DNA of 64,000 nt, from the NCBI GenBank assembly GCA_963691655.1, contig OY829326.1, positions 71,417,235 to 71,481,234 of the forward strand, read 5' to 3'. Within the stretch, counting starts at the first letter, position 1. Each line of letters starts with the position of its first letter. Both the position numbers and the translations under genes were made by a program. Positions 1-64,000 of this stretch are shown in pieces. Below the pieces are notes generated by a model. That model was not told where the DNA came from. It ran no database searches and worked only from the letters and a program-made list of their open reading frames with translations. The DNA is from Toxonevra muliebris (lineage: Eukaryota > Arthropoda > Insecta > Diptera > Pallopteridae).

Positions 1-72
1 AGACGGGAATCGAACCCGCAACCTTGTGGATGAAAGTCTTGTGCGCTATCCACTAGACTATCGAGGTCGTCC
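1..72 (-). mobile_element. tRNA-Glu-like SINE head (SINE-A), cut by the window edge
   Basis: Read on the minus strand, this stretch has a tRNA-like layout: a GTCTAGTGGATAG D-arm (A box), a CTTTCAT anticodon-type loop (TTC, as in tRNA-Glu), and a GGTTCGATTCCCG B box. The same head begins two longer repeats at 50623 and 53181, so I read it as the 5' end of a SINE rather than a free-standing tRNA gene. The body of the element lies left of position 1 and cannot be seen. A functional tRNA is unlikely because the anticodon stem pairs poorly in the related copies. Confidence 0.6.
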
Positions 73-420
73 ATATTCAATATAAGTAGTATAAAAAGAT
101 TTGACAAACATTTTGCTAGTGGTTCGTACAAAATTTTTAACCATTAAGGGAACTCTATAGCATTGATTACTATCATATATATGATAGCAAGCTCTCACCG
201 TCTTCTAATGCCCTTCATCATGTCTATAAGCTTACTCTGGTATTTCCTTGGAAAATGTCTGGAGTATTAGATTAATACTCAACGGAATACTTAGGATTGT
301 CTTAAATTTGAGTAACAGTTCCATGCAAGTTCCACATATCAAAATTTTAAAATTGTGAAATCAAAGAATTTTTCAACTCTGACTTTTCATTCTTTCCACA
401 AAGTTATGCTTACTCAGGAA
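73..420. other. Noncoding stretch
   Basis: No open frame or repeat could be supported here. The last eight bases (413-420, CTCAGGAA) are the left target-site duplication of the hAT-like element that follows. Confidence 0.5.
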
Positions 421-1306
421 TAGGGCAGCCAGATTTTTAAACCGTGAAATCAGTACATTAGACGTTGAAATCAGTACAAATCAGGCCAGTTTTTAATGCT
501 TTTATTATCTAGCAATTTTAATGTAATATAGTGATATAAACGTCCTGAAACTTTTTCTCCGATTTTGTGTGTTCATTTTATATTTTTTCTTCGTCGGAAG
601 AAAATGTTGATTGCGTATCAGTTTCCATATTTAGAGAATTGTGAGAGTTGAGGACAATAACACTGGAATACAGTGAAAATATAACATGAACCAAAGTATG
701 TTTTCTAAACTAGGTCGAATTTTGAGAAAAATTTCGAGTTTTCGAGATTTTTACTCAATCCTTGATTACTTTGCCATTTTTTATCCGATTGCTATCGTTT
801 TATGCAATGAAATGGTCTGTCGATTAAAAAAATAAAACTTTAAGTAAGTGAAACTGTAACCTGAAAAGCCGTTATTTTGTCATATCTCGAAAACTTACCC
901 AACGAATATGATTTTCGTGTTCAGCGTCCTCGATTTAGTTTAGAAAACATACTTTGGTTCATGTTATATTTTTAAAGTAAAATTTTGTATTTCAGTGTAA
1001 TCAAATTCAATTAATTACAAATTTCTTTCACTCATTTTGAAACTTACGCTAATCGACTTTTCTTCACGAAAATATTTCTTTGCTCCTCTCGATAGCAGCA
1101 ACGCGTATGTAATTTATATTGTGAACAATTAGAAGAAGAAACAAGCAGGATGAGGATTAAGGCTAAGAATTTGAAAAAGCAGTACAAAATCAGTACAAAT
1201 GCAAAAATTAGTACATTTTCGTACTGTTTTCGAGATTTAAAAAAATCAGTATCTAAAAAAAAAATCAGGACATGTACTGATAAAATCAGCACGTCTGGCT
1301 ACCCTA
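421..1306. mobile_element. Non-autonomous hAT-like element with 8-bp target duplication
   Basis: The ends are imperfect terminal inverted repeats: TAGGGCAGCCAGA on the left and the complement of TAGGGTAGCCAGA on the right. CTCAGGAA lies on both sides (413-420 and 1307-1314). An 8-bp duplication with TAGGG ends is the hAT pattern. CAGTACA motifs recur just inside both ends, as hAT subterminal repeats often do. No transposase frame is present. A second inverted-repeat element (661-997) has landed inside it. The family name is inferred from ends only. Confidence 0.75.
661..997. mobile_element. Inverted-repeat MITE nested in the hAT-like element
   Basis: Long inverted arms are visible: 661-718 (CACTGGAATACAG... 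then ATAACATGAACCAAAGTATG...) and about 921-997, its complement with few mismatches, ending CAGTG. TAA flanks both ends (658-660 and 998-1000), which would suit a 3-bp TWA target duplication of the PIF/Harbinger kind. The short duplication makes that assignment weak. There is no coding capacity. Confidence 0.65.
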
Positions 1307-3505
1307 CTCAGGAACCTCCTTATCATATAAATCTTTCCATTTTTCTCATTATATAAGTTGCTCTAACATACTTTCCCCAATAATGCTAAATTTGACTGTT
1401 CTTTTTACGTGCGAGTCGCAGGATCATAGAATGCACTGACTATGAAGAAGCAATCTACCTTTTAAGAACTAAGTATTTTTTCTTTTTTTCAAAAGTTTCT
1501 AAATTTCGCAGCACCGATCAAAATGACTGAAATTTTTATCGGGAAGGGAAAAGCCTGAGTTTTCTTCCAAAAAAACACCTTGGGTCTGCTAGTGCACTGT
1601 GGCAATCCCTGAAAAACTGAGTATTTTATATATAACAATTTAACATTCTTTAAATATAAGTTTCCATATTTGTCGCCCTCACTGTAAACTGTATAAAATA
1701 TTCGGAATTCTTTACATTTGACATAAAAAAAAATCTAAAAATAAAAATTGCATGCATACTTTGAACGCCAAAAAGCGAGAGATTTACATGCATAGGATTC
1801 AAATGAATAGAAAAACAGGATATACACCACAGCTTCAACATACACATATGCTAATGGCATGCATAAAGATAGGTGTATGTGTGTGTATGCGTGACGACGA
1901 TACTGATGTTGATGAGGATGTTTGGGCGTCGATACATACCTACCAGAAGAATGGAGGATCTTGTTATGCAGCGCATATTTTTGCACATTTTTTCTCGCAC
2001 TTTTTGGATCATTAAGTGTGAAATTTATGAATGCAACAGCAGCAGTAAGAAATTCTTCAGCAACAACGATAATATAGAAAAGGATAACAAAAAAAGGAAA
2101 ATTGAAAAAGCGTGGAACAAGTAAATTTTAATTTTATTGAGTTGTTTGTGCATTGCTGCCAACATACACATTTATTGACACTGAAGGGCGTAAATGTGTG
2201 TGTGTAGAACGCGCTAAAATATGCAAAAAAAAAAGGAAATGCAGTAAAATGTTATATCTATAAATATCGTGTTTAGGGTGTGGAATGAAAAAGGATATGA
2301 ATGCGTGAGTGTGTGTGCTTGCGTGCGTGCGAGCATGCGGGTTTGAGTATCAACACCTTTTTTTTTGTTTACGTTTTGTTTTTGTATTGTTTTTCGAAGC
2401 GCGCATACATATGCAAAATTTAATTTTTCCAGCTGAATGCGCAATTCGCTTTAGCTGCAATTTTATAATATTGAAATCATCGCTTATGCTCGTATGTAGT
2501 ACTTGTACATGCATATGGTTTGATCATTTGGCATTTAAGGCAATAACTGTCGAATATGTAAAATTTTTCCAATATGCAATAACTTGTCAATTTAAGCGAA
2601 ATTAATAAGCTGGAAATTTGTATGCAATCAATAATTTGACATGATCGTAAATATTATACATATGTACATCAGAATTTTTTCATTGAAAGCTGTAGTCCTC
2701 TATGATTGATTTAAAATCAATATTTCAAGGAGAGTTTTATTCAAATTGCTTAGTGTCATACTTACATTGAAAGAACAATTATCATTAAAATACTTGATTA
2801 TACCAGTGTTGGATGTAATTGTTAATTCTTGTATACAAGTTCGATATTTAGATGTATTTAATTTATCAATTAATGGAAAAATATCAGAAACAAAGTAGAT
2901 GAAAGATGTCCTCATCATTGCATTCATAAATTAATCTTCTTTTTATAGAACTTAAATTGATAGAGTTGAAATTTCACATTTCACGCTTTCATAGACCAAC
3001 GAAGTATGAAAAAAATTATAATATGGCAGCCCACTTCCGCGGCTGCCTGTGCCGCCATTTTACGTTCGCCATTTAAAATAAACATCTGATCTTACTGTCT
3101 AAAGTTTTCTTTATCGATACGTATAAATAAGAATGGAAAAACGACAACTGTCGTACAGTTACAGTTATTTTTAGCTCGAAAAGCATGTTTTGCAAAAATT
3201 TTAAACAACTAACTGAAAAAAAAGTGTTTTTATTTTCGAATTTTGTGTAATAAATATATTGCCGTGTGGACAAATTTGTGTCAGACGGTATGGGATAATA
3301 CCAAATAACTGTTTTTAAAAATTATTGCGAATGTATTTTAATTTATTCTCCAGATAATCGCCAAAGGTTACTACAGAGGTCAACCATGTAAATTAAAATA
3401 ACTGCACCTTAAACAAATTTATTTGAAAACACGTAGAATAAACGTTGTTCGGAATCACAAATACTTCCTCTGGGTATGTTTTTAATTGAAATAGGATGTA
3501 TTGGG
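1307..3505. other. Noncoding stretch with short TG/CA tracts
   Basis: Short TG-rich microsatellites occur near 1875-1895, 2195-2210 and 2305-2330. Open frames here are short and biased by these repeats, and I see no protein family in them. Confidence 0.5.
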
Positions 3506-3509
3506 AGTT

Positions 3510-3751
3510 TAAGGGTTAAAATCAAGCCTTGTGTTTTGAAAGTAGCAGAAGTGATTATGATTCCAAAGCCAGGAAATCCTAACACGATGTGTTTTGATAC
3601 AAACCAATTTCGTTCCTACCGGTTTTATCAAAGCTGACAGAAAAATTACTGATTTAACGATTAAACCAGGTATCATTGAAAAGGTACTAGAAGAGAAAAT
3701 CTTATGTTCTGCAGTGTTTTTAGACATGCCACAAGCATTTGATAAAGTCTA
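3510..3751 (+). mobile_element. Jockey-type LINE reverse transcriptase remnant
   Basis: Translation in shifting frames gives pieces KVAEVIMIPKPGNP, FRSYRFYQS and CSAVFLDMPQAFDKV. These match successive blocks of a Jockey-clade reverse transcriptase: the palm start (I.KPGK), SYRPISLLP, and FLDxxxAFDxV with the first catalytic Asp. The blocks sit too close together and are interrupted by stops, so the copy is internally deleted and dead. No ends or target duplication are visible. Confidence 0.6.
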
Positions 3752-3791
3752 ATGAAGCTTTCAACTCTCCTTCTTTTCGAAAGTACATACA

Positions 3792-4826
3792 TTGAGAGTA
3801 TGTACATTGTACAATATATTGAGAGTATACTGTAAAAATTTCAGACAAAAACTCAAAATATTAACGAGAGCGCCTATTATTACTAGAATTCCAACTCTTT
3901 ATCCAACCAGCGAAGACTGGGAGTCGGGTTCGGTAACTCGTAATGCTGGTATTACCATCTTTACCGATGGCTCAAAGATGGAGAATGGAACTGGAGCTGG
4001 TCTCTACTCCGAAGACCTGCAACTAAGGCGGTCGTATCGTCTTCCTGACAGCTGCAGCGTTTTTCAGTCAGAGATTTTTGCTATTGAGAAAGCAGCTCGA
4101 CTTCTACAAGACAGTACGATTCCTATTTCGAATATCACTATCTTTACTGACAGTCAGGCTGCAATGAAGGCAATAGAATCCAAAATAGTTAAATCGGAGA
4201 TTGTAAAGATATGTCGTGCTTCACTGATGGCCATTGAGCACCACAAGGACACTCTCTGCTGGGTTCCTGGACATAGCAATATTGAAGGGAACGAAATAGC
4301 AGATGAAATGGCCAGAAGGGGCTCTGAAATGGACATTAACGAGGCGGATACCTCTATACAATCTCCGATGTGTGAACTATTTAGGAAAATAGACGAGTAC
4401 ACCATAGCGGTGTCAAATGACGCTTGGACTAACCTAGATGACTGTATAGTTTCACGGGCCTTGTGGCCTAGGTTAGATAGAAAGAGGACAAATGTCCTCT
4501 TAGGGCACAACAAATCTGCAGTACGTCTGCTCACAGGAGTCATAACTGGACATTGTGCTATTGCACCAATGCTTCAATGGTGGCGCATTCCAACGAGCGG
4601 ACTGTGCAGAAGTTGTCATGATGAAGAAGAGACAGAATCTATTCTTCACTTTCTATGTCAATGTCCAAGGCTGCAGATGAGCAAACTCCAATGTTTGGGG
4701 TCGCGCTTTTTCAATAGTCTAACAGAGATAACGAAAGTGGAACTATCGGATCTTCTTACCTTCATCCGGAGAACCAAATGGTTCAATAAAGACATTACCT
4801 GGACAGCTGACGGAAACCGTGGTTAG
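3792..4826 (+). pseudogene. LINE pol 3' part: RNase H plus HCCH-like zinc region
   Basis: This open frame ends at a TAG and holds the C-terminal part of a non-LTR retrotransposon polyprotein of the RNase-H-bearing kind (I/LOA/R1 group). Seen in order: RNase H with FTDGSK (first Asp), SEIFAIEKA (Glu), FTDSQAA (Asp), and WVPGHSNIEGNEIADEMA (His and last Asp), so all catalytic positions are kept; then CRSCHDEE...ILHFLCQC, the terminal Cys/His cluster. Recognisable homology starts near 3880, and the listed ATG is arbitrary. The reverse transcriptase and endonuclease are missing, so this is a 5'-truncated copy. The 3' untranslated part runs to about 4930 and ends in a TATACATA-type repeat. It resembles the copy at 60643-62133 (FTDGSKM, LPDxCSxFQxEI). 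It cannot move on its own. Confidence 0.8.
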
Positions 4827-4934
4827 AGACGTGCCTCATCTGGGCAATTAAATGAGGGCAATCACAATGGACAATTAAGTCTCCTAGTGGAAGTGCGGGT
4901 TTATACATATATATACATACATGTATATATATTC

Positions 4935-5640
4935 GCGCACGCCGATGGAATAGCTCGTAAAGAAAAAAATTAAAGAGAATGATCTAAAATTCAAAAATAT
5001 ATTTTGGTTTCTTGGTCGGAAGTTGTGCTTTTGGATCTACAATAAAATAATTTTATATGTATAAAGAAGTCATCGAATCTTTTTGGACTTATGGATTTCA
5101 ACTTTGGTGATTATGTCAGTGAGACAACAATAATACAAAAATACGTTAATTCTCAGACTGTAATACTTCAACGACACGTAAAAGAACAGATTTATTATCC
5201 CGTCTTTCCTATCGAGTCAGAACGTAGGCTAAAACGTACAAATCCCAATGATCTTGATGGGCGATAACTTAAATATAGAGGCATAACACTTACAAAGAAT
5301 ATTTAAAAAATAAAAGTTATTTTCTGAGCTTTTGTTTTATAAATAAAAACAATTATTATTTGTGAGCAAAAAAAATTGATTTTGACTTTTATAATAATTT
5401 TTTGTAGTATTTGTATTTTTAAAAATATAAAAAAAAATATTTAACTTAACCTTTTTTTTAAAATAAAATTAACAATCTCAAACAAGAATGATTTTTATTT
5501 ATATTCTTCAATAAACAAAAATTATGTTAGAGCCGGTTAAGAATTTTAAATTAAATTTTGCCTAGTATAAAACTGGGTCTTATAAATCTATAAATCTAAT
5601 CTGCTCACAGAAAGAATGTTTTTTTATTTATTCTATAAAT
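4935..5640. other. AT-rich noncoding stretch
   Basis: Very AT-rich sequence with no supportable open frame. It separates two LINE 3' fragments. Confidence 0.5.
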
Positions 5641-6656
5641 TTAAAGCTGTGAGAAGGAGTTGGTTGGTGATTGTATTGATATAATAAATTCTGATCTTAC
5701 ATGTGTCAATCGCTGGGCTGCAGTGAATGGGTTATGCCTTAATCCAAAAAAATCAAAATGCATTGTTATAAACAAAAATAAAAAATTGGAATTGACTAAT
5801 GTGCCACGATTAAAACTAAATAATACTGATATTGATTTTGTTGATATGGCTAAGAATTTGGGACTAACTTTTAACAGAAATTTGAGTTGGAATGACCACA
5901 TCAACCGAGTTATTGGTTCCGTCTATTGTAAGCTTCGTGTCCTATGGACCACCCAGTATTTTACCCCTCTTTCGATTCGGTTGTTATTGGCTAAATCATA
6001 TCTTTTACCAAGTTTTCTTTATGGCTGTGAGATATTTGGGAACTGTGATAGTACAAGTCGGCGCAAACTTAACGTCCTATTCAACAATATTGCTAGATAT
6101 ATATACAAATTAAAACGGACTGACCACATATCTGAATATTCTAGACAAATTTTTGGTATATCATTTGATAACTTATTACAACTCAAAGCAACTCTTCAAC
6201 TACATAAAGTTATTTTTACAAAGGAACCCACTTACTTATTTAATAGATTGCGTTTCTCTCGTTCAAATCGTGGTAAACAACTAATACAGATTATATACTT
6301 ATGCCAAATATCTGAACGCCAATTCTTTGTGAGCTCAATACGTCTTTGGAACACGCTCCCCCATGAATTACAACTCTTAAGTAACGTCTTGCAATTTAAA
6401 AAGAAATTATTTCTATATCCGTCAAATAATCGTTAATTTAAAATATTTCCTGCTTTATACGTACATATGTACTTTTATTGTTATTTTATTCATTAATTCA
6501 TCATGTCATGTTTATTTTTACTGTATAATTTTTTTTTTCCCACCTAGGCTTAATTAATATAATTTTGTTATGACTAGTACTATAATATAAGACACTGTTC
6601 TTGTTGTACTAGGAATTCCTAAAAAAATCAAATAAATAAATAAATAAATAAATAAA
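5641..6656 (+). mobile_element. 5'-truncated LINE, reverse transcriptase C-terminus with (AAAT)n tail
   Basis: An uninterrupted frame of about 258 codons (5660-6436) encodes the part of a non-LTR reverse transcriptase just after the YADD box. Seen: INSDLTCVNRWAAVNGLCLNPKKSK (thumb start), MAKNLGLTFNRNLSWNDHINRV, LLAKSYLLPSFLYGCEIF, and near the end SSIRLWNTLPHEL, a pattern common at the C-terminus of CR1/Jockey-like enzymes. After the stop there are about 190 bp of 3' UTR and an (AAAT)n tail at about 6630-6656, where the element ends. Because the frame is still open, the insertion is probably fairly recent. The catalytic part is missing, so it was dead on arrival. The exact clade is uncertain. 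Confidence 0.8.
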
Positions 6657-6659
6657 TTA

Positions 6660-8045
6660 AATTTACAAATAAAAGAAAAAAAATGCACCCCAGTGACACA
6701 TATTTTTAGTTCGACTTAATAAACATAAAATACTTTCATTTTTCGCAAATATGTCACATTAATTTAATTATTCATAAAAAAAAAACTTTCTGCACAAATT
6801 ATGCTAATTTATAAATACAAATTTTACGATCGAAATAGGGCAAAAGAAATATTTTTACGACTTTCCAATAATATAAAAATTTTGCATAATTATATTTCGG
6901 GCCTGACAGTGGGCTTGAGATAATGTGCACATGTAAATCAGACCAATCAAAATTTTTGCAAATCTATAATACAAAAACGAGCTATAGAAAAACAGCTGTC
7001 AAACTTTTTCCAGAAAATTTAAAAATTTCGCAATCACAAAACAAAAAAAAAAAAGTCGTAAATGTCATCGCACTAAAGTTAATAAATATAATTTAAAGTT
7101 TAATGAAAGCGCGAAACTGCAAAGGAAAGGGGGAACACCCATCAAATGGGGAGAGAAAAAAAGTGATGAAAAAAAAAGGAAAGGTTTTAAATGCAGAAGC
7201 AAGCAACGCAAATGAAATGTCAAAATTGACATACCACTTTGGGTAGTGTGAAAGAACATAATTAGTTACGCTTGATTGAGGAATTTTTTCGCAGCTATAA
7301 AAATGCAATAAAAACGAAAACAACAACAATGATGAGGTGCACGCTTCATCTGACGAGTTTTATGCAAAAATAAAAATGCTTTCAGTATTTAGAAGGCATA
7401 GCAGGAATTTCATAAACTCAAAGAGAACAAGTTAGAAAGAGTGAAAGAGGCTAAATGCATGCGAGTAGAACAGTTTATTTTTATGTTTGTTGGCGAGTTT
7501 ATGTTAAATAATTTCGTACGTAAATTGTTTGACAAATCAACGCTTGACAGCAGCAAGCATAAACTTTACTTTTTTTATGGCATTTCAGGCGCAATGCAAA
7601 TTCGTTCGAAATTGCTGCAATATCGATGGAATTTATTTAGTGTATCAAATTAGATTTAAGCAAATTTTTTAAAATAAATTTTAACCATTTTGGAAAGTTT
7701 CTCGCCTATTATTGAGTTCAACTAATGCCAACTTTTCTAAATAATTATATGCATTATATTGAAATCATTGTTTTGTTAAATATTTTCTATAAATTGTTTT
7801 TATTATTAATATTAGGTTAAAAAGTACATAGTACACACGACCTGGTAGATCCTTTGTGAAACTGTTTTGTATTAGGCAAAATATATAAGTGGTATGCACA
7901 ATTGGCCCAATGGTCGGTTTTTGAGGCAATAAATCACGGGAAGCAGCTAAACCTTTAAACTCTTCATCAAAAATTTCAAATCAATTGGGTAGTGCCCCGC
8001 CCACTTCCAATTGTTAGTTTTTCAAATATAAATTATGTGTTGCAT
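6660..8045. other. AT-rich noncoding stretch
   Basis: No coding sequence or clear repeat could be supported. The stretch ends where the 169-bp tandem repeat begins. Confidence 0.45.
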
Positions 8046-8530
8046 ACTTTAGGGCTTGTTGTGTTCTATTTTTTAAATTAATATTTCACCTTTCTTAATC
8101 TATTTATACTAAAAATAAAACAGCATACTTTCGGGGTGAAATTCACCACTTTTCACCGGGCAGTACGAAAATTTAACCTAACCACCACAATATTTACAAG
8201 TTAAATAATAAATGTGCAGTATACTTTTAGTGTCCCATTTTTAATATTAAAAATTCACCTTTCTTAATCTGTTTATAGTAATAATAAGACAGCATACTTT
8301 CGATGTGCGATTCACCATCCTCCACCTAGCGGTACGAAAGCTTAACGTAACCAGAACAATATTTACAAACAAAATAATAAATATGCGGTATACTTTTAGG
8401 GTCCCACTTTTAATATTAAAAATTCACCTATGTTAATCAGTTTATTCTAATAACAAATTATCATACTTTCGGGGTGCAATTCACCACCCTTCACCTGGCT
8501 GCACGGAAGTTTAAAATAACCGCCGCAGCA
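8046..8530. repeat. Tandem repeat, about three copies of a 169-bp unit
   Basis: The landmark TTCACC recurs at 8085, 8254 and 8423, exactly 169 bp apart. Around each copy the same order is seen: TACTTTTAG.GTCCC, TTAATATTAAAAATTCACC, CAGTTTAT..TAATAA, CATACTTTCG.GGTG, AATTCACC, then ACGAAAGTTTAA.(C)TAACC. Copies differ by scattered substitutions. The first and last units fade at their outer edges. No coding potential is seen. Confidence 0.85.
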
Positions 8531-9178
8531 CTTCTGTGGCCATTTGACAAAACTTCTTCTCTCGAGATAAGAAAATTTTCCAAGATTTTTGTTTACATTA
8601 CATTAATTTTATTGCGCGTATTTTGGTCTAATCGCCATATTTCTATGGTTTTTGAAACAAAAGATATAGCAATCGCCAATCGATTTCTTTCAGTTCTTTT
8701 CGCAATTGCATTTGACAAAACAGCTTCTCTCAAAGAATATAAAAATTTTCAAAAATTTTAACAAAAACCGTTTAAAAAACCACCTGTTTCAATTTACATT
8801 TATCACATTTTTAGCAATTCCCATTCGACAAAACTGCTTCTTCCGAAAGAAGTCGTTTTGTCAAAAGCAAAATTTGCAAACCTTACTTTTTGTCTGAGAC
8901 AAACTGATTTTGCAATCATTTGATTGCGTACCTTCATAGCGACAAAACATCTTGTGTCAATTCAAGTCCTTTTGTAAAAACGAACATTAAAAAAGTGAAA
9001 CCTTATCTTAACACAAGTGCTTTTGAAAAAGGGGAAAAGAAGCTGTTTTGTTGTTCAACAGTAGCATAAAATCTAGTAATAAAACTTTCGCAGAAATGGA
9101 GCGAGGATAAAACAAGTAATTATGGCCAAAGAAGTGAATATCGGTTTTAAAAACAACCTGTGAAACAACCATGGTGAC

Positions 9179-9895
9179 ATGATACCACTTATTCAAAAGC
9201 AGCAAATAAAAATATGTAAAAAGGCCATCTGTACGGTTAACAGCTTCGAAAACTTTAAAAATGATGACGATTGTGAGGCTCAATGTTACTTATGTAATGA
9301 AATTATTGCAAAGTTCGACTCGTCATTTTGTACAGTGACTCCTGTCCAGAACAAAACCGCTACTCATATTTTTGCGCAATGTTTGAAAAAGTTTTGGAAG
9401 TTCATGCCAACATTGAAGAAATAGATCATAAATTTCTTGTTGTGGGTCACACGCATCTCAAGTATGACACAGTCCAAGCGCAAATTAAAAAAAAAAAAAA
9501 ATAGGAGAAAAATTCATATTCATACACATGACTGGGCAAGCTTAATATCGGCTACAAACAACAAATACATTGTTCTTGCATTGAACCAAGAGGACTTATT
9601 CGATTGTAATGCTTCGATTGTAATGAGAAAAGCAAATCTGGTATTTTTCAATACAAATTATCGCTACTCCCAGAAGATGCTTTTAAGTAGCTAGACATAA
9701 ATCCTCGTAGTGCAAAAGTGCCAACTCTACAATTGGATAAAAGTTACTCGTCTCCATTGGCCATATAACAAAACGGTACTTGTTGGACAAGCTATCACTG
9801 ATCAGTACACATTTACACCGTTTTATCAAAATATTAGAGCCAAAGGAGAACATCCGGTTGAAATCAATCCCGATCTTAACCAAGAAGAACCTTAA
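9179..9895 (+). pseudogene. Decayed transposon-associated protein (GHT..D-type region)
   Basis: Three overlapping frames read together resemble the C-terminal half of a protein family I recognise only loosely as common in insect genomes and probably transposon-encoded. Seen: a region where D.C.GQN would be expected but only PVQNKTATHIFAQCLK is left, then EEIDHKFLVVGHTHLKYDTVQAQI, then HTHDWASLI, VMRKANLVFF, and near the end a LLDKLSLI..HLHRF stretch. Frameshifts occur near 9430, 9490 and 9690. The flanking ACAAAAC motifs may be its element's subterminal repeats. I do not claim a function beyond probable transposase ancestry. Confidence 0.4.
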
Positions 9896-10007
9896 TAACG
9901 ATAAGTTTTTGTGTATTAAAATTGCAACGTATGTGATTTTTCACTTTGTGCTTCTTAAACTGAAGTAAAAGTGAAATTCTAAGTTTTTGTTTCAACTTAA
10001 AAAAATA

Positions 10008-11266
10008 TTGGGAGTATGAATGTATAAACTCGTAATTGTGACTAACTTCATATTTATCATACGCGCCATTTTTTTGACATTGACAGCTATTCTATCTCGA
10101 AGAGCGCCAAAAATACTATAAGAATTGATCTGTCAAATAATTTTCATAATTTTACAAAAGTGTTTTACTATAGCTGAAAATGTCGAATTTCATGCCAACA
10201 AAACAACATTTGCGGGAAGTTTTAATTTGCTTCTTCCATTTAAAGAAAAACGCAACTGAAGCACATCGTTTACTCACTGAAGCTTATCCTGACTGTGCTA
10301 TAGACGATAGAATGTGTCAGGTGTGGTATGCCCGTTTCAAAAGTGGTGATTTTGATGTTGAAGACAGGGAACGTTCAGGCGACCCGAAAAAGTTCGAAGA
10401 TGAAGAATTGAAGGCATTACTCGAAGAAGATTCATGTCAAACGCAACAACAACTAGCAGAATCTTTCGGAGTTGATCAATCAACCATTTCCAAACGATTA
10501 AAAGCATTGGGAATGGTTGAAAAGCAAGGGAATTGGGTACCGTACGATTTTTCACATGTGAACTGCTGATTGAACGACAGAAAAGTAAGGGTTTTCTGCA
10601 TCGTATTGTCACTGGCGATGAAAAGTGGATACGTTACGATAACCCAAAGCGTAAAAAATCATGGGGACCGCCCGGACATGCATCAACATCAACGGCAAAG
10701 CCAAACATCCATGGATCCAAGCTCATTCTGTGTATTTGGTGGGATATGAAAGGTGTCGGGTATTATGAGCTGTTGAAACCGAATGAAACGATCACTGGCG
10801 ACCGTTACCGACTACAATTGATGCGTTTGAGCCGAGCATTAAAGGATAAGAGGCCAGAATATGAGAATAGACACGACGAAGTTATTCTTCAGCACGACAA
10901 TGCTCGGCCGCATGTTGTAAGCCAAGCAAAAACATACTTGGAAACGCTGAAATGGGAAGTGCTACCCCACCCGCCGTATTTTCCAGACATTGCTCCTTCT
11001 GATTAACACTTGTTCCGATCGATGACAGATGGCCTGGCTGAACAGCTCTTCCGTTCTTTCGAAGAACTCAAAAAATGGGTCGATTCGTGGATACCCTCAA
11101 AAGATGAGGAGTTCTTTCGACACGGAATCCGTATGCTACCAGAAAGATGGGAAAAGGTTGTGGCTAACGATGGACAATACTTTAAAGAATAAATTTATAA
11201 TCACTTTTTCACAATAAATGTCAAAATTACGAAAAAAAATACGAGTTTATACATTCATACTCCCAA
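10008..11266 (+). mobile_element. mariner transposon with perfect 27-bp terminal repeats
   Basis: The left end at 10008 starts TTGGGAGTATGAATGTATAA. Its exact complement closes the element at 11266, with 27 identical bases. TA lies immediately outside each end (10006-10007 and 11267-11268), the standard mariner target duplication. The size, about 1.26 kb, is right for a full-length element. Perfect ends with a damaged transposase suggest a fairly young copy that could be mobilised only if an active relative exists. Confidence 0.95.
10180..11192 (+). pseudogene. mariner transposase, frameshifted and interrupted
   Basis: The ATG at 10180 opens a mariner transposase. The N-terminal part (about 129 codons) has the two DNA-binding helix-turn-helix regions, including QTQQQLAESFGVDQSTISKRL and the linker GNWVPYD. 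At about 10545 roughly ten codons are missing and the frame shifts. The second frame carries the catalytic core: VTGDEKW (first Asp), LQHDNARPH (second Asp) and FPDIAPSD (third Asp, the D of the DD34D type). The codon after APSD is TAA (11004-11006) where family members have Tyr. The same frame then continues with HLFRSM to RWEKVVANDGQYFKE and a stop near 11192. All catalytic Asps are kept, but the protein cannot be made whole. Motifs fit the mellifera-like subfamily best. Confidence 0.93.
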
Positions 11267-11670
11267 TATTTTTTATTTATAAACCCAAAAAAAATTTATT
11301 TTTTATTTATTATTTGGCTATTGTATTTTAAAAGTCGAATGTTTTTTTTAATATGTAAAATCGAAATACTTTTTGTCAAATCAACTTCTTTAATTTTTTT
11401 TTTTACACTTCAGTTTAACAAAATAACTTGTCTTGATTTAAGTGAATAAGACAATTTTATTTTTTAATCAAAACAATTTTAACAAAACAACTTATGTGAT
11501 ATAAGCCATTTCTTTTTTTTGCTAAAAACGCATTTGATTTTGGCGCAGTTTTTTAAAAAGAAACTATTGTTCTTAAAAGGAAAAAAAGATCGCAAAATGT
11601 TTGTCAGATATTTGTGTATAAAGTCTAACTATAACATTTCTTTCATTTTCCGTATAAAAACTTCTGCGAG

Positions 11671-12125
11671 GTAACGTAAATGAGGGTTATTCGGATCGAT
11701 GTATATAATTCGGATCGATTTTGTTTTGCTAATAACTTTTTTTTGGTATTTTTTAAAATTATGTCCTTTTTTCAAAACGAACGAGAAATATATTCCCTTT
11801 CTAATGGTATGCAACACACAATTATTTCAAATTAATCAGTTGTGAGCGAAGAGTGAGCGTATTTTCATACAAAGCCTTAGCAAATAATATAAGAAAACCA
11901 CAAATTTTATAACAATAATAACTTTTTTGCTGGTAAGTATATTTATATAATTTATATAGGGTTTTTTCACTAACCATTCTGCTATAATTTGGTAAAAATA
12001 AGCACCATTTTAGAAAACACACTTTGAAAAAAAAAGTGACTTTTAAAATTGATCCGAATTACCAGCATCCGTTTTTCTACTTGCATATGTATAATTCGGA
12101 TCGATGATCCGAATTACCCGCCAAT
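11671..12125. repeat. Dispersed repeat rich in TTCGGATCGAT
   Basis: Starting at GTAACGTAAATG (11671), about 115 bp match the right edge of the window (63886-64000): a GG(T)TTATTCGGATCGAT motif, a second ATTCGGATCGATTTTG, then TTTTGCTAATAACTTTT and GGTATTTTTTAAAATTA. The motif reappears inverted at 12050 and as a near-palindrome at 12092-12118 (ATTCGGATCGATGATCCGAAT). Further single copies lie at 12224, 13353, 13390 and 13589. The repeat has no coding capacity and I cannot assign it to a family. Confidence 0.6.
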
Positions 12126-12129
12126 GAGG

Positions 12130-13650
12130 TGTTTGCAGAATTACAGAATTTAGAAAAACTATATAGTTTTAATTAATGAAAGTTTTTTTAGTTAGGATTA
12201 AGATATAATAGGTGATGTTTGGAGGTAATTCGGATCGACCCTTTGTTTAGAGAGTTTTTGTAGAATTTGAGTTCAAAGTTTAGATAAACTTGAAAAATAT
12301 TTTGAATTTTAGTCAAAAATTTTCCATTTTAAAATCAAAAAATATTTTTTTTTATTAATATATTAATTGAAATTAGTAGTGTTTCTTAAAGTTATAGTAA
12401 TTTTGAAACTAACTAGTAATTTTTAGTCAAATTCAATATGAAAAATATTTTTAAAAACTGTTTGTGTTTAATGACTAGCATTTTTTTTATTCCAGACCAC
12501 ATTTTAATTTTTGATTATGTCAATATACTCACAAATTTTAATTCAGAAATTTCTTAGAATGATTCGAAGAAATGATTTTTTATATATATCATTGTTCATC
12601 AGCACACGAGCGTGGCCGCCGACTAGCGGATCCAGAGATTTACCTTAAGGGGTTAACATTTGTTCATCTCTTTTAAATTTTTTTTTTATTTGTGGCCAAT
12701 GATCAAATATATGAAATTCTTATCAGTAAGGAAGGGGGAGTTAGGGAGGCTTTGGGGACGGGGGGGGGGGGAGTTCAGAGGAGGAGGTTAGCATGGAGTT
12801 GGTAGTGAGGGTAGTTAACCCCAAACCCTCTCCCCTTTCCTACGCCCCTTAGACCCGCTATTGCTCCTACGTAAGATTGCACAGTCCCATACTTTTGTTT
12901 TTAATATATTCGCATTTATCGCCCAGCCACAGCCTCTTCCCCTAATTTTGATACGCCCATGAGTAGGCCCTTAATTGAGAATTAGTTCGGTGTAGAACAA
13001 GTAAGTCTCTATATCAAATTTTATTGATTTAGCTCGATATGATATTCGAAGATATTGGATTTTTGCGAAAATGCCACTCCCACTTTGAGATACGACCGAA
13101 TTTTATAGCCCACAGCTTGACATACACATAAATGCATCTTTGCACCAAATTTTACTAAGATCGGACAAACGGTATATGATTACATAAGGAAAATACATAG
13201 ATTTGGACAATAATTTTTTTGTCTGTGTGTGTATGTATTTACGCATAGATACATAAATTTTTTTTTTTTTATATATATTTTCCTTAAACATCAAATTTAT
13301 CTTCTGCATCTAAATAAACCTCAAATTAATGATAATTTGCTATAATTACGTACCTCATCGATCCGAATTACATAAACACTTAATTTTTCCATCCGAATTA
13401 CATGCAATCAAATTATTTTTAGGTGATGTTACCTTAGTAATTATTAAAAAAAAAAGTTATGATTTTTTTTCTTTGGTAGTTAACAACTTTAAAAGAGGAA
13501 GAAATATGCTTTAATTTTGTATTAAAACATTATTTTTCATAAATCTGTAATCCTTATTTTTAGCACTCAAAGCTTCCCTTGCAAAAATCGAGCCGAATTA
13601 TCTACACTTACGTTATTCCAACAGTTTTGCGCTCTCCTGAAAAGTTGACG
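12130..13650. other. Noncoding stretch with G-rich and C-rich tracts
   Basis: A poly-G run (12762-12772) sits in a purine-rich then pyrimidine-rich block (12725-12860). Scattered ATCCGAATTAC motifs belong to the repeat described at 11671. No supportable gene. Confidence 0.4.
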
Positions 13651-13689
13651 ATTTAGAAAGAAGTCGTTTTGTTAAATGTCCATATATTT

Positions 13690-15831
13690 ATTTATATACA
13701 CACTTATAATCTGACACATACTATGAAACCTCATATGACACCGACGTGGCATTTGATTTTAATTTTTGTCAATTTACTCCACTATAATTTTCCTTCAGCC
13801 CCGAGTAAAGGTGTTATCACATCGAAATCAATTTTTTCAACCTTTTTCAAAAGTACACTTAACACGCCTATGAGTTAGTAGCTTTTATACTAAAGAGCAG
13901 AACTTGGGCACTCTACTATCGCTGTGGAGGCAAACAAATACTCATTTAACTAATCAATTTGTAGAATAGTGAACATATTTAAATTTGTTTCTATGAAAAC
14001 TAGCTGTTTTTCACTTGCATACTTTTCCGTTGTTTTATCATATCAATATATGATAACAATCTAATCTAATTTAATCTATCAGCATTTTATTGTCTCCCAT
14101 TGCATTAATTTTAAAATTTTACTCGAAACGTTTCACTGATTTTACCCGTTAACTTCTAAAACAACGTTTATATTATAATTATTTACAATGAATTAATGGG
14201 ATCTCAACAGTCACCACGCAAAAAATCAAGAAATTATTTTAACCAATTTCAGGCTGATGGTTTTTTCGAAAAAAAAAGGTCAGATGGTTATAATAGCCCT
14301 AAAATAAGTTAATTTTAACTGTTAATTTTTGTTTTAAATCAATTTTATATTCCTAGTAAATGATAAATTTTTATATTTATATTTTCATGTTAAATATGCA
14401 GCATAATCATTTTAATTTGTTTAACACACTTTTTGTTTTTAGCTTTAATTTAATTCAATTAACTCAATTTCAATCCTTAATAAAATAAAAATAATAATAA
14501 GCCAAAATAATCCAATTACATTTAATGCAATCAAATCAAACTAAAAGCAAAATCAAATTTCGATTGGCAGCAAAACTAATTCGCACTCTTCACAACAACA
14601 ACAGCAACAGTTGGAGCAACAACAACTATGCAATAGCATACAAATAAAATGCAACGCTTCAATAATTGAGAATTTTCCAAAATTAGATTCAATTGTAGCA
14701 ACAACAGTAGAAAAAACAACAACTACAATGAACAAAATAACAAATTTAAAGTGAATGAAATACAATAAACTCACACATACACACACGAAACCACACATAG
14801 AGATAAATATGCATGCATGTATGTGTAGATGCACACACACGCAAGTGTAGCGCCATCTGCTGGTGCTATGCACAATCCGCATACAGGTGAAAATGCCAGC
14901 AAAATGGGCAAAAGACAGACAAATTGCCACATAAAAAACCAAAGCGGAAAGTTGCAACAAATACAAAAAAAAAAAGAAAAACAACAGAAATTGAAAGAGA
15001 AAATGGATACGGAAACGGATGTGGATGAGTGGAGGAACGTAACGCTTGAATGCGACACATTTTTGGTGCGATAGATAGACGGACAGACAATGATACGGAG
15101 ACATGTTGCTATTTGGAAAACCATCAGAAGCACAAATATATTTTGGTTGAACTGAAATTGGTGCACGATGGTGAACGATGAGCGACGCAAACAAAAACAT
15201 TTTCATATAAATCTCAAAAACAATTGCAGCAATATTGACAAAGTATTGTCAGCAATAGCAGTGGTAGTAGCAACAACAATGAAAACAACGAAAATGCATT
15301 CGTGTGCACACAATTAAAAACCTCAAACTGGCAAATGGACACATATTTACACACACACACATAAGCGCTCCACACTTTTATAAATGCTTGAAATATTGGT
15401 TTGCATCGCCACACACAAACATACAAAGTTGCAAGAGCAACAACGACAGTTGCAACATATCATTTTGCTGCATTGTATTAACCACAGCTGGAGACAGAAG
15501 TACACAAACATACACACGCACATACACACACACACACATTATTAATCCTCCATGATTGGCACAATATCGAAATGAACAACGAATATCAATGAGATTGGAG
15601 AGAGGGCGAGAGCGCAAAGGCGAGAGGATGGCAGCATTGAAATAAGTAGATTTTAAAAGTCTATATGCAACAGAGAGTCTATAGACAAGCAGCGCATTCA
15701 TATGTCATCCACACACATATCGACCATGTTACTGTCACTGAACACCTCAAGAGAGGGGGCCTCAAACTTTTGTCGTCACCATTGCGTGCTGCAAATAAGA
15801 TGACCAGAACCAGAGGAGTAGTGTGAAATGT

Positions 15832-15867
<36 letters not shown>

Positions 15868-17690
15868 TATAGCATCAACATCAACAACAGAAAGCTACAG
15901 TTTCACTGGCAGATTTGTTTGCATGTCAAACTCTGTGGCTCCCTTTTCATATATTTATGTACATATGTACTACCTCACTCCCTCACTCTCTCCTATTTAC
16001 ATTTCCAATCTCTCTTTCTCATTTAGTCGGTATACTGTCAAACACAGTGGTACAAATTTAATTTTAAACTGAAGCTATTTAGTCGCAACATTGTTTGTTT
16101 GTCGATTGCTTTTAATAAAACTCGCCACCCGTTCGCCTGCATTCAACTGCCAAAAGGACAAAATAAAAAAAAAAATAAATCTCAAAAAGTATTTTGTCCA
16201 TTCATCGTCCAAGCTAGGGAGTTTCGGGAGGCGTGAGTTGTGTACACATATTTTGCCCACTTTTATTTTTTGCATATCCACCGATGCCACACGTTGTTCA
16301 TTCAAATTAATCCGACGTGTTTGTTCATTTTTGAATAGGCGGCATCTACTTTATTTTGTGTACAAATGTAATAGAATATGTCTGTAAGTATGAATGCATG
16401 TGTGTTTGTAGGCACTTGAATCAGTCAATCGGGCTGATGGTTATGCTGCATTTCTTTCATTTTCTTTTTTGCTGCTGTCGTTTTGTTTCTGGTTTTGTCA
16501 ACAACATCGATTTTAATTAAAGAATTAACATGAATATGTCAACTGCTTACGCTGTGTGGATTTTAAAATATTCCGGCATGTATTGATGAGAGTAAAAAAT
16601 TTAGTGTAGTTCGAAGTTTTAGAACAGGAGCGTTTTACGGTTTGTGGCGCATTTAGAGCTCATCGGTTGAAGAGCTATTTAAGAGGGAGTTCTTATTTTT
16701 CGACCCAAAAAACCACAATTTTCAGTAATTTTTTTCTCAGTGATATAGAGGTATAATTTGTTCCTTCTATTAAGCAAACCCTTAAAATTACAAAAGAGAT
16801 TTTTCCCTTCATATCATTTTTATTATAAAGGGCGTCGAAGTGGAGGCCGCAAAAAAGAGGTATCAAACGGAAATACCTATAACTCCGGTCCAGGACATCT
16901 GAAACAAAATAATTAAACTGCATTTGAAATTTTGTTCTCCTGTGTTCCAGCTAGAATAAAGTCAGAATACTTAGGAGGCGATAAACATTAAGCAAGTGCA
17001 TATTAAGTCACGATTTTAGATGGTTACAATAAAACTGATTTTATAATTGAGATCAGCCAACTCCAATTTATTTGTATGCTAAATGATCTGAGAACTCCAT
17101 CGACTTTTGTCCAACCCTTGTATATGATCAAATTAATGTTGATCGATCAGAAATTTTAATATGTTCTTCTACTGTATTGACTAGAATAAAAAAGATTGGG
17201 TAATTTTCGGATTTAAAAAGGTAATGCTGAGCAATCCTGCATTCATTCTGTTTTTGATTTGAAGATTTGTCCTGGAACAGAGCTTGAAAAATTTAGAAAT
17301 TGATAACAAATACAAGAAATTATCGTGTTATGGTAAATTTAGACTTATTCGAAAGGCAATAAAAAGCAGTACTTTGTATAGTGTATTGGAAGTTTTTCAA
17401 CCACCAGATGTTTAGAAGCGATTAAATCGAAAAGTGGTAGATAGAAAATAGGTAGATAGATAATGATGTAGTGGGAAAATAGTGAGGTATGTGATTTTCT
17501 TAAAAATCTCTGTAATATTTTCAATAACACTTAAATTTAGTCCTGGTAAGAAAATCCTTTAGATTTTGAATTGAATTTGAAAAACAAAAAGCTATCCTTA
17601 TATTTTTTTCTGTCACGTAAAATATGCAGTAATTTTTAAAATCTATCAGTAAAGACTGGTTAAAAACAGAATTTTTTAAATTTAAGGCGA
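13690..17690. other. Noncoding stretch with CA and CAA/CAG low complexity
   Basis: This reads like long intronic or intergenic fly DNA: CAACAACAGCAG tracts (14590-14640, 15260-15280), CA repeats (14765-14790, 15345-15362, 15505-15540), and a pure T run (about 15838-15866). The long minus-strand frame at 14553-15206 is made of hydrophobic and Cys/Val runs from these repeats and is not a credible gene. No exon could be supported. Confidence 0.5.
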
Positions 17691-17705
17691 TAGTTCACAT
17701 CATAA

Positions 17706-18854
17706 TGTGGTAGCCGTAGCCTAGTGGTTAGGTTTGGTTATTATGGCAGTCAGTCTGAATGACCAACTCACTTAGACCCTAAACGGGTCCATGGTGATAT
17801 CACAGCGCGGCACGGAAAGCGCCAGATACTTCCGTAAGTGAATTAAAAGCATATTTGCTTAGAAAACCCACTCTGCTTCTAGCTAGAGATGGGTGATTAC
17901 AGAAGAAATGTTCAACTCTTTCTTCCCCTTCCTCGTCCCTGCAACTTCTGCAGAATTCATGGGAGAATATTCCGAATCTGAGAGCGTGCCTGCCAAATAG
18001 CCAATGACTGGTTATGCAAGCCACGACCTTAGAGATGTCCTCTCTCGGAAGGCTGAGCAGCCCTCTCGACCAAGACCTATTGGCCTCATGCTCGACCTAT
18101 TCTTCAACATTAGTTTACAGGTGGCAATAGGTATGCCAATATTGCCTCTGTCCATACACAGGAGAAGGTTAGTACCCTGTCTGGCTAACTCATCAGCCCT
18201 GCAGTTTCCTTCAATGTTCTTAAGCCCCGGAACCCATATTAGGTGTATCTGAAAACTGTGTTAATATCCTTTAGGGCAACCTGAGCAACCTTTGATTTTA
18301 GTGCCACCGAATTCATTGATCTTATAGCCGACTGGCAGTCCGAGTATATATTTATAATGGTTTTTGTTATGGCGTGCCTACCTAAGTAAACGGCTACCTC
18401 TTTTATCGCTAGGACCTCTGCTTGATATACACTGCAGTGGTCGGTGAGACGAACAGATAGTTCCAGTCCTAGTTCTTTTGAGAAAACTCCAAAGCCAACT
18501 CAATCGTCAAGCTGGGATCCGTCTGTATAAATATTGAGTTCTTCACTAGCCTAGTGGTTAGTATGTTGGACTAGTTCTCAGAGGTGCCCGGGTTCACATC
18601 TCGGCACGCTCAAAAAAAAAAAAAAATAATAGAAAATACAAATTTTTCTACAAGGCATCACTTCTTGGCTGGCAATGTCAAACCTCCAAGAGAAAAGAAT
18701 TACTATGAAAAGCTTTTCACTTCGCCGTTCGGATTCGGTATAAAACTGTAGGTCTCTTCCATTCGTGTGTAAATATAACTCATACAACATAAATGGATGC
18801 GAAAAGCTCGGCCTTAGCTCTCCAGGGGCTGTTGTGCCATAGTAGTAGTAGTAG
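17706..18854 (+). mobile_element. SINE-B copy split by a LINE, with 15-bp target duplication
   Basis: The SINE head (17706-17731, TGTGGTAGCCGTAGCC then CTAGTGGTTAG) resumes at 18562 with TATGTTGGACTAG, the B box GGGTTCACATCTCGG, an A-rich linker, a unique body (AAGCTTTTCACTTCGCCGTTCGGATTCGG...), and a (TAG)n tail at 18839-18854. TAGTTCACATC(A/T)TAA flanks the whole (17691-17705 and 18855-18869, one mismatch). The interruption is the LINE fragment at 17732-18546. A second copy of this SINE lies inverted at 49829-50138, uninterrupted. Confidence 0.85.
17732..18546 (-). mobile_element. 5'-truncated LINE (RNase H and Cys/His end) inserted in SINE-B
   Basis: The minus strand reads IYTDGSQLD, DHCSVYQAEVLAIKE, IYSDCQSAIRSMNS, a damaged EGN.RADELA region, then CRSCRDEEGEERVEHFFCN and a short 3' UTR. 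These are the RNase H domain and terminal Cys/His cluster of an I/LOA/R1-group LINE. Stops and frameshifts break it. TAGCCTAGTGGTTAG, a piece of the SINE head, is duplicated at both ends (17717-17731 and 18547-18561), which proves insertion into the SINE and gives exact boundaries. It is 815 bp long. The original reverse transcriptase part was lost by 5' truncation. Confidence 0.88.
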
Positions 18855-18883
18855 TAGTTCACATCTTAAACGGGAAACCTATA

Positions 18884-20382
18884 TTACAATAAGGACTGCG
18901 CCCAATAAAATTCTTCGCCGATTTTTATAAACTAAACTTTCGTTAATAAAGTATTTTATTTTGTAAATTCTTTTTAGATTGGGGGAAAAAATAAAAAACC
19001 AAGAATTATTGTTTTTTAATGAAAAGTATGAATTTCTCAGGAACCCCGTTCATTAATGTTTTTATGGTAGTATCCAACTCCAACAGCTGCTGAAGGCCAC
19101 TTTCTTTTAAAGCCTTGAGGGTCTTTGGCCACTTTTTTTTTGTTAACTTCTCTTCAAAATGCAATATCTCTCAATCGGCCTTAATTCTAGACAGTTCGGT
19201 GGATTGGAATCACTCTAAGGCCCCTTCGCCGTAGTGACATGAAGCGAGGTCACGCCAAAAAAAGTGGATACTCCATGTTGGTGTAAAAATGGAAGCAACT
19301 TTTTTTGCAAGCATTCCTTCACATATATTTCGCCGTTGATTGTACCCGATGTCACGAATGAGCTGCTCCTGCTGCTGCCACAACTAGAAAATGCCTGCCA
19401 AACAAGGAATTACTTTGGGAATTTTTTCATCGAGAATCGGCTGTATAAAATTCCTGCCCAGGAAGCTGCTAAAAGTCAGCTAAAAATTAAGTCTAGTCAT
19501 CCATTAAGCAGCTTTCGAATTTCTTAACAAAACCTTGTTCCAACTTTTGAGCTCATTGTTTCGTAGTTTCATTCTTGACGACATTTCTATCCGGAACTTT
19601 TTGCACCTTATACGTCTTCAGCCCAGTTTCCTTCTTAGTCCAATGTACGAAAGTTTCTGTGCAATCAGCCTTCCTCGCCAATTTCCTTTCCTGCTTGGAT
19701 TTTTCTTCAGAATGGTCACAATTTTCATTGCCTTCTCACGATCAAATGCTCCTTTCTATTTAGCAGAGCCTTTATTCCGAGCAATACACAGTTCTTTCTT
19801 AAAACATTTAATAACTCGAGAATGGTTGTATAACTATGAAGAGAAGAGAAATGTGTAAAGCATACAAACAATCGTTTTGTTTTTATTTGTTTGCGTTTGT
19901 TTTGGTTGGTTCTCGTTCGCTCTTCAAACATTTTCGGATCGTTGACAATCGAAGGAATTAAGTTTTTATTATTGTTCGTTTGCGAACGAACTAAATGCAT
20001 TCAATTTGAGAAGATTATGCTCGGTCGCAGATTTTATTTTGTCAAGTTCGAGTAGTGAGTGAATCAAATGAAGAAGAACTTTTTTCTTTTTATCAAGATC
20101 CGAATTTTTCCGTACCCTAGTTGTAGGGTTAGGCCCTATCTCTTTGGCAATTTTTTTAAAAGACAAGCGAGGTTGTTTTTTTTTTAAATTTTGCCAGTTC
20201 GCTTGCCATTTTTGTGTTAAATAAATTTTTATTGAATATAAGCGACACATAATATTTTCTGACATTTAATTCAGCGGTTATAAGATAAAAATTTTTTAAT
20301 TTGAATCTATCAATAGCACAGTATGTGAAAGTATGGAAAGAAATGTAACGGACAATTTTATTCGGCGCAGTTCTTATTGTAA
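18884..20382 (-). mobile_element. Decayed Tc1/mariner-superfamily transposon
   Basis: The left end TTACAATAAGGACTGCGCCC (18884) is matched by the inverted right end ending at 20382, about 29 of 31 bases over the wider repeat. TA lies outside both (18882-18883 and 20383-20384). Inside, on the minus strand, lies a broken transposase. The 1.5-kb length suits a full-size element. Many stops show it is an old insertion. Confidence 0.8.
19030..20240 (-). pseudogene. Tc1/mariner-like transposase, heavily broken
   Basis: On the minus strand, MASELAKF followed by QPRLSFKKIAKEIG near 20100-20230 looks like the N-terminal helix-turn-helix. Further down are DEKIPKVIPCLAG and FWRDLASCHYGEGALE, the latter matching the FWxDLAS.HY block around the second catalytic Asp. 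The tail continues through EEKLTKKKWPKTLKAL to MNGVPEKFILF near 19035. Several stops and frameshifts separate these pieces, and the block around the third acidic residue is not recognisable. It cannot be functional. Confidence 0.65.
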
Positions 20383-20389
20383 TACTGCA

Positions 20390-23120
20390 TACTTTAGATT
20401 TTTTAGGTTCCTTTTTTTGTAACAGCCACATAGAAAAGGTTCCATACAATGATGATCTGAGTAGATCTTTTGATCATACGAAATCACAGTACCGAATTTT
20501 TCATCTGATATTCTAAAACATTTCTTTTTTTTTGTAATTTTTTTATCATCAAAGTTCAAAAAGTTACCTGAGCTGCCACGGTGATCAGCGGCTATAAAAA
20601 ATACAAAAAATGAAAACGCGTCGAACAAACGGTCACAAAAACAAAATTTCTCTCCTACCGATCACATGCTACAATTGATTATTTTAGCTGTAAGTCTGGA
20701 ACAGAATGTGAAACGTGAAGTTTGCACCTGTAGCAGAGAATGTAGCGTAACAAACAACGAAGAGCGACAAAGAAAAATGTGAACAGAATGTGCATCTCTG
20801 AAGCTCATGTTTATTGTAATAGTAAACACACACAATCATATTTTTCTCCTCATTTTTACAATCAGAGTGCTTTAAATTGCAAACCAATTAATTTTTTTTT
20901 ACAAGTTCTATAAATAATTCAGTGCATTCTTATACTTTTTTTTTTTGACAATCAGCTGTTATGGTTAAAGCACGACAAAGTTGAAAATTTTTTACTTTGC
21001 GCTTCATCTTCAGCGGCAGCGACAACTTCACATTGTAATCTAGCTCATATAAAACACATGCATTTTACTTTTGACAGATTGAAGCGCTTCAGTTACTTCA
21101 GCTTCACATTCTACCCCATTTTAACCCTTTTTTTATGCAATAGAAAATAAGAGCGCTTGCCGATCAGCTGTTAAGTGACTCAACTTATCATCTTATTCTG
21201 GATCAGAGGAGCTCAGCGGTTCATGTGGAGGGGAGAGAGTTAGGGGAAAACCCCAGTGGATCTCATGTGAATGGCATACATTTACCGCTGGGTGGATATC
21301 TTGAAGTCCTAATTCAAAATCATAATGCAAAAAATTTGAGTACATTTTCAAATCAGCCCCTTTTTCTTTTGGAAAGTTTTATGTTCTTCAAGATTGCTTG
21401 AATGTTACAATTCGCCCCTGTATCACTTTCAATCAAATAGAAAATACTAGGTATATGCAGTACTTACTAAAAGCACAAACCATTTCTAACAAATGTATTT
21501 AAGTATATACAATTCATAGCACATTTCGATGTCCAGAGCTTGTCAATTATGCCAATACGTTGTTGTTGAAAATATATGTACTTCAAACACTTCAACTTGA
21601 ACAGCGACGAGTAGTAGGTAATATAGTAGTATATGTTGTAGCACTTACAACAAGAACAGCACATCAATGTAAATGGCAAAAACAACAACAACAACAAAAC
21701 AATAAAAACAACAAAAGTAGAAGCAGCAACAATACCATTCTATTTTGACCATACTTCAAAAACATTACAACGCTAGCGACATAGATATTATGCATGGGTA
21801 TTACAAAGTGGCATTAGGGATTTATCAACTGTGGAGAAAGCATGAATTTGGTGTAGCGTAACAAATGTAAACGCTAAAGAACACACACACGTTTACATGT
21901 TGGTATGTGTGTGTATAGAGAGAAGTATTTTGAAATGTCCCTAATGTGAAATAGTACAATAGAGTAGGTGGAGGAGAACGAACTCTTTATGTCCAAACTC
22001 CCACACGTTCAAATACACAAAGTTTTTGTACAGCGATTCGATGACAATCAATGGTTTTTGGTCTGCTGGACACACATACACATTCAACCTGTCATTCAGT
22101 TAGTCAGCCACTTTGAAGTGTTGCAATACCGTAACATGTGAATGTGTGTGTATGAGATTGTTTGTGTATGTGTGGTGCTGCTGCCATCATGCCTCATAAA
22201 GGATTCAAATGTTGTCGAACACCAATGTAACTACTGAAAAAGAGTTGGAGTAGAGTTGAGTGGAGTTAGACACTAATCTGAAATAAATGAAGACTCGGAA
22301 AACAATGTATATAAATGCGTCCATATATATATATATATGTATGTATATGTGTGTGTTGTTGTATGTGTGTGGTTATTCTGGTATTTTTGGTAGTATATGT
22401 TTTTAGTGGTATTGGTTTTTGGTCACATTTGTTTATGTTTGTGGTGGTGATGGTGTTGGTCAAAGTGTACCTACTTTTGTATTTCAATTTTGCATAATTT
22501 TAAGTGTGAGTGTATGCGTTTGTGTGCTGGCGTAAGTTTGTTTGCTCTTCGGTTTATATTAGTAAGTTCCATTACCTTTAATTCATGAAGAAAAAAAGCT
22601 AAAGGCAATAGACGGTTATTTACTATATATGTATTTTAAAGGAGTATCAAAAGTTGGTAAAATGATAAAGTAAATGAAAAATTATAGATAGGTACCTACC
22701 AGGTTTGCGTGCTAAAAAGTTGTTGTGCAGTAAATATGAGTGAATTTATAAAAACTTTTTGCTTAATAGTCAATTGATCCTCTAACTCCCCACTTTTTGA
22801 TTTTGCTCACAATCTCAAATTAGGGTTATAAAAATAAAAAATAAATGTCTGTCGTTCCAGAATTTCGGTTAAGTGTAGTTTCCAACCTGTGCTTCCGAAA
22901 AAGCCATTCACGATGCAATTCGAAAGAAAATAGTTTTTGTTATGCACTAATAATTTTTTTAACGCGATAGGATTAGAATTTGGTTTAATTTTAATTATTC
23001 CAATTTCATATGTTTTTAACGAATAAATGACGCAATTTTCACTTTCAACTGATATAACTTTTAAAATATACGGGGCACAGCGACACCTAGCACAGCTGCA
23101 CATACATACACATTACGACT
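20390..23120. other. Noncoding stretch with microsatellites
   Basis: CAACAACAACAAC (21675-21715), a (TA)n run (22322-22337) and TG-rich tracts (22140-22180, 22335-22375) occur. Frames here are short or repeat-driven. No gene supported. Confidence 0.5.
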
Positions 23121-23127
23121 GACAGGC

Positions 23128-23423
23128 TGAGAGGAAAAGTGGGCTAAAATTAATATAAGAGCAAAAGTGAAATAATTCAGTATCTCAGTGCAAGAATGGC
23201 ACAAGTAATACGGCTTGGAGTGAAAATGAAACGACTTAAAAGTAAGAGCAAAAATGGTATAACAATTCTTTCAGAGAAAAAACAGCATAGTTTTTTATTC
23301 CGTTTTCGCTCTGAACATATTTCGTTTCACTTTTGCTCTAAACATATTTCGTTTTATTTTTGCTCTTAAGTAAAATTATTCCACTTTTTTCTGAACGTAG
23401 AAGTTATACCACTTTTCCTCTCA
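23128..23423. repeat. Candidate foldback element with GAGCAAAA-type motifs
   Basis: TGAGAGGAAAAGTGG at 23128-23142 is exactly complementary to 23409-23423. Between them the motif GAGCAAAA(G/A)TGAAA recurs on the left and its complement TTTCACTTTTGCTC recurs on the right (near 23155, 23245, 23325, 23355). This gives a hairpin-prone 296-bp block. No target duplication was found, so I call it only a candidate element. Confidence 0.5.
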
Positions 23424-23429
23424 TCCTCT

Positions 23430-24067
23430 CAACTACAAACATGTCTACCGTTAGTCTCGATCAAAATATACCGGTGTTTGTTATAGCACGTTATATGAAG
23501 TCCGTCTAGAGGCAGACAATGGAGTTAGAGGGTTAAAGACCGGGTACATCTAATGACTCCTACATATGCAATTCCAACAACATCTCTGCAGGCTGGAAAG
23601 CCATATTTTCTCTTAAATATAAAAATCAATACTTTTTTAGCATTATATATATTTTTGGTTCTTTTTTTTTAATAAGTTCACTTTTTAAAATCAATTTATT
23701 TCTTTCCCTCTTCTTTTACTGACTGCATTAGAGTAAGGAATTGGAAGGGGCTTAACCCCAAAATCTCTGCTTTCAAGTAAAAGTATTTTAAATAATTTCA
23801 AATATGTAAGTATTTATAAAATCAAATTTTAGTATTTATAAATACAAATTTCTAAGCCGTAGCTCCCCAAACTTTCCCGATGGAAAAAATATGTTCGGTT
23901 GCGTATGAAACCGATATCGGTTCCATCTCCGCTGGCTTACCAATATGTCGGAAAACGACATCTTTTTTAGATAACAGCCCGAAAAGCTAAATGTAATCTT
24001 ACTAAAAACTCGGTTGAAATAGTTAAACGATGTCGAACTGACATTGACTGGCGAAAATAAAAATATA
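23430..24067. other. Noncoding stretch
   Basis: Nothing recognisable. The last eight bases before 24076 are the left target duplication of the next element. Confidence 0.45.
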
Positions 24068-24075
24068 ATATAAAC

Positions 24076-24449
24076 CAGGGCGTTCCAAACTCAATTTGTT
24101 TTGAGCCAAATCTGTAGTTCACGACAGGCGCAACAGCCCCCTTTAAAAAATTAATCAGAAATCCATTATTTCTAACACGGAAATTAAATTTTCATTTAGT
24201 TTTTAATTTCAATGTGGTGATTGAAACTCTTTTTTTTTGATAATTGTTCGAAAATCTGGTACAAATTTACAAAGTTCATTCACATAGAACTTTAGACTCT
24301 AAGCTACCTTTTAACAAATTTTTACGGTATTTGACCTTATTGAGAGTAAAAAAAGAATTAAATGCCGCCGAAGCACTGTGCTTATGTAAAAAGTAAACTT
24401 TGGTGATATAAATGAAATTTGGTTTTTTTACTGAGGTTGAAACGCCCTG
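24076..24449. mobile_element. Non-autonomous hAT element with 8-bp target duplication
   Basis: The left end CAGGGCGTTCCAAACTCA and the right end, read inverted as CAGGGCGTTTCAACCTCA, form a terminal repeat. ATATAAAC is exactly duplicated at 24068-24075 and 24450-24457. CAGGG ends with 8-bp duplications are the hAT signature. Length 374 bp, no coding frame. Confidence 0.85.
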
Positions 24450-24459
24450 ATATAAACTA

Positions 24460-27450
24460 TTATCCTTTGCAATATCTTAATTAATTTGTTTGATTTCTTG
24501 ACGACATCGACCGAAAATGATTGGAGCTTTTCGGCTCAAAATGAGAAAACATTATTTTGCCGAAACAGCAGATTGAGAAACCACATATTCATAGTTAATA
24601 GCAAAAATTTACTGGCCTCAGTATTCTCGACCTAAAATGGATTTTTTTGCTTCACTATCCCATATAGAATGTAGTTCATAGATTGTTGTTGAATTTATCT
24701 GCATTTACTACGGATATTTTCAAACTCGAAACAGTGTTATAGGAGGTCAGTCAGAGTTCCAGTTAGGTCCATTAAGTCCATTTATGAGATTAAATCAGTT
24801 TTGGCAATTTATGTTGAGCTATGAACACTGGCAAAGCTCACTAAGTCCACAGATTGGTATATACTAGCGGATCCGTACAAGTTGGGGGAAGGAAGTGTTT
24901 AGTAGATTGGATCTAAATACAGGGGAGTTTTGAAACCCTCATCATGATAGCGCTGTTTGAGAAAAAGGGGTAAATACAAATACGTATCTCCCTACCCCGT
25001 CCCACCCCCCGGAATTTTTTTTCAGTTAAAAATAGAAGCCAAAAATAGGTTATCTGACACATAAAACTCTCGTGCAAAAAATTTCAGCAAAAAGTGTAAA
25101 TTTTCTTTGCACTAAAAATGGCATCTATGGACCTTCGGATTTTGTTGAAATTTTGCGCCCCAAAGTTTTTTTTAGCTTATTTTTAGGACCTATTTCGATC
25201 CAAGAAATATTCCAAAAAGAGCTCCGGAGCAAAAGTTAGTGTTTAAAACTAAAAATGCGGAAGGATATTTAAAAAAAAAAATGTCAAGCATTTTGTATTT
25301 AGCACCTTTTCCCAAAAAAAGCTGTCATGATGAGGGTTACAAAATCGATTCATTCTAGTGTTTAGGAATAAAGCCTTCCTTACTGATGAAAATTTAATGC
25401 ATTTTGAACGTTGGTCATGAACGGAAAACAAATTTAATGAGAAAATTAGAAACTATAGAAATGGAAATATGATACTACAGAATAATGTTATACCATAGGT
25501 TCTCAGGATTGCACAGTGGTTCAGAAACTTTTGAGGCAACAAATTGAATAACACAGCTTTAATTTTGCATATAGTTCTATTTTTTTTCAATGTCGTTTTA
25601 ATATGTCTGGCAAAAACTGGGAGAGTTTGCTCACATGACACGCCCACACCCCTCAAATTCTTAAAATCAGCAATTAATACTTGAGGGTTTTTGCTATTTG
25701 GATCAATGAATGCACAATTTTAGTCATTGCACCTCTTTGCTTAATTTTCTTTAAAACCTCAATACACACAGCTTTAAATTGCAATATTTCTGATTATGAT
25801 ATTTTTGTCTTGCTTTGGAGGAGAAGGAGACTTAACTTTATTCATTTATTTTTAACAGTTTGAATTCCACAACGACAATAAGTTGAATACCACAACTTTG
25901 TTAGCTAAGAAGTTGAACAAAGTTGCCATATTTCATGAAAAACAAATAATTTTTTACAATATTCAGAGTATTATAAAAAAAAATATATAGTTAAAAAATT
26001 ATATTTTATTGATCTTTGCTTTTCATACATATGTATTTAGCAATTACGCCAGATAGTTGGATTTATTTGAACTCGGTCTAAATATGCACTGAATCTCCCT
26101 AGTCTTCGAGTGAAAGTGATCAACTTATATTCTCGGCCTAACGTAACTTAACGAACATGAAACTATCGAATCTTATTTGATTGATTCAGAGTGTTCCAGA
26201 TATTTCAATACAAGTCATATAATTCAATTACTTAAGTATTATCTCTCTCTATTTTTTTATTCACCGAAACTTGTAGATAGATTTGTTCAAAACATTTTTA
26301 AATACTTATTTTTAAATACCATATTTTTTTATCCATGTTTAAACTTTAATTTTCCAATTCATTAAACACTTTTTCACTCACCAAAGTGTCATCAAAAACA
26401 AAAAAACAAAAAATTAGTATCTAACCAAAACCACATGTAATTAAAAATCAAACTAATTTCCTAATTGCTGCAATCCTTACCAGTCATTAACCACATTTCC
26501 GCACACATACACCAGCAAATACGAATTTTCACAAAGTTAACATTAAAATTATACAAACAAAATTGAAATTTCCCAACAAAAAATCATTTTACTTCACCAA
26601 TTGTCACACAATTAAACACAAAAATTTTATACATTTACAGAGAGGGCAAAAAAACAAGGACAAACAAACGAAAAAAGAATGAGAAGTTTATTTGAAAATA
26701 ATTTTTCATTAAATTCACAGCAAATCAAATGAAAATCCTGTAATCCGTAAATGCACACAAGCACACACACAAACACTTATATAGTTGCAGTTGTTGCAGA
26801 TTAATCCTTTTTCTTTTTTTTTTGTTGCTGTTGCGCATAATTAAAAACGTAGCAATATGTTGCAATGAAACCCCAAAGAGGAAAACAAAAACACAAGTCG
26901 CAAACAAAACAACTGCCAGTACATTTACAAATGCACAAACACATGCATATGTATATGTATGTATATTTGCATTTTTGCATGTGTTTTATGTGTGTGTATT
27001 TGGCTGTCAAAATAAAACCCAATAACATTTTGACTCTCAATAAATTTCAATTTATTTGCGTAAATCATTTATTTTTGCGTAATTTTCAGCTTAATTTCGT
27101 ATGATTTGCAAATGTTGCATAAAAGAAGTGAACATATATACAAACACACCAATAATGTATACCATATATCTACAAACAAAAAATTTGAAAGGGTTTTGTG
27201 TTTTCGTAGGATGTCGAGAAAGAGTTTGGAAAGTATGAGTGCAACCGCATACAAACACAGGAAAAAAAAAACACGTTTACATATGTATGAAACAGAAGCT
27301 GCTCATAAATCAATTAAGCAAGGGTTTTGAATTCAAATTTCTATAGGAAAGGGGGTAAAAGTTCAGCACATGGGTCTGAAAAAAAGTATCAGTTATAATT
27401 AGAAATTTCCAAACTTTCAGATTGATTATTGTTTGGTATGAAAATATAGT
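24460..27450. other. Noncoding stretch
   Basis: Mostly AT-rich sequence. CA/TG tracts and CATATGTATATG strings occur at about 26755-27000. A 24,860-25,020 block is G-rich then C-rich. No exon or element could be supported. Confidence 0.45.
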
Positions 27451-27456
27451 TTAAAC

Positions 27457-28545
27457 AGGGTGACAATCGTAAAGTGACGCACACATTTCAGCAGTTATTT
27501 TCAAAAGGACGTACTTCCATTAAGTACAATTAAGTGTTAACATTGCTGAATATATAAGCATTCATTTGAACCCCACCTCATTCAATATAACCTCCTTTAG
27601 CCTGCACACATGCCTTCAATCGATCCGGAAATCGTAGGACTGTTCGCCGCAGGACTTCCTGATCAAGTTCAGTCCAGGCTTTCTCTAATGAAATTGTCAG
27701 CGACTCCAGACTGTGGTGTTGAGATGCACAAGCCTTACTCTCTAAAATACTCCAAATAGAGTAGTCCATTGGATTCAAGTCTGGGGAGTATGGTGGCCAT
27801 TCTTGAGATGTTATGAATCCAGAAAAATTGTCTTTTATCCATGTTTGCGTTAATTTTGCCATGTGGGAAGGTGCAGAATCTTGCTGGAAAGTCCAGTTTT
27901 CATTTCCAAATGTATCTTGGGCCCAGGGAAGAACATGTTCATTAAAAATTTTTTCATCTGTAAACAAGATATTTTCAAAATTTTAACACGGAGGGGCGTA
28001 GCAACGCCTTGCATCTTTGCAGTCGCAAATCTTTCTTGTTTTTGTGTCAGATCTTGAGCTTTTCGGAGCTTGTACGGCTTAAGATTAAGCTTTGATTTTG
28101 CAATGATTCGCACTGTTTCACGGTTTACTCCCACTTCCTTAGCGGTTTTTCTCATTGAGCGCCTTGGATTTCGCTTGATTCGTTTACGAATTTTTTTCTG
28201 TTAAACCAGTACTGGCAACTGTTGAAAATTTTCCCCGGTCTCTATCTCCAAAACCCCTAGTTTCATTATATCGAATAATAGCTCAGTCTACCGTACGACT
28301 TGAAAAATTTAAAGCCTTTGCAATTTGACGGCTATTATAATTTGCCAAATGAAATTTCATAATTTCACGACGAATATTTTCCTTGTCCATTTTTATGGAA
28401 ATTTCAAAATGTAATAACAAAAATTCAAATGAAATTAAAAGCAAAGCCAATGATGAATGAATTTGCTTTTTAAATTAAAGTAAAGGTAAATGGCAAAGCT
28501 TGCTGCAGAGTATTAAACTTGCGTCACTTTACAATTGTCACCCTG
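27457..28545 (-). mobile_element. DD37D (maT-like) transposon
   Basis: CAGGGTGACAATCGTAAAGT at 27457 is matched by the inverted right end finishing at 28545, about 25 of 26 bases. TAAA flanks both ends (27453-27456 and 28546-28549). That is either a 4-bp duplication or a TA duplication with chance extension. The 1089-bp body carries one transposase frame on the minus strand, broken in several places. Confidence 0.9.
27578..28390 (-). pseudogene. DD37D transposase, one stop and frameshifts
   Basis: The minus-strand ATG at 28390 begins MDKENIRREIMKFHLANYN, followed by a helix-turn-helix (SRQIAKALNFSSRTVD) ended by a TGA. After a frameshift, IRKRIKRNP...TAKEVGVNRETVRIIAKSKLNLKPY gives the second helix-turn-helix. 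After another shift near 27960 the catalytic part is intact to its stop: FTDEKIF (first Asp), QQDSAPSH (second Asp) and YSPDLNPMDYSIW. Thirty-seven residues lie between the second and third Asp, which defines the DD37D (maT) class. The last residues are KGGYIE. It is not translatable as one protein. Confidence 0.9.
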
Positions 28546-28867
28546 TAAACTAATTTTCAAAAGATTCTTCAATTATTTCCCTCAAATTAACGCTAAAAGC
28601 ATGGAAACTTTTTACCCTTGCTGATTTGTGTTCTAGAGAATTGAGAGTGCTTAAAATAGTTTGTGACTTAACTTCTAGAAGATCTAAGTATCGTCACCTC
28701 ACCTTATAGCAACTACAAGGTTAGAAGCGGTGGTGAAAGAAATTTCGTGAACTTCGAGCTACCTTCAGCACTATTAATGCAAAGTGGGTTAAAAGAAGCC
28801 ATTTAGCAAATGAAAGAATACACAGTCTAACGCCGTCAGCACTGTGTTCACTTACCAATGGGAAAGA

Positions 28868-29575
28868 AGCGCTCCAAAAGCGCTTTTTTTTACCTATAAT
28901 GGAGCGCTTCTCTGTCAGCATTAAGAGCTCCCTCTTTATTGTACAGCTCATATACTTTTTACATTGCATGTCATAGAAAGTAAGCACTGACATCAAGCTT
29001 CCTGGAAGCGCTGAAAGAGCGCTCCTAAGAAACGCAAAAGGAGCACTCTTGGAAAGGCTTTTGGGATGAACAATTTTGTGTGCTCTTTCATTTTTTATTG
29101 ATTACATATACTACATACATTTATAATTTTTATTTATTATATTTATATACATGTATGCAAATATAATAGAAATAACATCCAAAATTATTGTTCACCAAAC
29201 ACCAAATTAAATATGACGTAGGTGCAGCATTTTTATTATTACCGAGCACTAATATCAATACCTCATTAAAACGTGTTTTTTAAGGTGAAATTAAGGCAAT
29301 ATGTATGGCATCTGCGAATAAATATTCAAACAGTACCAAACACAAAAATGTATCAAAAATATCAAATCAATTTATATTTACTTTCATTTGATCCATATGA
29401 GAATTACAAAGTACAAAAATCATTCATTATTTTCTTCTATTCGTTTGAATGCTTCCCCTAGTCTTCCCTTTTAGCGCTCTTTCGCATACTTGAAAGCGCT
29501 TTCGGGAAGCTCAGTGTAAGCGCTTTCTACTAGCTTCCACGAGAACACAAGGAGAGCGTTCTCAAAGAGCGTTTT
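28868..29575. repeat. AGCGCT-rich region, possible non-autonomous element
   Basis: GAGCGC or AAGCGCT motifs cluster at 28868-29060 (at least six) and again at 29470-29575 (at least five), around an AT-rich middle. Two clusters of one short motif at the edges resemble subterminal transposase-binding arrays. I could not find convincing terminal repeats or a target duplication, so the boundaries are only where the motif clusters stop. Confidence 0.35.
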
Positions 29576-29579
29576 TGGG

Positions 29580-32100
29580 TAGTGGTCCAAATTTTCCCGT
29601 TGGGTTACTGCATATTTAGTCTATTTCTACCAGATCAAGTTTTTCAAACGAAATCAGAAATTCAGTTGCAGGCTGTGAATGTTGGGTGTATTGGTGGCCA
29701 TATACTCCCTATAAATCTGTACTGTAGATTGCATTCTGCACCAATTGTCAGCTTGCAGCTGTCCTATCAGATTTGCCAAGCTCTTTAACAGAAATCCTGT
29801 TTCATAATAGAATTTCAGTTACCGTCCAGAAATGTAATATTCTTGACTACTGAAAACAAGACTGAAAACAAAAGGAAAATAATGTATATAAGCTAATTTG
29901 GAAATCGAAAAAAGTTTTTTTCAGGAACTACTGTATTAGTATTAAATTTCTAAGTGAAACCTTTTAGATTAGCCAGAATTACTCTTATCCTTACAACAGA
30001 TCTGGATTCATTCGAGAAATCTGATCGCATGTTCACGGAAACAAGAAATTAAAAACCCAGTTTAGTATTCTTAATCATATTCGAGAAACATCCAAGATAA
30101 ATGAGCGAAAAAGTTTGAAATCACACTAGCTTCTCTAGTATTGCTCCGACACAGAAATACATGGGAATGATATAGCCGACTATTAAGCAAGAAAAGCTGT
30201 GGTCACATTGGTCGTGAAATAACAAAAAAAAACTCCCTTCAGGGAATCCCCGTGATAGGGAAAATCTGATGTCAGTCTCAGATGATTTCAGTGTCAATTG
30301 ATTTGGATAGTAATGGAAAATATTTGCTTAATACTTGAAGAGGTTCTTTCTGATGTGATTTTCATTGTTAGTTTGAAGCGATTTGCTAATGTGAGTAGTT
30401 AATAGTAGCAAAGCAATCCAACTTCATCAGTTTCCAGTTAGTCGAATCAATGCTCAAATTGCTGTGTCTCAATCTTGCTGCATTTTTCAAGGAAATCTAC
30501 CATTTTGTAACTTACTTCAGGCTTTGAAATAATGAAATTAAACAAAGCTTATAAAGTTTCCACCCGTGGGAAAAATTCTGCGAATCCATTTTTAGCTCAA
30601 ATATTGATGATATGTTTCACTTTTACAAAAATTTAATTGGTTCATTAACTCCTCATTCATGCAACAAACTACCAAAGTTAAAAAAAAAAGATTTAAAGCC
30701 AATTAAGAATTATATATTTCCAATTACAAATTCAGCAAAATTTCATATTCCTTTATTTTAATACATTTCGTTGTAATTGTGTAATATCATTTTTACAAAT
30801 CACTTCATTCTGGAGCTCACACTTCCACAAGCTGCTGGCGTCGCCATACTCATCGTCGTCATCAATTTCAACTACGCTTCATAAGCAGCAACTGTCAATC
30901 ACCTTTTGCAGTCAACTGCAATTCTAAAACAAATGAAAACCAAAAAAAAAAAAGATAAAAAAAATTGAAGCGTACAACATGTTGCAAGTGGCATATATGC
31001 CACAAACATACACGCCAACACATACTCATGCATAAGTCTAAATGTATGCATGTGTGTCCTTTTGCACTTGCACAGCAGCAATACTTAAAATTCCTTTGTT
31101 TGCAAAAAATATAAAGATTTTTACTCACACACACACACATAAAAAAAACAAACAAAAAATGCACCTTACACGCTGTTACACACACATATACACACAAAAT
31201 AGCAGCAGCAGCATAGTAAGAAAAATGCTAAAATCGCATTTAATTCGAGTGAATTGCAGCTGAAAGGATTTTCTTGCTCTTGTTGCTGCTACTGCTTAAT
31301 GCTGCTGCAGGATGCATTGCAATAATAGAATTTTCCTCATGAGTTAATTTCGACAATAAATGCGCTCGATTGAATGCAATTTACAAAGTTGACGTCGTTG
31401 TTCGCCTCATCGTTGTTGATTCCATGAGCGAAATAAAATGAAGCCACTTGAGCCAAATCTCGTCGCCTGAGACGCCGACAGTGTTCCGGCAGCGGGTTCA
31501 TTGATGACGTTTGCAATTTGAATCCTTTGTGTGGTTTTTTTTTCTCTTTTTTATTATTTCTTAATATACAATTTGTTAATTTTCACATACACACAAGCAC
31601 CCAGAAAAAGGATCAACGTTGTAATTAGATGATGTTGCAGTGTGCTGCATGCAGCTAATTAGATTTTTTCCTTTTTTTTGCGGGGATTAATTTTTAAGAG
31701 TGTTTAGAATTTTTTTAAATGCACAGCGCTATTTAGCTTAGGAATAATTGGTTTTAAAGATACTCAGACTTAATTTAGTATTAAAAGATAATCACAAGGC
31801 CTGGGTTAAATTTGGAAAATATATTTTCGATATAATTTGTAGTTATGTATAAATTTAGATTGAGCTGAGATGATGTTAATGATTGATGCCAAAGAGTCTT
31901 GCATAGATTTTTGTATTGTAACCAAGATTCATTTCCAATTCAATTATCAATCTGTATTTGTATTACAGGAGCTACCAGTTCATGCCTCTATTGTTTATGG
32001 AAATATATCTTACCCAAAGCCATCGCATTCACCTTGACCGTCACAGAAATTTGCAAATGATTTTGAATATATTTTTATTATTATGAAATAAAATATTCAA
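29580..32100. other. Noncoding stretch
   Basis: No gene supported. CA tracts and CAGCAGCAG occur at 31120-31215, and 31430-31510 is slightly more GC-rich than its surroundings. The short frames present are low-complexity. Confidence 0.45.
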
Positions 32101-32111
32101 GTTTTTATATA

Positions 32112-32290
32112 GAATTCTTGGTCCACTTCTTTTTTCTATGTTCATCAACGATGTCTTCGCTGTTGGTAGATATGTTACTATGCATGCGTATGTTGATGAC
32201 ATGCAGTGATATCTTTCCTCTCGCATCGGCCTCGTTAGAGATCTAAGTTATAGAGTTCCCATCTATAGGGACAAAATTATAGTGCATGAT
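32112..32290 (+). mobile_element. LINE reverse transcriptase scrap with YADD-box region
   Basis: The plus strand reads RILGPLLFSMFINDVFAVGRYVTMHAYVDDMQ, a stop, then YLSSRIGLVRDLSYRV. GxxLGPLLF.xxINDxxxV and (Y/H)xYVDDxQ are the two RT motifs around the catalytic Asp pair of Jockey/I-type LINEs. The usual Ala of YADD is Val. Nothing on either side continues the domain, so this is an old fragment. Confidence 0.65.
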
Positions 32291-32330
32291 ATACAGTGCC
32301 GGTCATATCATTTGCAACTTACTAAAATCA
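32291..32330. repeat. Orphan Tc1-like terminal repeat
   Basis: CAGTGCCGGTCATATCATTT follows a TA and resembles Tc1-family ends (CAGTGxxGGTCA). I did not find the matching inverted end to the right, so it may be a solo end or a deleted element. Confidence 0.3.
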
Positions 32331-32339
32331 CTTGTACTT

Positions 32340-33100
32340 TAAATGACTTCTTAAGTTCACTTAAATAATTTTTATCAAAAATTTAAAAATAAATTTGAAT
32401 TGAACTCGTACAAAGTTTGTAGCACATCATGGCCAAAGACGGCATTTTTAGGGGTTCCAATCCCATTTTTTTTTAAACGTGGGAAGTTTTTGACCTCAGA
32501 TACGTGTTCAACATGAAAAATTCATTCGCAAACACTAGGAACAATATTGTTTATTGAATCAGTTTCAAAGTTCTTAATTTTAAAATATAATTAATCCTTT
32601 AACCCATAATTGCCCAGAGCACCACGACTCGGATGATCTCTTTCAATGCTGTGACTGCAGGAATTTAGGGAATATAATCCAGCCTCATCCGGGCTCCTCA
32701 TCATTGATAATGGCCCAAATTTCCCCTGATAACCATTTGAAAAAAATTATTCTCTGACTATTTTTGATCATTTTTTTGATGTTGGGTACATTATCAGTAA
32801 TGGTAAGTCAATGAGTTATCGAAATTATGTCTTTCACGATAAAAAATGTATTGGAATCCACATTGAATTATATTTATTTGAAAAAATTTAAATTGATTAT
32901 TCTATGAATTTATTTGTCATTTTCGGCAATTTTTTGTAGATTAAGATTAAGAAAGAAACAAGAATTTTTCCTAAAGCTTTAAGACATTTATCCACTTTCT
33001 CCCTAGTCTGATAGGGTGCATCAAATGCATCATCGTACTTAATTTATTGTATTTAAACATCAGTTTCATAAAAATTTTATATGAATATTTTCTTCGAATG
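32340..33100. other. Noncoding stretch
   Basis: Nothing supported as gene or repeat. Confidence 0.4.
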
Positions 33101-33105
33101 AAACT

Positions 33106-33620
33106 TCCGGCCCCCCCCGAAAAAAAATCCTGGCTACGGCCCTGGTGCATATTTTTGCATATTTTACAATAAATGCATATTTTTGGAAAATTGTGCAAAT
33201 TGTTGCATATTTTAGCAATAAATGCATGTTTTCACATATCTTTCGCTCAGAAAAAATAATACAGCCTTTGGCAGGGCTTAAAATATTTTGTTTGGATTTA
33301 TGACGAGCTTTTATTTCAGCCGGCATTCTATTGTATTTTTCAATCCACAATTAAGAAGTTTTTTCAATGAAATCATTGCTCATGAAACGTCGCTGCGCAA
33401 AACTTGTATCGACCAAATATATATTCGTTTATTAAAATGAATCAAGTTTGCCATAAAAACCATTTATTATGGGTTTCCATAGATGAGGCCACAGATATCC
33501 AGAGAAGATATGTAATTTTGGAATTTAATGAAGAAAATTGTTCTATAAACAACTGTTCTATAAATGAATTTAGTGCCTTCAAATATGCTCTTATCGTCCG
33601 ACTGTTGATGTAGAGAGATC
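33106..33620 (+). pseudogene. hAT-like transposase scrap next to a transposon end
   Basis: At 33107-33143 the minus strand starts CAGGGCCGTAGCCAGGATTT then runs into poly-T and poly-G, a pattern typical of DNA transposon ends. To its right, repeats of TGCATATTTT occur (33143-33235). Then a plus-strand frame reads TCIDQIYIR..., HKNHLLWVSIDEATDIQRRYV, with SIDEATD resembling the block around the first catalytic Asp of insect hAT transposases. It is short and frame-broken. Whether end and frame belong together is unknown. Confidence 0.4.
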
Positions 33621-33624
33621 ATTT

Positions 33625-35460
33625 TTTTTTATGGAAACATTTTTTAATACCCGATCGGGAAAGTTTTGTATTTGAAATTTATTGTTTACGCTAATAGAAC
33701 ATTTAATAAAGATTGATCTCATGATCATTTACATATTAACTTAACTACGATTTGCGTTAAACTTTTTATGTTCATTTTACATTTTTGTTGCTTTTTATTA
33801 TATGCGCATGTTTTCGATTTTTTAAAGTATGAAATTCCTTGCCCTAGTCACAAAAAAATAACATTTTAGGGCACGACAAATCGGAAACTAAGAGAGGAGA
33901 AAAGTTTTTAGTCATCTAATCTGAAACAAACTTTTAAATCTGATAATATTCGTCATGAAAGTTCCTGAATTTTTATCATAATTCTCGATTTTTCAAGATT
34001 TTTGTTGCCAAGATTTGTTTCATAGCTTAGAGCTCTATTATTAATGTTTATAAAAGGAAACACACATAAGGCAAAAATAGTTTTTGAAATCGGATAATGT
34101 TTATGAGTTGGTTCAAAGTCATAAGAAGATTATATTTCATAAAATTTTTGCTAAATTTCAAAAATCTTCTTATGACTTTGACTTTTTTTGCCAAAAAACT
34201 TTATTCGATTTGGAAAATTATTTTGCAATATTTTTCCCTTTATAAACTGCAATATCAGAGCTGCGAGCTTTAAAGTTAAGCAATACAGTACAAGCAAGTT
34301 AAATTTAAGTAGATAATTATTCCAAAATTTTTTTTATTTTTTTTTGGAATTAAGTGTTAAATTTATTTTGGCCAATGACAAATTGTACCTAAAATGTTCT
34401 AATTGTACCTAATGTACCTTGTAGTTCGAAAAAGTCGGAAAAAGGTACCTACTTTTTCATCACTGGATACGACACGAAAAACACTCACGGGTGAAAGAAA
34501 TGTATTTCCAGAGTCAAAACGCTCCGTGCTTCGGGTGCTCCGACCCTGTTTACAAGCACTGCTCTGGCCCTGACAACACACGTCATTTAGCATCGCATGA
34601 TTTACAGCATGTTCACCTGACGCAAGCAGCATGAAATGCTACATATTTCCACTTCTTAAACCTTATCGAACAATTCAAGTTAACTTACTTTGATGTTATT
34701 GATGTGTAAACATTATAGCTCACGGTATGGGCAAAATTTCAAACGTGTAAAATGTAGGAATAACTGTAACGTAAGGTGTAAGATAACTGTAACGTCCAGT
34801 TCCCCTCACGCTCGCACTACTGCGCGGCATGACTGTGCTACTCTAAACAACAAAGAGAAGAGAGAAGAGAAGAAGAGAGGGAGAAATTAAAATACGAGCG
34901 GAGTTTATTTGTTTATGTTTCGATCAATTTACTCACACATACAAACGAAACATACGAAAACAAAATGTGTGTGTACATTTATTCGTGGCACATTTATTTG
35001 TTGGTGTTAAACGTGTGGAGATCGACTATACCATACAAGCAGAGAAGTCGATGTAGCAAACACAGGCGTTTGATAGGTTTTCCATCGGTTAGTTAGATTG
35101 GATTAAAATTAAATATTTTTTAAAATATAAAAACAATACAAAATGATAAGGAATAAGGAATCTAGGTTTCAATAAATGTATAAACAAAATGTAGTGATAA
35201 TGATAGCAATCCACGGCATTATAAAAATTTTGCTTTGTGCATTAACCTTAGAAAGGAAACACTTTTTTATCTATGTAAATAGCAAATATGTTAAACAGAA
35301 AAAATCAAAACTTATTTATTATAAAATCACTTATTTATTTCAAAAAAAAAAATACATTGTTTCTTATTTTTATTAAGTGCTGTTAATGCAAATCTCTTTG
35401 CGGTGCTTTTAAAAAGACTGGTCACCCCTGTTGCCTTTCTAAAGTTAAATGCGCGAAACA
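33625..35460. other. Noncoding stretch; possible orphan hAT end near 34466
   Basis: On the minus strand from about 34466, CAGTGATGAAAAAGTAGGTA begins a block with three AGGTAC(A)ATT copies, which looks like a hAT-type end with subterminal repeats. No partner end was found. Otherwise no gene was seen. GA-rich low complexity occurs at 34850-34885. Confidence 0.4.
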
Positions 35461-35465
35461 CTTAT

Positions 35466-35541
35466 CGTCGCCTGAGAATTGATTTGGCGTATGTGTGTAC
35501 AAATTCATATACCTATACGCCAAATCAATTCTCAGGCGACG
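35466..35541. repeat. Perfect 26-bp inverted repeat, 76-bp hairpin
   Basis: CGTCGCCTGAGAATTGATTT and six more bases (35466-35491) are exactly complementary to 35516-35541, with a 24-base spacer. TTAT occurs immediately on both sides (35462-35465 and 35542-35545), which could be a small target duplication, making this a mini foldback element. A transcribed hairpin is an alternative reading. Confidence 0.85.
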
Positions 35542-35545
35542 TTAT

Positions 35546-36996
35546 GTAAACTTTTCACATGTAATAAAATTTCAAATCGACAGGAAGAAAAACTTAAAGC
35601 GCGAAAAAAAGATGCAATTACAGCTGCGTGTGTGCGAACAAATCGTGCCCGATGCATTGAGTAAAAGAAAAATAATGCAACTACGATTTGAAGCAATTGC
35701 AAAATATTTTTGCTATCACAACAACAAATATATGCGATATGAAATAAAAATTTGCATTTGCAATGATGTAAGACCATTTGCAATTTATAGTGAATTGGGC
35801 TATTATATATAAAAGATAATGATATCTAATAAGTTTTTAAGTTTATAAAAGAATTGTTTTAATTTGAATTAATTATCTAAGCATATAGATTATACATTAA
35901 ATCCCTATATATGGTTATACATATGTATGTGAGCTTATGTATAAGGAATTCAGTTGACTTAACTGTTTACACATCAAATATCTTGCGTGCCTTGCACACA
36001 TCCATTGTTTTTTTTTTAAGTTAATCCACTTTTTCTGGCACCCGGTCACTTTTCTTCTTTTAACACACATATACACTTCACGCTCTAAACTCAAAATGAC
36101 ATGAAAATTTTGCTTTCGTCAGGGCAAATTATACTGTATATTAACTTAACGGACGCCAGTGAGATATAACGGAGAAAACGACACTGTCCCGACTGACAGT
36201 GCGCCGACTATGATGGCTCTCCCCTATATTAATTTTTAATTTTTATTAATGATTTAGGCTATTTATCATTCAAATTTGTTAATTTAATGGCCCTTTTGCT
36301 TTTTGTACTATTAAAGATTCACATTCAAAGTTAACGAATTTGAACACAAATTGAAGGGATATACGAAAAATCCTAGTGTACCTTAAGGTACATTACGAGT
36401 AAAAAAAAATGTCAACCCCCTCTTTCCCACCTCCTTTTCACCCCTGAAGGGGGTGGAAGGAAAATTTCTCGCTAAATGCAGAAATATGGGTGGTGTAAAC
36501 CAGTGTGAACGTTGACTTTTCTATCTGACGACTGGAATTGATTTTCGCTTCCAAATGATTGGTATTGAAATTTGTTCAACTTTGTAATTATTATCTTTAC
36601 ATACTTATACTAAAGTATTTATATATTAAGTTTTGTATGCAATTGATTCCTTTTTGTAAACTCATTATAAATGACTGTCATTCAATTATCGTTTAGAAAT
36701 CCTTTTCACCTCTTTTCCACACTTATCCGTACATTCGCCCTCTCTTTCTAATTCTATCTCTTACTAAGAACTCTCTTCGTTTTTAATTAACAAATCCCTA
36801 AAACTTAAATGAAAAGAAATTCAATTAAGCTTATTTAAGCGTTAAAAGCCAATGATTTCATATTAAGAGAGAGACAATGTGCAAGCGACCGAACGACCAC
36901 ACTGCATCCTGTGCATATATCCTGTGCTGTCTGCCTGCATACATATGTATGTGAGTGTGTGTGTATGCAGTTTTCCATTGCCATATTGCATTGCAC

Positions 36997-37028
<32 letters not shown>

Positions 37029-38155
37029 AACGTTACCGCTGTGCTGTGCTGCACATAAACAGTTAAGCTGCAAAGAGCCAACTTAATTTTAAAACCGCCT
37101 TGTGGCATGAAATATCCTGCACTGAAAAAAAAAAACAACTGAAAAAGGGTGGCGAAGGTGACACTTTGGTGTTGCATTAAACAACAACAGCAGCAGCCTG
37201 CGGCATGGGCATGAATGCATGTGTGAGTGTCAGGGTGGCCAGACAATGTCTTTTTTTTATTTTCTTGATGCTTTGTGCAATCACATTTAATACTTTAGCT
37301 GTAAGTGACTTACGCAAAACGTAACGAAAGTTGAAATATTTTCTATTCGACGGCGCTTTTAAGCGACTTCTTGAAAATGTGTGTACACATTTAGAAATGT
37401 ATTTGTGTATTGCATATAAATTGCATTTCCATATGCATTTTTCTGCATTGTCATTGCATAACTGAAATGAAAATGATTTGCAAAATTTGCATTTCCTCCC
37501 CCCCTCCCCCTCCACTAAACAAATGTGAAAGGATTTTAGTTTGAAGACTTATGGCTGCACATATGCAAATGCTGCCGTTGCATTGAGTTGATATGCTAAG
37601 AATGTCACCATTCAATGTGTAAATCAATCTTGTCGTTTTTTGCATATGTATTTATATCTGTATTCAAATGTGTGTGTGTAGTAGTACCTAGTCATAGTAT
37701 CCCAATTAATTAGATGCGAATGCAATTTTAATTGCATGCCTCTGCAATTACGAATGCATTTGGAAAATTACAAAATTTTATATGAAAATTTATGTATGCA
37801 TGCATTTATGTTGCTGGCATAGCTGTCGAAATTAAAATGGAAATGAAGTACGAAATTTGAAGTTGGGATATTTATGCAATTAGCAGATTGATTTTCCTAT
37901 TTTACTTGAGCTTGGTATGTATACTTTTGTTCATATTAACTGTTTACTTAGGATACCTATTTATTGAAAGAAAATCATTGTGAATGTTTTGAAGACTCCA
38001 AAATTAAGCTTTCCTTTCGATTGTTCAAGAATAAGAACATCATTGCATTCTCAAAGACCATAATACTATACCCGAATGGAGCCAATAGAAGAAAGTAGAA
38101 ATACAGGAAAGATATGTGAGGGGATAAATGGGAAGAAAAAAGCCTAAGGTCTCTC
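35546..38155. other. Noncoding stretch with (CGA)n and TGCAAT/TAAT-rich block
   Basis: A (CGA)n repeat lies at 36997-37030. From 37420 to 37890, TAATT, ATTTGCAT and TGCAATTA strings are frequent and the sequence is free of recognisable transposons. No exon was supported. Confidence 0.45.
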
Positions 38156-38159
38156 AACC

Positions 38160-38513
38160 TCGAACTTCTTTGTTTCCCTGATGAGCCTTAGAAGCTCAGG
38201 AAGAGGGAGAGTATGAATATTATACATGCTCAAGATATCACTACCCAACAGCCTTAATCTGATTCTAGCGAACGCCGAACAGCTACAAAGACAATGCTCC
38301 GTAGTATCGGCGTCCTCAAGACTCTTAGCAAATTGGAGCGGCGATGACGCCCATTTTGGTTATGAGCTGACTAAATGTTGTTTGCCCAGTGTTGACATCC
38401 ATCAGTAATCTCATAATTTCGTCCAGGATAGCGAAAATCTCCGTTGAGAAAACTGCCGCCATCTGTCCAGTGAAAAAATAGTACTTGGCCTCATCGTCCG
38501 GATCCAGTACCAT
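38160..38513 (-). mobile_element. LINE 3' remnant (RNase H end and Cys/His cluster)
   Basis: The minus strand reads AAVFSTEIFAILDEIMRLL (RNase H Glu region), then after a deletion TTFSQLITKMGVIAAPIC, SLEDADTTEHCLCSCSAFAR, and near the end LPLPELLRLIRETKKF. These match the RNase H, Cys/His and C-terminal parts of I/LOA/R1-group LINEs. Frameshifts and a large internal deletion make it dead. Confidence 0.65.
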
Positions 38514-38529
38514 TTGAGGTTAGAAGACA

Positions 38530-38905
38530 TAACTCTACTTGGTCTAAGACAGTCTTAAAACATTATTAGGGAACTACAACCTAAAATGCTTTAAGGAATG
38601 CATGCAGCTGACATAGAACAACTTTAGAGTCATAACAGGCATCCCTCCTAACAAGGTATTGTAGGTTAAACTAACACCTAACCACAATGAAACACTGTAT
38701 AATGACTAATGTAGATTTTACAAGGGACATGCAGAAACTCCAATACACATTTTAGGACAGTGCCCCAAGTTTTCGCAAAACAGGAAGAAGCACCTGGTTG
38801 AATCCCTAATACCAGATGAAGCGTTGAAATCTCTAGGAGTAAGTCTAATACTAAAATTCTTAATAGTGATAGAGCTAATAGAGTTGCTATAAGTCCTAGT
38901 TCACA
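38530..38905 (+). mobile_element. LINE 3' remnant in the opposite orientation
   Basis: The plus strand near 38715-38890 reads CRFYKGHAETPIHILGQCPKFSQNRKKHLVESLIPDEALKSL...LILKFLI, the terminal Cys/His cluster (HIL..CP) of a LINE. Upstream (38530-38710) the translation is full of stops. The previous remnant lies on the other strand, so these are two separate insertions or an inversion. Confidence 0.55.
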
Positions 38906-38909
38906 TCCC

Positions 38910-41015
38910 GTTAACTAATAATAATAATATTCTGCAACTTGTTTGTTCTTCTATCTTTAGTGTTGACTTTTTATATATCAAAAATATTTCAAGCTTTTTA
39001 GCTGATAGAAATTGTTACATTTTAAATTGTGAGGCTTAGGGTTAATTATTCACAGTTTAGTACGCCCAAAGAGCATTTGTTATAAAATTAGCATGAGAAT
39101 ATTTTTTCAAACCAAACAGCAGCCATAATTCTAACTTAAAACTTTAACTTCGATTTAATTTGGATAATCCTCAGCAATCTCATTAAAAATATTTCTTTAT
39201 CTTATTACGATCACTACGATGATCAATCATCAGCTTGAATGATTTCATTTAAATGAGCGGCGTGCAATTTATGACGTATTGCTGCTATCGGGAATCAAAA
39301 ATGGTTATCGTTTTGCTGCGGTGCGTTTCCAGTACAATATTTTCCAATCCTTAACCAAATAGAGCAAAAACATTTTTAAATAAGTTCGCTACTCCCTCTT
39401 CTTTCTCTGTTAAGAAAAAAGAAGCACACACAATCACAAATGACAACTGTACCTTTTGTGTTAACTCTCTAAATATGTACACTTATAAATTCAATTCATA
39501 TGTACTTCATGCCACTTCATACCTCTTTCCCACTGCTTGCCCATTCAGAATGAATGATGATGACTACAACAGCAGCAACAACAACAAATCAACATATATT
39601 ATTTCAACATGACAATCAAATCACAACTCATCAACCAACATATATGTGGTACTCGATTATTGCAAGCTGAATAAAAATATCGTATGTATTCACACATACA
39701 TACATAAAAGATTCCACTTTTGTTTGCCTACAAGTATGCTTTAGTTCTTTTTTGTACTCCAAGACTCTTCTAGTCTTTCTCTCATTTGGTTGTTGCTGTT
39801 GTTGTTCTTGATTGATCGCTTGTGATGTAAGCAAACATGATGGTGGTCACGTGGCACGTTATGTTGTGACACGTGTGAGTTGAATGTCTTAAAAGTGCAT
39901 TTTGTATACTACATGCATACGTAAATGAATTTTATTTCATTGTTGTTTTTTGTGACTGACTCTTTTACTTACATAAGTTTTTTTCTGTTGCATACTAAGT
40001 AAATTTGGTTTTTTGTAAGCCTAAAAGTATGATTTGATTTTTTAAGCACATTAACGCATGTTTTACTCATCAACACCCAAGTTAAAATGCGACAATATGC
40101 AATGGTGATATTGAGGAAGATGAAGAAATTGCTGGCACAATGGTGCGGGTGATAGAGTGAAATAAAAATATGCATAATTTTTAAATGAATTTGGAGATTA
40201 GAGTGCAAAAGTAAGCGGGCTCGACTTTTCCAAATTTAAATCCTCATTTTACAAAGATGGGGAATTGTATTTTTTGTATTCTCAATCTTTGTGATTTGAT
40301 TGAAAGAATTCATTCCTTTTCATATAAGTTATTACTAACACAGGCGTGCGAAGTTTCATTGATTGAAAACAAGCAGTGGTTTTTTATGTATATTTGTGTC
40401 CTGAATTCGAAGAAGTTTTCTGCCACATAAGAATTTCGAGAAATCTGAACCAAAAAGTTTGACTTTGACCATTTTCTACCGTCTATAAAATCAAACCGTT
40501 ATTATCTAGAAAGAATGTGATTAGTTTGGTATTGGCAAGAGCCGACTTTTGGAAAATAAAGTAGAATAGAGCTTTCACCTTTTCAAACTCCTGGAATGTG
40601 TGTTGTTTGGAAAACAGAGTCTAGCCCCATGTTTTCAGATTGACCAGCGTCTGTTCTGTATTGCTGCAGATCTTATGTCAAGACGAGTGCGATCAAGTAG
40701 ATATGTTGTTACAGTCTTTACAAACTTTTTACGCTTTCATTTTACTCAGAGGTTTTTTATTAATTGTGCCTAGGCAATGCCAAGAAGTAAATCCCTCGTC
40801 TCTTCATTACTTTCTTGTTCCTATGACCGGGAATCAAAATTAGAGTCAATGTCAAAGTTATGACTTAGTGAGGAAAGTAACATTGTTTAACTTATTTTAG
40901 GCATATTAAAATTGATTCTAGAGATTTAATAGATGCTTTGGATGCCTGTAAAAGTTGATATTTAACCTTGTGTTGAAGTTTGGTCAGTGAAGTCTAGTTT
41001 CGTGTGAAAGTTGAT
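38910..41015. other. Noncoding stretch
   Basis: CAACAACAACAA occurs near 39575 and its complement near 39790-39805. No coding exon or element could be supported. Confidence 0.45.
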
Positions 41016-41025
41016 GTGATTTTGC

Positions 41026-41350
41026 GGTGCCCGGACATAACGCCCACGGCCATAACGCCCGAGACGTTCTAAACGTAACACTGATTTCTAAAAGTAACTG
41101 ATTTTTAATCAAAACACGATTTTCATTATTAAAAACAAAATATAACAAGAAATAATTGTTGGGCCTTATGGGCGCTTCTAAGGCGGTCATAAAGCCTAAA
41201 AAATTAGGCTTTGCGACCGCTTCTACACTGGGCTGGCATTATGACTTTTCTCGAGGCGGTCATAGCGCCTAAAATTTTTTAGGGCGTTATGGCTATTCCT
41301 AAGGCGGTTATAACGCCCAAACTTTGTTTTGGGCGTTATGTCCGGGCACC
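41026..41350. mobile_element. Hairpin-rich MITE with 9-bp target duplication
   Basis: GGTGCCCGGACATAACGCCC at 41026 is exactly mirrored at the right end (41350), giving at least a 20-bp terminal inverted repeat. TGATTTTGC is duplicated on both sides (41017-41025 and 41351-41359). Inside, GGCGTTATG/CATAACGCC and GCGGTCATAA.GCCTAA motifs recur in both orientations and form nested hairpins, for example 41193-41229. A 9-bp duplication suggests a Mutator-like origin. There is no coding frame. Confidence 0.88.
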
Positions 41351-41359
41351 TGATTTTGC

Positions 41360-41935
41360 AATATTGAGGTATTTTGAGTAGACTTTTGCGGTAATACCGT
41401 GGTCCATTTTAGACCTATCAGTATATAATTCGATTTCGAAGCTATATTTCAATTTTTGCCTTTTAGAGAAAATATGTTGCGCCATTTATAAGGTTTCGTG
41501 TACAGTAATGCTCGGTTAATTGATCCTCCTGAGTTTCCCATTTAATGGCATCAAAAATTATGTACGTTCATAAAACAGATGATTAAACCCCTGATTTCTT
41601 TACAAATTCGTTTGTGGAAATAGGTAAAAATAAATATTTAAGTTTAACAATAAAACAAAAAAAAAATTCGGAGTTGCATATAAAGTATGAATGTTCTCAA
41701 TTGTAAAGAGTCTAAATCGAAATCAAAAGTGTAATTCCACGACCAAATGGCAAATAAGAAGTGAAGCTTGTGGTCAGATGGAAAAAACTCTTTCCATATG
41801 GTTCAGCCAGATGAGTGAAACTGGTGCTGTGATATTCTTAGAAATTTAAGGAAAACCCGTTTTAATTGGGTAACCCAGTCAATTGAGCAAAAACTTATGC
41901 ATTTTCGTCGACCTATTTAACTGGGAATTAATGTT
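41360..41935. other. Noncoding stretch, pogo-like end possible
   Basis: CAGTAATGCTCGGTTAATTG after a TA near 41503 resembles pogo/Tigger-type ends. A partly similar inverted stretch lies near 41855-41890, but I could not fix a right boundary. Confidence 0.25.
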
Positions 41936-41939
41936 TCAG

Positions 41940-42420
41940 TTTGAGTTTTGTTCTGACTTTTGTCTTTTTATTCAAAATTTTGCTGAGCTTTGATCTGAGA
42001 TTTGGTCTATTTTTTGTTTGATTTGTAATCGAATTTTTGATCTGAGCTTGGTCTAAATTTATTTGCATTTTATCTACTTTTGGTCTAGGTTAAGGTTGCT
42101 GATTTTTAGTCTTAGTGTTGGTTTTTTTTAGATCTAAATTTTTTGGTCTAACCTTGGTCTGCATTTTGGTTTAATTTTTGGTCTGAACATAGCTTTAAGT
42201 TTCAGATAGAGTTTTAGTTTAAATTTCGGTCTGATTTGGCTTGAATTTTCAAGTGGGTTTTGGTTTAAATTTTGATCTGAATTTTGACTTAAATTCTTCT
42301 GAAATGAGTTTGAGCTTTGGGTCAATTTTTTACTTGATTATCGGCCCGAATTCCAATCTGATTATTGGTTTGATTTTTGGCCTTAATTTATGGTCAGGAT
42401 TTTGATTTTGTTAATTGCCT
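41940..42420. repeat. Degenerate minisatellite, TTTTGGTCTGAATT-like units
   Basis: Variants of (T)TTTGGTCTGAATTTTGG(T)TTAAA repeat throughout, at roughly 17-19-bp intervals with much divergence, for example around 42140-42180 and 42220-42300. Both strands give low-complexity frames (Pro/Lys/Asn-rich on the minus strand) that are by-products of the repeat. Confidence 0.65.
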
Positions 42421-42424
42421 TATA

Positions 42425-44550
42425 ATTATTTTAGCTTACACAACTTGTATGGATGCGTAAACCCCGATCTAAGTCTTCCATGTGCTGTTGCGTCATAAAA
42501 AGAGAAGAAGGACGTGACTTGAGCAAAGCACAGTTGGATTTATTCTTGTCAATTTACTTTAGATCCTATGGCTGTTCGCCGACGCCGCTCTAAAATGGTT
42601 TTTATGGATCTATTATGGTAGAGGTGCTTTGCTTAATTTCAAGAGACTGTCTCGTTCTACAGGAGAAAGATCTTCCCAAGTAACTCCACTGTCTTCGTTG
42701 AGTGATTTGGCTTTTTTAATTTTAAGTTTTAGAATTTGGTTCTGGTGTTAAGTGGGCCAAGGTAGAGCCCCCTGCCGTGGAAAGTCTACTGCTACTTTAT
42801 ACAGCTGTAAACTAAGCCCAGTGCCACGGACCGCATGGCACCTTGGATTTTGGGGTACTAATTTTTATTAAAACGATTGCTTTCCACTTTGTACCATTAC
42901 TTTTGACTATGAAGTATTTAAGTGCTAAGACTCTACTCAATTTTGAAAGAATTTGCTACGTTTTCTCCACATGATGGTGTTGAATTTTTATTTAATTGTA
43001 TTCTTAAAAACTCATTTTTCCATTGTATAACTTTCCAATGACTTTAGCTCTCCAACAACAACAAAAAAATAGCAAATTGAAAAATTGAGTAGATTATTAA
43101 GTACGAAACGTGCGACCATTCAAAGTATGCGTGTAGCAACACAATCATACGCACAAAAACCAACAAACAATCTAAAAAACATTTTCACATTTAAGTTGAT
43201 TGTTGTATGTAGTTAGACTATAAAGAAAAAATATCAACTAATTCGTCAAAATCAAATCAAAAAACTTGCAATCAAATTGACTGACGACTTTCACACCCTG
43301 AGGGGTATTAGCAGGATACTACGAAATTGCCAGAGGAACGCATGTGTGTGTGTGCGTTCAGAAGTGTGCCGAGCAAACGGACGAAATTTCTCTCAATGAA
43401 TTTAGTTTTTCTCGCGTGCAACAACTCAACTAAAAAACTGCAGACAAGAATAACAGAAACAACAAATAAAACAAAACAATATTGTGTCAATTTTATTCTC
43501 AACAAACGAATGAAAATTGCCAGGATATTTGTTTGTTTGTCTGTCTGCCTCATTGTTTGTTTGTTCTGTTGAAAACATTTTTCTGGGCGCGTTAAGCCGC
43601 CGCAACTTGCTTCCCAATACATACACAAACAACAGTTCAACAATTATTTCATTTGTTTTCGTCTATTTTGATAATTGCCGCTGCTGCTGCTCGACAGTAT
43701 TTCTCCTTGCATATCCTTGTATCTGCCTGAATGCTTACGGCTCTCTTCTGTGATTTGCGCTTCAGTTGCTTTCTAAAGAGTTAATTTAAGAAAAATAAAC
43801 GCGAAACGTGTGCAGCTTAAGCGGTTTGGATTTTATTTTCATCTATTTCCGACATTGAGATTTTAGGATTTCAAGGATTTTTGCTATTTTATTATCCTTG
43901 CACTGATAGTCAAGTTGTAGTTGTAGTTTGCGTAGACGTGTGCTTGGCAAACGTTCCACTTTTATTATGTACATAGTTCACATAGAGTTTCATTTTAATT
44001 ACATGAAATATTTTGTTCATAACGCTTCATTGCATTTATATTCGTAATGTGTGCAAATGTGTGTTATCCTTGAAAGAAAGGATAAGGATACTCTACTGTT
44101 GCTATTCTGCTTATAAAATCTTTTTTTCTCTAATTGCCTAAGGCTGTGTTAGTGTTGCTATTGTTATTTTAACTTTTTGCTGGCTTTGTAAAAGCTTATT
44201 TGTTTTTTTCGTTTTTCTTAGCCACGTTTTTGTGTAAACATTTCACTTGCAGTTAATGCAAATAAAAATAAATGATTTTATTTTGTTTTGCGTTTTTGGT
44301 TCTTTTTTCTTGCTAACTAATAAAAAAAGGATTTAACTAATTCAATAATTCAAAACATTAAAGTTTGGTAAAAGGATTCTAGAAATTTATTATGTAGAAA
44401 TTGTCGCTGTAAAAATATAGAAATTTATAATGCATTTTGAAATTTCCCACTTGAGAATTTAAGTCGAACATTAATGTTGGTTAGAAAAGGGATTAAATTG
44501 TGCTTGAAATATTGCAGTAAGTTCAAAATCGACTGATGTTTGAAGGCGTC
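42425..44550. other. Noncoding stretch
   Basis: A minus-strand frame of about 45 codons at 42609-42748 contains SGVTWEDLSPVERDSLLKLS, which looks protein-like but has no family I know and stops on both sides. Otherwise TG- and CA-rich low complexity, and no gene. Confidence 0.35.
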
Positions 44551-44554
44551 ATAA

Positions 44555-44730
44555 GAAACACAAGGCAGAAGTGAAACTTCTTGTGAACTAAACGAAACAC
44601 AAGCAAATAACAAGCAAATAAAATTTTTCAATCGCTAAATTTTTTACTTCATTGGCTTGTGTTTTTTAATTTCATTTGCTTGTGTTTCGTTCGTTTAGTT
44701 CACAAGAAGTTTCACTTCTGTCTTGTGTTC
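44555..44730. repeat. Foldback element with about 55-bp arms
   Basis: 44555-44608 (GAAACACAAGGCAGAAGTGA...ACACAAGCAAAT) pairs with 44674-44730, with one mismatch, minor end differences and a four-base GAAC insertion in the right arm. The 65-bp centre again has CAAGCAAAT and CTTGTG strings. No clear target duplication was seen. Confidence 0.75.
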
Positions 44731-44734
44731 GTTA

Positions 44735-45785
44735 ATACACAACCAATTTTTTTTTTTGGGATTAAAGCTAGAACAAAAATTGCAACTCTGTACCGGTAAT
44801 TTCGATGACAATTGTAGACGAACTCTTTTTGTGTGCGACATCTTCATGTAATTCCTTTGACATTTGCGCCATCTGTATGTGAAATGTGTAACTGTCATAA
44901 ACTTTAAGATGGCGACGCTACACATTGTTCTTTCTGCCATAGGCGTGTGTGCGTGTGTGTGTGTGTGTAATTAATATATTATAATGAATTAAAACTATTT
45001 ATGAATCGTTTATTATATAGTTTGCTCGTGAATTCAGTTACGGAATATTGATATTTGGCCCCTCATGCACATTGAATTATGTCACATTGCAAACTTACGC
45101 GCGATGTCACATCCGGTTGGTTTTACTCTAGGGACAAGAGAAAAGTAGTTTCACTTCAAAAAGTTAAGCCTGAAATATAAGAATTACTGACATACTTTTA
45201 GGGTTGCCAGACGCAAATTAAGCTTTAAAAATAATATTGTAAATCCTGGATTTTTAAAAAATGTACCTTATCAGTTTTTCGTCAATAATTCATCCACTGT
45301 TGGTGATAGCGTCTATCTATAGAATTGTAGCTAAGAATCAAACAAATTTTATGAGCAGACTATATATTTAAATCACTTCTGCCCAGTATGTGTAGCAAAC
45401 TTTGGAAAAAATCATGCTAAATTTAATTTTGAAACTATAGCACTGTTTTGAAACAGCCAAAATTTTTCAGAAATCTTATATTTATCAAATATTTTTCAAC
45501 TTAAGTAATTTATCTCACTCAGCACAAAGACTAAATAATACACCGTCTGAAGAGCGAATAGCTCTTCGGAAAAATGAAGTATTTGGTCCCACCAACAACT
45601 GATCTAATAACAAAGAAGTCGGATCCGATAGATATCTGATAGAAATCAGAGCATGTATTTACAAAACAATGAATTGAAAATGATGACAAAACAACTGATG
45701 ACTGATGATATTTAAAAAATTCTGAATTGATGTCATCCTAATAGACATGGTGTTCCAATGGAAATCAAAACGTTGAATCTAATAA
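44735..45785. other. Noncoding stretch
   Basis: A TG microsatellite at 44945-44967 is the only clear feature. Confidence 0.45.
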
Positions 45786-45789
45786 TATT

Positions 45790-46200
45790 TTTACCCCTGA
45801 ATGAATTCGTGTTTCCATGAACCTGGTCTTCTAATGTAGATTAATTCGTTGTCGTTGTCTTCTGGGCATCCTATATCCATGCCTCGAATATAAAAACAGA
45901 CGCTTGAATTTATTAGCCAAGACCGCTGGATTTTTATGCGCTTGATTATGCCAGTGTCGGTGTATAGCTTAGTATTGGCGTTTAGCTCATACATTGGGAG
46001 GTAGATCTTGCGTAATATATGTTTCTCTTAAATGCTGCCAATAGTCTTCTATCATTGGTTGTCATACTACAAGTCTCAACGCCATAGATTAGGACAAAAA
46101 GATGGAGGGAGTTATAGTTATTATTCGCTAAATCATAACACTTCAGAAGAATGCAAAGAACAGTTTCTGCATTCATTCTTGATAAGTAAAGAAGCCACAT
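45790..46200 (-). mobile_element. LINE reverse transcriptase C-terminal remnant (RTE-like)
   Basis: The minus strand reads LYLSRMNAETVLCILLKC..., LFVLIYGVETCSMTTNDRRLLAAFKRN, and after a frameshift ILRKIYLPMYELNANTKLYTDTGIIKRIKIQRSW. The order L.YG.ETW.....LL..F.R.ILR.I....EL......DI...I..QR is the usual C-terminus of RTE-like reverse transcriptases. It is a dead fragment with no visible end. Confidence 0.55.
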
Positions 46201-46383
46201 AATGTGTCAGGACTGCGACGACAGAACTTTCATTTGAATAGTCAGACATAGTTTTCCAGAAAGAGCAACATATGATTTAAATTGCGAATCTATGATCAAT
46301 ATTTGCATATTTTATTTGAATTTGCACTTTTTATGTAAATTCACTTTCACTACTACCGTTCCTTTAAAGGGATACCCCATCAT

Positions 46384-48230
46384 TTTTAACATGGATAGAA
46401 CGGGACTATGCTGGAAGTGTGGACAAACCGGTCACTTTGCGACTAACAGCTCAAACTAGGAGAAGTGCATGTTATGCAATGAAGCACACATTCCAGGCAG
46501 CGCGAAATGCCTGCGTTTCAAAGAAGCGGAAAAAATAAGGAGTTCATGAAGATCCTGCAGCTCAAGGAGCTGCTGCGCTGGACCTTCTATGGCAAAACAA
46601 AGCGGAGCTGAAAATCAATGTAGCGATACTAGCGGAATCATACATCAACGTGAATTCACACATTTGGGTGTCGAATGAGACAGGTAAAGCTGCGGTATGA
46701 GCGATTTGGGATAAAATACCCCAGAGTAAAACGGCGGTAAAAGAGCCAGGCTACAACTGGGCAAAATTGGATGGTATATATATTTTAAGCTGTTACGCAC
46801 CACCTAGTTGGACGGCCATCAAATTCGAAGACAAGATGGCATCATTCACAACTGAAGCGCAGGGTAAGCAACCGATTATCATTGTTGGCGACTTCAACGC
46901 ATGGTCCAAGACTTGGGGCAACATTCGTACCAACATGAGAGGTACAGCGCTAGAAGAGAACCTCACAGCATTTTCCCTGCTGATGAACGAGGTAAGCCGC
47001 TACACGTTTGACACAGGCAGGGGCAGGCCGATAATTGACCTTGCCTTCGTCGACAGTGCAACAAAGTCGTGTGGGGTATCAGCGAGGTATACATATACAG
47101 CGACCATCATGTGATCGTGATAGACGCAAAAAAGGGCAGCATAAACTGGATGGAAAAAGAAGGCGTTCGACGAGGAAACATTTAAAGTTATTTGGAGTGA
47201 TGTATCGGTTGACGGCGCATCAGCAGAAAACTAGACTGGACAGATAGCCAAACTGATTAGTCGCTACGTGACGCGTCGCATCAATGCCAAGTCGTACTAC
47301 AGCAATATTCAGAAGACCTGCTTACTGGTGGACAGAGGAAATAGCGGAAGCAAGGCAAGGATAAACAAGAGCAAAACCAGCCAGGAGCCTTGTGATAGTG
47401 CGGATTTGGATCCATTAGGCCAAGCATTCAGGATGGTGATGCGGAAGTTCAGGGGGCCAAGGGCACTCCAACCTGCGTATCCAATAGCGATGCAGCAATT
47501 TGTGTGGTACCCCACAAGAGGTACTGGAGGACATCGAGACTGATGGTACACTGCAGATTGCCCCATGCATAACGACAGACGAAGTCTTATCGATTCTGCA
47601 CCAAATCGACGACAAACAAAGCTCCGGGGCTAGATAGAGAGATGGAGAGGTCTCAAGGCTGCAGTGAAAGCCAGACCACACGTTTTCGTGGAGCTATACA
47701 ATGCCTGCTTGAAAAAAAGAGTTTTCCCATATTTGTGGAAAAACCTAAGATTGGTGCTGCTCCTAAAATCGGGAAAACCGCCAGAGCAACCATCTTCATA
47801 CCATATGCTATGTATGCTGTACACAGCTGGCAAAATATTGGATTGTATTACATGCGTCAGGTTGCAGGAGTACCGGGAGAGGACAATAGGTCTATCTGAG
47901 CGTCAGTTTCGTTTTCGCAAGGGGCGGTTTAAGCTGGATACGATCCATACTATTATGTACATTGCACGGGAAGCAACGAGCTGCACTCGGTTGCAGAATG
48001 GCAGGAAAAAATACTGCTCAATTGTAACGCTGGATGTTATAAACGCTTTCAACTCGCCGAGAGCTGTGGAGAGCTAATATCGGTAGCTACTTCAGCTGCA
48101 GGTGGCTCTTATATGACATAGATGTTGAGCTCAACGAGTATAAGGTAACAGGTGGCGTACCACAGGGCTATGTACTGGGGCCAGCACTATGGAAAGCGGC
48201 TACCAAGGAGATTGATGCCAAAACTTGAAT
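46384..48230 (+). mobile_element. R1-like LINE, ORF1 end to mid reverse transcriptase
   Basis: In order on the plus strand: CCHC knuckles of the ORF1 protein (LCWKCGQTGHFA, then EKCMLCNEAHIPGSAKCLRF) at 46395-46535; the endonuclease start (NVAILAESYINVNSHIWVSNETGKAAV); the endonuclease core at 46767-47114 with ILSCYAPP, IIVGDFNAWSKTWGN, RGTALEE and RPIIDLAFV; SDHHVIVID; then reverse transcriptase pieces VFPYLWKNLRLVLLLKSGKPPE, ERQFRFRKGRFKLDTIHTI, IVTLDVINAFNS and VTGGVPQGYVLGPALW ending near 48215. Many stops and shifts. The YADD box and everything after are absent, so it is 3'-truncated, unlike normal LINE 5' truncation. The layout fits the R1 clade. Confidence 0.8.
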
Positions 48231-48234
48231 ACAC

Positions 48235-48850
48235 AGATATATTTTACATTTAAGAATATTTTTAATTTCCCATAAAACAACAATGCAAAAACAATAATAA
48301 TTTCTTCTCATAGAATTTAAAAAAATCAGAAAAATATATTCAAAAACACTAACGTAGAAAAAAAAAAAAATTCAATCAAAATACATAAAATCAAAACAAA
48401 ACGTTTACGTATTTATTTATATTCAAAGAATTCACAAATGTTGAATTTTTAATTTCAGAGGAACTGTAAAAAATTTGTTTTATCAAACACGCCCAACTCA
48501 ACCACACATACATTTTGTTCGCCTCACAGCAAAACCGAAAGCGAATTGCGACCTCTTAACATCTTTACTCTTTGGTATAAATCCATTTCGAGGGCGCATT
48601 ACTTGCATCGACTAACCACGGGATACATAAACGTCAGACAACTATATTTTTAAATGTAAGCCATATTGCAATATTATACTTTTTGGTGTTACTCGAATTC
48701 AAAGCAATTATCAAGTAGTTTGAATTGAAGTAAAACTGAAAATATTATTATATGCTTGCGTTCAGCTTCTGAAATTTTTGGATGCTAAAATATAATAATA
48801 TATATATGGGTAGTAATTAAATATATGTAAACATTAAAATATAATTCTAT
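48235..48850. other. Noncoding stretch downstream of the F-box locus
   Basis: AT-rich sequence between the broken LINE and the last exon of the minus-strand F-box locus. I saw no canonical AATAAA close behind the stop of that exon. Confidence 0.4.
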
Positions 48851-48852
48851 AG

Positions 48853-51723
48853 TTAGTACTCAACTTGACAAATCTTGAGGCTCCTTATAAGCATCGGTTC
48901 AGTCCACACCTGTTGGCGTTTCATTAATATATCGATTGCGGGAAGGTAAAATTTTTCCGTTAGATTACATCCTATAGAGATAACTTTCAATTTTTTACAT
49001 TCACACAGCAACTCCAACAATTCACTTTCCGAAACTTTTGTACACATAATACCCAAGTTGATTTCCTCCAAGTTCTTGAACGTTTTAAATTGTTGTATCA
49101 AAAAATTTTCATCATCATAATAAAAAAACTTCAATTTCTTCAATTTGTTCAGTTTCACTATGCTGTTGGCACAACTCCTTGATGGTTTAATAGATGTCAA
49201 ATATAAATTTTCGAGTTGCTTAGACGTAGCTAACAAATTATTCAGAATACCATCCAATGTATTATGATTATCTACACTGTCAATCGTAAGAGTTTTAAGT
49301 TTAGGCAGTTGTGCTATCCATGAATACTCAACATCTTTGATGAATGTCAGTTTGAGACATACCAACTCCCTGCAGTACTACCGATTTCTTGGAATGCATT
49401 ATTATCAAGTTTGCGGCAAAAAATTAATTCTAAAACTTTAAGTTTTTCGAGTGATTTGTAAATATTAACGAAATATGCAGATTCAATACCATAACAGGCT
49501 CGTAGGGCAAGTTTTTTAAGATTTTTTAATTCACACAAATGGTTTCCTGTAAATATTTAATTTAATAATAATTTAATATTCATGTAGCAAATATTTTACA
49601 ATTAAGTTTTATAGAACCGTTAAAGTGCTGTTTATCAGGTTTAATGAAACGTCCTATTTGTCGAAGTGACTAAGTCGCAACAGTGTATAAAGAGCAGGCA
49701 AATCGGTTCCTTTAGGAATACGCCATGATTCCTCATCACTGATCTTTGTGATGGTTCAACATTCTATATGTGTCTAATATTTGAAAGCGTAGCCGAGAAT
49801 TACCAGGTTTTTGTTTTCAAGTATTTTCTACTACTACTTACTACTACTATTATGGCACAACAGTCCTTGGAGGGCCAAGGCCGAGATTTTCGCATCCATT
49901 CATGTTGTGTGAGTTATATTTATACACGAATGGAGGGGTCCTACCAAGTCCGAACGGCGAAGTGAAAAGCTTTTCATATGAATTTTTACTCTTGGAGGTT
50001 TGCCATTGCCAGCCAAAAGGTGGTGCTGTGTAGAAAGATTTTTATTTTCTGTTTTTGATTTTAGAGCGTGTCGAGATATGAACCCGGACACCTCTGCGTA
50101 GCAGTCCAACACACTAACTACTAGGCTACGGCGACCACTTTTTCGCTGAACAGAAATGAGGAATGAAACATGGAACATACTTCGTTGCGCCGAGTACATT
50201 GAGCAAAATGAAGATTGGAAAGTTTTCAAACTATGAAATGTGGAGAAATATTCATAAGAATAGCGAGAATAAGATAGGAACAATAGAAATAGAAAGGATA
50301 ATAGAAAGTTAAGAAACGATTTTAGTTCCTGTGGCCAGTTTATTTAGTCTGATAGATTAAGGCAAAATAAACACTTTTTCATAAAAAAAAATAACCTTCT
50401 TTCCCAGTTTACGAGAAATCGGGTGCGAAAGTCCGAAGCGGACGGTGACAGAAGGTGAATATGACTCGCGAGGCCTAGAAATCAAAGAAAACATAAGAAA
50501 TTATCCAACTTGGGATGCAATAAAGAATGTGTGATGTAGAACGCGACAACAACAAATAATCGTCTCACAAGAAAATTTTATAAGATAAGATGGTTTTTTT
50601 ATACAAGGTAAAGCAGTTAGTTAGACGACCTCGATAGCCTATTGGATAGTGCACTAGACTTTCATCTGGGAGGTTCGGGTTCGATTCCCGTCTTCGTCTG
50701 GTGGTTAATTTTCATAACTTTCTTATATTCACTATCAATATGAAGTGTATGAGAATTATAAGATAGTGTACAAGTACACACATTGGTTGGTAATGGCAAA
50801 ACCACCAAGCCGATAAAAAATTGCCACACCGCCGTTCGGAATCGGCGTTAAACTGTAGGTCCAACTATGTGGTATCACAATGGGCCGTTCAGGCCTAAGT
50901 GTGTCTCTCGACAGCCACTCCAACCTAACCTAACCTAAAGCAGTTAGTTCTGCATTCTTAACTCGAAATGATTTTGACCGATATCTCGTAAACTGGGAGA
51001 GATATCGACTTTTTTCTTTTGTGTTTATTTTGCCTTAATCTAACAAAATATATTGTAACATCAGGGACCACAGGTGACTTTGTCCCCGATATCTTGTAAA
51101 CCAGGAAGTGGAAGATATTATTTTTTTACATTTTAAACATACCCGTAAGGTCGTGATTTCTGGTTAAAATGAGAGATTCTAATGCTGGCAATTCCTTAAT
51201 TTCCAAAATATCTGTGTCTTCAAGCCGACACTCATATAGCCACAAGTTTTTTAAGTTTTCCATTATATGTTGTAAACTTAGCACCAATTCTCTATTTTTA
51301 TTAATAGCAATATTCTGTATTGACGGTAAACGGAGATTATCAGGAATATTCACTTCAGGACCACAATATAACGATTTTACTCGACGTTTATATTCTTCAT
51401 TCCAATTTAAGTTAGAGTTATTAATTTTATCTAACGACAAATGAAGATGATTCCTATAAATATCAGAAAAACGTGTACAAACTCTGCCGAATTGTATTTG
51501 GTCATGTCTTGGAAGTTCTAATAGAATAAGATCTAGACAATCGTCGACCAGTTTAAGTATTGGAGCTTCTTCGGTGAAGTACTCAATTCCATCAGGAAAG
51601 TGCTCAACTTCCTCAGTAAAGTGCTCAACTTCATCAGTAAAGTGCGCAGCTTCATCGGGAAATTGCTCAGCTTCATCGGGAACGTGATCCACTTCATTTT
51701 GGAAATGCTTAAGTTTGATTAAA
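48853..51723 (-). CDS. F-box/LRR 3' cassette 2 (two exons, frameshifted)
   Basis: Exon A, 51143-51723: an acidic seven-residue repeat (NEVDHVPDEAEQFPDEAAHF...), then an F-box (LKLVDDCLDLILLELPRHDQIQFGRVCTRFSDIYRNHL) and the first LRR part, ending LTG at a GTATGT donor. Exon B, 48853-49546, after an ATTTACAG acceptor: LRRs (NLKKLALRACYGIESAYFV, LEKLKVLELIFCRKLDNNAF...), stopping after KICQVEY. It aligns along its length with cassette 1. Exon B lacks one base near 49376 (GGTAGTACTGC where a codon for Tyr is expected), shifting frame after NNAFQEIGS. With one more base its length would be in phase to the stop. There is no ATG in exon A before the F-box, and its first-base phase fits the donor at 54771, so it is probably an alternative 3' end of the upstream exons. 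Otherwise it is a decaying duplicate. F-box proteins link substrates to SCF ubiquitin ligases through Skp1; the target here is unknown. Confidence 0.7.
49829..50138 (-). mobile_element. SINE-B copy inside the cassette 2 intron
   Basis: On the minus strand it begins GTGGTCGCCGTAGCCTAGTA at 50138, continues with the B box GGGTTCATATCTCG, then the same body as the copy at 17706-18854 (GGCAATGGCAAACCTCC, AAGCTTTTCACTTCGCCGTT, ATTCGTGTATAAATATAACT), and ends in a (TAG)n tail at about 49829-49852. It lies in the same orientation as the host locus, within the intron between the two cassette 2 exons. No clear target duplication. Confidence 0.85.
50623..50935 (+). mobile_element. SINE-A copy with 14-bp target duplication
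   Basis: The tRNA-Glu-like head (AGACGACCTCGATAG..., B box GGTTCGATTCCCG) is followed by a body with TGGTAATGGCAAAACCACCA and GCCGTTCGGAATCGGCG, and a CCAACCTAACCTAACC tail. TAAAGCAGTTAGTT is exactly duplicated at 50609-50622 and 50936-50949. A perfect duplication indicates a recent insertion. It is in the cassette 2 intron, opposite in orientation to the gene. Confidence 0.92.
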
Positions 51724-51860
51724 CTTTTATGAACGATAAGTTTAACAGATTCCTCTCTTTCATATAAATTGGCACTGTATGAAAAAGTTAAGTTGACACA
51801 ATAATTCGCTTTCAGAAGATGTTGTCCTTCAATTAAGGGATATATTAATTCCAAATATAT

Positions 51861-54800
51861 TTAGTCAACAAACCTTAGAACTGATTTGGCAGCAAGATAT
51901 TCGGGGTCCTGAAATAAAATGCATATAAATAATTTGCATATTCCAGCTAAGAGAGAAAATATTAACAAAATGTTACCTCCAAAATTGACGGATCAATGGC
52001 TGAGTTGTAGGCTGAGAACACAACCATATTTTTCCGGGGCTTCAATAAATTTATCATTTTTAAAATAGTACAAGCATTAATACTTTTGTTAGGACTCTTC
52101 ACTGTTATACAGTTTAATTTCGTACAAAATTCCAATAACTTCAATAAATCGTTTTCAGTGATTATTCCACAGATATCAATATACTCCAAATTACTTAATA
52201 AACAAAGTAAATTAAATGAAGAATTATATAGTAACTTATTCAATATACGTCGACTGGAAAAAATAAGACGCTTTAACTGTGTCAGATGCGCTATTTCTGA
52301 AGTTATTTGTTTTCTCACGACGCGATCAAACTCTTCAAAATTCAACCACCGCACTTCAAAGGACTCCAAAGTATTCCTTTTAACTAGTTCATGTGTGAAA
52401 CGTATAAATTGTGGTGCAAGCGAATTTTCGTTTATGTAAACTTTAAGTTTTTTGAGCCTAAGCCTGGCTAAGCCTACATATTTTATCTCCGGATCGCATG
52501 TTATACTGAGATCTTCCAAATTTTCACAATGTGCGATCATTGCATTGAACGCATTATTTGAAAGTAAATCGCAACCCACTACATTCAATGCTTTAAGGTT
52601 ACGGAGGCACTTAAAAATGTCAACGAAATTAAACGCGTTTACACTTTTACATCCAGCGAGACCTAGTTCCGTTATAGTTTGCAGATTAGATAAGTTTGCT
52701 CCTATATAAAAAGTAAAAGCAGAATTAAGTTTTCTAAAGTATTAAAACAAAAAATAAACATTAAAAATAATGAAAAAATCTAGATGTGACTTTAATGGAT
52801 AGTGCACGCAATACTTTATTTATAGAGTGACCAAAACTGGCTTCGGTGAACCGGATATCCGTTTAAAAATTAAATGTAACCGAATCGGTTTCTTAAAAAA
52901 CTTTGCTGTTCAGAAACTGATTATTCGAGATAATCGAATAATTAAAATCTAATTTTTTCAGTACAATACATAACACGGTGCGACAGTAAAATACCTGGGA
53001 AGTTATACTATTTTTCTTGTAGGTCTTGTCGAGTAAAACAAGAGTCTGTATGGGAAATTTGCCAAACACCCCGAAAATCTTGATTTACCGTTAAAAAAAA
53101 CCGGTTTTGCGTACCTTTGCACTTATAAGCTTGTAACTTAGTGGATTATCAACAGATTTTCAGTTTCTTACTTGATTTAGGTTGACAACCTCGATAGTCT
53201 AGTGGGTAGTGCACTAAACTTTCACCTGGGAGGTTCAGGTTCGATTCCCGTCTTCGTCTGGAGGTTAATTTTCATAACTTTCTAAGAAATAGATAGTGTA
53301 CAAGTACACACCTTGGTTGGTAATGGCAAAACTACCAAGTCGAAATTGCCACACCGCCGTTCGGAATCGGCGTTAAATTGTAGGTCCAACTATGTGGTAC
53401 CACAATGTGTCGTCCAGGCCTAAGTGTTTCTCTCGACAGCCACTCCAACTTAACCTACTTGTTTTTAGAAGAAAAAAACTTATCCCTTTCAATTGATATA
53501 TATTTGACTGAAGAAAACTTGAGAAATTTTTGAGTATTTGTCCAGCAAACACAATTTTTTTCACTTTTTTCGCCTTTTCTCAACTTTGGCGATGCTTCTA
53601 CACACCATTTTATGAAGAAACCATGCTACTTGTGAATTTAATAAAAAAATATGTTTAATATCGAATACAACGCGTATTTGTTTTTAAAAATCGGTAAGTA
53701 ATTGACTGAAGTGACCAAAAATATTCTGAAATCATATTTGTTTTATTTTTTCCTTCGAAGCGCTTGTCAATTGTAGCGATTCTTGGTGAAAATGTTCATC
53801 GTTGAACTGGGCTAGGTTATCTGAGAAGAAGTCCAAATGCGAATGCAGGAAATGAATTTTTATATTTCTTTTGTACTCACATACTAAGTAAATAAATAAA
53901 TGAAACAGGAAAATAAATATCAGTTAAAATTGTATACGCAATTAAACACTGATGTCTACACATCGTCGATCGCGAGGGTCGTCACTCATTTTTTTTTGTC
54001 ACATAGTGTTATAGGAATAAAAATTATAAATAATATCACAATAAGTAATTAAAGGATACCTACCAGTAAGTTCAGGGTTATAACTGACATCAAGTACTTC
54101 CAATTTAGGGAATTGTTCCATAAGAGATATATGACTATTATTCAATCTGCATCCTACAAATTTCAGCGTCTTTATATATTTTAAATCTTTTAGTAGTTGA
54201 AGCCGAATTACAGGTTTATTTGTGATACATATTTTCTCTACTTTGATCAAATTCAAACCCTCGATCTGATCAATAATGGCATCATTTGTAATAAGTCTTT
54301 CAATATAATTTTCACATAATTCTGAATGGTTTATCTGGTTCAATAAGTTTACATCTTTCAGGATGAAATCCAAATGATCCTGAAAAATTTTACGAAAGCG
54401 TTTACATGTGGTAGCAAAATTATCCATGTCATGTGGAAGAAGTTGTTTAAAAATCATTCCCAAGATGATATCACTGAGTATTAGTATTTGTGCATCTTTC
54501 TGAGGATTGCTCAAGCGTTTCAATAAATGTCGGCTTTTCAGTACTCTATTGGAAAAAAAACAATTTACAAGAATGACAATTAACTAAATTTGATTTATAA
54601 AAATTTTTTTTGCTATTGGTTTCAATGACAAAATTAATATAATAAAAAACTTCCTAATCTTAAATTTTTTTTGATTTTTTTATCTATCTAGGTAAATTTA
54701 CTTTATCAAAGTTGATAAGAACTGACAATAAGATGTAAATTATTTGTTAAAGTAAGAAGTAATTACTTACTCAATGTCGATTTGATTACAGAACTCAATC

Positions 54801-56024
54801 CAAAATTTGCAGTCATATTGGAGTCCAACAATTTTCTTAATAACATCGAATTGTGAAAAATGCTTTTCAATCCGCCATTTTGCGATCTGTAAGTATATAT
54901 ATATTTAAGTATAACTTTCATTACTGTCGTTACAAAATGCATCTTTTATTGAACGATTTTTTTTAACTTACCATTTCTCCGTCTGAAGTAAAGACACTAA
55001 TTGTTGTGCATGATTTATCATCATCTAAATGAAACAGAAAACGAAATAAAATGTTGGTAATCATTTTTGAGGAGACTATGAAAATTAAATCTTGACCTTA
55101 ATTTTCAAAGTCATGACTTAAGTTCATGTTTAATTTGTTATTTGAATTATATATAAACAGGCTTAGTGAACAAATGTAGTCAAAACAACAACAATGTATA
55201 TAGAGACGGCCGTTTCGGAATCAGTCACAATTCCTCATCAGTGATCTTAAGGATAGTTCTTAGTCTTTCAATAATTCTATTAGTAGCTTATTTAGGATGC
55301 AGTAGTATGCAACTTGGATAAAGTAATAGTTTTATTTATGTTTTTCTGTTTATGTTTGAGTAAATAAATAATTTGTTGTTATATGAACAAATTTACCATT
55401 AGTTTTTATAAGGTTAGAGGAATTGCCAAAGTTTGATTTCGGCTCCGGCCAAAAATTCTCTGTCGGTAGACACTATTATAAATTCTCGAACGTGCCCAAG
55501 AAATTAATGTAATTTGTATCGGTCACGAATATATTTTCCACACCCTGGTGGAAACGTGTTAACTCACGTGGTTTTTAAAAATCTATGCATATTGGGAATT
55601 CGAATATATTTACCTTTCAGCTGCTCCATTTTTCGTAACTTCAGGGGCTGATTTTGTTCACTTGATGCCTCTTCATAATCGGTAAATGAAAATGTATATT
55701 TTTAATAGTTTTTAATGGAATATACCACCAAAAAAGAGAGAAATCATGTGAGAAAATGGTTCTTACCTCTAAAGCGTTTTAACTGATTTCGCTTACTACA
55801 GCTTGGCTTATCATCATCTTACAGAATTTAAAGAAATTAAGAAATCATTTGAAATTGAATTAAAGTATTTACCATTCAGCTGCTCCATTATGGGATCGTA
55901 ATTTTCTTTTCTGAAACCATAAATATTGTTTTAAACCAAATATTGCTCATTTATAAATATGTTATAATAATATGTAAGAAATATTGAAAATTACTGATGT
56001 TTTAACGATTGTGGCTGATCGCTT
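51861..56024 (-). CDS. F-box and leucine-rich-repeat protein, nine exons
   Basis: Exons on the minus strand: 55995-56024, 55873-55910, 55767-55817, 55614-55670, 54972-55024, 54771-54886, 54064-54545, 51977-52701, 51861-51908. All eight introns have GT and AG ends, and every junction keeps frame. The first ATG in frame is at 55888 (MEQLN), giving 515 residues; exon 1 is open, so the true start may lie further upstream. The small exons encode acidic/basic linker (DDDKPSCSKRNQ, EASSEQNQPLKLRK). Exon 6 gives IAKWRIEKHFSQFDVIKKIVG, exon 7 the F-box (ILSDIILGMIFKQLLPHDMDNFATTCKRFRKIF) and first LRRs, exon 8 further LRRs (LQTITELGLAGCKSVNAFNFV...), exon 9 ends SVLRFVD. By family it would be a substrate receptor of an SCF E3 ligase; its substrate is unknown. 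Intron 7 carries a SINE (53181-53455). Without the last splice, the protein would end at 51962 (EVTFC). No specific gene name is recognised. Confidence 0.8.
53181..53455 (+). mobile_element. SINE-A copy in intron 7 of the F-box gene
   Basis: It has the same head, body and tail as the copy at 50623 with scattered changes and small deletions. TACTTGATTTAG (53169-53180) and TACTTGTTTTTAG (53456-53468) are an imperfect target duplication. It is therefore older than the 50623 copy. Confidence 0.88.
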
Positions 56025-57100
56025 CTGGAAAAAATTGCTTCGCGGTGACCATAATAGTTCCACTTTGTTTCATCCAAAATTAAAAAATTAAACTAATTTC
56101 TTTTGAATATTGAATAATTAAGTGATGTTCAATCAAAGTTTTAAAAGATAATAAAAATTTTAAATCCAAAAGGGTGACGAAATTAATTATTCGTGTGTGT
56201 CAAAAATTTAAGAGACCTGCACCAAAAACCGACGATATTTTCCTTTAGTTTAAATTAAAAAGCCTCGAAGCAGTACTCTAAATAACAAAATGTATTTTGC
56301 TACTCCTGTAAAATTTAAAAAATGCGTGTTAGGGCCCTAGCAAATTAAATTTATTCTTTCAGTTAAAACAAAAGTAGTAATTTTGAAAAAACATATTGTA
56401 TAAATTTTCAGTTACTAATTCTTAGGCAAGCCCGGCTTTTGGGCTTATGTGATTCTTATTTGGTTTCTTAATGGACAATAGCACTATAGTTTGAAAAATC
56501 GTAAACCCTACAGTTTTTTTAAAAATCGAGATTTCATTTGTTTGTTAAAATTTAATGAAAAAGACTACAAAATTTGAATTTTTTAGTAAATCTCTTTACC
56601 GAGTTATAGTGATCAATTTATTAAATGATACATATTCCAATATTTAAAATATTTAGGAAACCTTACAATATTTTTAAATTTAATATAATAAAAAATATTA
56701 TGTTTATTTAATTTAAAAATTAATTTCTTATTTAAGCATAAGATCCGACGACAAAGGTAGATCGCGCATAAGATCTATATTAGTATCTTCTCGTCTAGTT
56801 TTTCTAGTAATTGCCAATCGATTTCAATCGAACAAAATCGCAATAATAACTTGAATACTTAGGATCACTTAAATAAATAAGATAATTACAAATTTTGCAA
56901 AGGAAAGAAACAAAATGTCAGCCGACGTGTGTTAGTATTAAAACATGAAAAAGAAGAAGAATCGAAAAAAGAGGAAAAGTTATAATTTTTTCCAAATAAT
57001 AGCTGCGTTTTTTTGCCACTTGCTTCTCATTATGTATAACTAGCAGCGATATTTGTATGGGAAAACAACAACAAAGCCGCAGAAATAATAAGTATAATTA
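56025..57100. other. Upstream region of the F-box locus
   Basis: The promoter and any 5' untranslated exon of the minus-strand gene should lie here or further right, but I could not place them. ATGTCAGCCGA (56914) and ATGTCTGCCGG (57521) on the plus strand sit in similar AAAGAAA..GAAA contexts and each opens only a very short frame. Confidence 0.35.
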
Positions 57101-57108
57101 TAGCTTAA

Positions 57109-57419
57109 CACGTTCGCGGACACTCAAAATTGTATCGAGGTGCAAAAAGAGACACATGGCGGCTCTCTTAAAGTAATCGTAACATTTAAATTTTTTTCCC
57201 CCACGTTCCCAAGTTCTAACAATATGACATTTTATTAGTTATATACACTGAATACTAAAGAATTTACTTCGATATATAGCGCACATTTGTTGTGGATTAT
57301 GTGGACGCTATATAGAATTGAATGCCGAAATTTATATTATAGATTTGAATGCTATAGCATTCACGTCATATTGTGACAGCATGAAAATGAATGCTATAGC
57401 ATTCACGTCCGCGAACGTG
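57109..57419. mobile_element. piggyBac-type MITE with TTAA duplication
   Basis: CACGTTCGCGGAC at 57109 is mirrored exactly at the right end (57407-57419). TTAA flanks both (57105-57108 and 57420-57423), the strict piggyBac target. Inside the right half the 16-base palindrome GAATGCTATAGCATTC plus ACGTC occurs twice (about 57349 and 57389). Length 311 bp, noncoding. Confidence 0.87.
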
Positions 57420-57424
57420 TTAAC

Positions 57425-58990
57425 AAGTAGTTTAACTACATCAAATTCTATTGTAAACTGCCAATAGTGAAAGAATAAACACGGCAATTTAGAAAAAAAC
57501 AAAAAAAGAAAAGATTCGAAATGTCTGCCGGTGAAAATAAGTTAAAATCATCATCAAATATTCTTATAAAGAGGAAAAACTAAAAACAATGACAACGATT
57601 AACCGCAATGACTGAGATCCATTAAAATGTCTCACCTCTAGAAATTTCATTGTGGATAACAAATAACGAAGAAGAGACTTAACAACTTGGTCGTTTTATT
57701 CGCACATGTTAAAAAAGCTGGCGAATAAAACGCAGCTAACATAAGGTTAATTTTAACAATTTCTGAAAAAATAAATTTAGAAACTACAGAAAATGGCGAA
57801 TTGGAGAATTTTTTTCACATAAAAATATTTTAATTTTGTCTACTCCCAAAATGTTATGTTTTAAAATTGATGGAAAATTATTAATACTTAATTATTAAAC
57901 TGTATTATCTAACCATTTTAAAATGCGAATAAGTTAACCTTACTTGTTTTTAGTTAAAAATGTATTTTCGACGAATTTTCTTTTGAAGCACTAACAAAAA
58001 TTAATACCAGATTTGAATATTGCAGTATAAAAACCAGCCAGTTTGAGATGCTGAATCGAGAGAAAAAATTACTTTTGAACAACAGTTGTTATGGTTCTTC
58101 TTAGTAGGACTTTTAACTTTAAAATGGTACCAATATTGCTAACTTTGGCGTTACTCATTTTTACTATTTTTGCAGCACTGTGCGCCTGCATAATAGAGAT
58201 AGGTTGTGTTTACTTTATTAGAGAATAATATAAATAAGTATGCTTATAATCGAGCGGTTGCTGTACATAATTTTCAACTTTAATATTATTTTATAGAAAA
58301 ACTAATTGCAAACATGAAAAAAGCACAAATATATACTATAAATGGAATAAAATTGCTTAAACTGTTTCAGTTAATATTTCCATTAAAAGCAACTAATCGG
58401 TAAGGCCCCAGTAATTGGGGTTATTTTTTTGCGGAAAAAATCTCTATGAAAAACATATATCAAAAGAGAACCAAACAACTCGTTGGTGTTTGTTTTAATA
58501 TTTGTGTATGCAGATAATTCTGAGAAATGCCGTTACTCATGTCTTCTCTCCCTCTCTCTCATTTATTATTTACTCCCGCTTAAGCAATGATTTTTACAAC
58601 GATGAATGCAATGCTTTGTTCAAAGAGCGAATTTTAAAAAACTTCCGACGCTAATATTTTGGAATTGGATTAACCGATTTTAAGTCTGATAACTTTTGGC
58701 TAACCTCCTCGTCAACCTCTTCAAATTGATATATAATATGATAGTGTGGCACTTCTGGAATAAGGATGTAGTTACACTATTTGTGTGGATGTAGTTATAC
58801 ACCTTTGTGGTGTACTATTTTGTGATAATTCTTTGCTGGTATGTTTTATTTTTTTCACTGCAAACACTTTTTAAGTTTGCTGTTTTATTTGGTATTCACT
58901 TATCGCGTCAGTCCACTACAACGTTTAAAAATAGACTGAAGTGAATTCCGTTTTATTTCACAACAAGCAATCAGTGATAGCATATTTGGT
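57425..58990. other. Noncoding stretch
   Basis: AT-rich. No exon, repeat or RNA gene could be supported. Confidence 0.45.
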
Positions 58991-59002
58991 GCTCTTTACA
59001 GC

Positions 59003-59666
59003 CACGGTTGCCACTTACTTATTTTATTTTGTATCAATATTTACAAAAAAATGTACCAAATAGGAAAAAATGTACTAATTTTTTTATGTACAATAAATAA
59101 CTTTATTAAAAACTTTTTGTCAGTTTATTATATAAAATACTGTTCATTAATTTAAACAAAATAGGAATAAGAAAACATAAACAAAACAATAAATAATAAC
59201 ACTTTAAGGCAGTCGGCTGGGGAACTGATGGAACCAAGTTTTTCTGAAAGTTTGGGTCGTACATAGAAATGTAATTTCTCAGTTTGTCGCAGTTTGTTCC
59301 CAGGTTGTCGATTTTAAGCGGTTTTTTTTTTTCATTTTGATGTTATCGTAAGCGCCACCCAGCGTTAGTGTACGGTAAAAGTAAATTTCAGATTCAGATT
59401 CTTTGTACCTGAAATCATTCATTTTTATAGTAAAAATATTTGTATTTAAATGAAATTTTTAAAATGCTCCTGCGTGAGCTTTGTCTATGGTCACAACTTC
59501 AAAATTAAAAAAAAAATCCTTTTTCAACAAAAAGTATTTTGAAAATATGTTTATTATTCTTAATTACTATAAAAGCTAACTTTGCCTACAGAAAATGTTC
59601 CAAGCCCAGAAAAATGTAAAAAAAATTTACCGAATTTGGTAGAATTGTACCAAAGTGGCAACGGCG
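59003..59666. mobile_element. Non-autonomous hAT-type element with 8-bp duplication
   Basis: Ends CACGGTTGCCACTT (left) and, inverted, CGCCGTTGCCACTT (right). TTTACAGC is exactly duplicated at 58995-59002 and 59667-59674. TGTACCAAA-type strings recur just inside both ends. The 8-bp duplication supports hAT. No transposase frame in 664 bp. Confidence 0.82.
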
Positions 59667-60043
59667 TTTACAGCTGCAGATTGTAATCATCACTGATGTA
59701 ATTTTAGCCATTTTACCGCTAGATTTGGTGGTTTTTTGATAAATTTAGCAAGGAACATTTGAGATTCCCACTGGTGGGAATTTTGACGGTTTTTTTTTAA
59801 ATATCATACCTGAGCGTCCCTCAGCGCGCGTGAAGTAGGTGCGTTCGAGACTCTCTAGTTCGACTATGGAAAAATTCTTTTGCACACATATTCTACGAAT
59901 ATTTTTCTTTTCATTTTTTGTAAAAAAGAAAATGGGATAGAAATAAAAGTTTTTGGGAAAATGTGTCAGATCTAGCACAATTGTGTAAAAGTCCCAGAGA
60001 GGATGAAACATAGCTATTCATAAAAACTTTTGGGAAAATGCGC

Positions 60044-60290
60044 GTGGCACCTTTCATATCTCAAGCATTATTTATAGCGCAACACCGAAATTTGGTAAAA
60101 GAACATGAATTAATAATGCATTGCTACAGCAAAAATATGGGTACGGTTGACATAGGGAGTGTGGCACCTTCAACATAACCTAAATTTTCATTACGGGATA
60201 TCTTGGGAGCTATTTATGGTGCGGTATTAAGATTTAGTATGGAAGCCTTCTTTGCCAGTTTCAGTTTGTTGGATTAATGGATATGGCACC
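60044..60290. repeat. Divergent tandem units of about 118 bp
   Basis: TGGCACC(T/C)T recurs at about 60045, 60161 and 60283. Between these, similar strings follow: ATATCT(C/T), GC(T)ATTTAT(A/G)G(C/T)GC, GAT/CGAAATTT, GTAAAAG/TATGGAAG. Similarity is weak, so this is an old duplication rather than an active satellite. Confidence 0.35.
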
Positions 60291-60492
60291 CTACTATTTT
60301 CTACTACTTTCTCTACTACTATTTTTGACTGTTTTTTACTATTATTATTATTACTGTTTTCTACTCCTTTTTTACTACTATGTTTTACTATTTTCCTATT
60401 ACTTTTTCAGCTGCTTTTTTATAACAATTTATAATACTATTTTCTATTCCTTTTACTACTACCTCTTCCACTACTATTTCTACTCCTATGTC
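60288..60492. repeat. Degenerate (CTA)n/(T)n simple repeat
   Basis: CTACTACT and TTTTTACTATT units repeat for about 200 bp. The Tyr/Leu/Phe-rich frames here are products of the repeat. It could be the expanded tail of a lost SINE-B, since that family ends in (TAG)n, but no body is visible. Confidence 0.6.
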
Positions 60493-60642
60493 GAATGGAT
60501 AATTTTTTAAGAGTAATTCGGGGTCGCTGATCCCGACCCTGTATTCAGATTTTCCCTACCACTTTTCGGATCACATGGGGGCCAAAACCCATAATATTGT
60601 TGGCGGGACCAACATAAATATTTTTATTTTACCCTGTGGTAC

Positions 60643-62133
60643 AGACTCTAAAAACCTATACCAAATATCTAGGGGTAGTTGTGGACAGCAAATTGCTGTG
60701 GAAGCTTAATGTTGACGAGAGAGTGAAGAAGCCAATCAATGCTCTGTACGCATGCAAAAAGATTTGGAAGCACATGGGGTCTGTCACTCTCTCTTATGCA
60801 TTGGTGCTACACAGCCATTGTTAGACCTATACTGCTCTACGGTGTTTTGGTATGGTGGGCTATAACTAAAAAGAAAACGTATATCAAGCCTTTGGAAAAG
60901 GTTCAGCGGCTGTCCGCGCTATGAGCTATGAGAACAACTCCAACGGCAGCTCTTGAAGCTATTCTCAACCTGCCGCGAATTGATCTCTTCGTAAAAAATC
61001 GGGCAGCAAAATCGGCTGAAAAACTACGGGTTACTGGACAACTATGCTACAGTTCCTTCGGACATAGCTCAATTAGTCGGAACACATCTGATTCAGATTA
61101 CGTGATCCCTAAATTGAGCTCTGGAAAGAGGATAAAAGCTGTTATTGAACAGGAAGGCTGGCGTAAGGGTATGGAACTAGAACGCAAATCCTTCAATATT
61201 TTCACGGATGGCTCAAAAATGGTTGCGGGGGTGGGCGCTGGTGTTTACTGTCGTGAGCTAAACATCAGAAAGCCCTTCAGGCTTCCTGATTGCTGCAGCA
61301 TATTCCAGGCAGAAATAATTGCCGCTAGGAAGGCTGCGGAGCTTGCAAACAGTGTTGCCACTATCAACTCAACAATAAACATATATAGATAGTCAATCAG
61401 CTATAAAAGCGTTGACATCACACTGGACATCATCCAAAATTGTTCTTCAGTGCAGAGCAGCAATGAAGAAACTGACTACTAAGCGTAGGCTGCGTATCTA
61501 TTGGGTATCTAGTCACAAAGGCATAGATGGAAATGAGATTGTCGACAAAATCGCGGAAAAAGGAACTAAGCTGCCTGAGGATCAAATCAGCGAAGTACTA
61601 ATCCCTCTGCAAGTAGCTAATTATAACCTAGAAGCACGCATGTGGAAGAAAGCGATAGCTAGGTGGAGAAATATACCCACATTTAAAATCGCTAAAGTCA
61701 TGTGTGACCCCTACAGCGAGAGGTACGCAAATTCTGTTATATCGTTCAATCGTAGGGACTAGAGAACAGTAATTGGCGTACTAACTGGCCATTGTTTGGT
61801 GGCAACGCACTTGCTTAAATTAAAACTAACCGACAATGATAATTGCAGGAAATGTATGGAGCAAGATACGAGGGAAACTCTAGAGCATCTTCTTTGCTTC
61901 TGTCCAGCGCTCACTAGAACTCGATTAACATACTTAGGAGCTCCACAGATTGAGGGTCTGAACGAGGTCGCTAAACTGGGGGTTAACTGTCTTTTAAAGT
62001 TTACTAACCACACTCGCATCTTAAATGACGAATACACTCGATAAATAATTCCTAGGACTCCTATCTAGTATTGCTGAGGACCTAAAGGTATATGCGTGGC
62101 TTCGGCCAGCCAGTACTACCTAACCTAACACAA
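60643..62133 (+). mobile_element. 5'-truncated LINE (RT end, RNase H, Cys/His) with 10-bp duplication
   Basis: CCTGTGGTAC is duplicated at 60633-60642 and 62134-62143. Plus-strand pieces in order: YTKYLGVVVDSKLLWKLNVD (RT thumb), YTAIVRPILLYGVLVWWAI, AMRTTPTAALEAILNLPRID, then RNase H with FTDGSK, FQAEIIAA, DSQSAIKAL, WVSSHKGIDGNEIVDKIA, and the Cys/His end CRKCMEQDTRETLEHLLCFCPAL, with a stop near 62044. The 3' end is CCAGCCAGTACTACCTAACC plus TAACACAA. It is broken by a stop at 60922, a frameshift near 61385 and a stop near 61760. LOA/I-type judging from RNase H and the RT end. Confidence 0.87.
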
Positions 62134-62144
62134 CCTGTGGTACG

Positions 62145-63880
62145 GAGAAGATCGCATTAGCACAGAGGTCAAACATTTCAATTTGTCGTATTATTATTAA
62201 AATACAGATATAATTGACTACATTCATCATTTATTATAATATTTGTGAATAGCTTCAGTTTTCAATTAACTTTTTTTTTCTATTATTATATAAAAGCCAG
62301 ACTCATTAGTTTACTGCCTTTCTTAATCAGAACTTCTTCCGCATCATTCAAAACCATTTAATTAAAAGTTTTTGAACATAAAACCAAAGCGTGTCAACCG
62401 AGATTAAAAATTATGATATTACTTGATGACAACTCAAACCGAAGAAGAAGACGAAAGTGTGACAATACCATAATTTGTCGGCTTTCATTAACAATGAAAT
62501 GCTTCGTCAAACAAAAAACCCAAAAAAGGTACTTTTTACTAAAAAAAAAAGAAGCAACATCAAGAAAATACGTCATTAACAGATAACAAAAACATCAAAA
62601 GGAGAATGAAAAAAGAAACAGGAAAACTGCAGCCAACTTCAGTTTCAATTACAAGAAACAAGAAGGCGTCAATCAATGTGGCGGCAAGTACAAAAACAAA
62701 AAAAAAAAACCGAAATCGCTACGATGCGCTCTCGCTACTTAACCCTTTCGGGCAACAAATTGTCAATGTAAAAGACGGAAAAAGCTAAAGGGGGAAAAGG
62801 GTGAAAGAGTATACAGAAAAAATGAAATCAAGTAAGGGTAAAAAAAGCTAAGTGCTTCACTTTTAATATTTACTAATATTTTCTAGAGCAACATTTATGT
62901 ACATTCGCACGGTAAGGAAAGCAGCTTGAATCAAAAACCAAAAAAAAAAAAAGAATTAAGGTATTGGAAGGTATGGGAAGGTATATAGTAAATAGTAGCG
63001 TTGGTGGTTTGATGACTCCACGATTACTATGATGATTTTTTCTGTTTGACTATAATGTTTTTGTTCTTGATTATGATGAGATGGTGGCGTTTGCATTTAT
63101 ACATAAACAAAAGTCATAAAATCCTTGAGTTTTAAAGAAGAAAAAAAAAACAACAAACCATTGCCGGAAGTTGATACTTCAATGTTGAGCGATTTTTATG
63201 CGGGCGCATACTCACTGGACTTGTGACGACAACATACGTAGCAGAGTTGGTCACGTGTCCATTTCATCATTCATATAACGCGCATCAGTCAAGGGAAATA
63301 ATCAAGCATATTAATGACCATGATGTATGTAGGTACGTGAAAGAGTTAAGCATTTTTCATTAACAAAATTTAGTAGGTATATGAGAAAAATAGGTAGGCA
63401 CTTACATACCTTTTTCTCCCCTTATAATCCCTTTACTTTTCTTGTGCTTAATTACTTGTATCTGATTGCAATAAATTTCTTCTTTTTTTCCATCTTCTAC
63501 TGCTACATTTCTGATGACTTTTATGCATTCGTTTCCCATAATTAAAATCTCTGTAGCTTGAAAAAAGTAAAAAGGGTTACCGTTGTGAGCGCGAAAGGGA
63601 AAAATGGTACAGTTGTGGTTGAAAATGTATTTGTTTTTTAGTAAAATATAAAAGTGTTTATTTACTTTTTTTCTTTCTAGTAAGCAAAACTTTGAATTGG
63701 GTACTTTATATAGTGCTAATTACAATGGTTGGTGGGTAATATGGGGATTGCAAGAGATTACATATGTAGATCTTTGAAAAGAAATTATGAAGTCATGGTT
63801 GCTCTGTTATGATGCTATAAGATATTCATATTTAGCTTTAGAATGTGAGAAAAAAGACATAAGTATCACTGAGCTATCTG
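62145..63880. other. Noncoding stretch
   Basis: A-rich low complexity around 62520-62720 and 62935-62950. No exon or element supported. Confidence 0.45.
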
Positions 63881-63885
63881 GAGCA

Positions 63886-64000
63886 GTAACGTAAATGTGG
63901 GTAATTCGGATCGATATATATAATTTGGATCGATTTTGTTTTGCTAATAACTTTTCGTTGGTATTTTTTAAAATTACGTCATTTTTTCGAAACAAACTTA
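63886..64000. repeat. Second copy of the TTCGGATCGAT repeat, cut by the window edge
   Basis: From GTAACGTAAATG (63886) to the window end it matches 11671-11790 with few differences (GTAATTCGGATCGATATATA, GCTAATAACTTTT, GGTATTTTTTAAAATTACGT). The right part lies outside the window. Confidence 0.8.

What the first reader, a model, noticed from the sequence alone, without database searches (positions are those of the whole stretch)
51143..56024. One set of 5' exons, two alternative F-box/LRR 3' cassettes
The downstream F-box exon (51143-51723) has no upstream Met, no room for its own N-terminal exons, and begins only 138 bp past the stop of cassette 1. Its acceptor phase equals that of exon 7, so exon 6 (donor at 54771) could splice to either F-box exon. 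This would make one locus encode two F-box substrate receptors with a common N-terminus. It is inferred from phases only. The alternative is a decaying tandem duplicate.
Basis: partly seen in the sequence, partly recalled or inferred. Interest (0 to 1): 0.75.

Follow-up and report, generated by a model that had tools for sequence, protein, structure and literature searches.

The report
One gene, two fused F-box modules
What looked like two interchangeable 3' ends of an insect gene is more likely one long gene whose protein carries two F-box/leucine-rich-repeat modules in a row, although this particular copy has a frame break in its second module.

Summary
The window lies in an unnamed, probably fly genome (G000, 491 Mb). 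The two F-box/LRR cassettes, the shared 5' exons, the missing Met and the phase match are real. Two features were missed. Cassette 1 ends in a 35-nt exon (51908-51874) with a phase-2 donor, and only 99 nt separate it from the phase-2 acceptor of cassette 2. Splicing there gives one open frame into the second F-box, and the cassette 1 "stop" becomes intronic. All 8 two-module units examined in G000 keep a short exon with a phase-2 GT donor and an AG acceptor; 6 of 8 read open from that acceptor into F-box 2; 3 of 8 (B, D, E) have no stop in either module. Best reading: a partial tandem duplication of an RRM-F-box-LRR gene, fused in line into one two-module protein. Alternative use of two cassettes is not excluded but has no support of its own: single genes show the same acceptor phase, so the match is expected by descent. 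Constraint on the fusion exon is weak, and the window copy has a frameshift in LRR 2 (near 49377), so it is partly decayed. No transcripts could be examined.

The parts
55873..55888 (-). candidate first coding exon e1 (begins with ATG)
   Evidence: sequence and splice consensus only
55767..55817 (-). candidate exon e2
   Evidence: in frame with e1 by eye; a similar peptide lies upstream of module 1 in copy D (67% over 18 residues)
55614..55670 (-). candidate exon e3, holds an alternative Met (MEQLK)
   Evidence: sequence only
54972..55024 (-). exon e4, start of the shared N-terminus
   Evidence: 53 nt in A, B and D; little constraint, omega 0.64-0.90 over 17 codons
   Evidence: 116 nt in A, B and D; omega 0.14-0.23; profile match to calyptrate RRMs E 3e-4, probability 40%, reversed control E 0.5
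54064..54545 (-). exon 7, F-box 1 and first LRRs of module 1
   Evidence: Pfam F-box 21.1 bits; homologous exons in the other units
51977..52701 (-). exon 8, LRRs of module 1, phase-0 donor
51874..51908 (-). 35-nt exon (DPEYLAAKSVL + AG), phase 0 in, phase 2 out
   Evidence: counterpart in 8 of 8 units: 35 nt in A, B, C1 and D, 29 in C2, 41 in E, F and G, each leaving 2 bases
   Evidence: 99 nt here, 98 in B, 101 in D, 68 in C1, with no AATAAA or ATTAAA (4 of 4); the longer gaps of C2, E, F and G hold 2, 4, 4 and 4 such signals
51143..51774 (-). fusion exon: linker with heptad repeats, then F-box 2 and first LRRs of module 2
   Evidence: frame open from the acceptor into F-box 2 in 6 of 8 units (A, B, C2, D, E, G), closed after 22 and 16 codons in C1 and F; Pfam F-box 22.3 bits; lengths 632, 551 and 500 nt in A, B and D differ by multiples of 3
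51577..51697 (-). 21-nt tandem repeat in the linker, 5.8 copies, 0% indels
48865..49546 (-). LRR exon of module 2, frameshifted near 49377 in this copy
   Evidence: open in B, C2, D, E and G; broken in the window copy
48689..48784 (-). candidate last exon (HPKISEAERK...) after a phase-0 donor
   Evidence: a similar exon stands at the same place in D (read by eye); coordinates; inferred

Best explanation
The region is one gene of an RRM-F-box-LRR family in which the part from the F-box exon onward was duplicated in tandem and then joined in line. The 35-nt last exon of module 1 (51908-51874) is spliced across a 99-nt intron to the module 2 F-box exon (51774-51143), giving one polypeptide: degenerate RRM, F-box 1, LRR 1, acidic linker, F-box 2, LRR 2. 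By analogy with F-box proteins it would present two Skp1-binding F-boxes and two LRR receptors on one chain, a bivalent SCF substrate receptor. Seen in the sequence: the anatomy, the frames, the kept splice dinucleotides and the paralogs. Inferred: that this splice is the main one, that the protein is made, and that it works in an SCF ligase. The window copy is a partly decayed member, because its LRR 2 is frameshifted.
For: Of 8 units examined in G000 (A = window, B, C1, C2, D, E, F, G), 8 have a short exon that leaves 2 bases and is followed by GT, and 8 have an AG acceptor before the F-box 2 exon; the codon across the junction is Ser in 7 of 8 (AGT or AGC; ACT in C2); the frame from the acceptor is open into F-box 2 in 6 of 8. 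The joined exons contain no stop in B (891 codons), D (878) and E (874); these are partial models without start exons. Module 2 is open in 5 of 8 (B, C2, D, E, G) and the F-box and LRR exons of module 1 in 6 of 8 (A, B, C1, D, E, F). Linker length differs between A, B and D by multiples of three. Omega for module 2 is 0.60-0.61, module 1 0.44-0.55. Neutral substitution of B's module 2 gave 15-22 stops on average and no open run in 2000. Module 1 forms one group including E and F (98/95), and modules 1 and 2 of A-D branch in compatible order. No in-frame Met precedes F-box 2 in A, B, D or E; C2 has one.
Against: No transcript or protein evidence. The A-D donors (AAG|GTTTGT or GTTGGT) are weak by recalled consensus. 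The fusion exon itself is little constrained (omega 0.63, 0.77, 0.89) and the short exon shows no measurable constraint (12 codons, omega 1.00, 0.65, undefined). The linker alone stays open by chance in 9-20% of neutral runs. Only 3 of 8 units have both modules open. Canonical poly(A) signals do occur in the four longer gaps (C2, E, F, G). No annotated two-module protein was found in three protein searches; the relatives are single-module. No match to a junction query crosses the junction, so no retrocopy shows the splice. E's module 2 is a long branch of unsure place. Read without splicing, the tail (R-L-V-D) resembles the tail of single genes (K-L-S-F-D) about as well as the spliced continuation does (by eye).
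Confidence: 0.65

Rival explanations
1. Alternative 3' cassettes: exon 54771 splices either to 54545 (module 1, ending at the TAA near 51862) or to the module 2 exon, giving two receptors with one N-terminus.
For: The phase-2 donor at 54771 fits both acceptors. Module 2 has no Met of its own in A, B, D and E and no second e5 was found. A fresh tandem duplication would create this choice. Poly(A) signals exist in the longer gaps of C2, E, F and G.
Against: The phase match is expected by descent (3 of 3 single genes). The adjacent short exon fits as well and needs no skipping of three exons. Cassette 1's unspliced tail differs between units (RFVD*, RLVD*, RFVDYIFNIIGFP*, RLVDYIKRNQ*), whereas GT at its donor is kept in 8 of 8. 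No canonical poly(A) signal lies in the window's own gap.
Confidence: 0.12
2. Module 1 is a complete gene ending at the stop near 51862, and module 2 is an untranslated, decaying tandem duplicate.
For: Frameshift in the window's LRR 2; module 2 also broken in C1 and F; weak constraint on the fusion exon.
Against: Module 2 is open over both exons in 5 of 8 units despite module 2 dS of about 0.4-0.6, against 15-22 expected stops under neutrality.
Confidence: 0.15
3. Module 2 is translated as a separate protein from its own promoter or as a second cistron.
For: Larger gaps in C2, E, F and G (0.6-1.8 kb); one Met in C2's linker.
Against: Gap of 68-101 nt in A, B, C1 and D and no in-frame Met before F-box 2 in A, B, D or E.
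Confidence: 0.05

Closest known systems
Calyptrate fly RRM-F-box-LRR proteins (database names such as 'putative RNA-binding protein EEED8.10', Stomoxys calcitrans)
   Same: F-box followed by LRRs, with an RRM called by Pfam in 3 of 6; 25-31% identity over 38-42% of the fused query
   Different: single module, 568-700 aa
F-box/LRR (FBXL) substrate receptors of SCF ubiquitin ligases
   Same: F-box followed by LRRs
   Different: here two such modules are encoded in line; Skp1 binding not tested
Proteins with two F-box motifs, e.g. soybean GmFBX505
   Same: two F-boxes in one predicted protein (one passage of PMC5412402 seen)
   Different: one plant gene named in passing in that passage
Tandem-duplicated F-box genes of Caenorhabditis
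   Same: expansion by tandem duplication with gene structure changes (passages of PMC8665587 seen)
   Different: 'two F-box', 'double F-box' and 'multiple F-box' do not occur in its main text

Membership tests
F-box/LRR (FBXL) proteins | F-box domain | tested here: met
   Pfam F-box over cut-off in both cassettes of the window and two stretches in fused B, 40.4 bits
F-box/LRR (FBXL) proteins | leucine-rich repeats C-terminal of the F-box | tested here: met
   LRR model PF24758: 34.0 bits in a module 2 piece, 27.0 in module 1, cut-off 27
F-box/LRR (FBXL) proteins | binding to Skp1 within an SCF ligase | not testable with these tools
   needs pull-down
RRM-F-box-LRR (EEED8.10-like) family | homologous F-box/LRR part | tested here: met
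   (best E 9.5e-22, query copy B); tree places single genes and modules on opposite sides of one branch
RRM-F-box-LRR (EEED8.10-like) family | RRM | tested here: inconclusive
   Pfam RRM only in E at E 0.072, below cut-off, and not in A, B or D; profile comparison E 3e-4 over 45 columns, probability 40%
gene with alternative 3' cassettes | one donor, two acceptors of the same phase | tested here: met
   phase 2 at 54771, 54545 and 51774
gene with alternative 3' cassettes | first cassette has its own conserved protein end | tested here: not met
   unspliced tail and stop differ between A, B, C1, C2 and D
gene with alternative 3' cassettes | poly(A) site after the first cassette | tested here: inconclusive
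   no AATAAA or ATTAAA in the gaps of A, B, C1 and D, but 2-4 in those of C2, E, F and G; other signals not tested
gene with alternative 3' cassettes | both junctions seen in RNA | not testable with these tools
   no transcript data held
pseudogene of a tandem duplicate | disrupted frame | tested here: met
   window LRR 2 is frameshifted near 49377; but module 2 is open in 5 of 8 units

The most novel reading that the evidence does not exclude
A lineage-specific insect gene family encodes double-headed F-box/LRR proteins: one chain with two F-boxes and two LRR receptors. Each could hold two Skp1-Cul1 arms or pair two substrates. The family arose by partial tandem duplication plus use of a splice donor in the last exon of the first module.
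Probability: 0.48. Interest if true: 0.5.

Novelty: new variant of a known kind. Interest (0 to 1): 0.35.

Why it matters
F-box receptors normally carry one F-box (general knowledge). A conserved family with two F-box/LRR modules in line would be a natural bivalent substrate receptor and a clear case of how partial tandem duplicates can fuse through a splice donor in the upstream copy's last exon rather than become alternative cassettes. It also warns that equal splice phase between duplicated exons is expected by descent and does not by itself indicate alternative splicing.

Tried and rejected
Searches for annotated relatives: fused copy B found 6 single-module calyptrate fly proteins (7995 candidates scored); module 1 of the window found none at E 0.001; a four-row profile found 7 low-scoring LRR proteins, one of them with F-box annotations, covering 6-25% of the query, and did not recover the six, so absence there says little. 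Retrocopies spanning the junction: a 103-aa query from copy D gave 6 matches among 13 scored, none crossing the junction. Rfam and tRNA scans of the window: nothing. Bacterial promoter scan: not meaningful here. That the fusion exon begins with module 1's own C-terminal tail was considered and not claimed, since the unspliced reading resembles the single-gene tail about as well. An RRM relic in the linker was considered and not tested. Literature: 'two F-box domains' gave one paper, seen in the listing only; with 'insect' none; five other wordings gave two papers, one passage of one of them read; broader searches showed no such family in the rows listed. One passage of PMC6921459 was seen and is irrelevant.

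The acceptor phase of the single genes, first stated without having printed that DNA, was computed and holds.

Full report
What was checked. The window lies at C1:71417235-71481234 of genome G000 (491 Mb, 96 contigs, no name given). The only annotated relatives found that share the architecture are from calyptrate flies, so it is probably a fly; the species was not identified. Both F-boxes score above Pfam's cut-off.

After the LRR exon of cassette 1 comes a 35-nt exon, 51908-51874, that ends in AG|GT at phase 2. The "stop" of cassette 1 is bases 11-13 of the following intron. Ninety-nine nt after the donor is a CATACAG acceptor, also phase 2, and the frame behind it runs through F-box 2. So the acceptor is 51774 rather than 51723, and the nearest compatible donor is 51874, not 54771. 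The LRR exon of cassette 2 (49546-48865) has a frame break near 49377 in this copy.

Copies elsewhere in the genome. A search with module 1 found 45 matches, among them the same arrangement at other places. I examined eight units: A (window), B (C1:71.11-71.12 Mb), C1 and C2 (82.02-82.05 Mb), D (95.70-95.71 Mb), and the distant E, F and G (112.04, 112.95 and 80.68 Mb). In 8 of 8 a short exon (35 nt in A, B, C1 and D; 29 in C2; 41 in E, F and G) leaves two bases and is followed by GT, and 8 of 8 have an AG before the F-box 2 exon; in G the usual AG is lost and one a few bases on is used. The codon across the junction is Ser in 7 of 8. From the acceptor the frame is open into F-box 2 in 6 of 8; it closes after 22 codons in C1 and 16 in F. 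The gap is 99, 98, 101 and 68 nt in A, B, D and C1, without AATAAA or ATTAAA; it is 623, 1558, 1783 and 1747 nt in C2, E, F and G, with 2, 4, 4 and 4 such signals. The joined exons hold no stop in B (891 codons), D (878) and E (874); these models lack start exons and E's lacks e4. Module 1 is broken in C2 and G; module 2 is broken in A, C1 and F. Thus 3 of 8 have both modules open. The family is in birth and death.

Selection and history. Omega for module 1 is 0.44, 0.48 and 0.55, and for module 2 0.60, 0.61 and 0.60 (pairs A-B, A-D, B-D; for A the part up to the first stop was used, which includes about 10 codons after the break). Taken alone the fusion exon gives 0.63, 0.77 and 0.89, and the 12-codon short exon 1.00, 0.65 and undefined, so constraint there is weak or unmeasurable. 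Neutral substitution of B's module 2 at K 0.25-0.55 gave 15-22 stops on average and no open run in 2000, but the 48-codon linker alone stays open in 9-20% of runs (no indels simulated). In a tree of 20 modules, drawn with a midpoint root, the 8 single-module rows form one group (99/99), module 1 of A-D, E and F another (98/95), and module 2 of A-D another (100/100). E's module 2 is a long branch of unsure place. Modules 1 and 2 of A-D branch in compatible order, so the unit was probably copied whole. If E's module 2 belongs with the other second modules, the duplication is older than the split of A-D from E-F.

Why the phase match is not evidence for alternative splicing. In the three single-module genes examined on C3, an AG acceptor of the same phase stands at the matching place (before the residues aligned to VLKS of exon 7): 3 of 3. 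A tandem copy beginning at that exon would inherit the phase. Donors 54771 and 51874 then both fit. The in-line splice is favoured because GT at the 51874 donor is kept in 8 of 8 units, because it needs no skipping of three exons, and because cassette 1's unspliced tail is not conserved.

Results against this reading. There is no RNA. The A-D donors are weak by recalled consensus. No two-module protein turned up in the protein searches, though those score only candidates sharing short words. No match crosses the junction in a retrocopy search. Poly(A) signals exist in the four longer gaps. The unspliced tail R-L-V-D resembles the tail of single genes about as well as the spliced form does (by eye). 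The half RRM rests on a 45-column profile match and a sub-threshold Pfam match in E alone.

Verdict. One set of 5' exons and two F-box/LRR modules is right; alternative cassettes is unsupported though not excluded; an in-line fused, two-module F-box protein is the best reading, and the window's own copy is partly decayed.

Noticed in passing
window 50617-50932 and 53177-53457: Two copies (91-94% identical) of a SINE-like repeat, one in the F-box-to-LRR intron of each module; a further copy is visible upstream of e5 in unit B (by eye). No tRNA was called in it.
   Followed up: partly
window 46701-47114: Piece of a non-LTR retrotransposon (endonuclease-reverse transcriptase, Pfam PF14529 56.7 bits) downstream of the gene; a neighbouring open frame at 47634-48077 looks like reverse transcriptase but was not scanned.
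   Followed up: partly
window 10174-10569 and 27578-27982: Remains of Tc1/mariner-type transposons (Mos1-type HTH 58.4 bits; DDE_3 30.8 bits).
   Followed up: partly
window 3756-4826 and 60925-61392: RNase H matches, 51 bits and 15.6 bits (the second below Pfam's cut-off), probably from non-LTR retrotransposons.
   Followed up: partly
window 51577-51697: 21-nt tandem repeat without indels coding for acidic heptads between the modules; the exon is longer here than in B or D.
   Followed up: yes
L053 (C3:7852000-7861999): Three tandem F-box/LRR open-frame pairs, each F-box frame with an in-frame Met before the F-box, so tandem arrays of apparently separate genes also exist in this genome.
   Followed up: partly
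window 57332-57420: A short motif (gacgtgaatgctatagcattc) occurs twice upstream of the gene (by eye).
   Followed up: no
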